DNA from: an archaeon
GTDB taxonomy: Archaea > Thermoproteota > Nitrososphaeria > Nitrososphaerales > CADDZS01
Direction: 5' to 3'
DNA: 64,000 nucleotides
NCBI GenBank assembly: GCA_029850555.1
Contig: JARCRS010000031.1
Span: 62,001 to 126,000 of the forward strand
Shown here: positions 1-64,000 of the stretch, piece by piece
Layout of the letters: each line of letters begins with the position of its first letter
How positions within the stretch are numbered: position 1 is the first letter of the stretch
Position numbers and translations under genes: made by a program
The notes under the pieces: model-generated
Told to the model about the DNA's origin: nothing
The model's database searches: none
The model's input: only the letters and a program-made list of their open reading frames with translations

Positions 1-140
1 GAAAACTTGGTCGACAACTAAATTCAGAATCCTAGCGACATAGCAGAGTTTCAATTCTATTGTGTTGAAAGAGTATGACAGGCAAAAGAGACAGGGTACT
101 CAAAGATCCCATCTCTTCGCGCAGTGCGTTTAGTGTTATG

Positions 141-884
141 CTATGTTTGAGGTGGTTGCTTCGAAGCTCTACTCTTTGCTCTTTCCGCATACTTGTCGAT
201 TTCGTCATCGTTTAATCTTCTCATTTGTTTAGTATCTGTGGGTATCATCGCCATTTTGATATGGCGAGTCCCAACTTTATCTTCGCTTACTAGGTAAATA
301 GATTCGACCGCCAATGTTAGTGCGTCATCGACACTAATGTCGTCTTTGTATCTCTGTTCAAGATACTCTCCTACCTGGTCAGATCCAGCGCCTATCGCTA
401 TCGCATAATAGCCAACATAGGTCCCGCTGGGGTCAGTCAAGAAAAGTTCAGCTCCACTCGAATCAACACCGGCGATAATCAGTGAAACTCCAAATGGTCT
501 TACGCCGGCATATTGTGTGTACTGTTGTGACATGTCGGACAGTTTCTTTGCCACAGTTTCGACGTCTACGGGCTCGTCATACACGAGCCTATTACTCTGG
601 GCAACGATTCTAGCCTGATCAACTTGAACACGCGCATCCGGGATGTATCCGGCTGCTGCCACACCCAGATGATCATCAACTTGAAATATTTTCTGAGTCT
701 CTCCAGGAGTTTGGAGCTTCCTAGGACGCTCCTCTACCGCTAAAATCACTCCTTGTTTTGTTTTGACACCAACGGCGAGAGTTCCACGTCTAACGGTCTC
801 TATAGCATATTCCACTTGGTATAATCGTCCATCGGGAGAAAATACCGTAATTGCTCTATCATAGCCAGCAGCTGCCGGAAACAT
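141..884 (-). CDS. psmA: 20S proteasome alpha subunit
   Basis: Forms the outer heptameric rings of the archaeal 20S proteasome, gating access to the beta-subunit proteolytic chamber in the cytoplasm. The 247-residue protein has the usual family length. The alpha-type N-terminal signature is clear: YDRAITVFSPDGRLYQVEYA at about residues 8-27, followed by the RGT motif and Ntn-hydrolase fold. Alpha subunits lack the catalytic N-terminal threonine, as here. The C-terminus is a charged tail. A TATA-like sequence lies about 40 bases upstream, so the transcript is probably short-leadered. No beta-subunit gene is in the window. Very confident from sequence. Confidence 0.97.
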   Translation of the reverse strand: MFPAAAGYDRAITVFSPDGRLYQVEYAIETVRRGTLAVGVKTKQGVILAVEERPRKLQTPGETQKIFQVDDHLGVAAAGYIPDARVQVDQARIVAQSNRLVYDEPVDVETVAKKLSDMSQQYTQYAGVRPFGVSLIIAGVDSSGAELFLTDPSGTYVGYYAIAIGAGSDQVGEYLEQRYKDDISVDDALTLAVESIYLVSEDKVGTRHIKMAMIPTDTKQMRRLNDDEIDKYAERAKSRASKQPPQT

Positions 885-919
885 TCAAACAAAAACCTCG
901 GCCAAAGTTGGGTAGTCGC

Positions 920-933
920 AGATTTAAGTATTA
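920..933 (-). promoter_or_regulatory. TATA-like box for psmA
   Basis: On the minus strand this reads ACTTAAAT within an A/T stretch, about 37-45 bases upstream of the psmA start. That matches the usual archaeal TATA spacing for a transcript with a very short leader. Position is inferred from sequence only. Confidence 0.4.
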
Positions 934-1009
934 CACGGAGATATGGTGCTAGCTGAAATGGAACAAGTCTGTTTCTCTACTCGAAAAGAGAATAATCGTA
1001 GGCGGAATA

Positions 1010-1522
1010 TTGAGAGACAGTTCTGTGATTATGAAACATAAAGGAATGTCAAATGAAATCATGAAAGAATATCTGGATCTGATAACGTTCCGCGGGCATT
1101 GCAATATCATGGCATTACATAGGAATACGATAGAGATTACAAAGGATCCTGAGATCTCAAAAAAGGCTGACTGCATTATAGGAGTAAATGCTTCAAAGAG
1201 TTGCGATGACCTAAAGCTCGAGCTAAAGAATTGGATACATTCGGGACGGTGGATGGAGTTTGAAATTAAGACGGGAACCGATTCATTCACATTCGAAGGC
1301 AGAGGCAGTGCAGGGCTTGAACTCACAGATAGTAAGGAAATAGTGCTTCGAAGATCAGACTATCTGAGCGGTAGGACAGCGGCCTTGCACTGCTCGCATT
1401 CAGCTAGTGATATTCCCAGAAATCTCATAGCATCTCTTCAAGATCCTAGGGCTGTGGGAAGATTAATCATCAGACCATTGCCTCAGAGGAAAGAGAACAG
1501 CTTTTTCTGGAGTCTGCCATAG
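1010..1522 (+). CDS. DUF371-family protein
   Basis: The protein matches the pattern of archaeal DUF371 proteins, whose function is unknown. Visible family features are FRGHCNIMALHRNTIEITKD near residues 27-46, the DCIIGVNASKSC segment near 54-65, and a C-terminal RRSDYLSGRTAAL stretch. The TTG at 1010 gives 170 residues; an ATG at 1031 gives a slightly shorter protein and is equally plausible, since conserved sequence begins only around residue 25. The gene is transcribed divergently from the proteasome alpha gene. The C-terminal extension after the conserved core is rich in basic and aromatic residues and looks lineage-specific. Confidence 0.8.
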   Translation: MRDSSVIMKHKGMSNEIMKEYLDLITFRGHCNIMALHRNTIEITKDPEISKKADCIIGVNASKSCDDLKLELKNWIHSGRWMEFEIKTGTDSFTFEGRGSAGLELTDSKEIVLRRSDYLSGRTAALHCSHSASDIPRNLIASLQDPRAVGRLIIRPLPQRKENSFFWSLP

Positions 1523-1737
1523 CGGCCAATCACGCATTCAGTTGCTAGACTCTAGCAGCAGCATCGTTCGCTAGGGCCACGTCTTCAGCTAGAATAAGCA
1601 ATTGTTTGGCTCTTTTCGCAGAGGAAATCGCTGTTTGGCATATCAACAAGGTCTTCGTAAAGGCGCGGAATTCGGAGTAAAGCGACGCACTCGCTCACAC
1701 GTTCCCAAAATCATGGAAAACTATCTTTCGCATACTC

Positions 1738-1953
1738 GTGATGTTTTGGGGCGCTATCCAACTTCCTATCTTCATAATCTCGGTCGCCATTTTTAAGTGG
1801 GCTATAAGTATCTTCCAAGCTTTCGTTGGACTTGTCAGAACTAGTCGTATGTACCTGCAAATGCGAAATGATCCGCCATCTTCTAATACCATAGAACCTC
1901 TTACTCGCAAGGATTACACTTTTTTGTCGCATTTTGACCAATTCAGCGTGTAA
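1738..1953 (+). CDS. Possible small single-span membrane protein
   Basis: A 71-codon frame starting at ATG encodes a hydrophobic N-terminal half (about residues 5-32, rich in Ile, Phe, Val and Ala) followed by a basic, then mixed polar tail. It ends 8 bases before the glycosylase start, which is compatible with co-transcription. I do not recognise a family. The overlapping frame 1602-1796 is basic and low in hydrophobic order and is probably spurious. Uncertain, as no conserved motif supports it. Confidence 0.35.
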   Translation: MMFWGAIQLPIFIISVAIFKWAISIFQAFVGLVRTSRMYLQMRNDPPSSNTIEPLTRKDYTFLSHFDQFSV

Positions 1954-1961
1954 CTAATTTA

Positions 1962-2900
1962 TTGGAATCCGTAGATTTTTCTGAAATGTGTTTTGACCCC
2001 GAAGTTACGTTCGAATCGGGCCAAACCTTTCGATGGAAACGATTTGTCACAAAAGACGAACCAAGTTGGATTGGCGTGATTTCAAACTACGTTGTAAGAA
2101 TGAGGAGAGGGAAGGCAGAGTGTGTCGCGAAGTTGAAGGAAAGTAATAGCAATAGAAGTAATTTTTCAGATGATATCGCAAATTATCTTTCCACCAACGA
2201 CGATCTAGACAGGATCGTTCAATCTTTCCCAAGGGATGAGTATCTGCAAAATGCTGTCAAGTCGTTCGACGGTCTTAGAGTGTTGACGCAGGATCCATGG
2301 GAATGTTTGATTTCTTTCGTATGCTCGATTAACAAGAACATTCCCGCGATTAAGATGATGCTCGAGCTTCTCTCAATGAAATTTGGTTCAAAAATTAGGT
2401 CATCGAACGAGGTTTTTTACTCTTTTCCTAAGCCTTCGACCTTGGCTAAAGCTTCCAAGATTGATCTCTTAGCCTGCAAAGTCGGTTTCCGTTGGAGATT
2501 CATTAGATTCATCGCGAATCAAGTGCGCTCGGGTAAACTCGACTTGAAATCTGTGAGCCAAAAGTCCTACGGACAGGCAAGAGATGAACTGATTAGCGAG
2601 CTATCTGGCACAACTTTTGGAGTGGGTCCGAAGGTCGCGGATTGTGTCATGCTGTTTTCTATGCACAAAATGGAAGCATTTCCGGTTGATGTCTGGATGT
2701 TGAGGTGCATTCAGAGCATTTATTCCCAAAAAATGGGCCTCCAAGACATCCTTGTGGATAAGAAATCGTTGACGAGGAGTACCTACGATCTCGTCCATAA
2801 AAGTGCGCATGAATATTTTGGCAGGTACTGCGGCTACGCTCAACAGTATCTATACATGAAGATAAGGCATGATTTTATTCGAAATAAAGCGCTGGTTTGA
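1962..2900 (+). CDS. ogg: 8-oxoguanine DNA glycosylase, OGG1 type
   Basis: Base-excision repair enzyme that removes 8-oxoguanine and nicks the strand by beta-elimination. The 312-residue protein has the OGG1 N-terminal domain (SGQTFRWKR near residue 19) and a helix-hairpin-helix GPD domain. The catalytic lysine is K224 in GVGPKVAD, and the conserved aspartate is D243 in FPVDVWM. The 19-residue spacing equals that between K249 and D268 of human OGG1. Start is a TTG at 1962. Its last 26 bases overlap the 3' end of the convergent LeuRS gene. This is the eukaryote-like OGG1 architecture, rather than the shorter Ogg2 or AGOG types common in other archaea. Confidence 0.93.
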   Translation: MESVDFSEMCFDPEVTFESGQTFRWKRFVTKDEPSWIGVISNYVVRMRRGKAECVAKLKESNSNRSNFSDDIANYLSTNDDLDRIVQSFPRDEYLQNAVKSFDGLRVLTQDPWECLISFVCSINKNIPAIKMMLELLSMKFGSKIRSSNEVFYSFPKPSTLAKASKIDLLACKVGFRWRFIRFIANQVRSGKLDLKSVSQKSYGQARDELISELSGTTFGVGPKVADCVMLFSMHKMEAFPVDVWMLRCIQSIYSQKMGLQDILVDKKSLTRSTYDLVHKSAHEYFGRYCGYAQQYLYMKIRHDFIRNKALV

Positions 2901-5772
2901 GAGGTAACGCAAACTTGGCTTTTTCTTTAGGATCGTAATTCTTTGGGTCATTCGCATTTTGTATCATAATTTTTGCACCAATTTCCCTCTCCAGATAAGG
3001 AGTCGCGTACTCGTAGATTTTTTTCTCATTCAATTCATTTGACATTTTGGAATAGGTTTCAATGAAGTTATCCCCGAGCTCGTTTATGATTTTTACGACC
3101 CGCGGCATAAGATTCGCGATATCTTTCTTCGGGATATCCGGAAACTTCGAGAAAAGTCCCGTCAAAGCTTCATTCGTCTTCAGTTTTCCTCTCCTTGAAT
3201 CGATGGCGGCCTTTAATAACTCGTATGTCCAAGATGGCGCAACGAACAGATATAGTTTCGAAGGCTTGTTTTGGAATAGTTTAGTAATGCTCTGGGCATC
3301 CTCTACTAACCTCTGAACTAGCATTTCTGTTAGCACAGCAGCCGGAGTTATCTTGGAATAGTCGGGTTCGGGAAATTTCGAAACCGAGATTAGATCGCTA
3401 TTTCCTAGCCTAGAGTTTAACTCTTCACAAGTATAGGGGATGAACGGCGATAATAACCGGATCCAAATTTGTGCAGCGTTGGAAAGGAGTGATTTTGAAG
3501 GCGCGTCTGTTCTTTTCAGATAATAGCGTAAATCGCTCCAATACCCGTAAAAGACGGTTTGGAATGCGGATTTGATCTTCATTTCATCCAGGTCCTGAAT
3601 TACGGAGGAGACTTTGTATTGTATTTGGGTTTCTAGCCATTGATCTTCTTCTCTTGTGCTCATCTGAGAATCGCTTTCAATTTCGCCTAACGATAGAATA
3701 AAGCTTGAAAGAGAGTTGATTTTAGCTTCAAAATCTTGGACGTTCTTTTCTCTCCAATCCACATCGTCAAGCCCATCAGAGCCAGCAAATACCGAGGCTC
3801 TCACGACGTCTGCTCCATATTCATTCAAAGCCTGCTTTAGAGTGACCAAGTTTCCCTTGCTTTTACTCATTTTTGCCCCGCCACGGGTCATCATTCCGTT
3901 AGCTGATATTCCCGTCGGCCACATTTTCTCGGGAAAGAACGCGACATGTTGGAATACAAAGAATGTCAAGTGGTTAGGGATGAGCTCTTTAGCAGAGTTT
4001 CTAAGATTAACAGGATACCAGTACTCGAATTGATTTCGCATTTCTTCTAGAATGTCCTCTGTTAGTTTCGTCTCTTTTTTTACGGATTCCAATGTTGCTT
4101 CGCCTAGCACGACGTAGCTAAACAGAGACTCTGTAAGATACACGGGATCGATTTTGTACTTTCTGATCGTCGAAATAAGAGTGTAAAACGTCATGTAAAT
4201 TGTAGAATCGCTGAGCGTTTCAACTATCCAGCCAGGGGACCAAGGAAGCGGAGTTCCCAATCCGACTCTTCTAGCGCAGGGCCAGTCTCTGAGCCAATCT
4301 ATGACGTCATGAAACCATTGCCTAGCATTTTCAGGATAAATCGAAGCCTTGTCGATGCATTCGTGAGCTAACTTTTTCCATTCAGGATCGGAATATTTCA
4401 GGAACCATTGGTCTTCAAGTATCTTCACGATACATTCAGTGGTACATCTACAGATTACTTTTTCGGGAAGCTCATACATCGAATCGGCAATTGCTAATTG
4501 CTTTAGCTTCTCTGCGATGATGGGTTTTGCTTCTGAGACATGCATTCCGCCAAAGCTTCCGGTATTGGGATTCAAAATCCCATGATGGAATTCTTTTTTG
4601 TATATTTCAGAAGTAGCAACAGCAACTTTAGGGTCGGACTGATCCTTTATTCCCATTCGATTTGTAATCTCTACCGCGGGTAACTCTCCCATGCCTGGAA
4701 CCGATATTACAGGGATTGGTTCGATTTTGTCTAATTCGGACTTTGAAAGACTGAACTTTCTTTGAGTGGAGATATCATTCTTGATGTCCCTTAGAGCTAC
4801 GTAATCAGCAGGTGCGTGCGCGGGGACACTGTACACCACTCCTGTGCCATTATCGGAATCAACGAAATTGCCAGGCAGAACGAGAAGCGTTCTTTGAGCT
4901 TCAAGTGGGTGAACTACTCTTGAACCAATCAGTTCTCTACCAGGAATCTCTTTGATAATTTGTATCTTCTTTAGTTGCTCTCCAAGTTTTATGGCAGCTC
5001 TTGAGCTTATGATCCAATGTTCCTTTTCATTTACAAGCGCCTCAACATACTCGGCATTTGGATTAATCCAAAGATTCGTGACGCCGTAGATTGTCTCCGG
5101 CCTCAGAGTAGCAGCAGGAAATTTAGTATTTTGCTCTTTTTCTTTGGGAAAGAGAATTAGGAAAAATTCTTCCCAGGCGACCCCTTCCCCCTCTAGCCTA
5201 TCGTGATCTCCTGTTGGGCTCTGATCATGCGGGCACCATACAACAGGATGTGTACCCCTCGAGATGTAGCCTTTTTCCCTGAGCTTATTCATCTGCCACA
5301 ATACGAATTTGTTAAAACTTGGCTCAAGATCGGTTGTGTGAAACTCGCGTCTCCAGTCAATTGAAAGTCCAAGCTTTTTGAGAGATTCTCGACCATTATC
5401 CGTATAGTATTTTGCCATGTACAAAGGATCGTAAAATCTAGGAATGTCTTCTTTGGGAACATGCTCTAACTCGACAAACTCATTGACTATTGCAGGGTCA
5501 CCTTTGGATAGTCGTTCTGCGGCAGCAACCAACGGTTGTCCCGTCCAATGCCAAGCCCAAGGAAAGAGAGTATTCATTCCTTGCATTCTCTTAAATCTAG
5601 CGTAGACATCAGCTCTGCAGTAAGTAAGCGCGTGCCCTACGTGTAGTGGTCCGTTCATGTAAGGGAACGGCACCGTAACAAGGACTTTTTTCTTGTGTTC
5701 ATCCGGGTCAGCTTCGAATATTTTCTTGCCTTCCCAAATTTTAATCCATTTATCTTCGACGAGTCTGTCCAA
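2875..5772 (-). CDS. leuS: Leucyl-tRNA synthetase, archaeal type
   Basis: Class I aminoacyl-tRNA synthetase charging tRNA-Leu. At 965 residues it has the long archaeal/eukaryal form. The HIGH-type motif is seen in PYMNGPLHVGHALTY near residues 38-52, and the KMSKS motif as AKMSKSKGN near residue 635. A large CP1 editing insertion lies between, with the T-rich region ATLRPETIYGVTNLW near 225. The C-terminal anticodon-binding and extension domains are complete. Ends overlap ogg by 26 bases in convergent orientation. AlaRS lies just upstream on the same strand (41 bases between ORFs), so the two synthetases may be co-transcribed. Two tRNA-Leu genes, its substrates, occur elsewhere in the window. 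Confidence 0.97.
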   Translation of the reverse strand: MDRLVEDKWIKIWEGKKIFEADPDEHKKKVLVTVPFPYMNGPLHVGHALTYCRADVYARFKRMQGMNTLFPWAWHWTGQPLVAAAERLSKGDPAIVNEFVELEHVPKEDIPRFYDPLYMAKYYTDNGRESLKKLGLSIDWRREFHTTDLEPSFNKFVLWQMNKLREKGYISRGTHPVVWCPHDQSPTGDHDRLEGEGVAWEEFFLILFPKEKEQNTKFPAATLRPETIYGVTNLWINPNAEYVEALVNEKEHWIISSRAAIKLGEQLKKIQIIKEIPGRELIGSRVVHPLEAQRTLLVLPGNFVDSDNGTGVVYSVPAHAPADYVALRDIKNDISTQRKFSLSKSELDKIEPIPVISVPGMGELPAVEITNRMGIKDQSDPKVAVATSEIYKKEFHHGILNPNTGSFGGMHVSEAKPIIAEKLKQLAIADSMYELPEKVICRCTTECIVKILEDQWFLKYSDPEWKKLAHECIDKASIYPENARQWFHDVIDWLRDWPCARRVGLGTPLPWSPGWIVETLSDSTIYMTFYTLISTIRKYKIDPVYLTESLFSYVVLGEATLESVKKETKLTEDILEEMRNQFEYWYPVNLRNSAKELIPNHLTFFVFQHVAFFPEKMWPTGISANGMMTRGGAKMSKSKGNLVTLKQALNEYGADVVRASVFAGSDGLDDVDWREKNVQDFEAKINSLSSFILSLGEIESDSQMSTREEDQWLETQIQYKVSSVIQDLDEMKIKSAFQTVFYGYWSDLRYYLKRTDAPSKSLLSNAAQIWIRLLSPFIPYTCEELNSRLGNSDLISVSKFPEPDYSKITPAAVLTEMLVQRLVEDAQSITKLFQNKPSKLYLFVAPSWTYELLKAAIDSRRGKLKTNEALTGLFSKFPDIPKKDIANLMPRVVKIINELGDNFIETYSKMSNELNEKKIYEYATPYLEREIGAKIMIQNANDPKNYDPKEKAKFALPLKPALYFE

Positions 5773-5813
5773 AAATCCTGTCGCTGGTCCTAAGTGTGTA
5801 TGCTCAGTTCTTT

Positions 5814-8594
5814 TTATTCACTTTTCGGCGAGGAAGGAACCTTCACATTGGAGTTGATTATTTTCTCGACATTATCAAGCGAAGATGGAATATTTAGAAT
5901 ACCGCCCTGCCCGAAATGAGCATCTCCACCTCCCGATCCTCCCATGCTCTTAGAAATCTCTTTTACAAGAATTCCTGCGTTCAAACCGTGTTCTTGGGCA
6001 GACTTGCCACAAAAGACCATAAGTCGAGGTCGAGCCTCTTCGTTGAATATAGCAACGTAGATTATCCTTGGCTCTTGTCTTGTGAGCCTTTCCCCGACCG
6101 TCAAATGATATTCCGAGTCGAGCCCTTCTTCTCCTAAGGTGGGGGAAGAAATATACAGCAACAAGCCGCCACCAACTTTCTTACTTTTATCTGGTATCTC
6201 CTTTGTCATTACATCTGCAAGTCGTTTTGCGAGTTGTTTTAGGCTCCTTCTTGCCAAATCTTCACTCTGCTTGATATTCGAGATTGAAGCAGCGACCTTG
6301 TCAATGGGCGTTTCAAGAGAAGCCGCCGAATCGAGTAGAATTGACTCCTGTTTCTCAACGTATCTCAGAGCGGCTTCGCCCGCCACAAATTCAATCCTTT
6401 CAACGCCATCTTGAATACGCTCAGCTTTTGTAATTTTAATCAAACCGATTTCTCCGGTAGAAGAGCAGTGGGTTCCTCCACACGCTTCCACATCCCACCC
6501 TTGTATGTTTACGATTCTGACCTCCTTGCTTGGAACAACTCCTCCTTGGTAAATTCTAAACCCGTAAGTCTGTTCTGCTTTCGTTCTCGGCATCCATGTT
6601 ATCACGACAGGTAGATTCTTTCGCACTACTTCATTTGAAATGTTTTCAATTTCAAGAATCTGCTCTCGAGTAAGGTGAGCAAAGTGGGTTATGTCGAGCC
6701 TAGCCATATCTTCATCTTTGAACGCAGAGTGCTGCCAGACCCAAGAACCGAGAACTTTGCGAGCGGCTCCATTCACTACATGTGTTGCTGTATGATGGCG
6801 CATTATTAGATTTCTCCGTCGCGAATCCACAATCCCATTTACGATATCGCTCTCCTTGATTGCGCTTGTTTTTAGATCGCGAACTTCATGGATTACGACA
6901 TTGTTGAATTTGACAACATCTACAACTTCGAGTCCATTGATCGTCCCGTGATCTGGTTCCTGACCTCCACTCCTCGCGTAAAACGCCGTGTTATCTAGTA
7001 TCACGTATTTCTCTTCAATTATCCGCAAAACTTTTGCTTCAAACTCAAATTGATCTCGGTTAAGATAGAATAGCAGATTCGTTGGCAAAATGCCCCCGAC
7101 TTCAAAACTTCTTTTCAACGCCTCATCATGTCTCTGCGTCATGTGACGCTGGGTGACTTTCAGATAGAAATCAGGTGGAACAATCGCATTCAATCCGGCT
7201 TTGATCAAAGTCTCGGGGGTTATTCCTTCACTGTCGTATAGCTGAATCAACTGTTCAGTTCCGACTATCACATCTCGTCTAACAAGAGACTCAACAATTT
7301 TGGCAGATCTCTCTCTAGTGGCTCTGTACTTCTCGGTTTCAACGTCCAAAATTTTTCGAACTTCATCTACATGTTCAGCAAGCTCAGGATACATCGGTCG
7401 GAGCTGCTCTGCATGCCAATATGCAATCTCCCCTAAATCGAGAGAGGCATCAATTTGTCTTGCAAAATCAATGGCTCGCCTTAGAATCACCCTAAGGTTG
7501 TAGCCTCCTCCCACATTACTTGGTAAAGCTCCGTCGGATATCGCGAAAAGCAGAGTGCGTGTATGATCAAGAACTGCGTATATTGCCTGAAGCCGTAACA
7601 ATTTTCGCCTAAATTCATTAGTGTTCCGAATCCCTATTTGCTTTAGAAACTCGTCGGGAATAGTATCTTTGCCTTTGAAATACTCAACATCAATTGCCCC
7701 TGCTAGTTTGTAATACTTTAAGATGAATTCCTTCTCTTCAGCCGTTTCAAGATAGCCTATCTTGTCTTTTAGATTCGCTAGTGGCTTTTGGAAGACTATG
7801 TCATAGCTTGTCGGAGTACCGTTAGTAAGCCAGACCCAACGGTCTAGACCGGCCCCCATATCCACGACTTTTTCTCGGTACTCAACGTAATCATTCGGCG
7901 TTCCTTCAAAGGCAGTGAAGACAGCGTTACCCATTTCCAAGCCCCGAACATAATACTCGAGGCTGTACCCGAAGGCACCGGGACCTAGCCAGACATCTTC
8001 TAGGAACACGATCTCTTCCTTTGGAACCCTGAAAACTTCGGTAAGCAACTTGAAATCGAGCTCAATACACCTATCTTTCCAGTAGCCTTCCGCATTTGCC
8101 AGTGCTGTCTGCCCGATCATACAAAAAGAAGTGAAATGTCTTCCTGTTACACCGACATTTCCAATATCGACGAATCGGAGGCACATTTGCGGAACAATCA
8201 AAGGGTTAGCGGGCAGTTCGAAAACGACTTTGCCAGATTCGACGCGTTGAAAATCTACGATTGAAGCTATTGTGAAATAAAGGTCCGGGCGCCATCTGCA
8301 TACGACAGGGTAGCGCTTAATCTCATGATGGCCATTTTTGACAAAATACTCGGCTATGCTTTTCCACGCACTAACATAATCAAACTTCTTTGGAGTAGGA
8401 TTTCCTAGAAACTCATATTGCTGACAAGTCGTATCAGGGCAGTGTGTCCTTCTTTCTTCCAAAGTCCAAAAAAATCTTTGACAATTCACGCACTGTTTTC
8501 GAACGAAACCTAGCTTGTCAAAAAGCTGTACTCTATAGTACCTGTCTGGCTCCGAGGAAAATTTCTGTCTAAGTGCCTCTTTCTCGGATATCAA
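5814..8594 (-). CDS. alaS: Alanyl-tRNA synthetase, archaeal type
   Basis: Class II synthetase charging tRNA-Ala. The 926-residue protein starts with the archaeal-specific zinc-binding extension (CVNCQRFFWTLEERRTHCPD near residues 35-54), then the catalytic core. The editing domain has its metal-binding motifs HHTATH near residue 600 and CGGTHCSSTG near residue 700. The C-terminal C-Ala region ends in the glycine-rich GGSGGGDAHFGQGG segment typical of AlaRS. The gene lies upstream of leuS in the same direction. Sequence identity to the family is unmistakable; no defects seen. Confidence 0.97.
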   Translation of the reverse strand: MISEKEALRQKFSSEPDRYYRVQLFDKLGFVRKQCVNCQRFFWTLEERRTHCPDTTCQQYEFLGNPTPKKFDYVSAWKSIAEYFVKNGHHEIKRYPVVCRWRPDLYFTIASIVDFQRVESGKVVFELPANPLIVPQMCLRFVDIGNVGVTGRHFTSFCMIGQTALANAEGYWKDRCIELDFKLLTEVFRVPKEEIVFLEDVWLGPGAFGYSLEYYVRGLEMGNAVFTAFEGTPNDYVEYREKVVDMGAGLDRWVWLTNGTPTSYDIVFQKPLANLKDKIGYLETAEEKEFILKYYKLAGAIDVEYFKGKDTIPDEFLKQIGIRNTNEFRRKLLRLQAIYAVLDHTRTLLFAISDGALPSNVGGGYNLRVILRRAIDFARQIDASLDLGEIAYWHAEQLRPMYPELAEHVDEVRKILDVETEKYRATRERSAKIVESLVRRDVIVGTEQLIQLYDSEGITPETLIKAGLNAIVPPDFYLKVTQRHMTQRHDEALKRSFEVGGILPTNLLFYLNRDQFEFEAKVLRIIEEKYVILDNTAFYARSGGQEPDHGTINGLEVVDVVKFNNVVIHEVRDLKTSAIKESDIVNGIVDSRRRNLIMRHHTATHVVNGAARKVLGSWVWQHSAFKDEDMARLDITHFAHLTREQILEIENISNEVVRKNLPVVITWMPRTKAEQTYGFRIYQGGVVPSKEVRIVNIQGWDVEACGGTHCSSTGEIGLIKITKAERIQDGVERIEFVAGEAALRYVEKQESILLDSAASLETPIDKVAASISNIKQSEDLARRSLKQLAKRLADVMTKEIPDKSKKVGGGLLLYISSPTLGEEGLDSEYHLTVGERLTRQEPRIIYVAIFNEEARPRLMVFCGKSAQEHGLNAGILVKEISKSMGGSGGGDAHFGQGGILNIPSSLDNVEKIINSNVKVPSSPKSE

Positions 8595-8736
8595 ATGTTC
8601 AGAGTCTCACTTTAGTTTCCTTTGTAGAATGTCGTAATAGTCTACTGCATGATTCACTTTTTTTCAATGTTTTCGTTCAAAGACGGTGTTAAAGATAGAA
8701 TTGACTCTTGCAAGGCAAAGGAAGGAGATCAGTGTT

Positions 8737-10515
8737 CTACTGTTCCTGTTCGTACTCGCGACGCAAGTCCTGAAGCCCATCTAGCAAACTATTGGTGATT
8801 CTTTGAATTCGTCTTTCATTGTTTTGCTGGGACCGAGAAAAAGAATCTTGTTTCATTCTCTTTGAAATGAACTGATCGTAAGAGTTCAAAAGGTCCTTTA
8901 CTGCGCGGTCAAATTCTCTATCATCGGCGGCGACTTGACTTAATGCAGCAGTGGAGGCACTCCCAGTTGGTCCGAGCTCTGTCCTTATGGAAGCAAAACG
9001 ACCCGAAGATTTGGATCTTAGGTCTTCTATTCTCGTCCTAGCAGTAGAAAGATCAATCTTACTCACGGACGGGCCCTTGGATTTTAATTCAGACATAATA
9101 TCGTTAGTCCCCGAGACTTTATCTTCCACAGCTTTGATGAGAGAGGATAGAGTTGTTTCGATCTCTTCTCCTTTTTTCGCGCCTCGAGGTTTGAATACCA
9201 AGGCTGCCGCAAATACCACAAGAAATAGTATCCCTGCTATTGGCAATACAAAGAGATAAGCCGATCCGACGCCCGCTCTGTAGGATAAAGTTGAATTCCC
9301 CATTTCGCCCTTAGTATATGACAAATCAACAGATTGCGGAGCCTGAATGGCTACAAAGCCTGAAGGGAGACTGTAACTGATCTTGAAGTCGTCTACAATT
9401 GCATCGATTGGCACAGACAAGGGAATATCGGCTTTGTAAGTCCCGCCGCTATGAGTCCAGTATTGTTGCCCTAAAGGATATTGAATCAAAACTAAAACAG
9501 TGGCGTTTGGTTCAATAGTATTGCCAGATGCAGACAGAATATCGAGTACCCCTGAAGAAGCTGTAGCTGTTTGCACATTACTCAGTAAAGGTTGCCCAGA
9601 AGGCAGCACAGTGATTGTAGAAGAACCTGGACCGGTGAGAACTGAAAAATCGAGACTACTTAGCGTATTGGGACCAAGGTTCTCAACCAAGTACGAATCA
9701 GTGACAATCAAATTCCCAGAAGACCCAACAGAAACTGACCTTTGAATACTTTGAAAGTCTACTATTCCCGCGTTTGTTGAAGTGGATCCAATACTGACAT
9801 TAGCCCAATGAGGGGTACTTGCGAAACTTGTCTCATTGCCATTCAAAGTTGTAGAGTTATACAACCGGAAGAATGTTCCCGTGGTTTGCGAAGAAAATCC
9901 CAGTTTGGCGATCTGCGAGCCCGATGCTGTCGAGTTGGTCGAAGGCATTGTAACTGAGGGATCTGGAAAAGTTACGTTGGATCTTAAGGAAATAGAAGAT
10001 GCGTTAATCTTTAGTGCTGGAAAAAGAAGCATGGGGACTCGGTAGTAACATGTCGTGCAAGACTGAGAAGTAGTGTTCTCGGATTTGTAAACTCCTAATA
10101 CATAGAAGCTTAATGATACATTGCCCGGGGACTGCCCACTCAGGGCTTTTCCACTAGGGATTGCAACTGTCACATTGAGGGTATTATTTGTAACTGCACT
10201 TGAGATGTATGAGGATGCAAGCTGCGGCCCGTTGTTAACCCTTGCAGATTCCGCAAATACGTGGCTACTGTAAACTGAAGGGAAACCAAAAGTTACTGAA
10301 TCAAATGATTGCGTCGCATTGCTACCAACGATGAGAGTATCGTTCACGCCGAACTGCCCATAATCGTTGAAACTCTCGGAATTTACAAGAGTAACCCCGG
10401 CAGAAGAAGCTAAAGCATCGCTATGAGCGAAAACAGGGGCTAAAGAGAAGATTGTGACTGAGATGAGCAGCAGAAGCGTAACCAGAAGTAAAGGCGCTAC
10501 CGAAAAGCGAGACAT
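8737..10515 (-). CDS. Exported, membrane-anchored protein with cytoplasmic coiled coil
   Basis: No specific family recognised. The 592-residue protein has an N-terminal signal peptide (about residues 1-30, cleavage possibly after FAHS), and a long Ser/Thr/Asn-rich extracytoplasmic region of about 380 residues with many N-glycosylation sequons and beta-strand-like composition. One transmembrane helix lies near residues 412-440 (AYLFVLPIAGILFLVVF), followed by basic residues. A cytoplasmic tail of about 150 residues is rich in charged and leucine residues and looks coiled-coil. This topology suggests a cell-surface structural or sensing protein linked to a cytoplasmic partner. It is monocistronic between alaS and the divergent gcvPA. 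Confidence 0.75.
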   Translation of the reverse strand: MSRFSVAPLLLVTLLLLISVTIFSLAPVFAHSDALASSAGVTLVNSESFNDYGQFGVNDTLIVGSNATQSFDSVTFGFPSVYSSHVFAESARVNNGPQLASSYISSAVTNNTLNVTVAIPSGKALSGQSPGNVSLSFYVLGVYKSENTTSQSCTTCYYRVPMLLFPALKINASSISLRSNVTFPDPSVTMPSTNSTASGSQIAKLGFSSQTTGTFFRLYNSTTLNGNETSFASTPHWANVSIGSTSTNAGIVDFQSIQRSVSVGSSGNLIVTDSYLVENLGPNTLSSLDFSVLTGPGSSTITVLPSGQPLLSNVQTATASSGVLDILSASGNTIEPNATVLVLIQYPLGQQYWTHSGGTYKADIPLSVPIDAIVDDFKISYSLPSGFVAIQAPQSVDLSYTKGEMGNSTLSYRAGVGSAYLFVLPIAGILFLVVFAAALVFKPRGAKKGEEIETTLSSLIKAVEDKVSGTNDIMSELKSKGPSVSKIDLSTARTRIEDLRSKSSGRFASIRTELGPTGSASTAALSQVAADDREFDRAVKDLLNSYDQFISKRMKQDSFSRSQQNNERRIQRITNSLLDGLQDLRREYEQEQ

Positions 10516-10720
10516 CTTAGTTCTGGCAACCCTCTACAAAGCCACGAAAACATAAAATCCCTTTTAAACGCTTTCTGCTTCTCCCATGATTTTCTTCGCT
10601 CGATAGATTACAGCTAAGACGATTCTGAAAAAGAAGAGTGCGATTTTTTCGGTGAGGACATGGAAGTCTTTAATTGACCAAAAATGACAAATCTGAAGAC
10701 AGCAGAGCCCCTTCATTCTA

Positions 10721-12094
10721 ATGGCCCATAAATTTCTTCCAAATTCGGAAACTAGCATTACAGATGCCATGCTCCACAAGCTTGGTCTCTCAAGTGTTGA
10801 GGAGCTTTACTCAGATGTCCCAAAAGATGTGATTCTGAATCGTCCATTGAATATTCCAGAAGCTCTAAGCGAAATCGAGCTAGAGAGACTAATTGCTGAC
10901 AAGTTAGGTCAAAACAAATCTTACCCCGAATTTCTTAGTTTTTTAGGCGGAGGATGCTGGGTCCGTTCCGTACCTTCCATTGTTGATGAAATACTTTCGC
11001 GGGGGGAATTTTACACCTCTTACACTCCCTATCAACCTGAGATTAGTCAGGGTATGCTTCAATCGATGTTCGAGTACCAAAGCCAGATTTGTGAGCTCAC
11101 GGGCATGGAAGTAGCAAATAGTTCAATGTATGATTGGGGTACTGCCTTAGGAGAGGCAGGCCGAATGGCACACAGAGTAACTCATAGAAAGCGTATACTT
11201 GTCGGCGGAAACACTTCCCCTGAAAGGGTCGGGATTTTGAAGACTTACTCTATTCCCGCCGGGATGGATGTTGAGGTTATTAATTTTGACCCCGAATCGG
11301 GAACTCTAGATTCTCGATCTCTTGCTTCAAGGCTAAATGATGAGGTCGCCGCTGTGTATATAGAAAATCCAAATTTTCTAGGCATAATCGAAGAATACGC
11401 TGAAGACATTATTCAAAAAGTGCATGGCTGCGGAGCTCTCGCGATAGTCGGAGTTGATCCATCGACTCTTGGGCTTTTAAAACCTCCCGGATCCTATGGA
11501 GCAGACATCGTAGTAGGGGACGGACAGCCTCTGGGGGTCTATCCAAACTTCGGAGGACCTTTGATCGGAATCTTTGCGACAAAGACCGATCCAGCGCTAC
11601 TGCGACAAATGCCTGGGCGTCTCATTGGACTTACAAATGAAAGGACGGATGAATCTCGACGGGGTTTCGTCATGGTCCTCCAAACTAGAGAGCAGCACAT
11701 CAGGAGGGAAAATGCAACATCTAACATCTGTACTAACGAAGCACTCTTCGCTCTCGCCGTCAGCATCTTTCTAGCTGTGATGGGTCCAAGGGGAATGAGA
11801 GAGTTGGGAGAACACATGGTCTCGAAATCGCACTACGCTCAACGAAGAATGAAGGAAGAGGGTTTCGAATCCCCGTTTTTCTCTGGCTCATATTTTGGTG
11901 AACTTAGTGTAAAGACGAGAACGGACTCGGTGACCGTTTCAAAGAATCTTGCCGCGCATAGAATTTTAGGAGGTCTGCCTTTTGGTAGATTTTACCCAGA
12001 TCTTCGTAATGTTTCTTTGTTTTCATTCAACGAAACTCATTCCGAGGAGGATATAGATCGTCTAGTCACCGCTCTTAAAGCAGTGACAGCGTAA
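10721..12094 (+). CDS. gcvPA: Glycine dehydrogenase (decarboxylating) subunit 1
   Basis: N-terminal half of the split P-protein of the glycine cleavage system. Together with GcvPB it decarboxylates glycine using PLP and passes the aminomethyl group to lipoyl-GcvH. The 457-residue length is typical of the archaeal/thermophile split form. Recognisable segments include GGGCWVRSVPSIVDEILSRG near residue 73 and the YTPYQPEISQGMLQSMFEYQ region near 99-118. ATG start. The gcvPB start follows 5 bases after the stop, so the two are translationally linked. GcvT, GcvH and the L-protein are not in the window. Confidence 0.96.
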   Translation: MAHKFLPNSETSITDAMLHKLGLSSVEELYSDVPKDVILNRPLNIPEALSEIELERLIADKLGQNKSYPEFLSFLGGGCWVRSVPSIVDEILSRGEFYTSYTPYQPEISQGMLQSMFEYQSQICELTGMEVANSSMYDWGTALGEAGRMAHRVTHRKRILVGGNTSPERVGILKTYSIPAGMDVEVINFDPESGTLDSRSLASRLNDEVAAVYIENPNFLGIIEEYAEDIIQKVHGCGALAIVGVDPSTLGLLKPPGSYGADIVVGDGQPLGVYPNFGGPLIGIFATKTDPALLRQMPGRLIGLTNERTDESRRGFVMVLQTREQHIRRENATSNICTNEALFALAVSIFLAVMGPRGMRELGEHMVSKSHYAQRRMKEEGFESPFFSGSYFGELSVKTRTDSVTVSKNLAAHRILGGLPFGRFYPDLRNVSLFSFNETHSEEDIDRLVTALKAVTA

Positions 12095-12099
12095 AGACC

Positions 12100-13638
12100 T
12101 TGGAGGTTGAAAACTTGAGTAGGTACCGTCAGGCAATATGGGATGAACCTCTGCTAAATCAGTTATCTCGAAAAGGCCGAGTGTCATACTCATTACCATC
12201 GATTCCACCGAGCATGGTTGACAAGATTGGGGACTTCTCAAAGCTCATTCCCTCATCGATGTTAAGATCGGAAGATCTTGGTCTACCAGAAATGTCAGAG
12301 CCCGAAATAATACGACACTATGTCAGACTATCGCAAATGAATTTTGCAATAGACATAGGGATGTATCCTCTAGGCAGTTGCACTATGAAGTACAATCCAA
12401 AAATATCGCAGAGAATTGCTAGAAATCCCAAAATTGCAAATCTTCATCCTTACCAGCATGAGGACACAATTCAAGGGATACTTTCCATTCTCTATGAGTT
12501 AGAGCAGATGCTTTGTGAAATTACGGGAATGGATGATTTCTCGTTACAGCCTGCTGCGGGCGCACAGGGCGAGTATGTTGGAACCCTCATAATCAAGAAC
12601 TTTCTCAAAGATCGGGGTTACTCAGACAAAAATAGGATTCTAGTCCCTGATTCGGCGCATGGAACCAATCCAGCGAGTGCCGCAATGGCTGGATTTGAGG
12701 TTGTGAAAATTCCTTCTTCACGTACAGGCATAGTAACTGCCGAGGCAGTAAAGAGTTTGGTAGATCATAGAACAGCAGGTATGATGCTCACGGTGCCGAA
12801 CACTCTCGGAATATTCGAGAGTGAAATCGTGGAGGTTACGAAAATTGTTCACGAGGCTGGAGGTCTGATGTATTATGACGGTGCAAATATGAACGCCCTC
12901 CTCGGCAGAGTAAGACCTGGAGACATGGGATTCGATATTGTCCACCTTAACGTGCACAAAACATTCGCAACTCCACATGGGGGAGGAGGGCCTGGAGCTG
13001 GTCCCGTAGGTGTCATCCCTAATCTTGCAGAGTATCTTCCGGTGCCCCGAATTTCGAAGTCCAATGGAAAGTATCACTTAGATTATGACATGCCCAAGAC
13101 TATAGGTCCGATCAAGTCCTTTTACGGAAACACAGCTGTTTTGCTTCGGGCGTTATGTTATATTCTGTCTCTCGGAAAGTCAGGACTGAAAATTGCTTCG
13201 GAACAGGCAGTATTGGCTTCGAATTATTTGCTTTCTTTGTTGGACAAAGCATCCTACTCGCCGACGACTTACGAAGGAACTCCCGCAAAGCACGAATTCG
13301 TCGTGAGTTCATCCCCATTGAGAAGGAAAACCGGTGTCGTTGCTGGCGATGTCGCAAAAGCGATCTTGGACCATGGAATGCATTCTCCTACGACTTACTT
13401 TCCCCTTATTGTAAGCGAGGCTCTGATGGTCGAACCGACCGAGACAGAAACCGTTGAGAATCTCGAAGCTTATGCGGAGACCTTAAATTCAATCGCGCGA
13501 GATGCTGTCAAAGAAAAAGAGGAAGTTACTAATTCTCCTCACAACACTTCAATAAGGAGGCTTGATGAGGTTAAGGCTTCTCATCCTAACTCTATGATTT
13601 TAACTTGGAAACAAATTCAAAGATCCAAAAGGAATTGA
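12100..13638 (+). CDS. gcvPB: Glycine dehydrogenase (decarboxylating) subunit 2
   Basis: C-terminal, PLP-binding half of split glycine decarboxylase. The PLP lysine is K287 in NVHKTFATPHGGGGPG, the diagnostic P-protein motif. PLGSCTMKYNPK near residues 92-103 and the DSAHGTNPASAAMAGFEV segment near 184-201 are also family hallmarks. TTG start, chosen because it follows gcvPA by 5 bases and gives a normal length of 512 residues. The 3' end overlaps the following rpp21 frame by 34 bases, implying a single transcript with an RNase P subunit. Confidence 0.96.
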   Translation: MEVENLSRYRQAIWDEPLLNQLSRKGRVSYSLPSIPPSMVDKIGDFSKLIPSSMLRSEDLGLPEMSEPEIIRHYVRLSQMNFAIDIGMYPLGSCTMKYNPKISQRIARNPKIANLHPYQHEDTIQGILSILYELEQMLCEITGMDDFSLQPAAGAQGEYVGTLIIKNFLKDRGYSDKNRILVPDSAHGTNPASAAMAGFEVVKIPSSRTGIVTAEAVKSLVDHRTAGMMLTVPNTLGIFESEIVEVTKIVHEAGGLMYYDGANMNALLGRVRPGDMGFDIVHLNVHKTFATPHGGGGPGAGPVGVIPNLAEYLPVPRISKSNGKYHLDYDMPKTIGPIKSFYGNTAVLLRALCYILSLGKSGLKIASEQAVLASNYLLSLLDKASYSPTTYEGTPAKHEFVVSSSPLRRKTGVVAGDVAKAILDHGMHSPTTYFPLIVSEALMVEPTETETVENLEAYAETLNSIARDAVKEKEEVTNSPHNTSIRRLDEVKASHPNSMILTWKQIQRSKRN

Positions 13639-13973
13639 AAGCAAAGTTCAGAAAGGGCCGCTCAAAGAAATCTTTCTCGTTTTCAAGAAAGGAGGAAAGA
13701 AGGAAGATCGCTGAAGTGCATATTTCAAAGCTTATGGAATTGGCTCAAAGGGAATCTTCGATACATCAAGACTTTGCAAAACGGTATGCTGATATTGCAT
13801 GGTCAATTTCAACCAGATTTAACGTGCGGTTGAGGGAACAGAGAAGATTCTTCTGCAGATATTGCAAAATCTTTGCCCTGAGTGGCGACTTGCGGTATCG
13901 TTTCAGCAAGAAAAGAAGGGGTTTGAATATCACATGTTTGAAATGTGGAAGAACTTACCACAGATTGCTTTGA
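13605..13973 (+). CDS. rnp4: RNase P protein component 4 (Rpp21/Rpr2)
   Basis: Protein subunit of archaeal RNase P, which trims tRNA 5' ends. The C-terminal half carries the Rpr2 zinc ribbon: FCRYC near residues 82-86 and ITCLKCGRTYH near 109-119 provide four cysteines. An N-terminal basic segment and a helical region (MELAQRESSIHQDFAKRYADIAW) match the family. The TTG start overlaps the end of gcvPB by 34 bases; a later start is possible because the basic N-terminus is not conserved. Often linked to translation genes in archaea, as here upstream of S19e. Confidence 0.85.
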   Translation: METNSKIQKELKAKFRKGRSKKSFSFSRKEERRKIAEVHISKLMELAQRESSIHQDFAKRYADIAWSISTRFNVRLREQRRFFCRYCKIFALSGDLRYRFSKKRRGLNITCLKCGRTYHRLL

Positions 13974-14082
13974 AGAATGTCAAGTACTGCTGGACGATAA
14001 ACGGCTAAATAGAGCCAGCATGTACGGCATCTAGTATTCCCCAAAGGTTACGGATCATAATTTCAAGGAGCAAGGTTTCGAA

Positions 14083-14538
14083 ATGCCAACAGTTTATGAT
14101 GTCCCACAAGACATTCTAGTTAATAGATTAGTAGATCATCTGCGACATGTTTCTCAGGTCTCTCCCCCATCTTGGAGTGCATTTGCAAAAACAGGATCAC
14201 ATGCTGAGAGGCAACCCGTGCAGAAGGATTGGTGGTATGTTCGCTGCGCGTCTTTATTGCGAAAGATCTATGTGCACGGGCCGATCGGTCTTTCTCAGCT
14301 TGAAAGTGATTATGGGGGTAGAAAGTCAGTGGGCTATTTTATAGCCCATCACAGAGATGCGGGGGGCTCGGCAGTAAGGAAAGCGATTCGCCAACTAGAA
14401 ATGGCCGAACTAGTTTCAAAGCAAGGAAACAAAGGCAGAGTGCTAACGCCAAAAGGAGTGAGTCTACTCGACAAAAAAAGCACGGAGATTCTTAAGGAAC
14501 TGGCGAAATCAAAGCCAGAGCTTGCGAGATACATGTAA
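14083..14538 (+). CDS. rps19e: 30S ribosomal protein S19e
   Basis: Small-subunit ribosomal protein of archaea and eukaryotes. The 151-residue sequence carries diagnostic S19e segments: KDWWYVRCASLLRKIYVHGPIGLSQL near residues 49-74 and the winged-helix end GRVLTPKGVSLLDK. ATG start preceded by a gap of about 110 bases with a TATA-like GCTAAATA near 14003-14010. It begins a ribosomal/PDCD5 cluster (S19e, PDCD5, L39e, L31e) whose order is widely conserved in archaea. Confidence 0.95.
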   Translation: MPTVYDVPQDILVNRLVDHLRHVSQVSPPSWSAFAKTGSHAERQPVQKDWWYVRCASLLRKIYVHGPIGLSQLESDYGGRKSVGYFIAHHRDAGGSAVRKAIRQLEMAELVSKQGNKGRVLTPKGVSLLDKKSTEILKELAKSKPELARYM

Positions 14539-14592
14539 CCTTCTTATTCGTGTGATCTTTCTGAATACGTTGCAAAGGATTGAGACTTTCTT

Positions 14593-14907
14593 TTGACATC
14601 AGATGAGGAGGCCCCATCCAATACTCCAGCTCGACAAAGAGCTAATTCTCAGGAAAGAGGGGATCAGGAACGACAAGAAAAGGCAGCAAGAGAGCAAATG
14701 CTCCGCGTGGTTTTTTCGACCGAAGCAAGGGAAAGGCTAAGCAATATTAGAATGATAAAACCAGAGTTGGCAACGGCAATAGAGAACCAAATTTTCCAGC
14801 TCGCTGCGGCTGGAAAACTTAGGAGCCAGATCTCGGACGAAGAACTAAAGAACATGCTGGGGTCCTTTCAACGGCCAAAAAAAGAATTCAAGATTAATTG
14901 GAAATAA
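14593..14907 (+). CDS. PDCD5-family DNA-binding protein
   Basis: Archaeal PDCD5 (TFAR19)-like protein, a small helical nucleic-acid-associated protein, typically encoded beside S19e and L39e. Helical core is visible as AREQMLRVVFSTEARERLSNIRMIKPELATAIENQIFQLA and the SDEELKNML end; split here by residue, about 34-73 and 80-90. TTG start gives 104 residues with a disordered polar N-terminus. Stop lies 8 bases before the L39e start. The role in archaea is not settled; the assignment to the family is firm. Confidence 0.88.
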   Translation: MTSDEEAPSNTPARQRANSQERGDQERQEKAAREQMLRVVFSTEARERLSNIRMIKPELATAIENQIFQLAAAGKLRSQISDEELKNMLGSFQRPKKEFKINWK

Positions 14908-14915
14908 AGTGAAAA

Positions 14916-15080
14916 ATGGCTATGAGCCGAAATAAAACTTCTGGAGTAAAAAAAAGATTGATTAGGGCTAGAAGGCAGGCATACCCTGTGCCAACGTGGG
15001 TGATTGCGAAGACGAAGCAAAAAGTAAGAACGCATCCTCAACAGAGGCAATGGCGAAGACAGAAGCTGAAAGTAAAATAG
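14916..15080 (+). CDS. rpl39e: 50S ribosomal protein L39e
   Basis: A 54-residue, strongly basic protein: ATG start, then SRNKTSGVKKRLIRARRQ, the PVPTWV signature and the RTHPQQRQWRR end. This is the complete L39e pattern; L39e lines the ribosomal exit tunnel. It is very short but unambiguous, sitting 8 bases after the PDCD5 gene and 18 before L31e. M3 could equally be the start, which would give the usual 51-52 residues. Confidence 0.95.
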   Translation: MAMSRNKTSGVKKRLIRARRQAYPVPTWVIAKTKQKVRTHPQQRQWRRQKLKVK

Positions 15081-15098
15081 AATCAGGGAACTTTCGAA

Positions 15099-15572
15099 TT
15101 GTCAGACTCAAAAATAGAATTAGAAAGAATGTACACTGTTCCTCTCTCACGCGCTTGGATTGCTCCTAGGTACAGGAGAACCTCACGTGCGGTCAATGTT
15201 CTAAAGGAATTTGCGGAACGACATATGAAATCCTCTGAAATCAAGATCGACTCTGAGCTTAATGAAACACTTTGGAAGAGGGGCATAACGAAGCCACCGA
15301 GGCGGATAACAGTGAAAATGACTAAGGACGAAGATGGGCTTGTGACCATCTCTTTGCCGGAACTAGAGGAAGATGAAACCGAAGCTAAATCTGTGGAACC
15401 CGAGAAGGAAGAGGATAAGATCTCAACAGGCTCAGATAGCTCGAAGCAAGAGGAAGTAGAAAATTCGGCTGTAAGTCAACAAACTGAGACTGTTAATGTG
15501 CCTGATAAAAAGACCAAACAACCGAGCATGAAGTCAACCAAGAAAATCAAACCCCAGAAGAAAAGCGAGTAA
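15099..15572 (+). CDS. rpl31e: 50S ribosomal protein L31e with long charged tail
   Basis: Large-subunit protein near the exit tunnel. The first 90 or so residues match L31e (MYTVPLSRAWIAPRYRRTSRA, then EIKIDSELNETLWKRGITKP). Normal L31e is about 80-100 residues; this one is 157 because of a low-complexity tail rich in Glu, Ser, Lys and Thr ending KPQKKSE. TTG start. In many archaea aIF6, LX and FtsY follow this cluster, but here the next gene is on the opposite strand. The tail resembles the one on S17e in this window. Confidence 0.92.
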   Translation: MSDSKIELERMYTVPLSRAWIAPRYRRTSRAVNVLKEFAERHMKSSEIKIDSELNETLWKRGITKPPRRITVKMTKDEDGLVTISLPELEEDETEAKSVEPEKEEDKISTGSDSSKQEEVENSAVSQQTETVNVPDKKTKQPSMKSTKKIKPQKKSE

Positions 15573-15577
15573 GCCAC

Positions 15578-16132
15578 TTACGCGACTATTTCGTTTGGCG
15601 ACAAATCCTCCTTCACCCTGAACCAATTTCGATATAATGGCGGTATGGGAGTCCCGTACCACCTTTCAAACAGCACTCTAATCTCTTCAGCACTTTCGAT
15701 TCCGGCGAGCCGAGCTTCCTCATCAGTAAGCTGGTACGCATCGACTCTATCTGTTTGATAAAACTCTATCAAGAGCTTTGAAGAGTCTGCCTTCTGTTTG
15801 AAACGATTTTCAATAACATAGTAAGTTCCGATCTTCGGGGTCTTTCTGTATGTTACCTGTATCCTTCCCGCGCTTATCTTCTCTACTAAATCCCGAACGA
15901 AAATTATCTGCTTCGGTCTCTGCATATATTCTTTCAAGTACTCCATCTTCCAAAATGTCGGAAATTTGTTTATTGCGAGTTCAACAGCCTCATTGTAAGA
16001 TAAGTCCTTCCCGAATTCAGCCTCAACATCAATCTCTTTTAGGCGATCTTCGCTCACACAGTTCCTGTCCATCCAGTTTCTAAATCTTTTCAAATTGGTC
16101 GGATTAGAAAGGCCGCGTAGTGATCGCTTCAT
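15578..16132 (-). CDS. Conserved hypothetical protein, possible ASCH/PUA-like domain
   Basis: 184 residues, no firm family. The C-terminal two thirds contains GRIQVTYRKTPKIGTYYVIE near residues 89-108, followed by strands and a DEEARLAGIESAEEIRVLF helix ending in RWYG. This layout resembles ASCH-type RNA-binding domains, but that is inference from pattern only. The N-terminus is helical and basic. Lies convergent with L31e (5 bases between stops) and upstream of nothing obvious on its own strand, with the FtsZ-like gene 58 bases upstream in the same direction. Confidence 0.6.
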   Translation of the reverse strand: MKRSLRGLSNPTNLKRFRNWMDRNCVSEDRLKEIDVEAEFGKDLSYNEAVELAINKFPTFWKMEYLKEYMQRPKQIIFVRDLVEKISAGRIQVTYRKTPKIGTYYVIENRFKQKADSSKLLIEFYQTDRVDAYQLTDEEARLAGIESAEEIRVLFERWYGTPIPPLYRNWFRVKEDLSPNEIVA

Positions 16133-16189
16133 TAGTTCCTGAAAGGATTCGAAGAGATTAGTAATGATATCGAATGCCTTTGGTATCGA

Positions 16190-17257
16190 CTAGGATCGCT
16201 CAATGTCTGGTAGAAGCATTTCGATACCCAGTGAGGAGTCAAACCCCAAATCGATGCAGGTTCTGTTCTTCAGCGCTCGATCTACAGGATCGTAATGCTC
16301 GAACTTTGTGCTCGAAAAGCCGCTAGCAACTATAAAGGCAGCTGAAGAAGATTCAGAATTAGCTGAAAATCCATATTCAATTTGCATTGTACCATTGCCC
16401 AGAATCCCCGATAATCCTCCTATTGATGTGACCAAGTCATTCATGGTGATCGACTTATCGCCGACTACATGTACAATGGATTTGGACGCTTCGCTTTTAT
16501 CGACTATTCTATCAAAATGGCTTGCTGCGTTGAGCACGGCCTTTCTGCATTCTGACGTTTCTATATCCTCTCCAATACAGAGAACACAGTATGAATTTGT
16601 CCTCACAAAGCTTACGACATTATTCAATCCAATTGAAAATTCATGCTTCTCAGTTGATCCCAAAAATTTGTTTAAAGCAACGGCAATTTTCTGATTTACT
16701 AGGTAGAACGCGTCAATGGCAGGAATCTTCTTGTTCTCAAGAAGTTCATCGTTATCAATAAGGACAACACCAGAAGCATAGTTACGAAGCTGCTTTAGAG
16801 CGCCGCCCGCAAAATAGTGCTTTGATCTTTCGAAATTAAATGGCATGACTGCTATCGCAACGCATATGGCTCCCTTTTCTCTAACCTCACGTGCTACAAG
16901 TGGAGCCAATCCTGAACCTACTGCTCCTCCTAGACCCGAAATAACAAAGACCAACTCGCTATCTTTGATCTGCTGTCTTATTTCTGGAACCCTTGCAAAC
17001 GCCAATCCACGAACTTCATAAGGGGTAGCTTTGCTTCTCAAGGTTGCATCGATTAGTATTTTTTCTCCTTTTGTGATGTTCGCGATATCGTGATCATCAC
17101 AAGTAACATAGACAAAATGCTCCAGCAGCTTGCTTTCTTTCGAAAGCTGGTTCGCGATTCGGCATCCAGCGCTCCCCACGCCTACGACGGCTACTTTTCT
17201 TCCATAACCGGGGTTTGAGTAAGGAAAATCATCAAGTTTAAGATCCCCAATCGACAT
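16190..17257 (-). CDS. Divergent FtsZ/tubulin-family protein
   Basis: Tubulin/FtsZ superfamily member of 355 residues. The N-terminal nucleotide-binding region is VAVVGVGSAGCRIANQL near residues 22-38. The GTPase signature loop at 108-116 reads GLGGAVGSG instead of the canonical GGGTGTG/S. In the T7 loop region near 208-217 (SIGLNNVVSF), the acidic residues that activate GTP hydrolysis in FtsZ are replaced by Gly/Asn. GTP hydrolysis is therefore probably weak or lost. Known thaumarchaeal FtsZ proteins are similarly degenerate and cells divide with Cdv proteins, so a role outside cytokinesis is likely (inference). Confidence 0.82.
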   Translation of the reverse strand: MSIGDLKLDDFPYSNPGYGRKVAVVGVGSAGCRIANQLSKESKLLEHFVYVTCDDHDIANITKGEKILIDATLRSKATPYEVRGLAFARVPEIRQQIKDSELVFVISGLGGAVGSGLAPLVAREVREKGAICVAIAVMPFNFERSKHYFAGGALKQLRNYASGVVLIDNDELLENKKIPAIDAFYLVNQKIAVALNKFLGSTEKHEFSIGLNNVVSFVRTNSYCVLCIGEDIETSECRKAVLNAASHFDRIVDKSEASKSIVHVVGDKSITMNDLVTSIGGLSGILGNGTMQIEYGFSANSESSSAAFIVASGFSSTKFEHYDPVDRALKNRTCIDLGFDSSLGIEMLLPDIERS

Positions 17258-17380
17258 AACAATGGCTCAAACCCGTAGTATTTTGCCTTCGATTTTAATT
17301 CCGATGCTTTACTAGAAATAGATCTCAGGTCAATTTAGTTTTGTCTATAGGATTTCACGATAACTATCCTCTGTATTAAA

Positions 17381-18712
17381 TCAGGCTAACGCGGCCCGTA
17401 GTGTAAACGGCGTGGCTCCAACCACCCTCACTTTGACCTTCTGACCAATGGGATTCTCGTTAAGCAATTGAAATCCAATTAGGCAAGGCTTGTAAGAGTC
17501 GTTTCTTGCGACGAATGCGCCTTTTACACGCTCATCCACAATGGCATCTCCTCGCCAGCCTATCCATCGTTGATTTCTTTCGAGTGCAACTTCTTTCCAT
17601 AATTTGCTCATCCGCTGTGATCTTTCCTTGGAAATTGACGATGAAATCTGGCCTTCCATACTAGAGGCCTTTGTTCCGTCCCTTGTGCCGAACCTTGAGA
17701 GATTGAGTACATCGGGTCTAGATCTTCGAATAAGATCAATAGATTCGGAAAAGTCCGCCTCAGTTTCAGTCGGAAATGCTACGATGATGTCAGTACTCAA
17801 TGATAGGTCGGGAATAGCTGCACGAAAAGCTTCAATAGTTGAGTAATATTCCTCGATTGAGTATCCACGCTGCATAAGTCTTAGAATCCTTTCGCTTCCA
17901 GACTGAACGGGCAAATGTAAGAATTTGAACACTTTTTCGTGCTGAAACGCGCTAATCAGGTCATCTAACATTTTGCCTTTCGTGAGAAGCGGATTCATCA
18001 TTCCGACTCTCACCTTGAAATCCCCTTCTATCGAGCAGATTTTACGGATGAGAGAGGAAAGCGTGGTTTTGGAATCTTTACCGTAAGCAGCATTATCGGT
18101 TGATGTGATCCATATTTCTCTAGCACCCCCGGAAACTAATTGCCTCGCCTCTTGAACTATCTTCTCTTCAGGATAACTAAAGACAGTTCCTTTCACAAGT
18201 TTTACTTGGCAGAATGTACAGCTACTGAGGCAACCGGATGCGATCTCAACTATCCCAATTGCTTGATTTTGCCTAGTACGCGGCATTCCGAGTTTTACAA
18301 GTTTTGAATTATTGACTGAGACAAATTGGCGTCCATCAAGTGTTGAAGTGATCCCTTCGACGATTTTATCAAGGTTCCCGGGCCCAATCAAACTAAGGGT
18401 TTGATCAATCTGAAGCACTTTATTCGGTTCCGTCGCCGAGAGGCAGCCCGCCACGAGGACCTTTTGTCCGTTCGAGCGAAGCTCTCGAATACGCGCAAGC
18501 ATTCTCTGCTCAGTAACTGATTTGACGCTGCACGTCACTAGAACGCTTAGGTCTGCGTTGTCCTCCTCGGGCACGATTTGGTAACCGCTCTGGCTTACGA
18601 GGCCCGAAATTATTTCAGTATCAGCGAAGCTCGCAGAGCACCCATGGCCTTCGACGTAAATTTTCTGAAGCGGTCTGATTTTATCAGACTGATTACTCCA
18701 TTTCTCGCTCAA
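17381..18712 (-). CDS. t6A37 tRNA methylthiotransferase (e-MtaB/CDKAL1 type)
   Basis: Radical-SAM enzyme converting t6A to ms2t6A at tRNA position 37. Domains in order: N-terminal MTTase domain with three cluster cysteines C25, C61 and C90; radical SAM domain with CxxxCxxC at C161, C165 and C168; C-terminal TRAM domain (near 375-440). Length 443 is typical of the archaeal/eukaryal branch. Stop of the upstream ValRS gene lies 46 bases away in the same direction, so the two are probably co-transcribed. Its substrate modification is made by Sua5 and KEOPS, parts of which are also in this window. Confidence 0.92.
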   Translation of the reverse strand: MSEKWSNQSDKIRPLQKIYVEGHGCSASFADTEIISGLVSQSGYQIVPEEDNADLSVLVTCSVKSVTEQRMLARIRELRSNGQKVLVAGCLSATEPNKVLQIDQTLSLIGPGNLDKIVEGITSTLDGRQFVSVNNSKLVKLGMPRTRQNQAIGIVEIASGCLSSCTFCQVKLVKGTVFSYPEEKIVQEARQLVSGGAREIWITSTDNAAYGKDSKTTLSSLIRKICSIEGDFKVRVGMMNPLLTKGKMLDDLISAFQHEKVFKFLHLPVQSGSERILRLMQRGYSIEEYYSTIEAFRAAIPDLSLSTDIIVAFPTETEADFSESIDLIRRSRPDVLNLSRFGTRDGTKASSMEGQISSSISKERSQRMSKLWKEVALERNQRWIGWRGDAIVDERVKGAFVARNDSYKPCLIGFQLLNENPIGQKVKVRVVGATPFTLRAALA

Positions 18713-18758
18713 TGTTGGACTTCTCTCTACTTCAACTTCGTTCAGCGATTCTTCGCTC

Positions 18759-21119
18759 TTAGCTTTTCAGATTATGCATGACTTTAAGATCTGGTGAAAA
18801 CTTTTGTAGCTTATCAGGAATTTTGATATCAATTGGGTCTTTCAATGACAGACCTTTGGATTTCTTCTCATTCCAGATGAGACTGTCAAACTCCATGAGC
18901 TCCTTTCCAAACCCTAGATACTCTTGACTCCAGTTGTGGGATCTCGGAAATAATTCGACATGAATACTAGTTGTTTTTGAGTAAAGGCTCTGCCAGATCT
19001 CGTCGCAGATGAAAGGACATATTGGTGCGAGCATGAGCAATATTGTTCTAAGACCTGTATGCAAAGTGAATTGCGCTGAGATTTTTTCCTTTTCTGTAAA
19101 GCCCTGACCGTACGCTCTTCCTTTCGCAAGCTCGATGTAATGTGCAGCAAAGGCGTTCCAAGTGAAATCACGGATTCTGTTTGCTGGAATAAAGAAGTTG
19201 TAATCATTATATCCTTCAAGGCAATCCTCGATTAATTTCGAGAGTTCAGAAAGTAACCACTTATCAGTAAATTCCAGGAAGTCAAAAGTCGGAAGATCTC
19301 TTCCTTGTGGTAGAGGGTTTATGAATCGAGCGATATTCCAGAGCTTTGTCAAAAATTTTCCCATTCCTGAGATCTTTTGAATAGCGATGTTGAAATCGGA
19401 ACCCAAGGATACCTCTGACGCAGCCCATAGCCTAAAGCAATCAGCTCCGTACTGACTCAGAACAGGAACAGGGTCAATGACATTTCCTCGGCTCTTGCTC
19501 ATTCTTTCTCCTTTTTCATCGAGGCCCATTCCCGTTATCCATACATCCGGCCACGGAGTTTTTCCAGTGATTTGCAAACATCTCAACAAACTGTAGTGTA
19601 GCCAAGTGCGAACAATGTCCTTGCCCTGAGGCCTGATTCCAGTGGGATATGTCTTCTCGAAAAATGACTTGTCTTTGAGGTATCTCGTTATGAAGAGTGA
19701 GCTGACACTTGAATCCATCCAAGTGTCAAATGTTCTCTCGTCGCCTCTAAATTCTGAACCTCCGCATTTCGCGCAATGAGGATCATCCGGAGGAGGGTCT
19801 TTCCAAGGCTGATAGTATTTTCCGGGCTCTGGGACATAAGGAGTATTGCAGTGCTTACAGTACCATACAGGAACCTCTGTGCCATAAAATCTTCTTCGTG
19901 ATATCGGCCAATCTAGTGCAACATCGATCCAATTTAGCAAGATTTGTCTATGTGTTTGAGGGTGAAATCGTATCTCCTGTGCTTTGCTTCGGAGCTTCTC
20001 TTTGAAATCTACTACTTTGAGGTAATATTCTTCGAGGGGGATTATCTCGATTGGTGAATTGCTTCTTTCACAAAGGGGGGTTCTGTGAAAGATTTCATCA
20101 ACTTTCTCAACGAGTTTCTCCTCTTCCATAAGCTCAATCATAGCTTTGCGCGCTGCTTTTATTTTCAGCCCTGCAAGCTTTTCCCCCGCAACAGACGTCA
20201 ATCTGCCTTCTGGGTTGATAGCAATTATTTCTTGGAGATCTAATTCTCTGAAAAGTAATACGTCCGAATAATCGCCGTAAGAACAGACCATAACGACCCC
20301 GCTTCCGAAATCTGGCTTCGCCGAAGGGTGTGCGATAATGGGAACTTCACGATTATAAATTGGGAGGGATGCTTTTTTCCCGATGAATGGCTTGTAACGA
20401 TTATCATCAGGATTAACAATAACGGCTCGACAGCTGCATAAGAGCTCGGGCCGCGTCGATGCTATTGTAATATTTCCGCCATCACTACCTATGACGTTTA
20501 ACCTGAAATAGACAAGTTTCGTCGGAAGTTCCTTGTAATCTATTTCGGCATCTGCGATTGTTGTACCGCAATCTACACAGTAATTACTAGGTCGATTCCC
20601 GATGTATATTCGTCCATCTTTCCACTGCTCAATGAATGTTGTTTGGGTTAAGATGCGATAGATCTGCGAATCTGTCCTGTATTTGTTTGCAAAATCTCCA
20701 GAAAGTCCCATACGCTTCATCACGCTCGTCATTTCTTCTTCCAGATCGTCTAATGCAGTACTGCACAATTCTAGAAATTTCGCTCTTGGTGTATTTCGCA
20801 TGCTTACATTGTACTTTTTCTCTGTGTACAGCTCAACGGGAAGGCCGTTTCGGTCAATCCCGATAGGAAAGAGGACTTCCTTTCCCATCATGCGCGAGCT
20901 TCTCGCAATCATATCAATTTCAGAGTACTGAGCGGCGGCTCCTATGTGCCATGGTCTTCCAGAGGGATATGGGGGCGGAGTATCTATCACAAAGATGGGT
21001 TTGTTCGAATCGGGATTAAATTTCGATAGGTCCGCTTTGTCCCAAGCTTGAAGAAGATGAATCTCCGCACTCCTGTCCCAGGACTTTGACTTTTCAAAGG
21101 AGTTCTGGATTGTTGCCAA
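18759..21119 (-). CDS. valS: Valyl-tRNA synthetase, archaeal type
   Basis: Class I synthetase charging tRNA-Val, 786 residues. HIGH-type motif in PPPYPSGRPWHIGAA near residues 48-62; KMSKS motif as RMSKSRGNVIDP near residue 540; ValRS-specific GTEVPVWYCKHC near 416-427 with a zinc knuckle (CKHC and CAKCGG). The editing domain sits between. It is shorter at the C-terminus than bacterial ValRS, lacking the long coiled-coil arm, as usual in archaea. It lies 4 bases downstream of the aRF1 stop, forming an aRF1-ValRS-methylthiotransferase operon. Confidence 0.96.
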   Translation of the reverse strand: MATIQNSFEKSKSWDRSAEIHLLQAWDKADLSKFNPDSNKPIFVIDTPPPYPSGRPWHIGAAAQYSEIDMIARSSRMMGKEVLFPIGIDRNGLPVELYTEKKYNVSMRNTPRAKFLELCSTALDDLEEEMTSVMKRMGLSGDFANKYRTDSQIYRILTQTTFIEQWKDGRIYIGNRPSNYCVDCGTTIADAEIDYKELPTKLVYFRLNVIGSDGGNITIASTRPELLCSCRAVIVNPDDNRYKPFIGKKASLPIYNREVPIIAHPSAKPDFGSGVVMVCSYGDYSDVLLFRELDLQEIIAINPEGRLTSVAGEKLAGLKIKAARKAMIELMEEEKLVEKVDEIFHRTPLCERSNSPIEIIPLEEYYLKVVDFKEKLRSKAQEIRFHPQTHRQILLNWIDVALDWPISRRRFYGTEVPVWYCKHCNTPYVPEPGKYYQPWKDPPPDDPHCAKCGGSEFRGDERTFDTWMDSSVSSLFITRYLKDKSFFEKTYPTGIRPQGKDIVRTWLHYSLLRCLQITGKTPWPDVWITGMGLDEKGERMSKSRGNVIDPVPVLSQYGADCFRLWAASEVSLGSDFNIAIQKISGMGKFLTKLWNIARFINPLPQGRDLPTFDFLEFTDKWLLSELSKLIEDCLEGYNDYNFFIPANRIRDFTWNAFAAHYIELAKGRAYGQGFTEKEKISAQFTLHTGLRTILLMLAPICPFICDEIWQSLYSKTTSIHVELFPRSHNWSQEYLGFGKELMEFDSLIWNEKKSKGLSLKDPIDIKIPDKLQKFSPDLKVMHNLKS

Positions 21120-21123
21120 TTTG

Positions 21124-22410
21124 CTAAACTCTGTACCTCAAAAGTGCTGCGATGCCACCAAAGCTCTTCAGCATTGCGCCATCTTCAGTCTTCGATGAAA
21201 TAACCTCGACATTAGCTCCAGAATCTATCCCGGCTTCAGCGAGATAATCCACAACGTCGTCCTCTCTGATGTCCATTTCTAAGCTCCCACAATTAGGGCA
21301 CGGAGAACTTATCAGATTTTGCTTCTCTTCGACTATGTTTGATCTATGGATGAATTTCTGACGAATATTGCCGCACTTTTGACATGCCGCTCTAAGAGAA
21401 AGCATTCCCGTATCATCGTTTACAAGTATTGTATCGACCGCGGCTCTCTTAAGACCCGAAAGGATGTCATTGATGCCATAGATTGCAAGACCCGAATCGG
21501 AGTTTACTTCGCTAAGAAACTTTTGAACCAGTTTTCGCTCTTCAACCACACGGACGTTTTCGAGAAGTTTGCCCGATTTTTCGATTGTTTCTCGGACGCC
21601 TTCCCTTCCCGCATAACCGGTATCAAGCGTACCAACAATCATGTTTTGCAACCGATAATCGAGATAGCCTTCCTTAACGAATGTGTCTTTCGTAGGTCCA
21701 GGCCCGCTTACTATCAAGGCTTTGATGTGATTCGATTCTAGGAATGCTTTCTTTGTATGGTCGGCAACCCTTCTATAAAAATCCGAAAGCTCCATTTCGC
21801 GCAGCCGCTCATAACGCCTGGCGCTCTGACCGCCTTTCCGCGTCTTTCCAGAAACGCCAGAGCTTGTCACATCAACTACTTCCCAGTTATCTCCTGATAC
21901 AATTCCGAGGCCGGCCTCAGTAGCGTCGAGTGCAAGCACTCCAACTACGTTTTCTTCCTTCAACATTTCGCGGAGAGGATCCAGATGGAAGTGGTCATCA
22001 CATCTGTACAGGTAAGTAGTGACTGGTTTATTTGGAATAACTTCGAAAAGTTCGATCGTTTCGTTCCCGGGACCGCCAGGGCCCGGTATGGCCCCACAGA
22101 AGATTACCAATCCGTTTTCCGGTGTCTGCTTGTAAAGCCTTAATCGTTGCATCGTCTTTGTAAGAGCATCTTGAACGTGGGCTCTCGTAGTATCTGACTT
22201 TATGTTTGAAGCTGTGCCGCTCTCCTCGCGTAGCGCTGCAATTGCCTCGTGGAGTGCTTTCTTCGGAGGAAGATACAGCGTCACAAGCTCAGTCCCGCGT
22301 CCTGTTTTGTTAGAAAGATCAGAAAGTAACTTCCTGATCCGATAAAGTGCGACCGAATCAAATTTCTTTACTCTATTAGTATCACTATTACTCATTGACC
22401 AAAAACTCAC
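21124..22410 (-). CDS. prf1: Peptide chain release factor aRF1
   Basis: Recognises all three stop codons and triggers peptide release. The 428-residue protein has the stop-codon-recognition motif NIKS at residues 69-72, the catalytic GGQ loop (GKTRKGGQSARRYERLRE near residue 195), and a C-terminal domain with two zinc-ribbon cysteine pairs (CQKCG near 347, CPNCG near 372). Two ATG starts are possible, at 22410 and 22395; the conserved sequence starts only near residue 12, so both fit. A TATA-like TTTAAACT lies about 45 bases upstream. Confidence 0.96.
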   Translation of the reverse strand: MSFWSMSNSDTNRVKKFDSVALYRIRKLLSDLSNKTGRGTELVTLYLPPKKALHEAIAALREESGTASNIKSDTTRAHVQDALTKTMQRLRLYKQTPENGLVIFCGAIPGPGGPGNETIELFEVIPNKPVTTYLYRCDDHFHLDPLREMLKEENVVGVLALDATEAGLGIVSGDNWEVVDVTSSGVSGKTRKGGQSARRYERLREMELSDFYRRVADHTKKAFLESNHIKALIVSGPGPTKDTFVKEGYLDYRLQNMIVGTLDTGYAGREGVRETIEKSGKLLENVRVVEERKLVQKFLSEVNSDSGLAIYGINDILSGLKRAAVDTILVNDDTGMLSLRAACQKCGNIRQKFIHRSNIVEEKQNLISSPCPNCGSLEMDIREDDVVDYLAEAGIDSGANVEVISSKTEDGAMLKSFGGIAALLRYRV

Positions 22411-22445
22411 CTGAAGGAGTATGCACGGAAGCTAGTTAGCTCACG

Positions 22446-22462
22446 CTAACATAGTTTAAAGG
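22446..22462 (-). promoter_or_regulatory. TATA-like box for the aRF1-ValRS operon
   Basis: Minus-strand reading gives CCCTTTAAACTATG, about 40-50 bases upstream of the aRF1 start. The purine-rich element (BRE-like) followed by TTTAAA fits an archaeal core promoter. Sequence pattern only. Confidence 0.35.
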
Positions 22463-22614
22463 GAAAACGACAATTCCCGAGATATTAAACACGAATAGAT
22501 TACACATAAACAATTGAGTCAGCTTTTTTTATAAATCCACAACATCACTTCACGCAAGTTTGTCTTAAAAACTATCCGTCGAAACACCCAAGTCAATTGA
22601 GGATTTGGAGCGAA

Positions 22615-23763
22615 TTACGAGCTCCATTCAAGCAATGTAGATTGACCTAGAGTTTTCTTCAATTCGAAGTATGACAATCGGACACCAATTAATCTGACAC
22701 TCTTTCCCGAAGATTGAAATTCTGAAAGAAGCTTCTCGGATTCTCGAAGAATGATTTCAAGCGAATCAGTAGGAGCAACAAGTGTCCTTGAACGAGTGTG
22801 GGTCTCGAATCCTGTAAAGCGGATCTTGATTCCTACGTTTCTAAACAAATATCCGTCTTGAATGATTCGCTTGTGGACATCTACTGCAACCTCTTTCATC
22901 ACTTTTGCAACTGTTTCATAATTTTGCACATCTTCGTCAAAAGTGGTCTCGCCTGACTCCGATATGGGTTCCCAGTTGTTAGTGACTTCGCTTTCGTCTT
23001 TTCCTTCAGCAATATCATGAAACCAGATTGCAGAGCGACCGAATTTTTCCTTTAGTGGCTCGATTGGGCTATTCGCTAGATCCGATATCGTCTTTACACC
23101 GAATGAATCAAGCAGAATCTTATGAGTCACTTTTCCAATGCCAGGGATCCTCTCCACTGGTAAAGGGCCCAAGAATTCCTTGACTTTCTCAGGTTCCACA
23201 ATCGTAAGGCCGTCAGGCTTGTTCATGTCGGTTGCAATCTTGGAAACAATCTTTGAATTCGAGACACCTATTGAGCAAGTAATGTTCTCCATTTCTCTGA
23301 TTTTCTTCTTTATTGCCGCCGCAACTGAAATCACTGCTTGATTTTTTTCAGATCTCACAAATAAACCGACTGCGGGGTCAGAACTGAAATCCAAATAAGC
23401 TTCATCGATACTTACTTGCTCTACATGATTGGCGAATTGCTCTAAAATTCGCATGACTCGTTTTGAAACCTCCCCATAGAGGACATGATTCGGGAGGACA
23501 TACTTCGCGGTAGGGCATAGTTCCCATGCCTTTGAAATAGGCATGCCAGACCGAATTCCAAACTTTCGAGCAGGGTAATTACAGGAAAGAACAACTCCTC
23601 GCCCCTTTCCATCCTTCGGATCGGCGCCTACGACGAATGGAATTTCTTTAAAATATGGATTCTTTGCTAGCTCACAGGATGCGTAAAACGAATCCATGTC
23701 TACATGAAAAATTACTCTTTGATTTCGTCTATTGCTTTTCAAAATAATTGAGCTCGAATTCAT
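22615..23763 (-). CDS. dinB: DNA polymerase IV (Y family, DinB)
   Basis: Translesion DNA polymerase of 382 residues. Catalytic acidic residues are visible in DMDSFYASCE (D22, D24) and SIDEAYLDF (near 117-125). The helix-hairpin-helix thumb region ERIPGIGKVT lies near 208, and the little-finger domain ends with a normal length. The final residues do not show an obvious PIP box for PCNA binding, though the tail LGQSTLLEWSS has some Q-x-x-L character. Monocistronic, with about 200 bases to the next gene downstream. Well supported. Confidence 0.94.
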   Translation of the reverse strand: MNSSSIILKSNRRNQRVIFHVDMDSFYASCELAKNPYFKEIPFVVGADPKDGKGRGVVLSCNYPARKFGIRSGMPISKAWELCPTAKYVLPNHVLYGEVSKRVMRILEQFANHVEQVSIDEAYLDFSSDPAVGLFVRSEKNQAVISVAAAIKKKIREMENITCSIGVSNSKIVSKIATDMNKPDGLTIVEPEKVKEFLGPLPVERIPGIGKVTHKILLDSFGVKTISDLANSPIEPLKEKFGRSAIWFHDIAEGKDESEVTNNWEPISESGETTFDEDVQNYETVAKVMKEVAVDVHKRIIQDGYLFRNVGIKIRFTGFETHTRSRTLVAPTDSLEIILRESEKLLSEFQSSGKSVRLIGVRLSYFELKKTLGQSTLLEWSS

Positions 23764-23828
23764 CTCGATAACTGAATCTTTCGCTAAGGTGCTTCAAGGT
23801 TTCTTTAGATCAATTTTAGTGATGAATT

Positions 23829-23839
23829 GACTTAAAAGT
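23829..23839 (+). promoter_or_regulatory. TATA-like box for the UPF0182 operon
   Basis: ACTTAAAAG lies about 34-43 bases before the TTG start of the UPF0182 gene, consistent with an archaeal promoter giving a nearly leaderless message. Pattern only. Confidence 0.4.
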
Positions 23840-23871
23840 ATGGCAACTCTTTCGATTGCAACTGACGATAT

Positions 23872-26763
23872 TTGCAGACTGGGGGCGACGATTTTCCTGG
23901 CAGTCGAGTCCCTATTCGTCAAAGAAGAGGTCTGTTACCCTACATTATCTTGGCAATTGTCGTTATTTTAATTGCCTTCATCTCAGCGGATATCTGGCTT
24001 AATTGGACCATCAACGAATCAATGTACCAAACCAAAGCCGGTCTTGACTGGTTTGGAATAAATTTCTACGGAGGGCTTACATTCGTTGTTGCGGGTTTGC
24101 TTGCTCTTCTATTCGTGAACCCTATACCGAGGAGAAGCGATATTTTCGAGGCGTTTAACGCGCTCATGGGTCTTCAGTATCGGAATCCGTACATGGGTCA
24201 GTATGGACAACAGACAAGAAGAATCAGACCCATGTATATCCGTCCTAGCAAAGCGCTTTGGGCGTTTTGGCAGGCGGTAAAATGGGTGATCCTTTTCGCT
24301 ATTTTTTCTGCAAGCAATGGGTTTCCGGGTTTGGGCAACCTTGCATTTGTTGTTGATATGGCCTCTCGCGGCTTTGGTAGTTGGTCTCTTGTTCCTAGGA
24401 TTTTCGGGCTGCCGCTTTATCCGGGGAGCGGTCAGGAGGTAATTAACCTCATCCCTACGATGGAACTCCAATATTTCATAATTGTTTACATCGGAACTGT
24501 CGTGGCGATTGTTCTTGCCTTAAGATTCTTTTTGAAATTCGTACGAGATATCGTGATTCGTGCCGGTGATAAATGGATTAGGAATATCTTCGTTGCGCTT
24601 ACTTCAATAATGTTTGCCGTTTTTCTCGAGGTACCCTACTGGGCGATGGATGTCAGGATTCCGTATGAGTGGGGTGCTGTCACAACAGTTATGGTCGCTT
24701 TCTTTGCTCTTGCAATCTTTTATCATGTTAAATCAACTCGAGAAACAATTCCTCTCGCACAAAGAAGAAGAGTTGGTGTAATTACCGCTGCAATAATTAT
24801 CGGAGTCATCCTCCTGTTCAACATTGGTGCTTACGCTTACTACTCGGTCAACTGGAACAACAATTGGGTAGCATACCAGTGGACTCCACTAACTTCTAAA
24901 CAGGTTCAGGTAACACAATGGGCTGCAGGCATTCAGAACATCAGTACATCTTCGATAACAAGCATTCCAAGTGGGAACATGTCGATGACTCTTTCTTTGA
25001 TACGGCAATGGGACTCTAACGCTTCGGCCACAGAAAGCAAGAATGAGATAGGGGTCAACTATTTACAACTTACTTCAGCACCCCAAATATCTTTTGTAAA
25101 TGGCCAAGAATACTGGGTAAATCCTACGACCTTTAATTATCCAGCAACTGATTGGGTTTCGATACATGAAATATACACCTACAGTTCGAAGATAATTGTC
25201 ATGAACACGCACACTGGACAGTTTGTTCCAGTTACTCAAGCATTCAATCTAACAAGCCAGCCCCTCATGTTCTATGGTGAAGGATCTTCAACAGAAGACG
25301 GGTACTTGAATGATGTTTATGTTGGCCTTCAGAATATTCATGAAATAAATAATGTGAACTACACCGGCGCTCCAGATTATACTCTTTGCGGAGCCCAAAG
25401 AGGAATCTGGTTTCTCGCCCAGGGACAACTCGGTTTTGCTTTGTCCCCTCCACAAAATTGCATCAATATGCTCTATAATAGGGACGTTTTCAATCGCGTT
25501 CAAGGCATACTTATCAACGGACTACAGGAGGATCCTTCTGCTTACATGGTAACTGATTCCGGACAACCGGGGGGAGGGAATGATCTTTTCTTTGCAGTTC
25601 AGGTATACATTGATTATCCTCTTCATTCTGCTTTTGCGTCTGGGAACGATTCAGCAGGATCGCCAGGCAGTTATCTCAGACTATTCGGGGTAGTACTTGT
25701 CAACGTCGCGAATGGCAACATGCAGGGATACTATTTAGGGCACAATGACGGATTTCTAACCTCGTTTTATCACGAATATTATCCGACTTGGAAGGGAGCG
25801 CCGTCCTGGTTGCAACAGCAGCTTCGCTATCCCGAGGCGTTACTTGGGAATCAGCAGAACGTAGGCCAGTTGAGTGAGGACTTTATTTGGCATGTAAATC
25901 AAGCTAACACCTTCAGAAGTGGTTCTGATTTCTTCACTAGCCCCTCTGCTACCGAGGTTTTGTACATTCCGTTCGTTATAGGAAACAATGTTTCTTTTAC
26001 AGCAGTCCAGCTTGTTCAATTCCAAGGTTCTCAAGGCTTGAACTTGGCTGGGATGTACGTTGCTTATGGCGGAGCTAGGTTGGGGCAGATCTACTTGTAC
26101 GAGTCAAATTCGAGCACATTTTCGACGACTTTTCTCGGACCTGAGGCGGCTCTAAATGAATTCACTTCAGATTATATCACGAAAACAGCTCAAACACTAA
26201 CTGGAGCGATCCCGGGCAACATATTGCTCTATCCAGTAAACGGACACCTTTACTACTTTATTCCTGCCTATATCTATCCTCAGAGTGCAGGAACTGGAGT
26301 TGTCACAAAGAATCCGTTCATAGACGTAATCGATGCTGAAAGTGCTAGTGCTTCAGTTAGGTTTGTCAACACATCATCATCGCTTGATGTCAACTACGGC
26401 TTTCAGGGAACCGCTATTCCTACGAATTCCACGGCGAGGCTCTCGTATGTGAGTAGCCTCTTCACAGGACAGGGGATTAGTTTAACGAATTCCACTGTCA
26501 ACACAAACGCGATACCGATAACGCATCAATTTAATGGAACTGTTGTTCAATACACAGTAGACTCTCAAAACTCAAGTGCGACAAATTCTATCAATCGGTT
26601 CATATCTAGCCAAGTCAAAAACTCGACTGTCACAAATGGAACTATCATAGATAACACAGTCTATTACTGGGTAGCTGCGCCCGGATTGATTGATTATGGA
26701 TTCTTGGTTTCAAGATCAGGCGTCACCGAGCTCTACTACATTTCCGTCAATGTCGGTACATGA
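23872..26763 (+). CDS. UPF0182 (COG1615) large integral membrane protein
   Basis: 963-residue protein of the UPF0182 family, function unknown. Seven transmembrane helices occupy about residues 20-42, 61-83, 130-150, 198-222, 236-258, 267-287 and 302-326, then a very large extracytoplasmic domain (about 330-963) rich in Asn, Ser and Tyr with family-typical segments such as FFAVQVYIDYPLHSAF and FLGPEAALNEF. Length matches the family. TTG start, because no ATG lies in frame upstream and the spacing to a TATA-like box is right. The stop overlaps the next gene start by 4 bases, implying coupled expression. Confidence 0.9.
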   Translation: MQTGGDDFPGSRVPIRQRRGLLPYIILAIVVILIAFISADIWLNWTINESMYQTKAGLDWFGINFYGGLTFVVAGLLALLFVNPIPRRSDIFEAFNALMGLQYRNPYMGQYGQQTRRIRPMYIRPSKALWAFWQAVKWVILFAIFSASNGFPGLGNLAFVVDMASRGFGSWSLVPRIFGLPLYPGSGQEVINLIPTMELQYFIIVYIGTVVAIVLALRFFLKFVRDIVIRAGDKWIRNIFVALTSIMFAVFLEVPYWAMDVRIPYEWGAVTTVMVAFFALAIFYHVKSTRETIPLAQRRRVGVITAAIIIGVILLFNIGAYAYYSVNWNNNWVAYQWTPLTSKQVQVTQWAAGIQNISTSSITSIPSGNMSMTLSLIRQWDSNASATESKNEIGVNYLQLTSAPQISFVNGQEYWVNPTTFNYPATDWVSIHEIYTYSSKIIVMNTHTGQFVPVTQAFNLTSQPLMFYGEGSSTEDGYLNDVYVGLQNIHEINNVNYTGAPDYTLCGAQRGIWFLAQGQLGFALSPPQNCINMLYNRDVFNRVQGILINGLQEDPSAYMVTDSGQPGGGNDLFFAVQVYIDYPLHSAFASGNDSAGSPGSYLRLFGVVLVNVANGNMQGYYLGHNDGFLTSFYHEYYPTWKGAPSWLQQQLRYPEALLGNQQNVGQLSEDFIWHVNQANTFRSGSDFFTSPSATEVLYIPFVIGNNVSFTAVQLVQFQGSQGLNLAGMYVAYGGARLGQIYLYESNSSTFSTTFLGPEAALNEFTSDYITKTAQTLTGAIPGNILLYPVNGHLYYFIPAYIYPQSAGTGVVTKNPFIDVIDAESASASVRFVNTSSSLDVNYGFQGTAIPTNSTARLSYVSSLFTGQGISLTNSTVNTNAIPITHQFNGTVVQYTVDSQNSSATNSINRFISSQVKNSTVTNGTIIDNTVYYWVAAPGLIDYGFLVSRSGVTELYYISVNVGT

Positions 26764-27071
26764 CTGATTACATTATGCCAATGACAAAAGTTGAAGACTT
26801 TCGCTCTTGGATTAGATCTATTGACAGAGGTCCCTATTACCTGGGAACCCGTAGATTGGAAAAGATCCCAAGTGGCAAAGTTCTGATAGATAGAAGAGCT
26901 TTCGAACTTGAAGAGGTTGAACAGATTGCTGAAATTTTCCTTTCAATGAAGCCCGTCTCTAAGACCAATGATGGGACCGGGATCTGGGAAAAGAATGGAA
27001 CTTTAATGAAGGCTGTCCTATTGGGTGTCGTGGCCTTGCTAGTCATTGTAATCCTGATTGTGAGAAGATGA
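26760..27071 (+). CDS. Small C-tail-anchored membrane protein, partner of UPF0182
   Basis: 103 residues with a soluble N-terminal region and one C-terminal transmembrane helix (about residues 82-101, MKAVLLGVVALLVIVILIV) followed only by basic residues. This is a tail-anchored topology with the soluble part in the cytoplasm. ATG start overlaps the UPF0182 stop in an ATGA junction, so the two are probably translated together and may form a complex. No family recognised. The 28-base gap to the UMP kinase gene suggests the operon may extend there. Confidence 0.72.
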   Translation: MTDYIMPMTKVEDFRSWIRSIDRGPYYLGTRRLEKIPSGKVLIDRRAFELEEVEQIAEIFLSMKPVSKTNDGTGIWEKNGTLMKAVLLGVVALLVIVILIVRR

Positions 27072-27099
27072 TCTAGACAGAGGACAAAGAATCTGAAAG

Positions 27100-27804
27100 A
27101 TGACAAAGCGCCTATTTGTCCTAAAACTATCCGGAAGCTTGTTTTCTTCCTCTCAGTTTGAAGATGTAGTTAGGGCTATACTGAGCTCCTTAAAGCTGGA
27201 GCAAGATCTTTCGCTAATTCTCGTAGCCGGTGGCGGAGCTACCGCAAGAAAATACATTAAAGCAGGACTAGAGCTTGGACTGGATCAAACGACACTTGAT
27301 GAGATTGGCATAGAATCTTCTCGGCTCAACGCCTCCTTGTTGATTGAAGCATTGTATCCTTTGGCTTCCAGAAAAGTCGCAGAAGATCTGTCGCAACTGA
27401 TTGAACAATATGAGAAGATTTTGGTTACTGTTGATCAGAGGATCGTCGTCTGCGGTGGCCTCCATCCGGGCCAGAGCACAAACGCGGTCGCTGCTTTGAT
27501 TTCTGAAAAAACAAAAGCGGAACTCTTGATCAACGCGACTGACGTAGATGGGGTGTACAACAAGGATCCTGCCCGGTTTAGTGACGCAGTGAAGCTGTCA
27601 AGCGTGACGCCGAGCAAACTTTCCGAAATTCTTGGAACCGAATCGGTACAGGCAGGAACTTATGACCTAATGGATCCAATTGCGTTGAAGTTAATTACGA
27701 GATCAAGGATTCCGACAAAAATCGTCAAGTGCGAAAGCTCTTCACTTTCGAGCGTCATTCATGGCGAAAACGAAGGAACGACGATCGTCTTTGAACCCCG
27801 ATGA
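27100..27804 (+). CDS. pyrH: UMP kinase, archaeal type
   Basis: Phosphorylates UMP to UDP with ATP in pyrimidine nucleotide synthesis. The 234-residue protein belongs to the amino-acid kinase fold: LKLSGSLF near residues 8-15, VAGGGATARKYI near 45-56, and INATDVDGVYNKDPAR near 145-160, which is the conserved archaeal UMPK segment. ATG start. Downstream of the UPF0182 pair; possible read-through transcription. No missing key residues noted. Confidence 0.95.
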   Translation: MTKRLFVLKLSGSLFSSSQFEDVVRAILSSLKLEQDLSLILVAGGGATARKYIKAGLELGLDQTTLDEIGIESSRLNASLLIEALYPLASRKVAEDLSQLIEQYEKILVTVDQRIVVCGGLHPGQSTNAVAALISEKTKAELLINATDVDGVYNKDPARFSDAVKLSSVTPSKLSEILGTESVQAGTYDLMDPIALKLITRSRIPTKIVKCESSSLSSVIHGENEGTTIVFEPR

Positions 27805-27848
27805 AGGAGGATGAAAGCTCCCGGCTTGCATCTTAACATTCAATACTT

Positions 27849-27860
27849 TTATCCCCTAGG
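27849..27860 (+). promoter_or_regulatory. TATA-like box for tRNA-Leu(CAA)
   Basis: CTTTTATCCCC lies about 35-45 bases upstream of the tRNA 5' end, a normal distance for an archaeal tRNA promoter. Pattern only. Confidence 0.35.
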
Positions 27861-27893
27861 AAGAATTGGTTTCCGCTGAAATAGCAACAACGA

Positions 27894-28065
27894 GGAGGGG
27901 TAGCGAAACTAAACTCTCCCTTCGAGATAGCGCCAAGCCTGGTCAAACGCGGCGGTCCTCTGATTCAGGAAAGGAAAAGAGGTGCCGAGACTCAAGATCC
28001 CCAGCGCTTGCAGAAGTGAAATCCGCTCCCTCAGGGGTTCATGGGTTCGAATCCCATCCCCTCCA
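27894..28065 (+). tRNA. tRNA-Leu(CAA) with three inferred introns
   Basis: Acceptor strand GGAGGGG (27894-27900) pairs with CCCCTCC (28058-28064), followed by A73, the archaeal Leu discriminator; CCA is not encoded. The T arm is 28041-28057 and a long class II variable arm is 28027-28040. The anticodon loop CTCAAGA is 27991-27997, giving CAA at 27993-27995. To restore a standard fold, three segments must be removed: about 27906-27934 (29 nt, after position 12, leaving D stem GCG/CGC with A14 and G15), about 27956-27989 (34 nt, in the 5' anticodon stem), and about 28001-28024 (24 nt, in the 3' anticodon stem, flanked by an ATCC repeat). The spliced length is 85 nt, normal for tRNA-Leu. Exact junctions may shift by a few bases. 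Confidence 0.85.
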
Positions 28066-28126
28066 TTCAAATCCAGGAGCTCTATACTGAATTATTTCAC
28101 AACTGATAAATATGGCACAAGTCTAT

Positions 28127-28134
28127 CCATATGG
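28127..28134. promoter_or_regulatory. Palindrome upstream of vapBC, possible operator
   Basis: A perfect 8-base palindrome, CCATATGG, sits 9 bases before the vapB start and just after an A/T-rich TATA-like stretch (about 28104-28113). AbrB-type antitoxins usually autoregulate by binding such sites. The functional link is inferred. Confidence 0.35.
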
Positions 28135-28142
28135 TGATTTAA

Positions 28143-28439
28143 ATGGCAGATAGCGAAGAGAGAACGGTCGTCATTGACCGTCAGGGTAGGATGGTACTCC
28201 CATCACGCTTGCGAGAAAAGCTAGGAGTAAAAAAAGGGGGCAGATTGTCGATTAAATCGGAAGATTCACATAGAATTATCATTGAACAAAAGACGACAGA
28301 GGATCTGAAGGATAGGGTTCAGAATTGGGCAAAAATATCTTCGAGTGTGAGAGGACAAGTGGGATCAATCAGCGGAAAGAAGACCTACTTCAGCAAATGG
28401 ATGAGCTCGGAGTATGCAAGAAGAAAGCTCGGGCTATGA
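28143..28439 (+). CDS. vapB: AbrB/SpoVT-type antitoxin (VapB-like)
   Basis: 98-residue protein with an N-terminal swapped-hairpin AbrB domain: VVIDRQGRMVLPSRLREKLG at residues 9-28 is the classic signature, followed by GGRLSIKSED. The C-terminal half is basic and likely wraps the toxin. ATG start. Its end overlaps the following PIN-domain gene by 26 bases, the usual antitoxin-then-toxin arrangement. It should bind its own promoter and neutralise VapC. Confidence 0.88.
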   Translation: MADSEERTVVIDRQGRMVLPSRLREKLGVKKGGRLSIKSEDSHRIIIEQKTTEDLKDRVQNWAKISSSVRGQVGSISGKKTYFSKWMSSEYARRKLGL

Positions 28440-28914
28440 AGGGGTCATAGACGTTGGCGTACTTGTGCCTTGCTGTTTCGAGAACCCTCTCAAGCAAGAA
28501 AGCGTCGATTTTTTGCAGGAAACTCTTCTTGAGAAGAGAAGGGTATTGCTCCCAGTCTCAGCGGTAATCGGGGCATATCACATAGCGACGAACTATCTAG
28601 GAGTTTCACGCGTTTCTGCAAAGACGGTGTTCGCCGAGCTTCTGAGAACTGGATCAAAAGCCCTGTATCAAGAGATCGGGTCAGACCTCGCCTCAAACGC
28701 TTTGGATTATGCCGCAACCTTGCGCGTTGATCCGTGGGATGGTTACGTGGTCGCGCTGGCAACAAAATTTGGAGCGAGTATGGTATTCTCTTTGGATCAA
28801 GAGCTTGGCGAGCATCTAAAGGAACAAAAGGAAGCGGGCCTTCCCGTTGTAGTTAATCCCTTTCGAGCCAAAAAAGTTCGTGAGTATCACAGATTTCTTG
28901 ACAAGAATGCCTGA
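28414..28914 (+). CDS. vapC: PIN-domain ribonuclease (VapC-like toxin)
   Basis: 166-residue PIN-domain protein, predicted to be a toxin cleaving tRNA or rRNA. The first catalytic aspartate is D13 (GVIDVGVL), the third is in DPWDGYVVAL near 110-119, and a fourth acidic residue follows in VFSLDQEL near 128-135. The second acidic position usually found in the helix after the first strands is not obvious here (VSAVIGAYHIATNYL), so activity could be altered. The C-terminus is basic. Starts inside the antitoxin gene, so the pair is translationally coupled. Confidence 0.82.
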   Translation: MQEESSGYEGVIDVGVLVPCCFENPLKQESVDFLQETLLEKRRVLLPVSAVIGAYHIATNYLGVSRVSAKTVFAELLRTGSKALYQEIGSDLASNALDYAATLRVDPWDGYVVALATKFGASMVFSLDQELGEHLKEQKEAGLPVVVNPFRAKKVREYHRFLDKNA

Positions 28915-29453
28915 CCTTTAGTTAAATCAAATGTAGCCTAATCACGCGATTTTCAATCCCATACTAGATTTGGATTCTATCCCCATCATCAGTATTACAG
29001 TTAAGCTATGCCAACGGACGCGACCTATGGTTAATCCAAGCTATTATCTACGAGGATACTCAAGACTGGTTGAATTCGTGGTCGTAAATTTCTTCGAATC
29101 CGCGCCAAACTGTGTAAGCGTCTGCTGGTTCTGATTACAGAGTGACTGTCTTCGAGCTCGAAGTGACAGAGTTGCTTTGCGAACGTCGTACTTATCGCGG
29201 GCCACTAAATCCCTCGATTTTCTGAGCGCATTTGCCAAACTCTAGTAAGTCAACTACTTGGAGATCAGGGCAATCTGGTTCGAGAATTGTTCTTTTGGAG
29301 AAAGAGAATATTTCGCTCGAAAGATTCGCTGACATTTGGAATCGCCTGATTCCATCACGGCCGAAAAATTTTGCAGTAAATGAAACTGCAGTACAGATCT
29401 GCCATCCCTGACAGTTATTTAACCGACTTTCCGGTCAAATACTGAAGACGTTC
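28915..29453. other. Intergenic region, no convincing gene
   Basis: About 540 bases between vapC and the KaiC-like operon. Short frames are present on both strands but lack family signals or good starts. Near the right end, TTATTTAA at about 29415-29422 is a likely TATA box for the operon, with an ACCG/CGGT inverted repeat just after it. Nothing else was identified. Confidence 0.5.
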
Positions 29454-29786
29454 GTGTCAATGCAGAAACTAGGTCCACCAGTTGGGAGTTTAAAGTGGGC
29501 TCAGCAAAATGCGGTCAAACAAGGACTCTCGAACATACTCGGTCTGAGCGGAGCTGTATCAATAATAATCAACTTCAATCTCGATGCGTATGAAGATGAT
29601 CCGGCCGCCCTTCACAAGCTGCTAGTGAGCGCGTTTAAGGACCATGCTGTAATTCTAGAAAAATCCATCATGAAGGAGTTTTATTCCCTCATCGGGGAGC
29701 CTTTCGAATCAGCCCTCGTTTTTGATTTTGCAACCCAGTTGAATTCTGCAAAACAACTTTTTGAGGCGAAATTGGTGAAATCATAA
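29454..29786 (+). CDS. Conserved hypothetical protein in KaiC-like operon
   Basis: 110 residues, predicted alpha/beta with no transmembrane segment. The middle reads as a beta strand (AVSIIINFNLDAYEDD, near residues 36-50) followed by long amphipathic helices. No family recognised. GTG start at 29454, only about 35 bases after a TATA-like sequence, so the transcript is probably leaderless or nearly so. The following HTH gene starts immediately after the stop (one base between), so the four genes to 31276 form one operon. Its place at the head of a KaiC operon suggests a role in the same signalling unit (inference). Confidence 0.65.
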   Translation: MSMQKLGPPVGSLKWAQQNAVKQGLSNILGLSGAVSIIINFNLDAYEDDPAALHKLLVSAFKDHAVILEKSIMKEFYSLIGEPFESALVFDFATQLNSAKQLFEAKLVKS

Positions 29787-29787
29787 A

Positions 29788-30078
29788 ATGGCAACCGGGC
29801 AGGAAATTCTAAGTGTACTCATGGCAAATGAAACAAGAGCAGACTTGGTTACTCTATTTCGAAAGAATCCTGGGCTCATGGATTCGCTAGAGGGAGTGGC
29901 TCGAAGAATCGGCCGAAGTCAATCAGCAATTCAAGATGATATTGCAGAATTGGTGAAACTCGGAGTTTTGCGATCTAGAAAATTAGGCACTCATGATGTC
30001 ATTTCCATAGACAGTTTGAAAGACAAAGAGATTCAAAATGAAGTGGGCTCATTTTTACAAAATTTGAAACCAGATTAA
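29788..30078 (+). CDS. Winged-helix transcriptional regulator
   Basis: 96 residues with a clear helix-turn-helix: LVTLFRKNPGLMDSLEGVARRIGRSQSAIQDDIAELVKLGVL spans about residues 20-61, in which the recognition helix is GRSQSAIQDDIAELVKLG. Resembles ArsR/MarR-like minimal winged helices of archaea. ATG start one base after the previous stop. It probably binds DNA and may regulate its own operon together with the KaiC-like ATPase. Confidence 0.75.
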   Translation: MATGQEILSVLMANETRADLVTLFRKNPGLMDSLEGVARRIGRSQSAIQDDIAELVKLGVLRSRKLGTHDVISIDSLKDKEIQNEVGSFLQNLKPD

Positions 30079-30088
30079 GATTGAGAGT

Positions 30089-30874
30089 TTGATAGATATG
30101 CCAAGAATAAGAACAGGAATCCCAGAGTTTGACGAAATGCTACGAGGTGGCTTTATGCCTACCGATGCCGTAATGATCGCAGGAAGCGCAGGCAGTGGTA
30201 AGACAACTTTGGCCCTCCAGTACATAGTGAACGGGATCACGAAGTTTGGGGAAAACGGGATATACCTCTCGTTTGAGCAAATGCCAGATCAAATTTACAG
30301 AGATGCCTCAAGTTTTGGCTGGGATCTAAAGAAACTGGAACAGGAAGGGAAATTCAGGTTAGTTCTAACCTCTCCGAACATCCTCTTCGGGGAAGGAGGA
30401 GAAAACTTACTGGACGAAATAATCAAGGAAATTGGAGCAAAGAGAATTGCAATTGATTCCTTGAGCCACCTTAGCATGTATGTAAGCGAGGACAAACTGA
30501 GGCTTGAAGCTTATCGCCTTGTATGTTTCCTTAAAGCTAGAGGTCAAAGCTCTTTGTATCTCTGGGAGGCACCACAACTAGCTGGTACCTCATTTTCATT
30601 CACTGAGCTTGGCATGAGTTTCCTTGTGGATTCTATCGTCCACCTAAGAACTGTTGAAATCGAGTCAACGCTCAGGAAAGGTTTGGTGATTTTGAAAATG
30701 AGAGGAAGCGATCACGATAAACGGTTGAGGGAGTATGAGATAACTTCTATGGGAATGAAGGTCTTTGCTCCCTTCGACCAGTATCAGGGTCTCTTTACAG
30801 GATCACCGACCAAGGTGGCCTCAGAGAAATTCAAGGAAATGTTTTCCACAGTGGCGAAAGGAAACAAGAAGTAG
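30089..30874 (+). CDS. Single-domain KaiC/RadA-like ATPase
   Basis: RecA-superfamily ATPase of 261 residues. Walker A is AGSAGSGKTTLALQYI near residues 30-45; Walker B is RIAIDSLSHL near 117-126. The opening RIRTGIPEFDEMLRGGF is typical of KaiC-like proteins that regulate signalling or motility in archaea (compare ArlH, GvpD). Only one KaiC domain is present, unlike the double-domain cyanobacterial clock protein. ATG at 30098 is an alternative to the TTG at 30089. It sits between a winged-helix regulator and a small membrane protein. Confidence 0.88.
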   Translation: MIDMPRIRTGIPEFDEMLRGGFMPTDAVMIAGSAGSGKTTLALQYIVNGITKFGENGIYLSFEQMPDQIYRDASSFGWDLKKLEQEGKFRLVLTSPNILFGEGGENLLDEIIKEIGAKRIAIDSLSHLSMYVSEDKLRLEAYRLVCFLKARGQSSLYLWEAPQLAGTSFSFTELGMSFLVDSIVHLRTVEIESTLRKGLVILKMRGSDHDKRLREYEITSMGMKVFAPFDQYQGLFTGSPTKVASEKFKEMFSTVAKGNKK

Positions 30875-30883
30875 GGAAAAATT

Positions 30884-31276
30884 ATGGACGCTTTCTGGGT
30901 CTCGATTGGCGCGGTTGGGGTATATGCCATAGTATTGGTGTCTTTCTCCTTGTCAATATTGGCTGTATTCTTTGCCTTCCGTTTATCTCGCATCACGGGT
31001 CTATTTGGAGCATGGACACTCCTTATTTGGGGACTATCCTTAATGGGATTTGAAGACTTTGCTTCTTTCGGCTCTGTGATATTTCTCGGTTATAATAGAG
31101 TAGAAAACGTAGTTGCGACATTCAGTCTAGCTAGCTTCCTTTTTGAGGCCTTGATTTTGATCGCCCCGCCAGCCTTCTTCTTTGGCGCCATGTACAAGCT
31201 TCATGGTATGTTCAAGTCGCAGAAAGAAAAGCAAGCTGTACCGATCAGGTTTGAGAATCCTCCGCTCGCCGAATGA
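30884..31276 (+). CDS. Small membrane protein with three predicted helices
   Basis: 130 residues with hydrophobic helices near residues 5-30 (WVSIGAVGVYAIVLVSFSLS), 40-60 and 76-104, ending in a basic, polar tail. No family recognised. ATG start 9 bases after the KaiC-like gene, so last gene of the operon. A membrane partner beside a KaiC-like ATPase and HTH protein suggests a sensory or surface-appendage control module (inference). Followed by a repeat-rich intergenic region. Confidence 0.65.
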   Translation: MDAFWVSIGAVGVYAIVLVSFSLSILAVFFAFRLSRITGLFGAWTLLIWGLSLMGFEDFASFGSVIFLGYNRVENVVATFSLASFLFEALILIAPPAFFFGAMYKLHGMFKSQKEKQAVPIRFENPPLAE

Positions 31277-31481
31277 AAGTATCAAATCTGGCTGATTTGC
31301 TCTCTAACGATCCGTGATCGATTATCCAATAATATTTGCTCGGCAAACTGATGCTTCCCCAGAGATCTTGTCTTACGAAGCTGAATCTTAGAGCTTTAGC
31401 CTGTGACAGTTTAGCTAAATCAACTGAAATCCAGAGAAAACATCGCATGTGCCCTAAATCTGTCCATTCCCGGACTCATAC

Positions 31482-31740
31482 GGCTATTGTTTGACCGTGC
31501 CGTTCTAAACACTTGAACTACGTTTATATTGTAAAACAAATTTGGCTCACTACGTACATAATTTCGAATATAGCCATTGCTTGTACTATGCCTGAATTTA
31601 GTCCTGATTCCTTATTACAGAAAAAAACGGCGCATGACATACTATTTGTGAATATAGCCATTGTTTGTGCTAGGTCTTAATTCGCTCTTCTTTCATGGTC
31701 GTAAAAAAAATCTATCGCTCTCATACTTCCAGAGAAACAA
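31482..31740 (+). repeat. Three degenerate tandem units of about 85 bp
   Basis: Unit starts are at about 31482, 31571 and 31655, each beginning with a version of TAGCCATTGYTTGTACT. Shared internal blocks are CTTTCATGGTC, ACAGAAAAAAACGG, TGACATACTAT and ATAATTTCGAATA; not every unit has all of them. Spacing is 89 and 84 bases. The same blocks, in the same order, occur on the opposite strand at 43435-43604. They lie in a 577-base gap between convergent genes (31277-31853). No coding frame covers them. Nature unknown: possible tandem small-RNA genes, protein-binding arrays or remnants of a mobile element. Confidence 0.75.
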
Positions 31741-31853
31741 AGAACCCCCAATCCCGTCAGACGTGCATTGATGCCTAACAGACAAAATTGAAGTCAAGAA
31801 TCCATTCCGACCAATCAAAACAAAAAAACTATAGGTTGAAATTTCCTACTGGT

Positions 31854-32468
31854 CTAAATTATGGACAATGCGGCGCTGAGAGCTCCATATTCAGCCTGGA
31901 GAGTATCATCGGCTCCTGATACGATTATGGTATCTCTGTCTTTTGGCTTTGCTTGTCGTATTGTGATCCAGGGCTCAGAAGGACCGGTCCGTTCACAATC
32001 TTCGGATTCCGAAGGGACTCTGAAGTGGCCTTTTCTGTACAGGACTGTAAGAGCTCCGATTGCTCCAGATCTTACAGCGGCATCACGCTGCTCGATCCCC
32101 TTCCTAACCTTTGAAGATCTTCCTCGAACGAGTACCGCGAAGCACGCATCTCCTAGACCGAGTGATTCAGCAATTACCGGAGAGCGCCAAGGGAGTACTT
32201 TGGACACGGAGCGGAACTGCCTTAAACCAGATCGACTCAAGCTGCACCCATCAGTTTCAATTCTGATTAAATCACTCTGTCTCAACCGTTTGATTAGAGT
32301 TCTAACTTCTCCCGGCCCTACGTCAAGAATTTGTCCGAGCTTGCCTCTACCAATGCTACCTTCCTCGCCGATGACAAGAAGAGCTTTCAGAACATGTGCT
32401 TGGCTAAAGCTCGCTTTTGGTCCTTTGTAATCATAGGAGAGGACTCTCGAGAGACTCTGAAGGACCAT
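31854..32468 (-). CDS. HTH protein with DUF4443-like C-terminal domain
   Basis: 204 residues. N-terminal winged-helix DNA-binding domain near residues 20-80 (HVLKALLVIGEEGSIGRGKL, then VRTLIKRLRQSDLIRIETDG). The C-terminal domain (about 95-204) includes LGDACFAVLVRGRSSKVRKGIEQRDAAVR and ends in IIVSGADDTLQAEYGAL, a layout I associate with archaeal DUF4443 proteins. Probably a ligand-responsive regulator. The start is an ATG at 32468. Convergent with the KaiC-like operon. Confidence 0.65.
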   Translation of the reverse strand: MVLQSLSRVLSYDYKGPKASFSQAHVLKALLVIGEEGSIGRGKLGQILDVGPGEVRTLIKRLRQSDLIRIETDGCSLSRSGLRQFRSVSKVLPWRSPVIAESLGLGDACFAVLVRGRSSKVRKGIEQRDAAVRSGAIGALTVLYRKGHFRVPSESEDCERTGPSEPWITIRQAKPKDRDTIIVSGADDTLQAEYGALSAALSII

Positions 32469-32596
32469 TTATTCCTACCTTCGCGATTCTACTATTTCTC
32501 TTTTGACCTACCAGCCAACGGATCTTGATTGAAGAGCAGGAGAAAAGGATTTTAGAAAGATTGAGAATACCCTTCTTCGCTAGGGAGTAGAAATTC

Positions 32597-32884
32597 GTGG
32601 AAGGGCTTTCAAGGCAAGATCTCCCACCATTTAATTCAAAGGAGCTGAGCTGCATCTTCTGCGGCAAAAAGATGTTTTACTCCGAAGAGAATCTCGTCCA
32701 TGTCTGTCTTGAGGAATCGCACGGCACCTTGTGTTATTTTGAGCCAGACAAGTGTTGGTTTGCCGCTAGTGAAAAAACCGCGGCAGAGCTCGAAAAGAAG
32801 GGGCTAAAGTTTCATTTCATTCCAAAAAACGTCTTTGAAAATGCTAACTTTGATTTCAAATGCGATGACCCGACTTCAAAATGA
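32597..32884 (+). CDS. Small zinc-binding hypothetical protein
   Basis: 95 residues with a treble-clef-like cysteine pattern: CIFCGKKM near residues 19-26, then C and H residues in VHVCLEESHG and a further CYFEPDKCW. No family recognised. GTG start at 32597. It lies upstream of the lysine cluster in the same direction but is separated by 126 bases that contain a separate promoter-like sequence, so it is probably independent. Confidence 0.55.
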   Translation: MEGLSRQDLPPFNSKELSCIFCGKKMFYSEENLVHVCLEESHGTLCYFEPDKCWFAASEKTAAELEKKGLKFHFIPKNVFENANFDFKCDDPTSK

Positions 32885-32959
32885 GCTCACTTTATTTTTA
32901 TAAATTCTGACACAGTTGCGAATTTCGAACTATAACCCAGTCAGGCCCGTTTCAAATGT

Positions 32960-32973
32960 CAAACTTTAAACCC
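32960..32973 (+). promoter_or_regulatory. TATA-like box for the lysine operon
   Basis: CAAACTTTAAACC lies about 40-50 bases before the LysY start. The sequence fits an archaeal TATA element with a purine-rich BRE. Lrp-type regulators such as the operon's own LysM commonly bind near such sites; no palindrome is certain here. Confidence 0.4.
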
Positions 32974-33010
32974 TGTACTTAACTTCTTACAATTTGAGAA
33001 ACACAAAGCA

Positions 33011-34075
33011 TTGGCGGATCCAATTCGAATCGGCATCGTGGGAGCCTCAGGGTATGTCGGGGGAGAAATACTTCGAATCCTTGTAAACCATCCAAAAGTT
33101 AGTCTAGCTATTGCGACCTCAAAACAGTACAAAGATGAAGTCGTCTATCGAGTTCATCCGAATCTCAGATCCTTTACGGATTTGAAATTCAGTGAACCGA
33201 AGGTTGATGACCTAACCAGCAATTGCGATTTCGTTTTCACGGCTGTTCCTCATGGTCAAGCCATAAGGATAGTTCCTTCGCTTCTTGGAACTGGTTTGAA
33301 GATCATCGATATGAGCGCGGATTATCGACTCAAGGATCCAGTTGCTTACGAACATTGGTACAAATTCACCCATCCGCAAGCAGACTTGCTTCAAAGCACG
33401 GTTTTTGGTATTCCCGAAATCTATCGGGAAGAAATCAAAAGCGCAGGATTTGTTGCGAATCCCGGTTGCATGGCGATTACTAGCATACTTGCACTTGCCC
33501 CTTTCGCAAAGGCTAGAATCATAGATTTCGAGCACATTGTGGTGGACGCAAAAATAGGAAGCTCAGGAGGCGGCACAAAGCCAACGATTGGAACGCATCA
33601 CGCTGAAAGATATGGTGTCATGAGACCATACAAGCCAGTTGATCATAGGCACACGGCAGAGATCGAACAAGAGCTTTCAAAACTGGCAGGCGAAGATGTA
33701 AAAATTTCGATGACTCCACATGCGATGAATATGGTTAGAGGAATCCTATGCACTATACATTGTTTTTCGGAGGAGAGGCTAACAGTTCCACAGGTATGGA
33801 GACTCCTTAGAGACTTTTACCCGAACTCGGCTTTCATTCGCTACGTGAAGGACAAGAAGGGGATGGGTAGATACCCCGATCCAAAGATCTTGAGTGGTTC
33901 AAATTTTTGTGATATCGGATTTGAAATCGATGAGCGAATGAACAGGTTACTTCTCCTATCTGCTACAGACAACCTGATGAAGGGTGCGGCCGGAAACGGT
34001 GTGCAATGTATGAATCTGATGCTAGGTCTTGAAGAGAGAGAAGGGCTCGAATTTCCCGGGTTGCATCCAATATGA
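33011..34075 (+). CDS. lysY: LysW-gamma-L-alpha-aminoadipyl-6-phosphate reductase
   Basis: Reduces the LysW-bound acyl phosphate to the semialdehyde using NADPH, the step equivalent to ArgC. The 354-residue protein has the nucleotide-binding GIVGASGYVGGEILR at residues 8-22 and the catalytic cysteine in ANPGCMAIT near 147-155. AKIGSSGGGTKP near 180-191 is the family motif that follows. TTG start. The stop overlaps the LysZ start (ATGA). In archaea the enzyme may also serve arginine synthesis on a glutamate-LysW substrate. Confidence 0.93.
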   Translation: MADPIRIGIVGASGYVGGEILRILVNHPKVSLAIATSKQYKDEVVYRVHPNLRSFTDLKFSEPKVDDLTSNCDFVFTAVPHGQAIRIVPSLLGTGLKIIDMSADYRLKDPVAYEHWYKFTHPQADLLQSTVFGIPEIYREEIKSAGFVANPGCMAITSILALAPFAKARIIDFEHIVVDAKIGSSGGGTKPTIGTHHAERYGVMRPYKPVDHRHTAEIEQELSKLAGEDVKISMTPHAMNMVRGILCTIHCFSEERLTVPQVWRLLRDFYPNSAFIRYVKDKKGMGRYPDPKILSGSNFCDIGFEIDERMNRLLLLSATDNLMKGAAGNGVQCMNLMLGLEEREGLEFPGLHPI

Positions 34076-34893
34076 GCAACTCAATCGAAACTCTAGTATG
34101 CAAAATTGGGGGTAGTATAATCAACGGAGTGAATCCGTCAATCATAGACGATATCAAGAAACTCAGAGCACAAGGGACAAAACTAATACTTGTTCATGGG
34201 GGAGGCGACCAGGTAACAGAGATTGCAGAAAAGCTCGGAAAAAAGCAAAGATTTGTAACCTCCCCAGAAGGGATCAAAAGCAGATACACTGACAAGGAAA
34301 CGGCTGAGATTTTTACCATGGTAATGAGCGGCCTTTTGTCTAAAAGGATAGTGCAGACACTTCTCGCGAATGGAATCAATGCTCTCTCTCTCAGCGGACT
34401 GGATGGAGGTCTTTTAACTGCAGAGCGAAAACAAAGGTTGGTCGTTGTCGACGATAGAGGTAGAAAAATTGCAATCGAAGGTGGTTATACGGGCAAGATC
34501 ACGAATGTTAATGTTGGTCTATTGTCTACATTATTCAGTTTGTCAATCGTTCCAGTTGTTTCGCCGGTCGCTGTTGAAAATCGAAACTGGAATCTTTTGA
34601 ATGTCGATGGCGATCGAGCCTGCTCGCATATCTCTGGGGCGATGAAGGCCGACGTTTCCCTTTTCCTCACAGACACTGAGGGCTTGATATTGAATAACCA
34701 GCTTGTTAGGGCTATGATGACAACCGAAGCAAAAGCATCCTTGCATCTCATAGGATCAGGAATGGATAAGAAAGTGATAGCTGCAATTGAAGCGGTGGAG
34801 ATGGGAACAAAGAGATCCATCATAGCATCAGGACTGAAGGAGAATCCAATCCAGAATGCACTGGCTGGAGTTGGAACAGTCATATCAGCCTAA
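34072..34893 (+). CDS. lysZ: LysW-aminoadipate/glutamate kinase
   Basis: Amino-acid kinase that phosphorylates the side-chain carboxylate of LysW-linked alpha-aminoadipate, homologous to ArgB. The 273-residue protein opens with VCKIGGSII near residues 8-16, followed by the LVHGGGDQVTEIAEKLGK motif near 43-60. The nucleotide-binding LNVDGDRACSHISGAMKAD segment lies near 176-195 and LTDTEGLI follows. The ATG start overlaps the LysY stop by four bases, so it is translationally coupled. Confidence 0.93.
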   Translation: MSNSIETLVCKIGGSIINGVNPSIIDDIKKLRAQGTKLILVHGGGDQVTEIAEKLGKKQRFVTSPEGIKSRYTDKETAEIFTMVMSGLLSKRIVQTLLANGINALSLSGLDGGLLTAERKQRLVVVDDRGRKIAIEGGYTGKITNVNVGLLSTLFSLSIVPVVSPVAVENRNWNLLNVDGDRACSHISGAMKADVSLFLTDTEGLILNNQLVRAMMTTEAKASLHLIGSGMDKKVIAAIEAVEMGTKRSIIASGLKENPIQNALAGVGTVISA

Positions 34894-34930
34894 AACACAT
34901 GCGCCCGGCCATAGAAGAGTGCGAAAAAAA

Positions 34931-36151
34931 TTGAGCGAGATAGAAGATCAACACATTATCCCAACGTATCAAAAATTCCCGATTAAGGTAGTGAAGGGCT
35001 CGGGAGCTCTTTTGTGGGATGACCAAGACCGCGAGTACATAGATCTTTCCGGTGGATACGGGGTTGCGATAATCGGACACGCGAATCCGTTTGTCGCAAG
35101 AGCCCTCTCAGATCAGTCAAGAAAACTAGTGACGTGTCATGGGTCCCTTTACAACGATGCTCGGGAAGCCTATCTCTCTGAGCTTGTGAAAGTTCTTCCC
35201 AAAGGACTAGATCACGTGTACTTCTGCAACAGCGGCGCGGAAGCAAACGAGGCGGCAATTAAATTTGCTAGAAAGAAGACCGGAAGGAAGGAGATAGTTG
35301 CGTTTACAGGAAGCTATCATGGCAAGACCTATGGCGCCCTTTCGGCGACTTGGAACCAGAAATACAGAAAACCATTCGAACCTCTATTGGAAGGAGTCAG
35401 ATTTTCTCCGTTCGGAAATTTAGAGAAGGCAGACCAATCCATATCCAGCGAAACTGCCGCGATTATAGTAGAGCCGATACAAGGAGAAAGTGGAATCCAC
35501 CTTCCTCCCGAAAACTTTCTTCCACACCTGAGAGATTTGGCAGATTCGACTGGCTCTGTCCTCATATTTGACGAAGTACAGTCGGGGTTTGGGAGGACCG
35601 GGAGTATGTGGGCATGTGAGAATTGGAATGTCGCACCAGATATTTTGACTGCTTCAAAAGGAATAGCAGGAGGCGTGCCATTTGGCTTTACGGCTGTAAG
35701 GGCAGACATTTCCTCGTCTTTGAAACCTGGGGAGCAAACGAGTACATTCGGCGGTAATGCGCTATCCTGCGCTGCCGCACTAGCTGCTTTAAGTTTCCTT
35801 CAGGATGAACACTTACTAGAAAAGGCACGCGAAAACGGATCATACTTTATTCAAAAGCTAGAGTCGATTGTCCATGCAAGGCATCATGGCCTCGTCCGTG
35901 AAGTTCGAGGAAAAGGGCTAATGATTGCTGTTGAGCTCAAGATACCGGTGAAGGACGTGATCAATCTAGGTTTCAAGCACAACCTCATATTACTTTATGC
36001 GGGACTGAACATTCTGAGATTTCTTCCTCCTCTAGTCATTACAAGAGATCAAGTTGACAAAGTAGTTAGTTCACTAGACTCGATTCTTACATCTATCGAA
36101 TCCCAAGCGAATGGCGCCAATTTGGAAAATAGATTGCAGGCAGAGGCCTAA
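34931..36151 (+). CDS. lysJ: LysW-gamma-L-lysine aminotransferase
   Basis: PLP-dependent class III aminotransferase converting LysW-aminoadipate semialdehyde to LysW-lysine, related to ArgD. Markers: EYIDLSGGYGVAIIGHANP near the N-terminus, GSYHGKTYGALSAT, IVEPIQGESG, the LIFDEVQSGFGRTG motif, and the PLP lysine in TASKGIAGG. I place the start at TTG 34931, which gives the usual N-terminus (SEIEDQHIIPTYQKF); the open frame extends back to an ATG at 34856 overlapping lysZ, but those residues are not family-like. Followed 5 bases later by the regulator gene. Confidence 0.92.
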   Translation: MSEIEDQHIIPTYQKFPIKVVKGSGALLWDDQDREYIDLSGGYGVAIIGHANPFVARALSDQSRKLVTCHGSLYNDAREAYLSELVKVLPKGLDHVYFCNSGAEANEAAIKFARKKTGRKEIVAFTGSYHGKTYGALSATWNQKYRKPFEPLLEGVRFSPFGNLEKADQSISSETAAIIVEPIQGESGIHLPPENFLPHLRDLADSTGSVLIFDEVQSGFGRTGSMWACENWNVAPDILTASKGIAGGVPFGFTAVRADISSSLKPGEQTSTFGGNALSCAAALAALSFLQDEHLLEKARENGSYFIQKLESIVHARHHGLVREVRGKGLMIAVELKIPVKDVINLGFKHNLILLYAGLNILRFLPPLVITRDQVDKVVSSLDSILTSIESQANGANLENRLQAEA

Positions 36152-36156
36152 AATAA

Positions 36157-36573
36157 TTGCCCGATCAAACAGACGACAAAATATTATCTATTTTGAGGGA
36201 AGATGCGCGAAAGCCATTCGTCGATATCGCGAAATCAGTCAATCTCTCTGAAGCAGCTATTCGTAGAAGAGTTTCAAATCTGATTAAGAATGGCTCAATT
36301 TCACGATTCACGATTGAGACAAATATTGGCCCTCAAGCAAGGGCAATTAGCCTTATCTCTGTGAATCCGAACTCACCGACAACCGAGGTTTCCTCACGAC
36401 TGAAGAGAGTTAAGGGGGTTGACTCTATATTTGAAATCACGGGCGAATACGATATCGCAGTGATTGTTTCTGGCTCGAATATAGCAGAAATAAACTCCAC
36501 AATCGACGAAATACGCAAACTAACAGGCATAGATGATACGAATACCGTAGTTGTTTTGAAGACTGTTCTCTGA
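36157..36573 (+). CDS. lysM: Lrp/AsnC-family regulator, LysM-like
   Basis: 138 residues: N-terminal winged HTH (DDKILSILREDARKPFVDIA, then LSEAAIRRRVSNLIKNGSI) and C-terminal ligand-binding RAM domain (IFEITGEYDIAVIVSG near 90-105). TTG start 5 bases after lysJ. Sulfolobus LysM is an Lrp-family activator of lysine genes that responds to lysine; location inside this cluster supports the same role by inference, though the symbol rests on context rather than on a unique motif. Confidence 0.85.
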   Translation: MPDQTDDKILSILREDARKPFVDIAKSVNLSEAAIRRRVSNLIKNGSISRFTIETNIGPQARAISLISVNPNSPTTEVSSRLKRVKGVDSIFEITGEYDIAVIVSGSNIAEINSTIDEIRKLTGIDDTNTVVVLKTVL

Positions 36574-36702
36574 TTTCGCAGCAAATAGTGTTATATTCGT
36601 TCCTTTCCTGCGTTAATCGTAAGTAAGGGCAAGTATTTGCAGTCCTCGAGTTCTTCTACTGGCAATTATGATTCTCGAAGTGAGAATAATAGTACTCAAT
36701 TA

Positions 36703-37860
36703 ATGAGTCGCTTAAAGATCCTAGATTCGACCCTCCGTGAAGGGGAACAGAGTGTGGGAGTCTCCTTCACGAGACGACAGAGAATACAGATAGCTTGGAT
36801 GCTTGATTACTTTGGAGTTGATAGCATCGAAATCAGTCCTGCTGTCTCGCAATCGCACCGAGAATCCTTGCAGGAGATGATGAAAGCTGGTTTATCAACT
36901 CAAATCGTCTCTCACGGAAGAGCTCTTCCTGAAGACGTGGACGTATCAAGAGCCTGCGACGTCGAGTGGGTCGCAATGTATCACTCAGTTTCAGATATCC
37001 ATCTCAGCTCAAAACTTCACATTAGCAGAGAGGCTGCGCTTGAAAGATCTATTAGGGCAGTTGAATACGCGAAAAGTCATGGTTTGAAACTAAGATTCAC
37101 CGTTGAGGATGCAAGCAGAGCAGATCCAGAGTATTTGTCACATTTTATATCGGAGATTTCGAAAGCTGGAGCTGATCGTATTGGTATACCGGATACAGTC
37201 GGAATTATGTTACCTCAGGGAATGGCTAAATTGGTCGAGCTCGCACGGAAAGCTACCAATCGACCAATCGATGTTCACTGCCACAACGATCTTGGGCTAG
37301 CCCTAGCCAATTCCCTTGCTGCAGCCGAAGCCGGAGCTGATCAAATTCATGTCACAATAGACGGCTTGGGCGAAAGAGTTGGAATCACCTCGCTTGCGGA
37401 ACTCACCATGGCCCTCAAATTGCTCTACAATTCTAATCGATCATTCCGATACGAGATGCTGAGTGAACTTTCAAAGCTTGTCTCTTCTTATACAAACAAT
37501 CCAGTACCGGCTACAAGGCCAATTGTCGGAAAAAATGCTCACACTCACAAGGCGGGAACACATCTTGCTGCAATGATTAGGAATCCCGAAGCGTACGAAA
37601 TTATTCCTCCAAGGCTTGTCGGAAACACAAGGAGACTAGTATTCGGAGAACTCTCGGGAAAGAATGGCGCAGCATATCTTTTGCGTATTCTTGGAGTCGA
37701 GCCCACGATGGAAATGAGCAAAGCGATCGCAATCGGGCTAAAGAATTTGCAATGCGGAGATCTCTTCGAGCTTGCAGTAGATGATCGCCTCGAGGTTAAA
37801 GCTCTGGAATCAGAGTCAAAGATCAAACAAGCTGAAGTTTTTGCCTCATCGTCTAATTGA
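36703..37860 (+). CDS. lysS: Homocitrate synthase
   Basis: Condenses 2-oxoglutarate with acetyl-CoA, first step of the alpha-aminoadipate pathway. LeuA-like TIM barrel with ILDSTLREGEQSVGVSFT at the N-terminus, the divalent-metal motif VHCHNDLGLALAN, and GERVGITSLAELTM. The frame is open from a TTG at 36637, but the extra 22 residues are Ser/Asn-rich and not family-like, so I prefer the ATG at 36703 that gives MSRLKILDSTLREG. A TATA-like GTTATATT near 36590 would suit either start. Feedback inhibition by lysine is typical of the family. Confidence 0.92.
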   Translation: MSRLKILDSTLREGEQSVGVSFTRRQRIQIAWMLDYFGVDSIEISPAVSQSHRESLQEMMKAGLSTQIVSHGRALPEDVDVSRACDVEWVAMYHSVSDIHLSSKLHISREAALERSIRAVEYAKSHGLKLRFTVEDASRADPEYLSHFISEISKAGADRIGIPDTVGIMLPQGMAKLVELARKATNRPIDVHCHNDLGLALANSLAAAEAGADQIHVTIDGLGERVGITSLAELTMALKLLYNSNRSFRYEMLSELSKLVSSYTNNPVPATRPIVGKNAHTHKAGTHLAAMIRNPEAYEIIPPRLVGNTRRLVFGELSGKNGAAYLLRILGVEPTMEMSKAIAIGLKNLQCGDLFELAVDDRLEVKALESESKIKQAEVFASSSN

Positions 37861-37893
37861 AAGAAATCAAGTTAGGAGGTGAAATCAAATCAA

Positions 37894-38064
37894 ATGGCTA
37901 GTTGTCTCGAATGTAACCAGAACATCAGAGTTCCACAGGACGCCATCGATGGTGAAATTGTGACATGCGGGGATTGTGGAACCTGTTTTGAGCTTGAAAT
38001 ATCTGAATCGGGTGTATTGACATTGAAAACTGCAGAATCAGTGGGAGAGGATTGGGGAGAGTGA
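37894..38064 (+). CDS. lysW: Amino-group carrier protein LysW
   Basis: A 56-residue acidic protein to which alpha-aminoadipate (and possibly glutamate) is attached through its terminal Glu. Zinc ribbon cysteines: SCLECNQNI at residues 3-11 and VTCGDCGTCFELE at 23-35. The C-terminus is exactly EDWGE, the invariant carrier tail. An AGGAGGT ribosome-binding site at 37874-37880 precedes the ATG at 37894 by 13 bases; a GTG at 37879 is in frame but overlaps the site and is less likely. Directly before the ligase lysX. Confidence 0.96.
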   Translation: MASCLECNQNIRVPQDAIDGEIVTCGDCGTCFELEISESGVLTLKTAESVGEDWGE

Positions 38065-38074
38065 TTGCTCGGCA

Positions 38075-38947
38075 TTGACTGCTAGAATCTCGATGGTATA
38101 CGATCTAGTTCGGCTCGAAGAAAAGGCCATAATCGAGGCTGCGAAGAAAAGGTCGGGCGAACTAGAGTTCAAGGCATTTGATTCAAAGGATCTTCGCTTT
38201 GATCTTTTGAAAGGTGGAAACCAAGCAAAGGAAAAATTCGGGCAGATAGTCCTTCAGCGCTGCGTGGCATACTTCAGAAATGTGCACTTGACCGGCGTAC
38301 TGGAAGGCTTTGGTCTCCAAGTCGTGAACAATCTCTCTACAGCCCTCATGACTGGTAATAAAGCCCTAACAACTATGGCTCTTTCCAAGGCAAATGTGCC
38401 TACACCGCGGACAATGCTCGCGTTTACGAAAGAGCAAGCGCTGGCTGCTCTCGAAGAACTCGGATATCCAGCTATAATAAAACCAACAATCGGAAGCTGG
38501 GGAAGACTAGTCGCATCTGTGAGCGATGTTGATGGGGCAAAGAGCGTCATCGAAGATAGGGAAGAGATGCCGGCAATGTACCATGTCTACTACCTCCAGG
38601 AGAAAGTGAGGAGGCCGCCGAGAGATATTCGAGCGGTGGTCATCGGAGAGAGAACGGTTGCCGCTATTTACAGAATTTCGACGACTGGAGATTGGAGGAC
38701 TAACACAGCTCGGGGAGGAAAGGCCGAAAATTTACCGATTTCAAAAGAGCTAGATGACATTTGCCTTCGTTCGACAAAACCCTTTGGACGAGGGATCTAC
38801 GGGGTCGACCTGATGGAATCCGAGAGGGACGGACTGCTAGTTCATGAAGTGAACAACACAACAGAGTTCAAGAATGTTCTTGCACAGAGTGGAGTTGACA
38901 TTCCTGGGTTAATAATTGACTTTCTGTTAGAACAAGAGAGAAACTAA
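38075..38947 (+). CDS. lysX: LysW-alpha-aminoadipate ligase
   Basis: ATP-grasp ligase joining the alpha-amino group of alpha-aminoadipate to the LysW C-terminal Glu. The 290-residue protein has MVYDLVRLEEKAIIEAAKKR at the N-terminus (LysX/ArgX/RimK-like), PAIIKPTIGSWGRLV for ATP binding near 131-145, and HEVNNTTEFKN near 256-266 for metal binding. TTG start 10 bases after lysW. Only one such ligase is in the window, so whether it also or instead uses glutamate (ArgX role) cannot be decided from sequence by eye; the surrounding genes favour lysine. Confidence 0.92.
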   Translation: MTARISMVYDLVRLEEKAIIEAAKKRSGELEFKAFDSKDLRFDLLKGGNQAKEKFGQIVLQRCVAYFRNVHLTGVLEGFGLQVVNNLSTALMTGNKALTTMALSKANVPTPRTMLAFTKEQALAALEELGYPAIIKPTIGSWGRLVASVSDVDGAKSVIEDREEMPAMYHVYYLQEKVRRPPRDIRAVVIGERTVAAIYRISTTGDWRTNTARGGKAENLPISKELDDICLRSTKPFGRGIYGVDLMESERDGLLVHEVNNTTEFKNVLAQSGVDIPGLIIDFLLEQERN

Positions 38948-38968
38948 ACTGAAAGCGTACAATTTAAT

Positions 38969-40141
38969 ATGATTAAAGGAGTTGAAGTTATGACCTTGAC
39001 AAGACAATTGAGCCAGGTTTCCGCAACAGATCAGAAGAAAGAGGCGCGCATTGCGTTTGCGGTGAAGATTTTGTCGACCTATTCACCATCCGGCGAAGAG
39101 GGTGAGTTAGCGGCACTGCTTCGTTCGGAACTGGAAGCGCGCGGCCTTGATCCAAAAAGTGATGCAGCGGGCAATGTCATTTGCGAAACTGGTTCGGGAC
39201 CACGTACTCTGCTTTTCTGTCCTCATATTGACACAGTGCCCGGAAGGCTTCCAGTCAGAAGAGAAGGCAACGTTTTGTATGGAAGAGGAGCTAGCGACGC
39301 AAAAGGGGCACTACTTTCAATGTTATTTGCTTTTGAAGACATTGCTGAAAGATTGGAAAAAGATCCGATCAAAAAGTCGAAGAGCCGTCTGATCTTTGCA
39401 GCAGTAGTTGAAGAAGAAAGAGAAAGCAAGGGCCTTGACCAATTGATCAAAGACAATGTTAGAGCGGACGCTGCAATTTTCGGCGAACCATGTGGCGTGA
39501 ACAGAGTAACGGTTGGATATAGAGGACACGTTCCTGTTTCTTTTGAAATTGTCACTAAAGAAGCTCACGCGAGCGCGCCTTGGATTACTACCAACGCAGC
39601 TGAAGTAGCATTTTCTCTTTACGAATCACTTCGGACGGGCTTAGCCACGCCGCAATCTGAGAGCATTGACTCGGTGTCGGTTGCAATCACTAAGATAGAA
39701 TCGGGAACATCTCACAACGTCATACCAGGACACGCAAAGATGTCAGTTGACATTCGGGTACCGATTGGAATGAGCGCCGAAAAGGTTGCAAAGAAAGTGT
39801 GCGAGATAGCATCAGAGAGCGAAAAATCGCACCGTTGTAGGATTGTTTCGAACTTGGCGGAATGGACAGAACCCTATAGGGCCAAACTGGATAGCAAGAT
39901 TGTTAGATCTATGAGCAGGGCAATAATCAAATCTGGATTAAAGCCATCATTCATTTCGAAGTCCGGGACGGGTGACATGAATACTTATGCCCTGGCGCTT
40001 GCAGTTGACTCCATAACTTACGGACCGGGTGACACACGACTTTCACACACAGACTCGGAGTTTATTGATATGCAGGATGTTTTTGCTTGCGCAAACGTAC
40101 TCGTTGGGACCCACTCTGAATTCTTCGCTTTTGAAGTCTAA
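38969..40141 (+). CDS. lysK: LysW-lysine/ornithine hydrolase
   Basis: M20-family zinc peptidase releasing lysine from LysW, the last step. Motifs: LLFCPHIDTVPGRLPV with the metal-binding His/Asp near residues 79-90, YGRGASDAKGALLSML near 104-119, and VVEEERESKG near 148-157 with the catalytic Glu. Length 390 is slightly longer than typical (about 350) because of an N-terminal extension. The ATG at 38969 may be preceded by untranslated sequence; ATG at 38990 is an alternative. Confidence 0.92.
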   Translation: MIKGVEVMTLTRQLSQVSATDQKKEARIAFAVKILSTYSPSGEEGELAALLRSELEARGLDPKSDAAGNVICETGSGPRTLLFCPHIDTVPGRLPVRREGNVLYGRGASDAKGALLSMLFAFEDIAERLEKDPIKKSKSRLIFAAVVEEERESKGLDQLIKDNVRADAAIFGEPCGVNRVTVGYRGHVPVSFEIVTKEAHASAPWITTNAAEVAFSLYESLRTGLATPQSESIDSVSVAITKIESGTSHNVIPGHAKMSVDIRVPIGMSAEKVAKKVCEIASESEKSHRCRIVSNLAEWTEPYRAKLDSKIVRSMSRAIIKSGLKPSFISKSGTGDMNTYALALAVDSITYGPGDTRLSHTDSEFIDMQDVFACANVLVGTHSEFFAFEV

Positions 40142-40155
40142 AAAGTGAACAAGAC

Positions 40156-41424
40156 TTGGTAGGAAAGACTCTAGCAGAGAAAATAATTGGAGAACACACT
40201 GCGAATGGAGTCGTATCGTGCGGAGAAGTTGTTATCGTAAAAGTTGACTACACGTTTTCTCACGACGCATCCGGCCCCCTCCTGATTAGTCAGCTCGGAA
40301 AATTCAAACAAGATTCAACACTAGGCTCCTTAGACCAAGATAGAACTATCTTTTTCATTGACCATGCGGTCCCGCCGCCAACCAAGGAACTCTCAAACGA
40401 TCAGGAAATTGTCAGGCAATTTGCGATGAATAACGGCCTCGTTCTTTCTGATGCTGGAAAAGGAATTTGCCATCAAGTCATGGCTGAAGACTATTCAGCT
40501 CCCGGCAATCTAATAGTGGGTACCGACTCGCATACCTGCACTTCCGGCGGCCTTTGCGCTTTCGCAACTGGAATGGGAGCTACTGATATTGCTGTTGCTA
40601 TGCGTTTACGTAAGACTTGGCTTCGCGTTCCTGAGACAATAAAGGTGATCATGAATGGAACACCAACGCGAGGAGTCTTTGCAAAGGATTTGATCTTGAA
40701 GACTCTATCGATACTAGGTACTGACGGAGCCACTTACAAGTCTCTAGAATTCCAAGGACGAGCCGTAGACGAGATGGACGTCTATGGCCGGCTGACGCTT
40801 GCCAACATGGCAGTGGAAGCTGGCGCTAAGACTGGCTTGATTCAATCCGACTCTCGAACTAAGAATTATCTTGACGAGTTTGGTCGCGGAGAACAATGGA
40901 GGGAAATCTTTCCAGATGAAGATGCGATTTACGAATCGGAGATTTCTCTTGATGTAAGTGAGCTAGAACCTCAGGTTGCCCTGCCCGGGTCCCCAGATCA
41001 TGTAAAGCCGATTTCGGAGGCAAAAGGAGCTAAAGTGAACGAAGTTTTCATTGGAAGTTGCACCAACACTAGGATCGAGGACATGAGAATTGTAGCGCAA
41101 ATTTTCAAGGGTCGTAAAAAGGCAAAGGGACTGAAGCTGATAATCACACCTTCGTCTCAAAAAGTGTACTTGAGGTGCATGAATGAAGGAATCCTCGAGA
41201 CTCTTATTGAGGCTGGCGGAGTAGTTACCCCAGCGGGTTGCGGTGTCTGTTTTGGAGCACTCGGAGGAATTCCCGCGGATAACGACGTGATATTTTCTAG
41301 TTCTAACAGAAACTTTCCAGGCAGGACTGGGAATCCAAAAGCACAAACTTATCTCGGTTCGCCCGCAACGGCCGCAGCTACTGCGATTAACGGATTCGTT
41401 TCGGATCCAAGAGAATTTCTCTAA
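40156..41424 (+). CDS. lysT: Homoaconitase large subunit
   Basis: Large subunit of the aconitase-family hydro-lyase converting homocitrate to homoisocitrate. Iron-sulfur cluster cysteines are seen in TDSHTCTSGGLCAFATG near residues 119-135 and in the pair VTPAGCGVCFGALGG near 356-370. FIGSCTNTRIEDMR near 296-309 is the other family hallmark. The 422-residue length is that of IPMI/HACN two-subunit enzymes. TTG start. The companion subunit follows 14 bases later. LeuC and this protein are close relatives; the cluster context supports lysine over leucine. Confidence 0.92.
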   Translation: MVGKTLAEKIIGEHTANGVVSCGEVVIVKVDYTFSHDASGPLLISQLGKFKQDSTLGSLDQDRTIFFIDHAVPPPTKELSNDQEIVRQFAMNNGLVLSDAGKGICHQVMAEDYSAPGNLIVGTDSHTCTSGGLCAFATGMGATDIAVAMRLRKTWLRVPETIKVIMNGTPTRGVFAKDLILKTLSILGTDGATYKSLEFQGRAVDEMDVYGRLTLANMAVEAGAKTGLIQSDSRTKNYLDEFGRGEQWREIFPDEDAIYESEISLDVSELEPQVALPGSPDHVKPISEAKGAKVNEVFIGSCTNTRIEDMRIVAQIFKGRKKAKGLKLIITPSSQKVYLRCMNEGILETLIEAGGVVTPAGCGVCFGALGGIPADNDVIFSSSNRNFPGRTGNPKAQTYLGSPATAAATAINGFVSDPREFL

Positions 41425-41438
41425 AGGTTGATATCCCG

Positions 41439-41933
41439 ATGTCTGGTCGTTCTTGGAAGTTTAAAGATAATATCAGCACAGATGAAATATGTCCTGGTCG
41501 TTATATGAGCCTGCGCTCTAACCTGCCAGAGCTAGCAAAACATACGCTAGAAGACGCGCGAAAAGAGTTTGCTATGGGCGCGCGCTTGGGAGATTTTGTG
41601 GTCGCTGGCAAGAATTTTGGAATGGGATCCAGTCGAGAGCATGCACCATTAATCATCAAGATGTGCGGGATCAGGGCCATTTTGGCTCAATCCTTTGCAA
41701 GAATCTTTTACAGGAATGCAATCAACATAGGTCTGCCGGCGATCATATGTGACACTTCCCAAATTTCGGAGGCTGATGAATTGGACCTAGACATAGGAAA
41801 GGGGCTGGTTCTAGACAGAACGAAGGAAATTCAGATATCATTTCCAAAGATGAGCCCCACGATGGAAGCTATACTGAACGAAGGTGGACTGATTCCATAT
41901 GTCGAGAAATACGGCGATCTTTTGCTGGCATGA
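41439..41933 (+). CDS. lysU: Homoaconitase small subunit
   Basis: Swivel-domain subunit, 164 residues. WKFKDNISTDEICPGRYM at residues 6-23 and NFGMGSSREHAPLIIKMCG near 61-79 are diagnostic; the latter carries substrate-binding Ser/Arg. FARIFYRNAINIGLP near 91-105 follows. The last four bases overlap the start of the dehydrogenase gene. The residues between the first two motifs, which govern substrate length, read RYMSLRSNLPELAKH, and cannot be assigned reliably by eye. Confidence 0.92.
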   Translation: MSGRSWKFKDNISTDEICPGRYMSLRSNLPELAKHTLEDARKEFAMGARLGDFVVAGKNFGMGSSREHAPLIIKMCGIRAILAQSFARIFYRNAINIGLPAIICDTSQISEADELDLDIGKGLVLDRTKEIQISFPKMSPTMEAILNEGGLIPYVEKYGDLLLA

Positions 41934-43018
41934 CAAAATATAAGCTAGCCATGCTTAATGGGGATGGCATAGGACCAGAAGTGGTTTCTAGCGCCAGATC
42001 TATTTTGGAGACGGCTTCGCAAGTTACTGGTTTGGAACTTGAATTTATCGAACTTCCCGTGGGTCTCGAAGCCTACAAGAATTTTGGAAGAACTCTTCCA
42101 CCAAATACAATTGAGGGCATGAGCCAATCCGATGCGTGGATTCTTGGACCGTTACAGACAGGGTCGTATCCAAAAGATGACAGAGATTATCCAATGTCCT
42201 CAGGAAAGATCAGGAAGTACTTTGATCTGTTTGCAAACATAAGGCCTGCGAAATCATACATTCCTAAAGTTGCAAGTAACATCGATCTAGTAATCGTAAG
42301 AGAGAATACTGAGGATTTCTTTCCAAATATAAATCTCTTCAAAGGGTACGGAGAATTTTGGACTGACAAAGATACTGTTGTTTCGCTAAGAGTAATTAGG
42401 CGATCATCCTGCAAAAGAATCGCGAAGACTGCATTTGAACTTGCTCGGTCTAGGAACCAAAAGAAGCTCGTTACGGCTGTCCACAAATCAAATGTGTTGA
42501 TAGAAGGAGATGGCTTGTTTTTGGAAGAGGCTAACCGCGTTTATGAAGAGGGCTTTCGAGATCTCAGATTTGAGCAGAAATTAATTGACAGCGCATCGAT
42601 GGAGCTAGTTTTGAAACCCGAACGATTTGATGTAATATTGGCTACCAATTTGTTCGGCGACATTATCTCGGATGAGGCGGCAGGTCTCGTTGGAGGATTG
42701 GGCTTTTGCCCTTCTCTTAACTCTGGTGAGAAACATGCAATGGGACAGGCAGTTCACGGGACCGCCCCGGATATCGCTGGTAAGGGGATTGCGAATCCCG
42801 TATCAGAAATACTCTCAAGTGTTATGCTTCTAGACTGGCTTTTCTCACACAAGGGGGAGGAAAGGAAGGTCTATGAGACAGCTCGAGTAATTGAGAGAGC
42901 AATCAAAAAGCAACTCTCATCTCAAGACCCTAAGGATAAGACACTTGACATAGATGGGAATGCGTCAACCCAAGAATTCACATCGCGTCTATCTAACCGG
43001 ATTCTAGTTGACAGCTAG
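41930..43018 (+). CDS. hicd: Homoisocitrate dehydrogenase
   Basis: NAD-dependent beta-decarboxylating dehydrogenase of the isopropylmalate/isocitrate family, converting homoisocitrate to 2-oxoadipate. 362 residues: LNGDGIGPEV near the N-terminus, LFANIRPAKS near 99-108, VIVRENTEDFFPN near 121-133, catalytic Lys in VTAVHKSNVL, and LATNLFGDIISDEAAGLVGG near 239-258, with HGTAPDIAGKGIANP after it. ATG overlaps the LysU stop (ATGA). Family members include 3-isopropylmalate dehydrogenase; assignment to homoisocitrate is from the lysine cluster. Confidence 0.9.
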   Translation: MTKYKLAMLNGDGIGPEVVSSARSILETASQVTGLELEFIELPVGLEAYKNFGRTLPPNTIEGMSQSDAWILGPLQTGSYPKDDRDYPMSSGKIRKYFDLFANIRPAKSYIPKVASNIDLVIVRENTEDFFPNINLFKGYGEFWTDKDTVVSLRVIRRSSCKRIAKTAFELARSRNQKKLVTAVHKSNVLIEGDGLFLEEANRVYEEGFRDLRFEQKLIDSASMELVLKPERFDVILATNLFGDIISDEAAGLVGGLGFCPSLNSGEKHAMGQAVHGTAPDIAGKGIANPVSEILSSVMLLDWLFSHKGEERKVYETARVIERAIKKQLSSQDPKDKTLDIDGNASTQEFTSRLSNRILVDS

Positions 43019-43054
43019 CTTAATTGCCTAGCAAATAACAGGCATCACGTCGAA

Positions 43055-43213
43055 ATGTCCGGCCTCCGAGAAAAGCAAGTTGCACAAAAGGAAGAGGCCG
43101 TCATGTGCCCGCTCTGCGGGAACGAGATGACCTATATTCAGGTCTGCCATCTTCGCTGCAATTTCTGTGGTTCAGAGCTATCATGCGAAGATAAGGGCTG
43201 GTTCTGGGGATAA
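43055..43213 (+). CDS. 52-residue double-cysteine-pair zinc protein
   Basis: Short ATG frame encoding an N-terminal helix-like polar stretch, then MCPLCGNEM (residues 17-25), HLRCNFCGSELSCEDKGW (32-49) and a final FWG. Two CxxC pairs plus an extra Cys make a compact zinc ribbon. It begins 37 bases after the homoisocitrate dehydrogenase gene and may be part of the same transcript. Similar tiny zinc proteins are frequent in Nitrososphaerota. Function unknown; the cysteine spacing makes it likely to be real. Confidence 0.65.
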   Translation: MSGLREKQVAQKEEAVMCPLCGNEMTYIQVCHLRCNFCGSELSCEDKGWFWG

Positions 43214-43252
43214 AAACGTGGAAAAATGAGGCCGAACAAATGACAGATCGTC

Positions 43253-43438
43253 TTGCTCCGGAGAAATTACCCGTCCAGCGCCTGTGCGGAAGATAGAGCT
43301 AGGGTCCTTCAAATAGTATCTATCAATTCCGATGATATCACTTTAGAAATCGGGTATCCTAACTTCGTTCATACAAGTAATTGCCTAATTGTCAATGAAG
43401 AGCTAGAATCCATCGAACAACTATCGGATAAAAAATAA
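43253..43438 (+). CDS. Short hypothetical protein, start uncertain
   Basis: A 61-codon frame from TTG encodes an acidic, strand-rich sequence (VLQIVSINSDDITLEIGY) resembling a folded small domain. An ATG with a good context at 43240 lies in another frame and runs only 18 codons, so either the start is the TTG or there is a frameshift. No family recognised. Treat as tentative. Confidence 0.3.
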   Translation: MLRRNYPSSACAEDRARVLQIVSINSDDITLEIGYPNFVHTSNCLIVNEELESIEQLSDKK

Positions 43439-43604
43439 ATTGAAACACTGATTGCTTAGCCTATACACCCGTGAGGACGTACTACGATAATTGTTATTTA
43501 AGGAACAAGCAATGGCATTATTCGAAATTATAGTATGTCAGCCACCGTTTTTTTCTGTGACCATGAAAGAGGATTGAATTTAATTACAGTACAAACAATG
43601 GCTA
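43435..43604 (-). repeat. Second, inverted locus of the 85-bp unit family
   Basis: Read on the minus strand, one complete unit begins at 43604 (TAGCCATTGTTTGTACTG) and runs to 43519; a second start (GCCATTGCTTGTTCC) lies at 43518, 86 bases on, and its unit is only weakly conserved. Blocks CTTTCATGGTC, ACAGAAAAAAACGG, TGACATACTAT and ATAATTTCGAATA are identical or nearly so to those at 31482-31740. The region lies in the 460-base gap before the phosphohexomutase gene. The rightward flank (43605-43720) holds a hairpin-like pair ACATACACAGCC/GCTGTATGTGGC and T-rich sequence. Confidence 0.75.
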
Positions 43605-43900
43605 TAAGTTAGGGCGGAGACCCAATTACATACACAGCCAATTCAGTACAGCTGTATGTGGCTGACCAAAGTGGGGGAGTGTAAAAACGAGAAAAAACAT
43701 TGTTTATGGCTTGTCGCTTTGTCTCAATTCTGAGGTCCTTTTTTGATTAATAGAATTAGCAATTCCTTCTGAATCTATCCCAATTCAGCCAGCTCTTTAC
43801 CGAGCAGCTATCGCAGTGATTATAAGAAGGGCTTCGCTTTTGATTCCACCAATAATAAACGACTTTATGCCGCGATTCTTTCTAATCAAGGGACTTTGGG

Positions 43901-45280
43901 ATGTCACAACAAGCAAATTATCGCAAATTGTTCGGTACCAACGGGATCAGGGGTATCCCAGGTAAAGATCTCACGCTCGAATTCGTCACGGAGATGGCTC
44001 AATCTATCGGTTCCTATTTTTCAGGGACGCAACCGATACTAATAGGAAGAGATGTCAGGAATTCCAGTCCGGCGCTTTCAAAAGCAGTTCTTGCAGGCGT
44101 TCTTTCTTCCGGGTCAAATGCAGAAGAAGCAGAGATCGCACCGACTCCTGCCCACCAGTTCGCAGTAAGAACTCTTGGATACGGTGGAGGCATCATCGTA
44201 ACCGCCTCCCACAACCCCTCACAATATAATGGAATGAAAGTTCTCGGGAAAGATGGGGTGGAAATCAGTCGCGAAAATGAGAGAGAGATTGAACTAATTT
44301 ACCACGAAAAGAAGTACAAGAAGGCAGACTGGAAATCCATCGGGAGATGTGGGAAAGAGACACGAGTCGTTGAAAACTACATCAAAGGAATCATGTCGCA
44401 AGTTGACGCGGGAAAAATTAACGAATCCAAACCAACCGTGGTGATGGATATCGGGAATGGCGCCCAAGCTGTTGCCGCTCCTTATCTTGGCGAAAGGCTG
44501 GGATGCAAAATTATAACGATTAACGGGCAAGCTGACGGTAATTTCCCGGGCAGAGGCCCAGAACCAACTCCTGCGAACCTGAATGATCTTTGTGAAGCTG
44601 TAAAAGTCTATCACGCCGCATTTGGAGTAGCCTATGACGGCGATGGTGATAGGAGCCTATTTTGTGATGAAAATGGAGAGATATACTGGGGAGATAGAAC
44701 TGGCTCTTTGCTCGTCGATTTCCTTCTAGAAAAACACAGGGGAGGTCCTGTCGTTACGACAGTGAGCACTTCGCAGCTTGTCGGTATCATCGCGGAAAAA
44801 CACAATGCCAAGGTGATATGGACTACCGTGGGCGCAGTCGATGTTTCACGAGCAATGGTGAATAGTCAAGCTCCTCTCGGTTTGGAGGAAAATGGCGGAT
44901 TCTTCTATGGCCCGCATATTCCAGTAAGGGACGGAGCTATGACAACTGCATTGATCTTGGAAGCTCTTGCGAGTAGAAAAATGAGCTTCTCAAAAGCAAT
45001 TGGCTCCCTTCCCATGTTCTTTCAAAAGAAGGCGAAATATGAATGTCCTAACGAAAAAAAGAGTGCAGTAATGAAATATTTGGAAGCAAAGAACAAGGAA
45101 GGAAAAATAGACCGAACAGACGGCCTAAAAATCTGGCTCGATGATCATACTTGGATCTTGCTTAGACCTAGCGGGACAGAACCTCTTATTCGGGTATACG
45201 CGGAATCGGATGATCAAGAAAAGTTAGACTCTACATACGAGACGTTCCAACTTTTGGTCAAAGAGGCAATCGCTTCTTAG
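43901..45280 (+). CDS. glmM: Phosphoglucosamine/phosphomanno-mutase, first copy
   Basis: Alpha-D-phosphohexomutase of 459 residues interconverting 1- and 6-phosphates of glucosamine, mannose or glucose. Active-site phosphoserine in IVTASHNPSQYNGMKV near residues 101-116; metal loop YDGDGDRSLF near 246-255; sugar-binding GLEENGGFFYG near 325-335; phosphate-binding RPSGTEPLIRVYAE near 422-435. ATG start after a repeat-containing gap with A/T-rich, TATA-like ATAATAAACG near 43851-43860. The archaeal GlmM-type is the best guess; substrate cannot be fixed by eye. A second paralog lies 1 kb away on the other strand. Confidence 0.88.
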   Translation: MSQQANYRKLFGTNGIRGIPGKDLTLEFVTEMAQSIGSYFSGTQPILIGRDVRNSSPALSKAVLAGVLSSGSNAEEAEIAPTPAHQFAVRTLGYGGGIIVTASHNPSQYNGMKVLGKDGVEISRENEREIELIYHEKKYKKADWKSIGRCGKETRVVENYIKGIMSQVDAGKINESKPTVVMDIGNGAQAVAAPYLGERLGCKIITINGQADGNFPGRGPEPTPANLNDLCEAVKVYHAAFGVAYDGDGDRSLFCDENGEIYWGDRTGSLLVDFLLEKHRGGPVVTTVSTSQLVGIIAEKHNAKVIWTTVGAVDVSRAMVNSQAPLGLEENGGFFYGPHIPVRDGAMTTALILEALASRKMSFSKAIGSLPMFFQKKAKYECPNEKKSAVMKYLEAKNKEGKIDRTDGLKIWLDDHTWILLRPSGTEPLIRVYAESDDQEKLDSTYETFQLLVKEAIAS

Positions 45281-45281
45281 C

Positions 45282-46277
45282 TTATTGATTATGAATCCAT
45301 CCTTTTCTCGGAATCTTTCTGGATCTGAAGTAGACTGCTGGACCTCGTAGATTCTTTGCTTTTGAAGTTCTTCCTATCGGGATCACACCAAGGCCCCGCA
45401 GCAAGTTCACATATTTTGATTTGAAAGTCATTACGAGCTCATACTCCTCTCCTCCGAAGAGCACCAAATCATTTTCATTCAATTTGTTCAAATTGGCAAA
45501 ATTTTGAACTCCTTCCGCAGTTGGAAGCAAATCTAGATTCACATCGACGCTGCTTGATTCTGCGATATGATATAGCGACAAAGCTAATCCGTCTGACGAA
45601 TCTATACAGCTCGTTAGATATTTTGCTATTCGAAGACCAAGAGCTAAACGTGCATTTGGCTCAAGAACACTTTGTTTCGCTTTGCTTCGGAAGGACTTGT
45701 CTGAGTAGCATGCCTTACCTAACAAAATAGCAAGTCCTGAGCTTTGCAGACCAAACTTGCCACTGACCCCTATGACTTCTCCAGGTTTAGATCCTCGTCT
45801 TTTTACTATTGAATTTGCAAATCCAAAAACTGCGACGTTCATCACAAGTCCGTCTTTTGACCCGCTTGTGTCACCCGCCAGGATTTTTACGCCATACCTT
45901 CTACTTGCATAGTCAAAGCCTTGTGCCATAGATTTGATGAAATCAAAAGTCGCTTTGCTCTTCGGAATCGCAATTGAGATGATGCAAAAAGATGGCCTAA
46001 CCCCTTTTGCCGCAAAATCGCTTATGGCTGCAGTAATTGCCTTTGATGCAATTTGTCGCGGACTCATTTGACTGGGGGCATCGGTTTCAGCAACAAGTAT
46101 TTCCGATTTCGATACGACAAAACGTTTCTTTTTCACATTTCGAAACCAAGAAACATCATCAGAGAACGGATCAAAGGATCCGGGCGCTCCTCTGTGTTTC
46201 CCGTGCGAAAGAACTCTCCAGATGAGCTGTATTGTTTCTTCTTCATTTAGAGTACGTTTGTAGCGCAGGGAAGGCAA
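45282..46277 (-). CDS. thiL: Thiamine-monophosphate kinase
   Basis: ATP-dependent conversion of thiamine monophosphate to diphosphate. The 331-residue protein has the PurM/ThiL fold: VAETDAPSQMSPRQIASKAI near residues 63-82, LAGDTSGSKDGLVMNV near 138-153, DSSDGLALSLYHIAE near 233-247 and the nucleotide-binding FGGEEYELVMTF near 279-290. The normal N-terminal DDAA motif appears as FSDDVSWFR. Ends one base from the first phosphohexomutase stop (convergent). Upstream phosphohexomutase copy 2 lies 31 bases away in the same direction. Confidence 0.87.
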   Translation of the reverse strand: MPSLRYKRTLNEEETIQLIWRVLSHGKHRGAPGSFDPFSDDVSWFRNVKKKRFVVSKSEILVAETDAPSQMSPRQIASKAITAAISDFAAKGVRPSFCIISIAIPKSKATFDFIKSMAQGFDYASRRYGVKILAGDTSGSKDGLVMNVAVFGFANSIVKRRGSKPGEVIGVSGKFGLQSSGLAILLGKACYSDKSFRSKAKQSVLEPNARLALGLRIAKYLTSCIDSSDGLALSLYHIAESSSVDVNLDLLPTAEGVQNFANLNKLNENDLVLFGGEEYELVMTFKSKYVNLLRGLGVIPIGRTSKAKNLRGPAVYFRSRKIPRKGWIHNQ

Positions 46278-46308
46278 ATGAAATTGTCCCTATCTATACT
46301 TCACAAAC

Positions 46309-47631
46309 TCAAGTCTTACTGATCTCACGAGCTATTTGGTTGATTTTGGATGTAAAATCCCTGACAAGCTCGGCAGACTTTGACTCGCTGTTTGATTCTG
46401 CAGAGATCCGAATTACGTTCTCGGTGTTCGAGCCCCTGATCAATACCCAGGATTTGTCGCTCATTCTGACTTTAACGCCATCTGTAAGATCAACATCTTT
46501 CTCGGTATTAGACAAGGTTTCAAGTATTTTTGGAGCAAGATTTGTGTCGATCTCGAGCTTTGCACGATCCTGGTAGTACTTCTTGAAGTTTGAAGTAATG
46601 GCCGAAAGCGAACCCTCTGATTTTATCATCCGGGTAATCAGAGTAGAGGCATGAACACCATCACGGCACATGACGAATGCAGGCTCGATGTATCCACCAG
46701 AACTACCTTCGCCACCAGCGCCACAGTTATTTTCGATAATCTTTCTTACAACATTCCCTTCGCCGACTTTAGAGTAGACCATTTTGCCATTGTATTCTCT
46801 CACAAGATCTTCCGCGGCAAGGCTAGTATCAACGCTTACTGCAACACTTCTGTTTCGACTGTTTTCCAGGAAATATCTAAGGCAGATTAGAAGGGTAGCA
46901 TCTCCTGACATCTTGTTTCCATTTTGGTCTACTATGACTAATCTATCAGCATCGCAATCGTAGGCAAAGCCCACGTCACATTCTTCATTCTTGACCACAC
47001 TCGAAAGCCCGGTGAGGGGGTCTGCAGTCGGGTCCATGATTCTAGGAAAAATTCCAGGAGAGTCGTGCAAGGTATGAACTTCACAACCCTGGTATGCAAT
47101 TATCGAGGTGATGAAAAGGGAACCAACACCTCCGGCTAGATCCAAAGCTACTTTGATTCCAGAGGCAGTTTTGAAGCTAGCCTTCGCCTGTAGAATATCA
47201 ATGTAGAGAGCTTTTCTTCGAAAGACTTTGCCTTGTCGAAGATTCGACGTTGGCGACTCCCTTCTGATAGAATCAAGCTCATTTTCGAATACTCCTCTGC
47301 CCCCCTTCACAACGAACTTGATTCCATTCCATTTCGGCGGATTGTGAGAAGCAGTTATGATTATACCACCGTCCAAGTTTCGGACTGACACTTCTTTGAA
47401 GACGCTTGGAGTGGACGAGAATCCAAGGTCGTAGACAGTGCACCCTGCTTGGACGAGTCCCGAGCTCACTGCTGCCTTGAGCGCTGTAGAGGTCGTCCTA
47501 GTGTCGCAGCCTAAGGCAACCGTTCCCGACTTTATGAAAGTCCCGAATCTTATTCCGATTGATTCGACCAAAGAGGCATCTAGATCTTGATTCATTATGC
47601 CTCTTATGCCGGAGACCGAAACGATTGGCAT
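46309..47631 (-). CDS. Phosphoglucosamine/phosphomanno-mutase, second copy
   Basis: Phosphohexomutase of 440 residues. Active-site serine in IITASHNPPKWNGIKFV near residues 90-106, metal loop AYDCDADRLVIVDQNG near 224-239, sugar-binding GGEGSSGGYIEP near 305-316, and phosphate-binding IRGSNTENVIRISAES near 402-417. The last motif has RGSNTEN where most family members have RPSGTEP, hinting at a different substrate from the other copy. The ATG start lies 78 bases from the divergent tRNA-Thr gene. Confidence 0.85.
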   Translation of the reverse strand: MPIVSVSGIRGIMNQDLDASLVESIGIRFGTFIKSGTVALGCDTRTTSTALKAAVSSGLVQAGCTVYDLGFSSTPSVFKEVSVRNLDGGIIITASHNPPKWNGIKFVVKGGRGVFENELDSIRRESPTSNLRQGKVFRRKALYIDILQAKASFKTASGIKVALDLAGGVGSLFITSIIAYQGCEVHTLHDSPGIFPRIMDPTADPLTGLSSVVKNEECDVGFAYDCDADRLVIVDQNGNKMSGDATLLICLRYFLENSRNRSVAVSVDTSLAAEDLVREYNGKMVYSKVGEGNVVRKIIENNCGAGGEGSSGGYIEPAFVMCRDGVHASTLITRMIKSEGSLSAITSNFKKYYQDRAKLEIDTNLAPKILETLSNTEKDVDLTDGVKVRMSDKSWVLIRGSNTENVIRISAESNSESKSAELVRDFTSKINQIAREISKT

Positions 47632-47660
47632 CTAGAGCACTCTGATCGCATTTTGCCTAG

Positions 47661-47676
47661 AGGATATTTATTATAT
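47661..47676 (+). promoter_or_regulatory. TATA-like box for tRNA-Thr
   Basis: GATATTTATTATATC lies about 35-48 bases before the tRNA 5' end, a fitting archaeal promoter position. It is the most A/T-rich stretch between the two divergent transcripts. Confidence 0.4.
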
Positions 47677-47709
47677 CGGGCAAGTTCTTCGCTGGTTAAA
47701 CGTCTGAGT

Positions 47710-47829
47710 GCCTCGGTAGCTCAGCCTGGTCAGAGCGATTGCCTCGTATCCAATTTCTCTTCAATTCAAGAAGAGACTTTGAAGGAAAGAGAGAGCAATA
47801 GGTCGCGGGCTCGAATCCCGCCCGAGGCT
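47710..47829 (+). tRNA. tRNA-Thr(CGT) with canonical intron
   Basis: Acceptor GCCTCGG (47710-47716) pairs with CCGAGGC (47822-47828), discriminator T73, as expected for archaeal tRNA-Thr; CCA is not encoded. D arm GCTC/GAGC; anticodon stem ATTGC (47738-47742) with GCAAT (47795-47799). Loop C32 T33 then CGT at 47745-47747 and A37. A 45-nt intron at 47749-47793 follows position 37, the canonical archaeal site. T arm GCGGG/CCCGC. With A37 and a Thr anticodon this tRNA should be a substrate for t6A modification by Sua5/KEOPS. Confidence 0.93.
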
Positions 47830-48392
47830 CATCTCAATAAAAAAAAGGTAAAATTTTGGACTGGCCGGCTCATGTTTTTTTCAAGCAGTCTCAAGTTTGG
47901 GCAGGAGGCCCTTGCCAAGCGTTGGTATGATAGGATTTCCAAGACGTTTGGGTTTTTCGATATTGCCGTTAATTTCCTTTTCTTCCCCTTCCTCCATTCT
48001 CTAGCCTTTCTTGGCCTCTTCTTTCATAACGCCGTGCGATGTACCTAACAAACATCTGTAGTAGGCTCGTTCAACTATTTTTTCTCAACTACGAATAGAA
48101 TATTCCAAAGCAATTTCTTCTTCTGTTGTATCTTCCCACATTTTCAGAAAATTTGCCTTTTCATCTGACTGGAAATCCGCAATTGGGAAAAGAGATACCA
48201 AGAGTGAGCGGCTCCCTTAGGACCGGTTAGTTCTCTTCCATTTTCTTCGCATGTCACCATGCAATGCTCTACGATGAGCTTTCGTCTGCCGTTGTTTTAG
48301 GGTCTTTTTTGATACCATAAACTATTCTTCCTAAAGGTGTATGCCTTTAGATTTTGCTCTCTTTGACAACTCCGATGTGTTCGGAAGGAATA
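47830..48392. other. Intergenic region after tRNA-Thr
   Basis: About 560 bases. It starts with an A-run then T/C-rich sequence. A long frame crossing from 47587 to 48048 overlaps the tRNA and lacks family features, so I regard it as spurious. A T-rich run (GGTCTTTTTTGATA) near 48300-48315 could act as a terminator. No RNA or coding gene recognised. Confidence 0.45.
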
Positions 48393-48878
48393 TCAGTTTG
48401 CAATTATAGTCGCAACCGTTTCAGATCCGTCTCCGAGCACCAAGAGTATTGAATAAGAATAGCCAGGGAACGTAAGAAACGAAGTTGTTACGACGAAAAG
48501 TACTGTTTGCTCTGGAAGCAGACTAAGGCTCCCGTTTGCAGCATCGCAAGGACAGCCGAAGCTGACCTGTTCAGAAGAAATCCCGGTTTGAGCAAATTCA
48601 TACTTGGTTTGATTAGCAAGCGTTACGTACACTCTCTCGGCGCCGTTAAGAGTTATCTCTTGCTTACCTAGATTAAGAACGTAGAATTTTATTGAGTTAC
48701 CACTTGCGCTTCCTGTCGGAATCTCGAGAATCGAGAAATTGCTTGGTGTCTGTTGGAGGTTTACTGTGGAAGTCATTGCGTAAGTGTAGACCATGCTCCC
48801 GCCAGCGACGGCCAAAGTAATCAATAAGACGGTGGCTATAACAGAGCTAACTCCTCTTTTCGTTTTTGTCGATTTCAA
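48393..48878 (-). CDS. Archaeal type IV pilin-like protein
   Basis: 161-residue exported subunit. The N-terminus has a short basic leader and class III signal peptide: KTKRGVSSVIATVLLITLAVAGG, of which residues 7-28 form the hydrophobic polymerisation helix; processing would be just before the GVSS stretch. The rest is beta-rich, Ser/Asn/Thr-containing, with one CPC motif (GCPCDAANG near 106-114). This is the archaellin/pilin N-terminal domain type (pilin, DUF1628-like). Likely forms an adhesion or surface filament. Monocistronic; no pilus assembly genes nearby. Confidence 0.82.
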   Translation of the reverse strand: MKSTKTKRGVSSVIATVLLITLAVAGGSMVYTYAMTSTVNLQQTPSNFSILEIPTGSASGNSIKFYVLNLGKQEITLNGAERVYVTLANQTKYEFAQTGISSEQVSFGCPCDAANGSLSLLPEQTVLFVVTTSFLTFPGYSYSILLVLGDGSETVATIIAN

Positions 48879-48984
48879 GAAAGGGCTCTAAGTGAAGATA
48901 CCATAACAGAGCCTCTTTTGGCGCTTCAGGATATTTCAAAAGGGGAAAGAAATTGGATAAAGTATCTCGGATTCAAAATGAAAT

Positions 48985-49476
48985 CTAGAGATAGCGTCTA
49001 ACCTCATCGACATGCCCATCGACCTGGACACGTCGAATTGCCTTCTTGATCTTCCCGCTCTTATCGATGATAAAGGTGGATCGCTCTATTCCCCAGTATT
49101 TCTTCCCGTAATTATTCTTGAGTTTGTACACCCCGTACCCCTTTGAAACCTTACCATCAATGTCAGCAAGAAGCGGGAAATTCAATGAGTATTTAGCTCG
49201 GAATTTGCTATGAGACTCTGCATCATCCATGCTGACTCCCAAAACCTGAACTCCAGACTTGTTTAAGGAGGAGAGATTATCTCTGAAAGAACAGGCCTCT
49301 TTAGTGCAACCTGGCGTATCGTCTTTTGGATAAAAATAGAGTACGACCTGCTTTTGTCCCTTGAAATTTGACAGAGAATAGACTTTGCCATCGTCCCCCT
49401 TTAGCTTGAAATCGGGGGCGATCTCACCGTCGGTGACTTTTTCTTCCCCTGCTAGTTCTTCTTTGCTTGCTGGCAT
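48985..49476 (-). CDS. bcp: Thiol peroxidase, BCP/PrxQ type
   Basis: Reduces hydroperoxides. 163 residues with the thioredoxin fold: [19 protein letters not shown] near 20-38, then [20 protein letters not shown] at 47-66. The peroxidatic cysteine is C57 and the probable resolving cysteine C62, five residues later, as in typical BCP enzymes. [20 protein letters not shown] near the C-terminus is also conserved. ATG start; a lysine/glutamate-rich N-terminal extension of about 15 residues. Monocistronic. Confidence 0.93.
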
Positions 49477-49564
49477 GAGCGTAATGTAAATCTGACATAC
49501 TTATTGCATTTACTCTGCTACTTTCCATCATACTCAAGAAATTAAATGACAAAAATTGGTTACG

Positions 49565-49678
49565 ATGTTGCTCGAGCTTGATCACGCCAAAACGTGGTTT
49601 GGTAGATATGAAGAGAAAAATAGCGCTAAGTTTAGGAAAGCGCGACAAAATTTAGAAGCTGATTTCCAGAAATATTGA
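49565..49678 (+). CDS. Possible 37-residue helical microprotein
   Basis: ATG frame coding a strongly amphipathic, charged helix (LDHAKTWFGRYEEKNSAKFR then KARQNLEADFQKY). A TATA-like AATTAAATG lies about 25 bases upstream. There is no overlapping gene on this strand, and the end is about 50 bases before tRNA-Leu. No homology can be judged; chance frames of this length are common, so this is only a candidate. Confidence 0.3.
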   Translation: MLLELDHAKTWFGRYEEKNSAKFRKARQNLEADFQKY

Positions 49679-49729
49679 TCGCAAAGTGGAAAGCTTAAGA
49701 AAGCAGGCAAGGGGTAACAATTTGAAATC

Positions 49730-49912
49730 GCGGGGGTCGCCCAGCCTGGTCAAAGGCGCAGGTAGATTGCTACGCTACCTCGACTCTTAGTTCGAAGAAG
49801 CATGTCGGTCTTGCGATACTGAGGACCAGTTGGTCGCGGTTTGAGTTCGCGGCTAATCGGTGCAGAGCTCCTGTCCCTTAGGGGTTCGTGGGTTCAAATC
49901 CCACCTCCCGCA
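49730..49912 (+). tRNA. tRNA-Leu(GAG) with two long inferred introns
   Basis: Acceptor GCGGGGG (49730-49736) pairs with CTCCCGC (49905-49911), A73 at 49912, and CCA is encoded at 49913-49915. D arm, T arm (49888-49904) and a class II variable arm (49874-49887) are clear. The anticodon loop is best read as CTGAGGA at 49819-49825, anticodon GAG at 49821-49823, with stem CAGG+A (49759-49762 and 49818) and TCCTG (49869-49873). This requires introns at about 49763-49817 (55 nt) and 49826-49868 (43 nt), leaving 85 nt. Alternative anticodons (for example TAG at 49788-49790) would lack G37. The 3' end is partly duplicated at 52410-52427. Confidence 0.75.
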
Positions 49913-49914
49913 CC
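49897..49914 (+). repeat. tRNA 3'-end copy, possible attL
   Basis: The last 18 bases of tRNA-Leu(GAG) with the first two bases of CCA. An 18-base copy with one mismatch occurs at 52410-52427. tRNA 3' ends are standard targets of archaeal tyrosine integrases, so the two may bound an integrated element. No integrase is present between them, so the element, if real, is decayed. Confidence 0.4.
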
Positions 49915-50095
49915 AATGTCTTCCAATTTACTGTAGCGTTTTGGGATGAACTTCTCTATTCATAGGCTAGGCGCTCAATAAGTTTCGAATTAGAAATCAG
50001 GAAAATTCTGCCTGAACATTCGATCACGGCCATAATCTTAATCCGTTCCATATACATGATTGAGAACTAGATACACGTGTTATACTATTGATTTT

Positions 50096-50962
50096 ATGTT
50101 AAAGAGAACATTTTTGCTTGCAGTCTTCGCCGTTCTTCTAGTGCTTCCTTTCTCAGGGTTCCTGTTTTTTTCGACTAGTTATTCGGTACCGCTAGGAACT
50201 GCCTCTAGTTTCGCGGTACTTGCTGGATCAACTGTCACCAACACCGGTTCTTCGACAGTTGTTGGGAGCGTCGGCGTATATGCTGGTACCTCCGTGACTG
50301 GCTTTCCCCCAGGAGTAGTGACAGGTGGAACGATACACCAGGCCGATGCTACCGCAAAGCAGGCCCAGAGTGATAACACTGCTGCGTACCTTAGTTTGAA
50401 AGGCCAGTCCTGTCCTGCTACCAATGTCCTCACTGGCAAAGATCTGGGTGGACTAACGCTTACTGCAGGAGTCTATTGTTTTACTTCATCGGCTCAGCTG
50501 ACGGGGACTCTCACTCTCAACGCGCAGGGTGATCCGAATGCGCTTTTTATTTTCCAGATAGCGAGCACACTCACTACCGCGAGCGGCTCTTCCGTTGTAG
50601 TTACAAATGGCGGCAACAAGTGTAACGCGTTTTGGCAAGTGGGCAGCTCCGCGACTCTTGGCACGACTACGGCGTTCGCAGGAAGTATCCTCGCGCTAGC
50701 AAGCATCACATTAAACCATGGTGCAAGCGTGTCAGGAAGAGTCCTAGCACAAACTGGGGCTGTGACAATGGATACCAACCACGTTGACTCCTCAATGTGT
50801 TCGACCGGGACAACATCCACTTCAACAACCACGCCATCTACTACCTCCACATCATCTTCTTCCACAACATCTACTAGCGTGAATACTCAAGTGAGCACAA
50901 CTTGTGTTACCAGCGCAATCTCAAGCGCTAAATTTTCTTCCTCATCATCTTCCACTTCATGA
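50096..50962 (+). CDS. Exported DUF3494 (ice-binding-like) protein
   Basis: Start taken as ATG 50096, giving a signal peptide (LLAVFAVLLVLPFSGFLFF, residues 6-24). The body (about 30-225) matches the DUF3494 family: ASSFAVLAGSTVTNTGSSTVVG, then SVGVYAGTSVTGFPPG, then LTAGVYCFTSSAQLTGTLTL, AFWQVGSSATLGTTTAFAGS and ILALASITLNHGASVSGRVL. DUF3494 proteins form a beta-helix; some bind ice, others are adhesins, so ice binding cannot be claimed. A Ser/Thr-rich linker of about 60 residues ends the protein, probably a glycosylated stalk. Lies within the possible island. Confidence 0.88.
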   Translation: MLKRTFLLAVFAVLLVLPFSGFLFFSTSYSVPLGTASSFAVLAGSTVTNTGSSTVVGSVGVYAGTSVTGFPPGVVTGGTIHQADATAKQAQSDNTAAYLSLKGQSCPATNVLTGKDLGGLTLTAGVYCFTSSAQLTGTLTLNAQGDPNALFIFQIASTLTTASGSSVVVTNGGNKCNAFWQVGSSATLGTTTAFAGSILALASITLNHGASVSGRVLAQTGAVTMDTNHVDSSMCSTGTTSTSTTTPSTTSTSSSSTTSTSVNTQVSTTCVTSAISSAKFSSSSSSTS

Positions 50963-51533
50963 TGTATTGATGTCTGAACCTTTTGCAAAGAAACGAACAA
51001 CCCTGCTGGGTCAGCGGACTAATGGTGGAGAAATGAGTACGTCAGATTGGAACTCCAATTCACACGTTTAAAGAAACAAGCCCTTCGCAGAAGTGAACTA
51101 ATCGTCATCCCTGATAGGTTAGGGTCAAGGGCAATGATCGCAAGCTGCATCTTCAAAAAAGAATCGTAAGATCTTTGCGATTAGATAGTGTGTTGCAGGT
51201 TGCAGCCAAGATCGCTGAAATTACTTTGGGCCATAACTAGTCTTCGGCATTCGTCTCCTGCAGCGGCGACAGCACTACTGAAAAAAAAGCAAGCGCGATT
51301 GAGAGCACTATTTTTGGTACTTCAATCTACTCTTTTTTCCTCAAACAAGACAGACCTATTCTTTTGAACCAAATAATGATATGCTTAGCTCTTTGATGTC
51401 AAAATCTTCAATCGGCAGGGACAACACGGATAACCTGAATAAAGTCAGATATGGTTTAAATTAATCTTAATTTGATTTCAGCAAGAATTGATCATCATAA
51501 TTTAATGAGTTAAAAGCAAAATAAGATTTTGAA
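50963..51533. other. Intergenic region with no recognised gene
   Basis: About 570 bases between the DUF3494 gene and the next exported protein. Scattered short frames only. A/T-rich, TATA-like sequence occurs near 51470-51500 (TTAATCTTAATTTG) and could drive the downstream gene. No tRNA-like or repeat structure was seen. Confidence 0.5.
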
Positions 51534-52148
51534 TTGCGCAAGAGCATCGTTCGGCGCTATCGGGCCTATTTCGTCTTGATCATGGCAGTCCTCATGGCGG
51601 CTCTTGCGCTGCACTATTCGTACAGTGCGCTCATTAGTACTTCCGATTCCACCGATGTTTCATCTAATTTGTCGCAAATTATTATAGCTGCAAATACTCC
51701 CGTTTCACTGTATAACATTCCTCATTACTGCGGGACCCCGCAGACCTGTGGTGAATATCATTGGCACCTGCACCTAGACATCTTTGTGAACAACACAGCC
51801 TATGTTGTCATACCCTCAAACTTGGGTCATATCAACAACTCAGAGTACAATCTTTACGCGATTCATACACACGATTATTCAGGAATAATACACATAGAAT
51901 GCTGTACGCCTAAAGTAAATCAAACATTCACGCTTGGACAAATATTCGAAATATGGGGCTATCCCATCCTAGATAATCAGGATTGTCTGACCTATCACGG
52001 GGTTCCTGTCTCTGTGTACGTGGACGGACGACAAGTTCAGGGCGACTTTGCAAGTATTCCATTAACCAATCACCTGGAAGTAGTTATTTTGATTGGGAGT
52101 TCGCATCCTACTATTCCTTCAAGCTACACGTTTCCAAATGGGTTCTAG
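51534..52148 (+). CDS. Exported histidine-rich hypothetical protein
   Basis: 204 residues with one N-terminal hydrophobic segment (VLIMAVLMAALALHYSYS, about residues 14-32), a signal peptide or anchor. The body has two histidine/cysteine clusters: HYCGTPQTCGEYHWHLHLDIFVN near 65-88 and AIHTHDYSGIIHIECCTP near 111-128, then FTLGQIFEIWGYP. The His pattern suggests metal binding outside the membrane. I recall similar proteins of unknown function in archaea and bacteria but cannot name a family. TTG start; monocistronic within the possible island. Confidence 0.65.
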   Translation: MRKSIVRRYRAYFVLIMAVLMAALALHYSYSALISTSDSTDVSSNLSQIIIAANTPVSLYNIPHYCGTPQTCGEYHWHLHLDIFVNNTAYVVIPSNLGHINNSEYNLYAIHTHDYSGIIHIECCTPKVNQTFTLGQIFEIWGYPILDNQDCLTYHGVPVSVYVDGRQVQGDFASIPLTNHLEVVILIGSSHPTIPSSYTFPNGF

Positions 52149-52397
52149 CAAGTGGATCAAAACAGATCATCTTCAGGCGATGCTTCGCGCACTGCGCTCT
52201 CCTTCTAGAGTCATTTGATGAATGGCTTTCTCATCGGATTTAGCACCTTATCATACCTAGTTTGCATCCAGGTGTAGCGATGAAGATTTTCCTTCCTCAG
52301 GAAAGCGAAGGAAGCGTACTAGGAGCTAGAAAAAGCAACGGAAATGGCTGGATAAAGCAACGCCCGTGCTTCGTCATGTAAGAAGTTTGAGCACGAC
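52149..52397. other. Intergenic tract ending at palindrome and tRNA fragment
   Basis: About 250 bases without a convincing gene. It ends at a perfect inverted repeat GCACGAC-TT-GTCGTGC (52391-52406) that abuts the tRNA 3'-end copy. The hairpin could be a recombinase-binding or terminator structure. Confidence 0.4.
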
Positions 52398-52409
52398 TTG
52401 TCGTGCTGG

Positions 52410-52427
52410 AATCCCACCTCTCGCACC
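52410..52427 (+). repeat. tRNA-Leu 3'-end fragment, possible attR
   Basis: Eighteen bases matching the 3' end of tRNA-Leu(GAG) with one mismatch (C to T), including T-arm and acceptor sequence and two CCA bases. Upstream bases resemble the T arm only loosely, so this is a fragment and not a second tRNA gene. Confidence 0.45.
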
Positions 52428-52439
52428 GAAGTTTTTCAC

Positions 52440-52589
52440 TTTGCAAGAGGATATTTGATAGTTCCAAGCTGCGGATCCGAGGGCCCGGAGCTAATAGGCC
52501 AATTACGAGAATTATTAGGGTCGTTTTGCCTAGTCAATGTAGGAAAGGATCCAAGGTTCGCAGAGAAGGATAAATTCAAGCATGATTAA
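52440..52589 (+). pseudogene. Possible C-terminal gene remnant beside the tRNA fragment
   Basis: An open frame that crosses the tRNA fragment encodes, in its last 50 codons, a protein-like sequence (GYLIVPSCGSEGPELIGQL then LRELLGSFCLVNVGKDPRF). There is no sensible start codon after the fragment, as would be expected if an insertion had separated it from its 5' part. No family recognised. Low confidence. Confidence 0.25.
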
Positions 52590-52601
52590 CAGGATTCCAA
52601 G

Positions 52602-52937
52602 TTGCCGAAAGGAGCCGAATGTCAGCACCCAGTTCTCTCTCTAATGAGAAGCGGACCGGACGTTTCGGCATATTGCACCAAATGTTGGAAGCTTGTATTC
52701 AAGACCAAAGAAGCAACTGTCTGGAAACATGCTATTGCAAGCCAGTTTAAGAGTGAGGACCCTAGTTGCCTTGGGAAAATAGTGAAGATCTACCGGACCG
52801 ATAGATTCGTAACTGCGCGTTGTGCGACTTGCGATTATCATGTGCGGGGAAGTGAATTCAAAGCAGAAAGAAATGCGATTATCAGCCCCCGGATAGAGCC
52901 ACTAAAGTCGGTTTGGAAAATATCTTCCGCTGTTTGA
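52602..52937 (+). CDS. Hypothetical zinc-ribbon-like protein
   Basis: 111 residues. Cysteine pairs CTKCWK near residues 25-30 and ARCATCDYH near 72-80 suggest one zinc site; other residues are mixed alpha/beta. TTG start at 52602. No family recognised. It follows the possible island boundary on the same strand. Moderately likely to be real given its codon-like composition. Confidence 0.5.
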   Translation: MPKGAECQHPVLSLMRSGPDVSAYCTKCWKLVFKTKEATVWKHAIASQFKSEDPSCLGKIVKIYRTDRFVTARCATCDYHVRGSEFKAERNAIISPRIEPLKSVWKISSAV

Positions 52938-53110
52938 TTAGCCGTTCCACGCGGATTTTCCCGCGTCGGATTTCGTTTCCTCAGATCATCAGATAAACTG
53001 GGTTAATAGGAAACGGGTGTCTTTTTTCTCTCTATTTCTTTGACATGTTATTTTTCCGGCAATGGCCTCTTCAATACTGTTACTGCACTCTCTAAAGAGC
53101 GAGCCTCGCA

Positions 53111-53854
53111 ATGTATGCGTTGCCAGTGAAAGTTAAAACGAACCGCGGTATCGGCATTGGAATCTTTTCAATGATATTTTTGAGCTTGATGGTTTTGGGA
53201 GCAATCCTTCCCTTTAGCTCCAGCGGTACCGGAAGTACTAACTCAGTGAGTCTATCGGTTCCTGTAAACGAGCAAATCTACGTTACTGCTCCCTATTCGT
53301 CCAATTTTACAATATTGTCAGTCACTGGGCAAGGTTACAGTCTAACGACTGCGCGAGAATTTGATAGCAATATGCTGACCTTTGTACCCCAAAACGCTAC
53401 AAAGTTATCAGTTCTACTGAACGTTTCTGCGCCGGGAGATACGTTCGCCTATGTAACAAGGGAAGCAAGCCCTGTCAATCTTCCTGCATGCAACAATTGT
53501 AATTTTACAGGTCAAGGAAGCGTCCTGGTTCAACTCAATATAAATGCAACAAGCGGGGCCTCACAATCAAATTCGTGGGATCCGCTCTTTGGAATGCTTC
53601 CTGTGAGACTCCAAGGATTTTCTGTAACTTTCGAAGACGTACTTGTAACTATGGCAATCTTCGGCTTTCTGTTCTTAGGGCTTGGAATCGCTTTTCGTTC
53701 AAAAGTTGCTTATCTGGGAATTGCAGTCCTATTCATTGCTTGTACGATCACTCTAGGACTCCTTGTTCTGCTCGGAGTAATTGGGCTATATCTGTTTGGC
53801 TTTGCCCTAATAAACATCGTTTGGAGATATAGGTCGTGGAGAGGAAGAAAGTAG
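53111..53854 (+). CDS. Four-helix membrane protein coupled to AAA+-Lon protease
   Basis: 247 residues. N-terminal transmembrane helix or signal (about 13-36), an extracytoplasmic domain of about 130 residues with N-glycosylation sequons and a CNNCNF pair, then three C-terminal helices (about 178-197, 200-220, 222-240) ending in a basic RYRSWRGRK tail in the cytoplasm. No family recognised. ATG start. Its 3' end overlaps the start of the AAA+-AAA+-Lon gene by 19 bases, so the two should be made in fixed ratio. It is a natural candidate for a membrane anchor or substrate adaptor of that protease (inference). Confidence 0.75.
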   Translation: MYALPVKVKTNRGIGIGIFSMIFLSLMVLGAILPFSSSGTGSTNSVSLSVPVNEQIYVTAPYSSNFTILSVTGQGYSLTTAREFDSNMLTFVPQNATKLSVLLNVSAPGDTFAYVTREASPVNLPACNNCNFTGQGSVLVQLNINATSGASQSNSWDPLFGMLPVRLQGFSVTFEDVLVTMAIFGFLFLGLGIAFRSKVAYLGIAVLFIACTITLGLLVLLGVIGLYLFGFALINIVWRYRSWRGRK

Positions 53855-56613
53855 GAGATAGATTCAAAAAAATGTCAGTGATGCCCTCGGAAGACAAAAA
53901 CGACAAATGGTGGACCAAGTCGAGATTCTTGAGGATTCTCTACCATCCCCTTCTTATCATAAGCGATATCGACTACGCACGATGGGTAGAGTCCAAGAAA
54001 CAGCAGAATCCCTCAAAGCGATTTGTTCAACAGCAGATCAGAGAGGCAGAACAAGGAATCATGCAATTTCGAAATAGCTCTGCAGATTTTGTTGGCTGCA
54101 AGGAGATTTGCGATGAGATTCTTTCCGCGGTTCATTACTGGGTTTTCAAAGATGAAGAATTTAGAGCAGTATGCCCAGCAGCGCCGCCAAAGGTCTTTCT
54201 GATAAAAGGTTCAAGCGGCATGGGTAAGACCACACTTGTTCACAGTGCCATGGTAGAAGCCTTTGACCAAGGCAAGCAAAGAAACATTGCTGTTTACACG
54301 AGTATTGTCTCCCCTCACAAAGTGTATGAAAAATGGTTAGGGGAATCGGAAAAGAGAGTAGCGAGGGCCTTTGATCAAGCTTTTTCGAGACCAACGATCA
54401 TGTTTATCGACGAAGCTCAAGCGTTTACTCATAATCAGGGCGACGGAAAGGCTGGCGACAGCGGAATGCAAGCCTACATGAGCGTCCAGACCACCCTCTT
54501 GGAAAAAGTCAATGAACTTGTTTACCAGGATCATCAATGCATACTGATACTAGCTACAAATGAATTCGGCTCAATGCTTGAAGCAATAAGAAGACGCGGG
54601 AGCTCGGGCACAATTGATCTAGATGCGGAAATTGATCGCAACGTGCTTCTCCAAATTGCAGAGAAGAATCTGGAAAAATACAATCTGAAATATCTCAATG
54701 CAAACGAAGTCCTGAAGACAATAGAGGGAAAGGTAAGGGCATTAGGTCACGGGACTGTGACACCGGCTGATGTGTCTAACGCATTCCAAATTGTCATAGA
54801 GAAAAAGACCAAGAAGCTTCGCTCTTCATATGTGAGAAGGCTATCGCAGGCGCTCGTGAAAGACAAGGCCTCAATTCAAGTTACACTTGACGATTTCCGC
54901 GATATTCGACAGCTAAAGGAGTATACGGAAGAAAAACGCAGCGATGAGATGAGGCATATCGTTCAGCGGATTCGACCCAAGATCACTTTGGATCAGGTTG
55001 GAGGTTTGGAGGGCATCAAAGAACAGTTGCTCAAGGATATCGAAATTTCACTAGATCAGGAGCACGCGAGAAGAGTTGGAGCAACTCCTATTCGAGGTGT
55101 TTTGCTTCACGGCCCTCCTGGCTGTGGCAAGACATGGCTTGCCCAGGGAATCGCGGGCGAGATCGATGCAACGATTTACATGATCCGAGGAGCGCAGATA
55201 ATCAAGCCGTATCACGGGCAAACAGAAAAAATCATCACAGATGTATTTGACGAGGCAAGAAAATACGCTCCTTCGATTATAATAATCGATGAGGTAGATT
55301 CGCTTACCCTAAAACGCGATATGGGTGGTAATCTGGGTGCGGTTACTACTTTGCTCTCAGAGATGGGAGGTTTGAAACCTTTGGAGGGAGTTGTAGTTAT
55401 CGCTACTACAAATAAGCTCCATCTCGTGGATGAAGCATTTTTGAGAGCCGGAAGATTTGACCGGATAATTGAGATTCCTCCTCCAAAGAATGACAGGCAG
55501 AGACAAGAGATACTCGCCGTTCACTTGGAACGTTGTCAATCGTTTCTAGATCCATCAGTCACTTCAGAAAAAGTGCTCGCTCTTTTTGGCAAGAGAACAT
55601 TTACCCCTGCAAAGATAGAACGTCTGGTAAGTGACGCAGTTGAACTTAGAGTCAAGGAATTGAACGCCGTGCACAAGCTCACTTTACTTTCTGAATCAAG
55701 CGATACCGCGAAGAAGGAAAAAGTAATCCGAATTTACGAAGATGACCTAAGACGGCTGAGAACCAATTTGGGATTCTCGATCCAGAATCAGCCTCCGGCT
55801 TCCAAGGAAATTGAAGATTTCAAGAATGTGACTCCCGAGAACTATAGACTTACTCTTTCTCACTTCCAAACGGCTATTCAAAAGTCGAAGGATGAGAAGA
55901 TCGAAGAGATTCAAAAGATCACAAGCTCCCTCAGGGGACCAAACCCTGAGCCAACTATCGGAAAGGTCTACGGTTTGGCTGCATTAAGCGGCGATGGGAT
56001 AGGCCTTGCCTCTGAAGGTACCGTTGCTGTAATAGAATGCGTATGCAACCCGTTCTCAAAAAGGGGAAGATCGCTCGTAATCGGTAGCGAGGTTGCAAAG
56101 TCAGTGAAAGCCAGTGCAGAACACGCAAGAGTATTCTTGAACGAGCAATCGGATTGGGCTATGAGAGATTACGAGTTCTTTCTCGACTTTATCACGTTCG
56201 CAAAGGGTCTAGATAGCCAAGTGATTCAGGGGCCCAGCGCAGGGGCGGCAATCACTCTAGCTGAATTCAGCGTGGGATCAAGAGAAAAGGTTCTGCCAAA
56301 TGTTGTGATTACTGGTGGCGTTACCCCAAAAGGAGAGCTAATCCAAGTCGGAGGGTTGGACTTCAAGGGAATGGGAAAATTTGTTGCGGCTTTAGACACT
56401 GACGGAGTCGATACCATAATAATTCCAGAGTCCAACTACTCGAATCTAGCTGAAGAAGACCGATCTTTCTTTAATCAACAAGGGCTTAAAATTGTACCAG
56501 CTAAAGACTTTTGGGATGTCGCGAGTAATGCTCTTGCTTCTCATCCAACAAAGGACGAGGCGATATCGAGACTAAAGGCGAGCGTTGCAGAATTTCGGAA
56601 GAAGAACGAATGA
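53836..56613 (+). CDS. AAA+-AAA+-Lon protease fusion
   Basis: 925 residues. First AAA+ module: Walker A KGSSGMGKTT near 124-133, Walker B IMFIDEAQAF near 188. Second, CDC48-like module: VGGLEGIKEQL near 393, Walker A HGPPGCGKTW near 425-434, Walker B SIIIIDEVDSL near 481-491, then FLRAGRFDRIIE near 537. A C-terminal Lon-type protease domain follows (about 710-900) with catalytic Ser801 in QGPSAGAA and Lys848 or Lys844 after QVGGL. Archaeal LonB has one AAA+ module and two membrane helices; this protein has two modules and none. Predicted cytoplasmic unfoldase-protease. GTG start overlaps the membrane protein gene. Confidence 0.88.
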   Translation: MERKKVGDRFKKMSVMPSEDKNDKWWTKSRFLRILYHPLLIISDIDYARWVESKKQQNPSKRFVQQQIREAEQGIMQFRNSSADFVGCKEICDEILSAVHYWVFKDEEFRAVCPAAPPKVFLIKGSSGMGKTTLVHSAMVEAFDQGKQRNIAVYTSIVSPHKVYEKWLGESEKRVARAFDQAFSRPTIMFIDEAQAFTHNQGDGKAGDSGMQAYMSVQTTLLEKVNELVYQDHQCILILATNEFGSMLEAIRRRGSSGTIDLDAEIDRNVLLQIAEKNLEKYNLKYLNANEVLKTIEGKVRALGHGTVTPADVSNAFQIVIEKKTKKLRSSYVRRLSQALVKDKASIQVTLDDFRDIRQLKEYTEEKRSDEMRHIVQRIRPKITLDQVGGLEGIKEQLLKDIEISLDQEHARRVGATPIRGVLLHGPPGCGKTWLAQGIAGEIDATIYMIRGAQIIKPYHGQTEKIITDVFDEARKYAPSIIIIDEVDSLTLKRDMGGNLGAVTTLLSEMGGLKPLEGVVVIATTNKLHLVDEAFLRAGRFDRIIEIPPPKNDRQRQEILAVHLERCQSFLDPSVTSEKVLALFGKRTFTPAKIERLVSDAVELRVKELNAVHKLTLLSESSDTAKKEKVIRIYEDDLRRLRTNLGFSIQNQPPASKEIEDFKNVTPENYRLTLSHFQTAIQKSKDEKIEEIQKITSSLRGPNPEPTIGKVYGLAALSGDGIGLASEGTVAVIECVCNPFSKRGRSLVIGSEVAKSVKASAEHARVFLNEQSDWAMRDYEFFLDFITFAKGLDSQVIQGPSAGAAITLAEFSVGSREKVLPNVVITGGVTPKGELIQVGGLDFKGMGKFVAALDTDGVDTIIIPESNYSNLAEEDRSFFNQQGLKIVPAKDFWDVASNALASHPTKDEAISRLKASVAEFRKKNE

Positions 56614-56682
56614 TTCAGGTTTCTCGCGCGCTGAAACCATTTAGATACCTCACTCACCAAGATTCCCGTAGTAAACTGGAAA

Positions 56683-57501
56683 ATGGTGACCGATTGCCAT
56701 GCTCATTTGGACTCTCCCGAAATGGCAGGATTTCTGAAATCGCTCGAAAATATCGAAAATAACTTTCAAAGTCAAAAATGGCCCCCAAATTATAGAATTG
56801 TCTCCAATTCTACAAACATTCAATCTTCCAAACGGAATATCGAGATTGGCTCGAAGCTTCATAGGTCCGTGATACCGTTTGTTGGGATTCATCCAGAAAC
56901 TGTGATGGAGATCGGACCGGCGGAAAATATAGGAGAGAAAATCGAGGATTACTGCCATCAAGTGGAAGACCTTCTAGAAAGCGCGAGAGGAATGGGAGAG
57001 ATAGGCCTAGATCCCAAATACGGCTATGGAGATCTCCAATTACTTATTCTAAAGAACCAACTTGAAATCTTCGAGTCAAAGCCTCTGCTACCGATATCCA
57101 TTCACACTCGAAATACAATTGAGCAAGTGTTAGAGATACTCTCGACCTTCAAAGTTTCTAATAGAGTTCTTTTCCACTGGTTTGCAGGGAATCAGAGTGA
57201 TCTCGAGAATGTTCAATCAAAAGGATATTTTGTATCATTCGGACCTGCTCTCATTTTCTCAAAAAGACTTCAAAATCTCCTTAGATCGGCTAACCTGAAA
57301 TTGGTTCTGGCGGAAACGGATTCGCCACTCATTTTTTCTTCAATATCGAAAAAGCAGCCCCTATCTCCTTTTGCTGTTACCTCCGTCATATTCAAAATGG
57401 CAGAGGTGACAGGCTCATCTTATGATGAGATGTCATACATAATGGAAGAAAACACTGACGACTATCTTCAAGCGCAAAACTCATTAAGGGTAAGTACATG
57501 A
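56683..57501 (+). CDS. tatD: TatD-family metal-dependent hydrolase
   Basis: 272-residue TIM-barrel amidohydrolase, probably a DNase or related phosphoesterase. Metal ligands: H6 and H8 in DCHAHLD, Glu in GMGEIGLDPKY near 104, His in ISIHTRN near 145, His in LFHWFAGN near 167, Asp in LAETDSPL near 210. TatD enzymes trim DNA or take part in repair; substrate not known here. ATG start at 56683, 69 bases after the AAA+-Lon stop. Divergence from bacterial TatD is typical for archaea. Confidence 0.87.
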   Translation: MVTDCHAHLDSPEMAGFLKSLENIENNFQSQKWPPNYRIVSNSTNIQSSKRNIEIGSKLHRSVIPFVGIHPETVMEIGPAENIGEKIEDYCHQVEDLLESARGMGEIGLDPKYGYGDLQLLILKNQLEIFESKPLLPISIHTRNTIEQVLEILSTFKVSNRVLFHWFAGNQSDLENVQSKGYFVSFGPALIFSKRLQNLLRSANLKLVLAETDSPLIFSSISKKQPLSPFAVTSVIFKMAEVTGSSYDEMSYIMEENTDDYLQAQNSLRVST

Positions 57502-57602
57502 TTATCACTCTACTTCGATAGCAAAAGAATTGAAATAATTTACGAATAGTAGAGTAGGACTAGGGGATACGACTTTGGTGATTTTGAGCCAGTGATAATT
57601 TA

Positions 57603-57983
57603 TTGAATAAGGTTAGGAGACTAGCTGAAGAACTAGTCAGCCGGTACCCCTCTCTTTTTGGAGGAGATTTTGGCAAAAATAAGGAGGCGCTATCCCAAGT
57701 TAGCATTGTCCGAACACGATCTCTTCGAAACCAACTTGCAGGCGCCATCACTAAAATAATGCATGAGCGTACTCCTGCTGAAGAACAAGGCGAACCAGGA
57801 GAACCCGCTACGATAGAGGAAAGAGCCCAATCTGAAAGATCTAATGTTGAAACCGCTGTTGAAGAGGCAAGTTCACAAAGAACCTCTCAAGAAACAAAGG
57901 ATAAGGAAAGCGGATCAGTTTCTACCAGTCCGGAATCTGGCAAGACCGAATCAATTCAAGAGAATGCAGCAGTTGTCCGATAA
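57603..57983 (+). CDS. rps17e: 30S ribosomal protein S17e with long acidic tail
   Basis: The first 55 residues are S17e (NKVRRLAEELVSRYPSLFGG, then DFGKNKEALSQV and VRTRSLRNQLAGAITKIM). Standard archaeal S17e is 60-70 residues; here a tail of about 65 residues rich in Glu, Ser, Gln and Thr follows. TTG start at 57603. A comparable tail occurs on L31e in this window. TATA-like GATAATTTATT lies just upstream (57594-57603), so the message is probably leaderless. Confidence 0.88.
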   Translation: MNKVRRLAEELVSRYPSLFGGDFGKNKEALSQVSIVRTRSLRNQLAGAITKIMHERTPAEEQGEPGEPATIEERAQSERSNVETAVEEASSQRTSQETKDKESGSVSTSPESGKTESIQENAAVVR

Positions 57984-58047
57984 AGCTATATGATTGCTTT
58001 AGTTAACTCAAACGCGAATACCGTCTGAAAGAGCTCGTTTTCTGACA

Positions 58048-58890
58048 ATGTTAGTGTCTCTTCCTAATGAGAATAAGATAGATCTTCGAATCGTCCTCTT
58101 GAGCGATTTGGCCCCTCATGAACAAGTTATCCCTTCTCTCTTGGATTCCGTGCGACGTGATATACAAAGAACTGGTTACCAGAGAGATCCGATAATTATC
58201 GACGAAAGTACAAATTTGGTGCTCGACGGAATGCATAGACGAGCTGCGCTCGAATCCCTGTCCGCTAAATTTGCGCTTTGCGCCTCTTTTAACTACCTTG
58301 ACGATACGATAATTCTGGAAAGGTGGCTCAGGTACTTCATTGCGCCAGATCGACAAATGATTGACGAGCTTCTAGGCCTTTTCGGATTCAAGAAGATCGA
58401 CGACTATCAGACTGCGATAAAAATGGTTGATTCTCATAGGTCCCCGATTGCTCTCTTGTCTAGTCGACAATCCTACTTGAGTACGGAAAAATATGACCTT
58501 CAAACTGTTTACCGCCGACTAGGAGATTTTGATAGAATAGCGACTGAAAGAAACATGAATGTCGAATATCACCCGGAAAATGAGCATGGTAGTTTGTTTC
58601 TTTCCGAATCGGTTTTTGTCCTCTATCCGATGCCGTTAACTAAGGAAGATGTTATCCGAGTGGCTTCGGATCATAAATTGTTGCCTTTCAAGACCACTCG
58701 CCATCTTGTACCTGTCAGGCCTATGGGGATGTATTATCCTCTCGATCTCTTGAAGCGGGACGATTTAGTAGTCTGCAATTCGAAGCTTCGGGAGTTATTA
58801 TCGACAAGTAAGATTGATCTTGTGGAAGCAAACTCATGGTATGAAGGAAGAAGATATTCCGAGGCACTCGCGATATTCAAGAGAAATTAG
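58048..58890 (+). CDS. ParB-like/SerK-family protein (possible L-serine kinase)
   Basis: 280 residues. The N-terminal 80 residues have the ParB/SerK pattern: LSDLAPHEQVIPSLLDSV followed by PIIIDESTNLVLDGMHRRAAL. In Thermococcus, SerK uses this fold to phosphorylate L-serine for cysteine synthesis, with a glutamate at the PHE position; here E36 occupies it. The remaining 200 residues resemble SerK C-terminal regions by length and pattern but a plain ParB-like regulator cannot be excluded. ATG start. Followed 29 bases later by the ubiquitin-fold gene. Confidence 0.68.
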   Translation: MLVSLPNENKIDLRIVLLSDLAPHEQVIPSLLDSVRRDIQRTGYQRDPIIIDESTNLVLDGMHRRAALESLSAKFALCASFNYLDDTIILERWLRYFIAPDRQMIDELLGLFGFKKIDDYQTAIKMVDSHRSPIALLSSRQSYLSTEKYDLQTVYRRLGDFDRIATERNMNVEYHPENEHGSLFLSESVFVLYPMPLTKEDVIRVASDHKLLPFKTTRHLVPVRPMGMYYPLDLLKRDDLVVCNSKLRELLSTSKIDLVEANSWYEGRRYSEALAIFKRN

Positions 58891-58919
58891 AATCCAAAAA
58901 ACAACCGATTGAAAAAAGA

Positions 58920-59216
58920 GTGATAAGCGTGGAAAGTTCGGCAACAATTAGGCTAGTTGGAAACCTAGGGCATGTCGCTAAGCCTGGTATATCTAACCCT
59001 GAGCATCTCGAAGAGGTCTTTGTAAGCGTGCCTGTTAAACTGGGTACGGCGATACGTAAGCTTGAGGAACAACGCGGCCTTTCTTTGCCCCGAGAGAGCA
59101 TATTGATCTTGGTGAATGGAGTAGAGGCTAATGCGCTAGAAGATCTTGATACAATTATCAACGAACATGATCAGATTGTTCTAGTTCCGATCTTTCATGG
59201 TGGATCAACTCTTTGA
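58920..59216 (+). CDS. Ubiquitin-fold (MoaD/ThiS/SAMP-like) protein
   Basis: 98 residues ending in IFHGGSTL. Beta-grasp features: an initial strand ATIRLVGNLG, the LGTAIRKLEEQRGLSLP helix, LILVNGVEANALEDLDTII and the final strand LVPIFHGG. MoaD, ThiS and SAMP proteins need a terminal Gly-Gly; here STL follows it, so either a trimming step or a non-conjugating role is implied. GTG start. Overlaps the phosphoribosyltransferase start by four bases. Length is a little longer than typical MoaD. Confidence 0.72.
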   Translation: MISVESSATIRLVGNLGHVAKPGISNPEHLEEVFVSVPVKLGTAIRKLEEQRGLSLPRESILILVNGVEANALEDLDTIINEHDQIVLVPIFHGGSTL

Positions 59217-59779
59217 AATTCATTTCACCAAGCTGGGATAGTATCTTTGAACAGTCCTTGGAATTGGCACAGAAGATCAGATATGATCAAAAGAAACTAG
59301 GGAAACCGCAGTTTCAGGTCATTGTTGGTGTCTCACGAGGAGGACTCGTGCTTGCGCGGTTACTGTCAGATCTTTTGGAAATTGAAAATGTAGTCATTAC
59401 AAAATCTGAGTATTATTCAGGGATGGGAAAGAAAAACAAGAAACCGAAAATCACGCAGAAGATCCAGAAGGACATCTCAGGGAAAAATGTTCTTCTGGTC
59501 GACGATGTGGCTGATACGGGTGAAAGTTTAATCGAAATCAAAAAGCACATTCAGAGCAAGAGACCGAAATACCTCGCTGTTGCAACGCTTTACCTCAAAC
59601 CATGGAGCAAACGTATTCCGGACTATTTTGTCTCAAAGACTGAGGCATGGATTATCTTTCCCTGGGAGCTATTCGAGTCCTACAAGCTGCTAAAAACGAG
59701 AGGAGGACTCAGATTAGTAGAACGTTCTAAAATGCCAATGTGGGCGATAGAGCGTCTCAAACGATATGAGAGTGTGTAG
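59213..59779 (+). CDS. Phosphoribosyltransferase (purine salvage type)
   Basis: 188 residues of the type I PRTase fold. The PRPP-binding motif is VLLVDDVADTGESL near residues 95-108, and VGVSRGGLVLARLL near 39-52 is the N-terminal pyrophosphate loop. Probably xanthine-guanine or hypoxanthine phosphoribosyltransferase; base specificity is not evident. TTG start overlapping the ubiquitin-fold gene in a TTGA junction. Followed 17 bases later by Cgi121. Confidence 0.85.
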   Translation: MKFISPSWDSIFEQSLELAQKIRYDQKKLGKPQFQVIVGVSRGGLVLARLLSDLLEIENVVITKSEYYSGMGKKNKKPKITQKIQKDISGKNVLLVDDVADTGESLIEIKKHIQSKRPKYLAVATLYLKPWSKRIPDYFVSKTEAWIIFPWELFESYKLLKTRGGLRLVERSKMPMWAIERLKRYESV

Positions 59780-59796
59780 CGGAGGTCGGCTCTCAT

Positions 59797-60336
59797 TTGG
59801 GAGAAGATTTCCAGAGAATTGAGATTGGCTCGAAGAACTTCGCTACTTTGCTTGCGTTTAGGAGGGCTTATCGCTTACCAAAGACAAGCGACCTCAGAAA
59901 CCTTGCAACTCGATTGCCTCAAGGAAGTGTCGTTTGTTCGCCTTCCCTTATAGCTGGAAAAAGTCATCTCGACTCAATACTAGAACAATCCGCCGAATAT
60001 TGGGCGAGAGGAATGTTTTTGGCACGAAATAAATCGATTGACTTGCTAATGCGGCTGATCTGCCAGAGCCAGATCTCGAAAGCGCTTGAAGCTTCAGATA
60101 TAGATTCTTGCAATAATGTAGCCCTCTTTGGCTTGGTAAGAGATAGCGCAGATATTGTGAATTCAGAGAAGCTATTGAACGAGCTAGGAGGGATGAGAGA
60201 TGATTCCCTCATGGATCTTAATATGAATAAGATTAGGTTTCTGCTAAGATTTCACTCGCTGCCGAACTGGGTCGAAAAAGAAAAGATTCCTCAATTGCTT
60301 CTCGAAAAGTCCGCAATCCTCGTTTTTCCAAGTTGA
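59797..60336 (+). CDS. cgi121: KEOPS complex subunit Cgi121
   Basis: KEOPS transfers the threonylcarbamoyl group to A37 of ANN-decoding tRNAs; Cgi121 helps recruit tRNA. The 179-residue protein has the typical conserved block ARGMFLARNKSIDLLMRLIC then QSQISKALE near residues 71-98, and the final DIVNSEKLLNELG region. The N-terminus is strand-helix. TTG start. Its last 46 bases overlap the convergent sua5 gene, whose product makes the substrate for KEOPS, so two t6A genes are interlocked at their 3' ends. Confidence 0.78.
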   Translation: MGEDFQRIEIGSKNFATLLAFRRAYRLPKTSDLRNLATRLPQGSVVCSPSLIAGKSHLDSILEQSAEYWARGMFLARNKSIDLLMRLICQSQISKALEASDIDSCNNVALFGLVRDSADIVNSEKLLNELGGMRDDSLMDLNMNKIRFLLRFHSLPNWVEKEKIPQLLLEKSAILVFPS

Positions 60337-60953
60337 CGGATGATGTCTCTTGTCGAGATCGCTCCTTCTCGAAGTATTTTCACCTTGTGTTCAGCTTCAA
60401 TCATTAACACAGTTGAAGGGATCGTGCCGGAACATTTCCCTCGCAAAAAATAGTCACAATTCGATGCGAATCTCTGTAGACCTTCATCGTTCGAATCAGT
60501 AAAGGGGGCGTCACCGGACCTGTTCGCGCTAGTTCCGATCAAGCTACCTCCACAGGCTCTAATAAGCTCGAGACAGCAAAAATTGTCTGGTATGCGAACG
60601 GCCAAGAGGCCATTCCTTACTAGTCTCTCTGGAATCGCAACTCCTTTCTTTACTTTGAGTACAAGTGTAAGGCCGCCTGGCCAATATTCTTTTGCAAGTG
60701 TCTCTGCATTCGAATCAAATTCAACGAACTTTGTGATAGTCGGAATGTCTGAAAATAGCACGGGCATAGGTTTTGTTTCTTCTCGCTCCTTCAATCTGAA
60801 GCAAGCCTCCACAGCCTGTTCGAGAAGCGGATTAGATCCCAAACCGTATACCGTATCGGTAGGGAAAACCACCGTTTTGCCCTGATTTTTCACTTCCGAC
60901 CCTATCTTGGCTATGTTTGCATGATCAGCACAATCGATGTCTCTCATTACCAT
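60291..60953 (-). CDS. sua5: Threonylcarbamoyl-AMP synthase (Sua5/YrdC)
   Basis: Makes threonylcarbamoyl-AMP from Thr, bicarbonate and ATP. 220 residues: GKTVVFPTDTVYGLGSNP near 26-43, LKEREETKPMPVLF near 53-66 with the KP(M)P loop, YWPGGLTLVLK near 89-99, and LIGTSANRSGDAPF near 138-151. It is the short YrdC-domain form without the Sua5 C-terminal domain. ATG start. Converges on cgi121 with a 46-base overlap. Works with KEOPS and upstream of the methylthiotransferase. Confidence 0.93.
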   Translation of the reverse strand: MVMRDIDCADHANIAKIGSEVKNQGKTVVFPTDTVYGLGSNPLLEQAVEACFRLKEREETKPMPVLFSDIPTITKFVEFDSNAETLAKEYWPGGLTLVLKVKKGVAIPERLVRNGLLAVRIPDNFCCLELIRACGGSLIGTSANRSGDAPFTDSNDEGLQRFASNCDYFLRGKCSGTIPSTVLMIEAEHKVKILREGAISTRDIIRQLGKTRIADFSRSN

Positions 60954-61058
60954 TCATCGACCGGTTTGTATCTCTAATATTGATTAATTGTAGTATTCAA
61001 AAATTTTTGATGAAAACATTTATGAGAATGACCGATATGCTACAGCGCGCTCCTGCAA

Positions 61059-61157
61059 GTGGGTTCTTTGTCAGAAGAAGATGATGAAGTGGAAGATGAT
61101 TTTAATGGAGACGACGATTCTTGGGAAGAGGATTTTGACGACGAAAACGGGGAATAG
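61059..61157 (+). CDS. Possible 32-residue extremely acidic microprotein
   Basis: From a GTG start (or TTG 61068), the frame encodes EEDDEVEDDFNGDDDSWEED and ends DFDDENGE; over half of the residues are Asp or Glu. A TATA-like AACATTTATG lies about 40 bases upstream (61014-61025). Composition is far from random, so a real peptide is plausible, but repetitive GA(T/C/A) codons can produce this by chance. Function unknown. Confidence 0.35.
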   Translation: MGSLSEEDDEVEDDFNGDDDSWEEDFDDENGE

Positions 61158-61301
61158 ATCTACTGATTAGTTGTTCCTTCTCCCGAACACGTTTTCAAGT
61201 CGCTTTTTCCTGCCCGCTTTTGTTTGGTCTACTTATGCAAAAATATTGAACTACATGGGTTGACCCGAAACTAACTTCCCTGAATCCAAGGTCTTCAAAA
61301 A

Positions 61302-61991
61302 ATGTTTCACTTCATCATTAATTCCAAAAACTATCTCGAAGCATCTGGTCCTAAAGCGTTAAAGCTTGCCAACGCAATTGAGAAGGCTACCCCGTTAGCT
61401 CGCCAAGCCAATGTCAAACTATACCTTGCAGCTCCCGCCTTCGCGATATCTGAGCTATCAAAAACTCATCCTAAGGTCACGATTTTTGCTCAGCATCTCG
61501 ATCCACAAGGCCCCGGAAGTACTACAGGTTATCTAGTTCCTGAGGTAGCAAAAATGTCCGGAGCCCGAGGCTCCCTTTTGAATCATAGTGAACACAGGAT
61601 TCCAGACAAGGAAATTAGAGAAGGAGTAACCGCCCTAAAAAGACTCGGCATGCAGAGTGTTGTTTGCGCCAGAGATGCGGAAGAGGTGGGACGATTGGCC
61701 CTTTTTATTCCCACTTTCATTGCAATAGAGCCTCCTGAGCTAATAGGCTCTGGAACTTCAGTTTCAAAAGCGAGACCTGACCTCATCACGGAGTCAAAGA
61801 ATTCGCTTCAAAAAGTCCTCGGGGATAAGCGTTCGACAATTTTGCTTTGCGGAGCGGGGATCGTAGATGACGTAGATGTGAGACGTGCAAAAGAGCTCGG
61901 GGCTGAAGGCATTCTCGTAGCCAGCGGAATCATAAAGGCGAAAAACTGGGTTGGCAAAATAAGATCCCTCGCTCTAGGATTCTCATCTTGA
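61302..61991 (+). CDS. tpiA: Triosephosphate isomerase, archaeal type
   Basis: Interconverts dihydroxyacetone phosphate and glyceraldehyde-3-phosphate. The 229-residue protein is of the short archaeal tetrameric form. Catalytic residues: K9 in NSKNYLEA, H95 in LLNHSEHR, E143 in AIEPPELIGSG. The phosphate-binding GAGI loop near 186-189 and ILVASGIIKAK near 204-214 are present. ATG start. Some A/T-rich sequence (TATGCAAAAATATTG, 61231-61246) about 60 bases upstream could be its promoter. Confidence 0.95.
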   Translation: MFHFIINSKNYLEASGPKALKLANAIEKATPLARQANVKLYLAAPAFAISELSKTHPKVTIFAQHLDPQGPGSTTGYLVPEVAKMSGARGSLLNHSEHRIPDKEIREGVTALKRLGMQSVVCARDAEEVGRLALFIPTFIAIEPPELIGSGTSVSKARPDLITESKNSLQKVLGDKRSTILLCGAGIVDDVDVRRAKELGAEGILVASGIIKAKNWVGKIRSLALGFSS

Positions 61992-61993
61992 CT

Positions 61994-62215
61994 TTAGTGG
62001 CGTAAAAAGAAAATCAGTAAACTGATCAGAGAAATTATGATCAGAATAGGTGAAGTCGCGAAATAGAACCCGTTGCGACTATAAACGTAGAGAATAATGG
62101 GAGGTATGTTGATGTTTCGTAAGGCTCCGCTGCTCGCGATAATAGGAATCAAAAGAAAAGCAATCCCTAACAGAATAAACGTTATCCCGACTAGGTAGAA
62201 TCCCAGATTGTTCAA
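61994..62215 (-). CDS. Small two-helix membrane protein (DUF131-like)
   Basis: 73 residues with two hydrophobic helices (about 6-27, LVGITFILLGIAFLLIPIIA, and 53-71) joined by a short polar loop. The pattern resembles archaeal DUF131/TIGR00304 small membrane proteins. ATG start at 62215. Its end is 2 bases from the tpiA stop (convergent). Function unknown. Confidence 0.6.
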   Translation of the reverse strand: MNNLGFYLVGITFILLGIAFLLIPIIASSGALRNINIPPIILYVYSRNGFYFATSPILIIISLISLLIFFLRH

Positions 62216-62267
62216 ACTTGAGGGCTAGCCTCCAACAGAGCCACAAAACAGCATGTAGGATCTTCTT

Positions 62268-62280
62268 AGCTTATAAATTG
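62268..62280 (+). promoter_or_regulatory. TATA-like box for the medium-chain dehydrogenase gene
   Basis: AGCTTATAAATTG, about 40-50 bases before the start of the next gene, is a strong match to the archaeal TATA consensus with a preceding BRE-like purine run. Confidence 0.5.
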
Positions 62281-62317
62281 AAACGTATTTTTCAGTTATT
62301 GATAGTTAGATAGAAAA

Positions 62318-63412
62318 TTGTCTAATCCAATTATCCGTGCGGCCTTTGTTGGAGACAAAGGAAGTGTCGTGTTGCGCACAGTTGAGCGGCCCTCGCTGGA
62401 TAAAGGGTCGATCATGGTAGAAATGAAGTCTTCGGGCATATGTGGCACTGACCTTGACAAGCTTACTGGAGGCTACACAGCTTCGACAGTGCTAGGTCAC
62501 GAGGTAGCAGGCACGGTCACAGAAACTGCGACAGGTGAATTTGAAGTCGGACAAGATGTTGTACCGCATCATCACGTAGCATGTGGAGAATGCTACTTTT
62601 GCAGAAATGGCGCAGAAACGATGTGCGAGGGTTTCCGGACAAGTAATTTCATTCCATGTGGCTTTGCAGATGAGTTCAATGTTCCAGAGTACAATGTTTC
62701 GAGAGGAGGCGTTCATAAGTTCCAAAAAATATCGTACTTGGAAGCTTCTTTTGCGGAACCGCTCGGATGTTGCATACGAGGACTCGAAAAGGCGCTTCAT
62801 TCAAACCTCACGCAAAGTTCGATCGTTAAACGATCAACTAACGAGATTTCTTTTACACAAGCTGTACGGAATGCCCTTGTTGTCGGGGCGGGTCCGATTG
62901 GATTGTTACATATGGATATTCTAGGAAGCCAATTCCCTGATCTTAATCTAGTCTCGGTCGATGTAAGCGATACCAGACTCGAATTCGCAGAAAAATTCGA
63001 GAATGCAAAACCCATCAGTCCTTCAAAAACAAGCGGAGATTTTGCCGAGGAGGCGAAGAAGCTAGTTGAAGGACGGGGATATGATCTTGTAATCGTGGCA
63101 ACTGGGAATGCGAGCGCATTTGCGCAAGCGATAAGATGTGTCAGAAAATCCGGCAGTCTTCTTTTATTCGGGGCAGCCCACAAGGGGGCCACATATACGT
63201 TGGATCTACAATCGATGCTTCTTTCCGAATTAACTATGACATCTAGTTACGCCACTACCGAAAGGGAGATAGAGCAAGCGATCTCTCTTCTTGAAACACA
63301 TAAGATAAATGTGAAGAAGTTTATCACATCTCAATTTCCTTTGGAGAACATTGAAGACGCTATGCGAACCGCTCGAGAGGAAGGCCAAGTCAAGGTGCTG
63401 GTTACCGCGTGA
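62318..63412 (+). CDS. Zinc-dependent medium-chain alcohol/polyol dehydrogenase
   Basis: 364-residue MDR-superfamily oxidoreductase. Catalytic zinc ligands: Cys in SSGICGTDLDK near 39-49 and GHEVAG near 61-66. The structural zinc lobe has CGECYFCRNGAETMC near 90-104. The Rossmann motif LVVGAGPIGLLHMDIL lies near 187-202. Resembles sorbitol, threonine or glucose dehydrogenases; substrate unclear. Insertion near 165-185 (SSIVKRSTNEISFTQ) is unusual. TTG start preceded by a strong TATA-like element. Monocistronic or with the small gene downstream. Confidence 0.87.
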   Translation: MSNPIIRAAFVGDKGSVVLRTVERPSLDKGSIMVEMKSSGICGTDLDKLTGGYTASTVLGHEVAGTVTETATGEFEVGQDVVPHHHVACGECYFCRNGAETMCEGFRTSNFIPCGFADEFNVPEYNVSRGGVHKFQKISYLEASFAEPLGCCIRGLEKALHSNLTQSSIVKRSTNEISFTQAVRNALVVGAGPIGLLHMDILGSQFPDLNLVSVDVSDTRLEFAEKFENAKPISPSKTSGDFAEEAKKLVEGRGYDLVIVATGNASAFAQAIRCVRKSGSLLLFGAAHKGATYTLDLQSMLLSELTMTSSYATTEREIEQAISLLETHKINVKKFITSQFPLENIEDAMRTAREEGQVKVLVTA

Positions 63413-63485
63413 GAATTGAATAATGAAGCTTCTGAAGATAATCATAAATCCCAAGGACTAACTCAACGAAAAATTGAGGAATTTT

Positions 63486-63731
63486 ATGCCAGTCACCGCT
63501 GTTGTAATCAGTTTTGATGACGATTATTCTTGCTTGGTAGCTGTCCAGGAGAATCTTTCAATCGACCAATTGGAAAAGATGGTAGGTAGAGAGGTCCAGT
63601 TCGACGTTTCAAAGAATAAAATCGCAAAGGGTAAGGTCACTGGCCTCGAAGGTGATCTTCTATCTATAAAGTGGCAGGAAACTCCGCTTGGATTAGGGCA
63701 GAGTTCGATGCTGCGTGTTATGGATCAATGA
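63486..63731 (+). CDS. Small beta-rich hypothetical protein
   Basis: ATG at 63486 gives 81 residues beginning PVTAVVISFDDDYSCLVAVQ; a TTG at 63474 would add four. Alternating strands and Gly-rich turns (GREVQFDVSKNKIAKGKVTG) suggest a barrel-like (OB or SH3) domain. No family recognised. Its stop overlaps the possible zinc-ribbon frame on the other strand by several bases. Confidence 0.6.
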   Translation: MPVTAVVISFDDDYSCLVAVQENLSIDQLEKMVGREVQFDVSKNKIAKGKVTGLEGDLLSIKWQETPLGLGQSSMLRVMDQ

Positions 63732-63856
63732 GCGCAGTAGTTCTCTTCCCTTTCAGGATCAAACAAGCACGCAGGGCAGAGACCTTCAATTTCGTCGGAC
63801 TCTAGCATCGGCAGATACTCTTCCCCACATCGGGCGCATGTCGCGGACAGGTTAGA
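63725..63856 (-). CDS. Possible zinc-ribbon protein, start unclear
   Basis: Minus-strand frame ending opposite the previous gene encodes ATCARCGEEYLPMLESDEIE, then GLCPACLFDPEREENYCAH. Two CxxC pairs are well spaced for zinc. No ATG, GTG or TTG lies before the first cysteine pair after the in-frame stop at 63857, so it may use CTG, be frameshifted, or be a gene fragment. Confidence 0.35.
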   Translation of the reverse strand, partial: SNLSATCARCGEEYLPMLESDEIEGLCPACLFDPEREENYCAH

Positions 63857-63984
63857 CTACTCTCCGAATCCATTGTGGGCACGGATGAGATATTAATCTT
63901 CGGTTCATCTAATCCTGACCCGGGCCGGAAAAAAGCCTCGGCACAACGTTTTTATAATTTTGAGGGCCTTTTTTCTTGTGAACG

Positions 63985-64000
63985 ATGCGTAAGGTAAACG
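63985..64000 (+). CDS. Start of a gene cut by the window edge
   Basis: Only ATGCGTAAGGTAAACG (encoding MRKVN) is present. A TATA-like TTTTTATAATTTTG at about 63949-63963 precedes it by 25-35 bases, which supports a real start. Nothing can be said about the product. Confidence 0.3.

Follow-up and report, generated by a model that had tools for sequence, protein, structure and literature searches.

Repeat arrays around a lysine-type gene block

The window, meaning the whole 64,000-bp stretch analysed here (positions 62001-126000 of contig C31 in G000, the window's own genome and a 2.78-Mb draft of 237 contigs), contains a block of lysine-type amino-acid biosynthesis genes with a repeat array in the gap at each of its two ends (Table 1). 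The first-pass annotation had described the second array as an inverted copy of the unit family seen at the first, and this description holds. Three blocks, ACAGAAAAAAACGG, TGACATACTAT, and CTTTCATGGTC, have exactly 2 copies each in the window, all exact matches and in the same order, with plus-strand copies at 31617, 31635, and 31690, respectively, and minus-strand copies at 43545, 43530, and 43559. The motif GCCATTGYTTGT has four window copies (31573 and 31657 on the plus strand, 43505 and 43591 on the minus strand) and no others at ≤1 mismatch. The two plus-strand unit boundaries are 84 bp apart and the two minus-strand boundaries 86 bp apart. The annotation had reported a full unit in array 2 followed by a second unit start 86 bases on; the spacing is correct, but the second unit keeps only its first ~12-20 bp. 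The similarity also extends further than had been claimed, taking in a degenerate unit in array 1 and a recurrent module beside array 2.

A loss of these matches once an A/T-rich background is modelled was among the outcomes that the annotation had set against its inference. A 38-bp unit consensus matches 3 times in the window at ≤3 mismatches and gave no match in any of 100 dinucleotide-shuffled sequences; background composition does not account for the units.

Two other features were looked at in the window. A 52-aa ORF at 43055-43213 was considered as LysW, a name that was dropped; Pfam gives no match. A tRNA of 120 bp at 47710-47829, matched by Rfam and missed by ARAGORN, probably contains an intron. 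This tRNA, together with the gene content, is the basis for treating the host as an archaeon.

Table 1. Coordinates of arrays, units, and neighbouring features in the window
Feature	Position	Strand	Basis or remark
Array 1, degenerate first unit	31483..31572	+	Starts GCTATTGTTTG, ends AATTTCGAATATA; by eye and by similarity to other own-genome loci from 31483
Array 1, unit 1 (84 bp)	31573..31656	+	nhmmer 31574-31645, E 4.4e-18
Array 1, unit 2, 3' end decaying	31657..31732	+	nhmmer 31658-31732, E 1.7e-13
Array 2, well-preserved unit (86 bp)	43517..43602	-	nhmmer 43529-43601, E 1.1e-18
Array 2, second-unit start (GCCATTGCTTGT), remainder diverged	43496..43516	-	Exact motif; no full-length nhmmer match
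Separate recurrent module (GATATCATYGGAATTGATAGATAC...), also beside other arrays	43279..43343	-	88% identity to L161
Long tandem gap with array 2	43214..43900		Orthologous gap shorter in G001 and G003
Convergent gap with array 1	31277..31853		Left neighbour not conserved in G001; no array in G001 counterpart
Lysine-type amino-acid biosynthesis block between arrays	33011..43018	+	Pfam, including LysX_preATP_grasp; collinear in G001 and G003

A lineage-specific dispersed repeat family

The annotation had offered a dispersed noncoding RNA family as one possibility, and the units are indeed dispersed. BLAST returned 59 matches in the own genome (E ≤ 10), and an iterated nhmmer profile delineated 44 units in 27 stretches. 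Some of these stretches belong together as halves of a single locus that the assembly has split between contigs (L160/L161, L165/L167). The insertions are 0.2-1 kb long, intergenic, and made of ~84-bp units with variable ends. Read from boundary to boundary, tandem arrays are bounded by ATA followed by GCCATTGTTTG, and units start with GCCATTGTTTG and end in ...CATACTATCAGTGAATATA; several diverged unit types are present, and they typically repeat every 84 bp. The boundary motif has 40 matches in the own genome vs. 2 for a reversed control. Among boundary spacings below 400 bp, 30 of 40 fall within 70-95 bp (mode 84), whereas shuffled sequence gives 0.

Three of the stretches, L164, L165, and L167, lie at the ends of contigs C223, C81, and C215 and share one array sequence. 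Two of these contig ends connect genes lying next to each other in G001 and the third connects to another region, reflecting either an assembly break or a recent copy.

We searched 61 genomes with the unit query and obtained matches in two, the own genome and the same-genus genome G001. The boundary motif had 4 matches in G001, 3 in G006, and 0-2 in the remaining genomes; a 16-mer of the boundary gave only chance matches, in unrelated organisms, in contigs from a wider set of genomes. G001 has its own diverged version of the element, with 35 matches in G001, 22 weak matches in the own genome, and none in G002-G004; the 1.32 Mb of G001 sequence covered has arrays at 26 places. The own genome and G001 are each draft bins, with 88% completeness and 4-5% contamination. 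The arrays are a lineage-specific dispersed repeat family. In viral contigs, the unit core had 2 matches; the two contigs chosen by that core resemble the own unit model weakly and over a short length (36 bp, E 6.8e-4), as expected from their selection, and the other 12 viral contigs had no nhmmer match to either unit model.

Insertions in conserved gene order

The genes of the window map in order onto G001 contig C4, and the lysine block also maps onto contig C76 of G003. The gap holding array 2 measures 688 bp in the window, whereas its counterparts span 247 bp (G001) and 155 bp (G003), so about 440-530 bp have been added here (or removed in G001 and G003). Gaps with arrays at L151 and L156 are 1259 and about 970 bp long in the own genome and 290 and 130 bp in G001, and the genes at the contig-end junctions L160/L161 and L165/L167 are neighbours in G001, 312 bp apart and overlapping, respectively. 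Together with window array 2, these are sites with short gaps that are empty in G001. L155 does not fit; by eye, array-like sequence occupies this gap in the own genome and in G001 alike, and some insertions are therefore not recent. In an earlier, smaller set of G001 array loci, none shared both flanks with an array locus of the own genome. When both neighbours could be mapped in the G001 sequence covered, 4 of 6 array-spanning gene pairs were collinear with G001, compared with 94 of 102 control pairs. From these comparisons, most arrays with mapped flanks are insertions in conserved gene order.

Marking of rearrangement breakpoints, which the annotation had proposed to test, is not supported as a general rule, given the four collinear pairs and the two contig-end junctions, but L159 and L171 are array-spanning pairs that are non-collinear with G001 and do lie at breakpoints. 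Two own-genome segments, L171:1661-4548 and L148:7789-9500, correspond to split parts of genes adjacent in G001 (C65, 126543-128747), each near an array; this split is possibly a rearrangement breakpoint.

Opposite-orientation copies at the two ends of the lysine block had invited the idea that the arrays are paired boundary elements of the block, or that they promote inversion of the intervening 12 kb. We consider either role highly improbable. The block has the same order and orientation in G001, which has neither array there, and it is collinear in G003, also without arrays, leaving no sign of an inversion. The annotation had also proposed to test whether the consensus consistently flanks operons; elsewhere, arrays occupy tandem, convergent, and divergent gaps with no rule. 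The simplest view is that two insertions flank the lysine block by coincidence.

The same comparisons bear on whether the arrays are dispersed promoters, leaders, or small noncoding RNAs, with each ~84-bp unit transcribed or regulatory. Some units contain TTTATA-like stretches by eye, and the units inside any one stretch all share one direction, which would fit this explanation. However, a search for a consensus RNA fold of 31 aligned units returned none (alifold 0.0 kcal/mol), so that a structured noncoding RNA is not supported, and Rfam had no match at the arrays, finding nothing apart from a tRNA. The orientation of flanking genes bears no consistent relation to the arrays, and the counterpart gaps of the sister species lack them. 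A promoter or RNA role is therefore improbable.

A palindrome on one side of the arrays

On reading past the arrays, we noticed a recurring AGTTTTGTTGACAAAACT and, with it, an 18-bp palindrome, AGTTTTGTYRACAAAACT. At ≤1 mismatch, the palindrome has 10 places in the own genome, 11 in G001, and 0 in G002-G004; across the 61 genomes, it is found in these two and in 0 of the 59 others, while a reversed control has 0 matches in both and 1 in G053. Nine of the 10 own-genome palindromes lie 3' of an array, 41-352 bp beyond the last profile match. The 41-bp distance belongs to L157, where the last unit is weak, and the other distances are 179-352 bp. Similarly, 9 of the 11 palindromes in G001 lie 3' of an array at 188-373 bp. 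Two species whose array sequences differ thus show a one-sided link between palindrome and array, and the palindrome itself is exact in both while the surrounding letters differ. About one third of the arrays in each species carry it; the two window arrays gave 0 matches at ≤3 mismatches.

One G001 palindrome, at C16:23990 (L272:13991), has no array within reach and is 239 bp from a contig end. Each genome has one further copy inside a parB gene. The viral contigs contain 12 exact matches to the palindrome, and a ParB search in these contigs found no relative.

An orphan ParB-family gene

The palindrome-bearing gene matches Pfam ParB_N (1.1e-9) and HTH_ParB (7.3e-9), and its best solved relatives are Spo0J (9.5e-13) and Noc (1.1e-12). 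The own protein, which is cut by a contig end and shows the HTH only, is 65% identical to that of the G001 gene (C86:4991-5830), and they are the only close pair; although 30 of the 61 genomes have some ParB match, all others are at ≤39% identity. Scanning 8 proteins of the two parB contigs, we found no ParA domain. Of the 61 genomes, the same two were found to have arrays, palindrome, and parB ortholog, a joint occurrence that counts as one evolutionary event because both genomes belong to one genus.

Within parB, the palindrome is identical between the species at 17 of 18 bases, and no other 6-codon window in the alignment is as well conserved; 5 of its 6 codons are identical, compared with 57 of 111 outside. 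The single base change falls at the central position, which is free in the palindrome. As statistics, the conservation of this window is suggestive, not strong.

Noc sites are dispersed over the Bacillus chromosome. The system described here shares with Noc a ParB-fold protein and dispersed palindromic candidate sites, whereas its candidate sites ride on repeats. Bacterial parS offers a second comparison: it is palindromic and present in several copies per genome, one of which lies inside parB, as described for parS-359 of B. subtilis (PMC4442127). Unlike the bacterial consensus TGTTNCACGTGAAACA (PMC7022226), the palindrome here is 18 bp long, of another sequence, and in an archaeal host; unlike bacterial ParABS, it is linked to mobile repeats, and no ParA was found beside parB among the 8 proteins scanned. 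Archaeal segregation machinery with a palindromic centromere-like site is represented by SegAB and by AspA-ParB-ParA of pNOB8 (PMC5120986). An archaeal host and a palindromic centromere-like candidate site are common to these systems and ours; in ours, the ParB resembles Spo0J and Noc and carries an HTH domain of its own. Most likely, the palindrome is the parS-like site at which an orphan ParB-family protein encoded by both genomes would load.

Mobility of arrays in G001 and a proposed spread of candidate ParB sites

In G001, terminal inverted repeats (TGCTCCGTTTAC... at one end, ...TAAACGGARCA at the other) enclose the arrays at L208, L211, and L212; the L212 pair reads TGCTCCGTTTACTTAAG...CTTAACTAAACGGAACA. 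The target duplication agrees at 8 of 8 positions in L212 (TTCTAGAG), at 7 of 8 in L208, and in L211 only after a one-base shift. Nested in L212 is an IS6-type element with the terminal inverted repeat GGTTTTGTTGAATCTTC, an 8-bp duplication GGTTTTTC, and a DDE_Tnp_IS240 transposase. None of the three arrays carries the palindrome, so mobility and the candidate ParB site are seen on different members of the family. Own-genome arrays have no convincing terminal repeats: a threshold search gave three pairs, none common to loci, and the terminal-repeat pattern of G001 has 2 places in the own genome, both near a gene that has a copy on each of two contigs and neither at an array. With own terminal ends not found, we infer that the own-genome copies spread by transposition because their counterparts are missing in G001.

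The arrays resemble MITEs in being short, multi-copy, intergenic, and without transposase; three G001 copies have terminal repeats (~16 bp), one of them with a perfect 8-bp duplication. They differ from MITEs in their mosaic make-up, with ~84-bp units in tandem and ends that vary, in the own copies having no terminal repeats found, and in the linkage of a third of the arrays to a ParB-site-like palindrome. It could be that the arrays are nonetheless an ordinary decaying MITE-like family and that the palindrome is a mere internal module (e.g., fused IS6-type ends) unrelated to ParB. The terminal repeats and target duplications in G001 fit this account, and IS6-type transposase genes or fragments occur within ~1.1 kb of an array at 5 of 7 G001 places (C71, C79, C65, C103, and C81), in a sample biased towards arrays. 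Moreover, the end of the IS6-type element in G001 starts GGTTTTGTTGAA and has GTTTTGT in common with a palindrome half. Yet IS6-type transposase is absent from the array loci of the own genome, which has 10 palindromes all the same. The exactness of the palindrome in both species amid differing surroundings and its presence inside parB in both, with just the free central base altered, also count against this account. We regard it as unlikely.

Our preferred reading, which we consider probable from the comparative sequence evidence, is that of a fast-evolving mobile repeat family in which a subset carries a parS-like candidate loading site of an orphan ParB. Under this reading, arrays of ~84-bp units would spread within the lineage as non-autonomous mobile DNA, scattering candidate ParB loading sites over the chromosome in a Noc-like manner, and ParB would accumulate at the palindrome-bearing loci. 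ParB would bind the palindrome, load as a clamp, and spread, and may have a role in chromosome organisation. The linked ParB-site-like palindrome lends indirect support to the annotation's proposal of domain-organising sites, but this support does not reach the window's two arrays, which are old, array-only members of the family. More tentatively, and with some doubt, an archaeal chromosome might use an orphan Spo0J/Noc-like ParB whose sites are spread by mobile repeats, with each lineage rewriting its ParB layout and the arrays forming a second, co-conserved part of the site.

The combination of repeat arrays, ParB-like palindrome, and parB did not appear in the titles and abstract openings of the literature searched. 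Having a candidate site and a candidate protein in two species makes chromosome organisation by an archaeal orphan ParB directly testable, and if binding is true, mobile DNA would here be what spreads centromere-like sites.

The IS6-type element of G001 (L212:4073-6759) also carries small extra ORFs, one of which matches RNA_helicase in Pfam at a marginal level (E 4e-4, narrowly under the cut-off).

Follow-up and report, generated by a model that had tools for sequence, protein, structure and literature searches.

The gene pair and its surroundings

The stretch of DNA that we analyzed (the window; 64,000 nucleotides) contains two neighbouring open reading frames on the plus strand, both present as first predicted. 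The upstream one (53111..53854, +) encodes a membrane protein of 247 residues, as judged from the list of open reading frames, its hydropathy and its glycosylation sequons; Pfam assigned it to no family. The downstream one (53836..56613, +) encodes 925 residues when read from a GTG codon at 53836. With this start the two genes would overlap by 19 bases, as the original prediction had stated, and this part of it probably fails, since it depends on what appears to be a start-codon artefact. In relatives from the same taxonomic family, conservation sets in at the position corresponding to M14 (MSVxPS...), which is also where their genes start, a short gap after the membrane protein gene. Because both the homology and the starts of the relatives fall at M14, the ATG at 53875 is likely to be the true start. 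The gene would then encode 912 residues (53875..56613, +) and be separated from the membrane protein gene by 20 bases, without overlap, the segment 53836..53874 (+) being a probable 5' over-extension. Residue numbers below refer to the 925-residue frame.

Elsewhere in the window, a proteasome had been predicted at 141-884, and this held, the alpha subunit being confirmed. The window also encodes a possibly secreted protein with an ice-binding-like domain (50060-50962; PF11999, 3.4e-63) and two predicted proteins without a Pfam match (51534-52148 and 58048-58890), the former with an N-terminal hydrophobic segment.

Domain organization of the AAA-AAA-Lon protein

The 925-residue protein comprises two AAA stretches (Pfam PF00004, 3.9e-53) and a C-terminal Lon_C domain (residues 706-901; PF05362, 1.2e-12, 48 bits, and 48-52 bits across searches), well above the curated Pfam cut-off of 21.1 bits for the latter. 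The proposed architecture of two AAA+ modules, the second CDC48-like, followed by a Lon domain thus held, and the domain search for AAA and Lon_C by which it was to be checked was passed. No other protein of the host genome matched Lon_C.

From the N-terminus, the protein starts with a juxtamembrane W-W/Arg/aromatic segment (residues 24-64; 53905..54027, +), which is conserved in relatives and directly follows the membrane helices in the natural fusion described below. AAA domain D1 (about residues 86-345; 54091..54870, +) has a Walker A motif GSSGMGKT (K131), a Walker B motif FIDE (D192, E193), a pore loop KWLG and the sequence RRRG. D2 (about residues 376-645; 54961..55770, +) is CDC48/VAT-like, with a Walker A motif GPPGCGKT (K432), a Walker B motif IIDE (D485, E486) and a pore loop PYHG. 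The Lon (S16) protease domain covers about residues 700-905 (55933..56550, +). Comparison with PDB sequences matched the ATPase part to VAT/p97, with D2 resembling CDC48/VAT and p97, and the C-terminus to Lon protease domains (E 1.7e-7); profile comparison with hhalign also supported the latter (98.7%). Pfam, PDB-sequence and profile comparison all agree, and the Lon fold is therefore secure by sequence.

None of the NCBIfam models reached its cut-off. The LonB, Lon and spore-Lon models matched best on the C-terminal domain, the LonB equivalog (TIGR00764) scoring 52.7 bits vs a cut-off of 516.6 and aligning over the protease domain only. The PAN, CDC48 and FtsH models matched the ATPase part: D2 gave about 210 bits to the PAN and CDC48 models, the CDC48 subfamily model (TIGR01243) scored 209 bits vs 803, and the FtsH model (TIGR01241) 175 bits vs 600. 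Neither AAA module contained a membrane helix, and no 19-residue segment of the whole protein exceeded 1.18 on the Kyte-Doolittle scale. A full-length structure model, built with eight sequences, was poor (pLDDT 61.7), and the domain assembly is therefore inferred from sequence alone; the best Foldseek match of this low-confidence model was a p97-type double AAA protein.

The proposed Ser-Lys active centre

Ser801 (56236..56238, +), the proposed nucleophile, lies in the motif QGPSAGAA, which includes the GPSAG signature and had been correctly identified in the original prediction. In an alignment of 70 family members, S801, G840, G845, G847 and K848 were invariant, S801 and K848 in 70/70, even though many of these relatives are only 27-45% identical to the window protein over the Lon domain. 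Ser801 is preceded by Pro, as in LonA-type centres, in the window protein and in all listed relatives, and not by the Asp found at this place in archaeal LonB (PMC9569914).

The catalytic lysine had been proposed to lie 43-47 residues after the serine, and this held in part: Lys848 (+47; 56377..56379, +) is favoured and Lys844 (+43; 56365..56367, +) is not. The latter occupies the canonical position, and the residue found there is Arg in 61/70 members and Lys in 9/70. When the family profile was aligned with MtaLonA and MjLonB using hhalign, the catalytic Lys of both fell on K848, with a four-residue loop insertion before it. An earlier phmmer alignment had placed the gap after K844 instead, so that the assignment of K848 rests on the profile alignment and on conservation. 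We consider it very likely that K848 rather than K844 is the dyad lysine, an inference from sequence alone, as the Ser-Lys geometry has not been measured. The idea that Arg at +43 signals a dead protease was dropped, since the catalytic Lys aligns with K848, which is present in every member.

Characterized LonA and LonB proteases share a Ser-Lys spacing of exactly 42 intervening residues (PMC9569914). This number would be obtained with K844 in the window protein, while K848 gives 46; in relatives from f4 and f79 the equivalent Lys is shifted by another two residues, with 48 residues in between (hand count). If K848 is the dyad lysine, the dyad loop would exceed that of characterized Lons by 4-6 residues. 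Such an expanded loop would likely set the active centre apart as a type of its own among Lon proteases, although this is again inferred from the sequences. Of the features of the Lon / S16 fold (clan SJ), the protein thus has the Lon_C score and the conserved Ser-Lys dyad, and with K848 as the dyad lysine it departs from the 42-residue spacing.

The motor domains and a sister clade with a second protease domain

In f1, the taxonomic family to which the window belongs, both AAA modules retain Walker A, the Walker B Glu, the sensor Asn and the arginines, and an aromatic residue is kept in both pore loops (KWLG and PYHG). The D2 Walker residues K432, T433, D485 and E486 were present in every sequence covering them in the alignment of 70. 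In the f4 clade, D1 has lost its RRR motif, and its Walker B Glu is replaced by Gln or Asn. The f4 chains end in a BSP metalloprotease domain (PF04450; the C-terminal ~200 residues in L007, L008 and L009) with the motif HEIDH and the EGIAD glutamate; in one further member the BSP domain is a separate frame (L010:794-1441). BSP proteins are usually secreted, and a cytosolic one is odd. By their sequence, the f4 proteins would carry two proteases on one unfoldase.

One alternative is that the Lon domain is only a structural or substrate-binding platform and that the protein mainly unfolds membrane proteins or acts as their chaperone, with little or no proteolysis left. In favour of this, most relatives have Arg where the canonical +43 Lys would be, and the f4 sister clade has lost catalytic residues of D1 and has its own metalloprotease domain. 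Against it, S801 and K848 are retained in all 70 members despite their divergence, K848 being aligned with the catalytic Lys, while a dead domain should have lost the dyad somewhere. We therefore regard this alternative as unlikely, and an active Ser-Lys protease as the better reading.

The membrane partner

The upstream gene had been described as encoding a four-helix membrane protein, and hydropathy supports one N-terminal helix (about residues 12-36) and about three C-terminal ones (about 170-240), followed by a short basic cytosolic tail. The middle domain (about 37-168) contains five NxS/T N-glycosylation sequons, which would be consistent with an extracellular position of this region.

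A multi-helix membrane protein was found directly upstream of the double-AAA Lon gene in 49 of 51 distinct loci from several archaeal classes, window included (duplicates removed, and only loci with enough upstream DNA counted). Multi-helix membrane proteins make up 16% of open reading frames in the background, which gives a binomial P of 3e-36 if phylogeny is ignored. In one clade (Brockarchaeota-type), seven distinct loci have the partner gene next to the protease gene but transcribed divergently from it. The conservation of the two genes as neighbours, which had been put forward as a check, was thus confirmed. Other neighbours (aconitase X, PPDK, acylphosphatase, PhoU and others) were lineage-specific and uninformative.

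The window partner matched the partner family of Bathyarchaeia and Brockarchaeota with hhalign probabilities of 82-92%, and these proteins are likely homologous. Partners from f4 and group B are laid out like the window partner but had no detectable sequence similarity to it. A structure model of one partner (L090, pLDDT 82) predicts a single helix at the N-terminus, a beta-sandwich and a hairpin of two helices. Foldseek of the partner model against the PDB returned nothing below E 0.001; the best hit (E 0.0023) was among weak cysteine-protease-inhibitor-like and Ig-like matches. The free partner in f41 consists of only ~135 residues of helices, without an extracellular domain.

A natural fusion of partner and ATPase

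Further evidence came from one genome, G056 (L069:2-1609), in which the helical module of group B is fused in a single frame to the N-terminus of the ATPase. The fused module was recognized as related to the free partner by blastp (E 1e-14) and hhalign (97.7%). The junction reads ...LYDLADEE-VYGFKPWW..., while free partners end in ...WYELIDEEE and free ATPases begin with ...FKPWW. The fusion keeps the helices and the cytosolic side and is devoid of the extracellular domain. The contig is truncated and ends within D2, and the Lon domain is therefore outside the available sequence. With the reservation that there is only one such case, the fusion is strong evidence for a coupling of membrane helices to the ATPase and supports tethering.

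A second alternative is that the protease is soluble and that its membrane neighbour is a substrate, or a regulator or sensor of extracytoplasmic stress that controls it. Indeed, most partners include an extracellular domain of considerable size, which the model predicts to be a beta-sandwich, and neighbourhood alone is no proof of binding; moreover, the two Micrarchaeota-labelled copies mentioned below lack a partner. Against this, both the G056 fusion and the short f41 partner retain the helices without the extracellular domain, and the anchoring helices therefore look like the conserved core. A soluble protease thus seems improbable to us, and we retain the tethered one.

Distribution of the family and relation to LonB

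Full-length relatives were found in f1 (66-71% identity) and in other families (~30-40% identity). The double-AAA Lon was present in 43 of 398 sampled genomes of the phylum (~11%; E <= 1e-110), within Nitrososphaerales, Bathyarchaeia and Brockarchaeota, and in 9 of 400 sampled genomes of the class (E <= 1e-70). When 84,980 species of bacteria and archaea were scanned with a signature drawn from only part of the family, 36 loci were returned. All were archaeal, from Nitrososphaerales, Bathyarchaeota, Brockarchaeota and other TACK archaea, with two unexpected Micrarchaeota-labelled copies. In a quick tree, f1, f4 and group B each formed one clade; long branches left the deeper order unsure. The double-AAA Lon with its membrane partner is thus a family conserved across many uncultured Thermoproteota and not unique to the host genome. 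The original prediction would have been refuted if the pair had been widespread and already characterized; it is widespread, but no earlier description was found. Neither the double-AAA Lon nor an archaeal CDC48-Lon fusion was described in the open-licence literature that we searched, which is weak evidence, as subscription papers and preprints were outside its scope.

The two Micrarchaeota-labelled copies (L076 and L077; JAKAPJ01, isolate YF1.bin64) are divergent and come from one metagenome-assembled genome. Neither has a membrane neighbour, and one has lost the Walker B Glu of D1 (DS). Horizontal transfer and a mislabelled bin are both possible. A second, partial copy in G006 (L031 / G006:C26; 482 residues at a contig end, ~70% identical) has Arg at the 844 position.

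According to reviews, the membrane Lon of archaea is LonB, with a single AAA module (PMC4864567, PMC4343526, PMC9569914). Searching the 398 genomes of the phylum for LonB-like proteins (TIGR00764, E <= 1e-100) gave 27 positive genomes from five families. No genome of the 398 had both proteins, and none of the five LonB families carries the double-AAA Lon (hypergeometric P 0.04, not corrected for phylogeny). It is possible that the double-AAA Lon replaces LonB; the distribution fits this, but does not prove it.

The mutual absence is also what would be expected from a third alternative, that the protein is an ortholog of LonB restricted to certain lineages, with an added AAA module and with its membrane segment moved to a separate gene. 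Against this, D2 is CDC48/VAT-like and the LonB model aligns over the protease domain only; furthermore, Pro rather than Asp precedes the Ser, and no membrane helix lies within the AAA modules. Such an origin is therefore doubtful, and we favour a design separate from LonB.

Discussion

The data make it likely that the gene pair encodes an ATP-dependent Ser-Lys protease anchored to the membrane, which would add a third design to those of LonB and FtsH. The domain composition, the invariance of S801 and K848, the ATPase motifs and aromatic pore loops of D1 and D2 in this clade, the conserved neighbourhood and the single fusion are established, while the hexamer, the activity, the anchoring in this species and the substrates are inferred. 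The proposal of an energy-dependent protease that combines the LonB and CDC48 designs and is tethered by a membrane partner is thus supported by sequence evidence, without any experiment; a role in membrane or surface protein quality control remains an inference.

In the mechanism that we propose, the large protein would be cytosolic and presumably hexameric, with two AAA+ rings stacked on a ring of Lon Ser-Lys protease domains. Its N-terminal aromatic/basic segment would be kept against the cytosolic side of the membrane by the small membrane protein, which would in many lineages carry a beta-sandwich domain outside the cell as well. D1 and D2 would pull the substrates through to Ser801-Lys848 for cleavage; the substrates are probably proteins of the membrane or associated with it, either misfolded or subject to regulation.

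Archaeal LonB (S16.005) is likewise a membrane-associated ATP-dependent Ser-Lys protease with a C-terminal Lon domain, and the window protein may well share its cellular role. LonB has one AAA+ module with a membrane segment between Walker A and B (PMC9569914), whereas the window protein has two AAA modules, lacks this segment and has a separate partner. LonA (S16.001) and Firmicute LonBA share the A-type GPSAG centre, and LonBA is also predicted to be membrane-bound; however, they have one AAA+ module and the exact 42-residue spacing, and their N-terminal parts are a coiled-coil region in LonA and a membrane helix in LonBA (PMC9569914). CDC48/VAT/p97 share the tandem AAA modules and the type of D2, but are without a protease domain, and D1 of the window protein is divergent. 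FtsH and the m-AAA and i-AAA proteases follow an analogous logic as membrane-held AAA+ proteases. They differ by their single AAA module, zinc metalloprotease domain and membrane helices in the same chain. Bacterial FtsH-type proteases also have separate membrane partners.

A bolder reading, towards which we lean only slightly, is that the protein belongs to a third class of membrane AAA+ proteases that was assembled independently and consists of a VAT-like double-ring unfoldase, a Lon domain with an expanded loop (46-48 vs 42 residues) and a dedicated membrane anchor. This class would replace LonB in much of the Thermoproteota, one lineage having added a BSP-type metalloprotease. The existence of free and fused forms of the anchor makes the tethering hypothesis directly testable. 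If the proposal is correct, the 42-residue rule for the Ser-Lys spacing of Lon active centres would be broken, and membrane surveillance in many Thermoproteota that lack LonB would be explained by a double-ring Lon whose anchor is separable.
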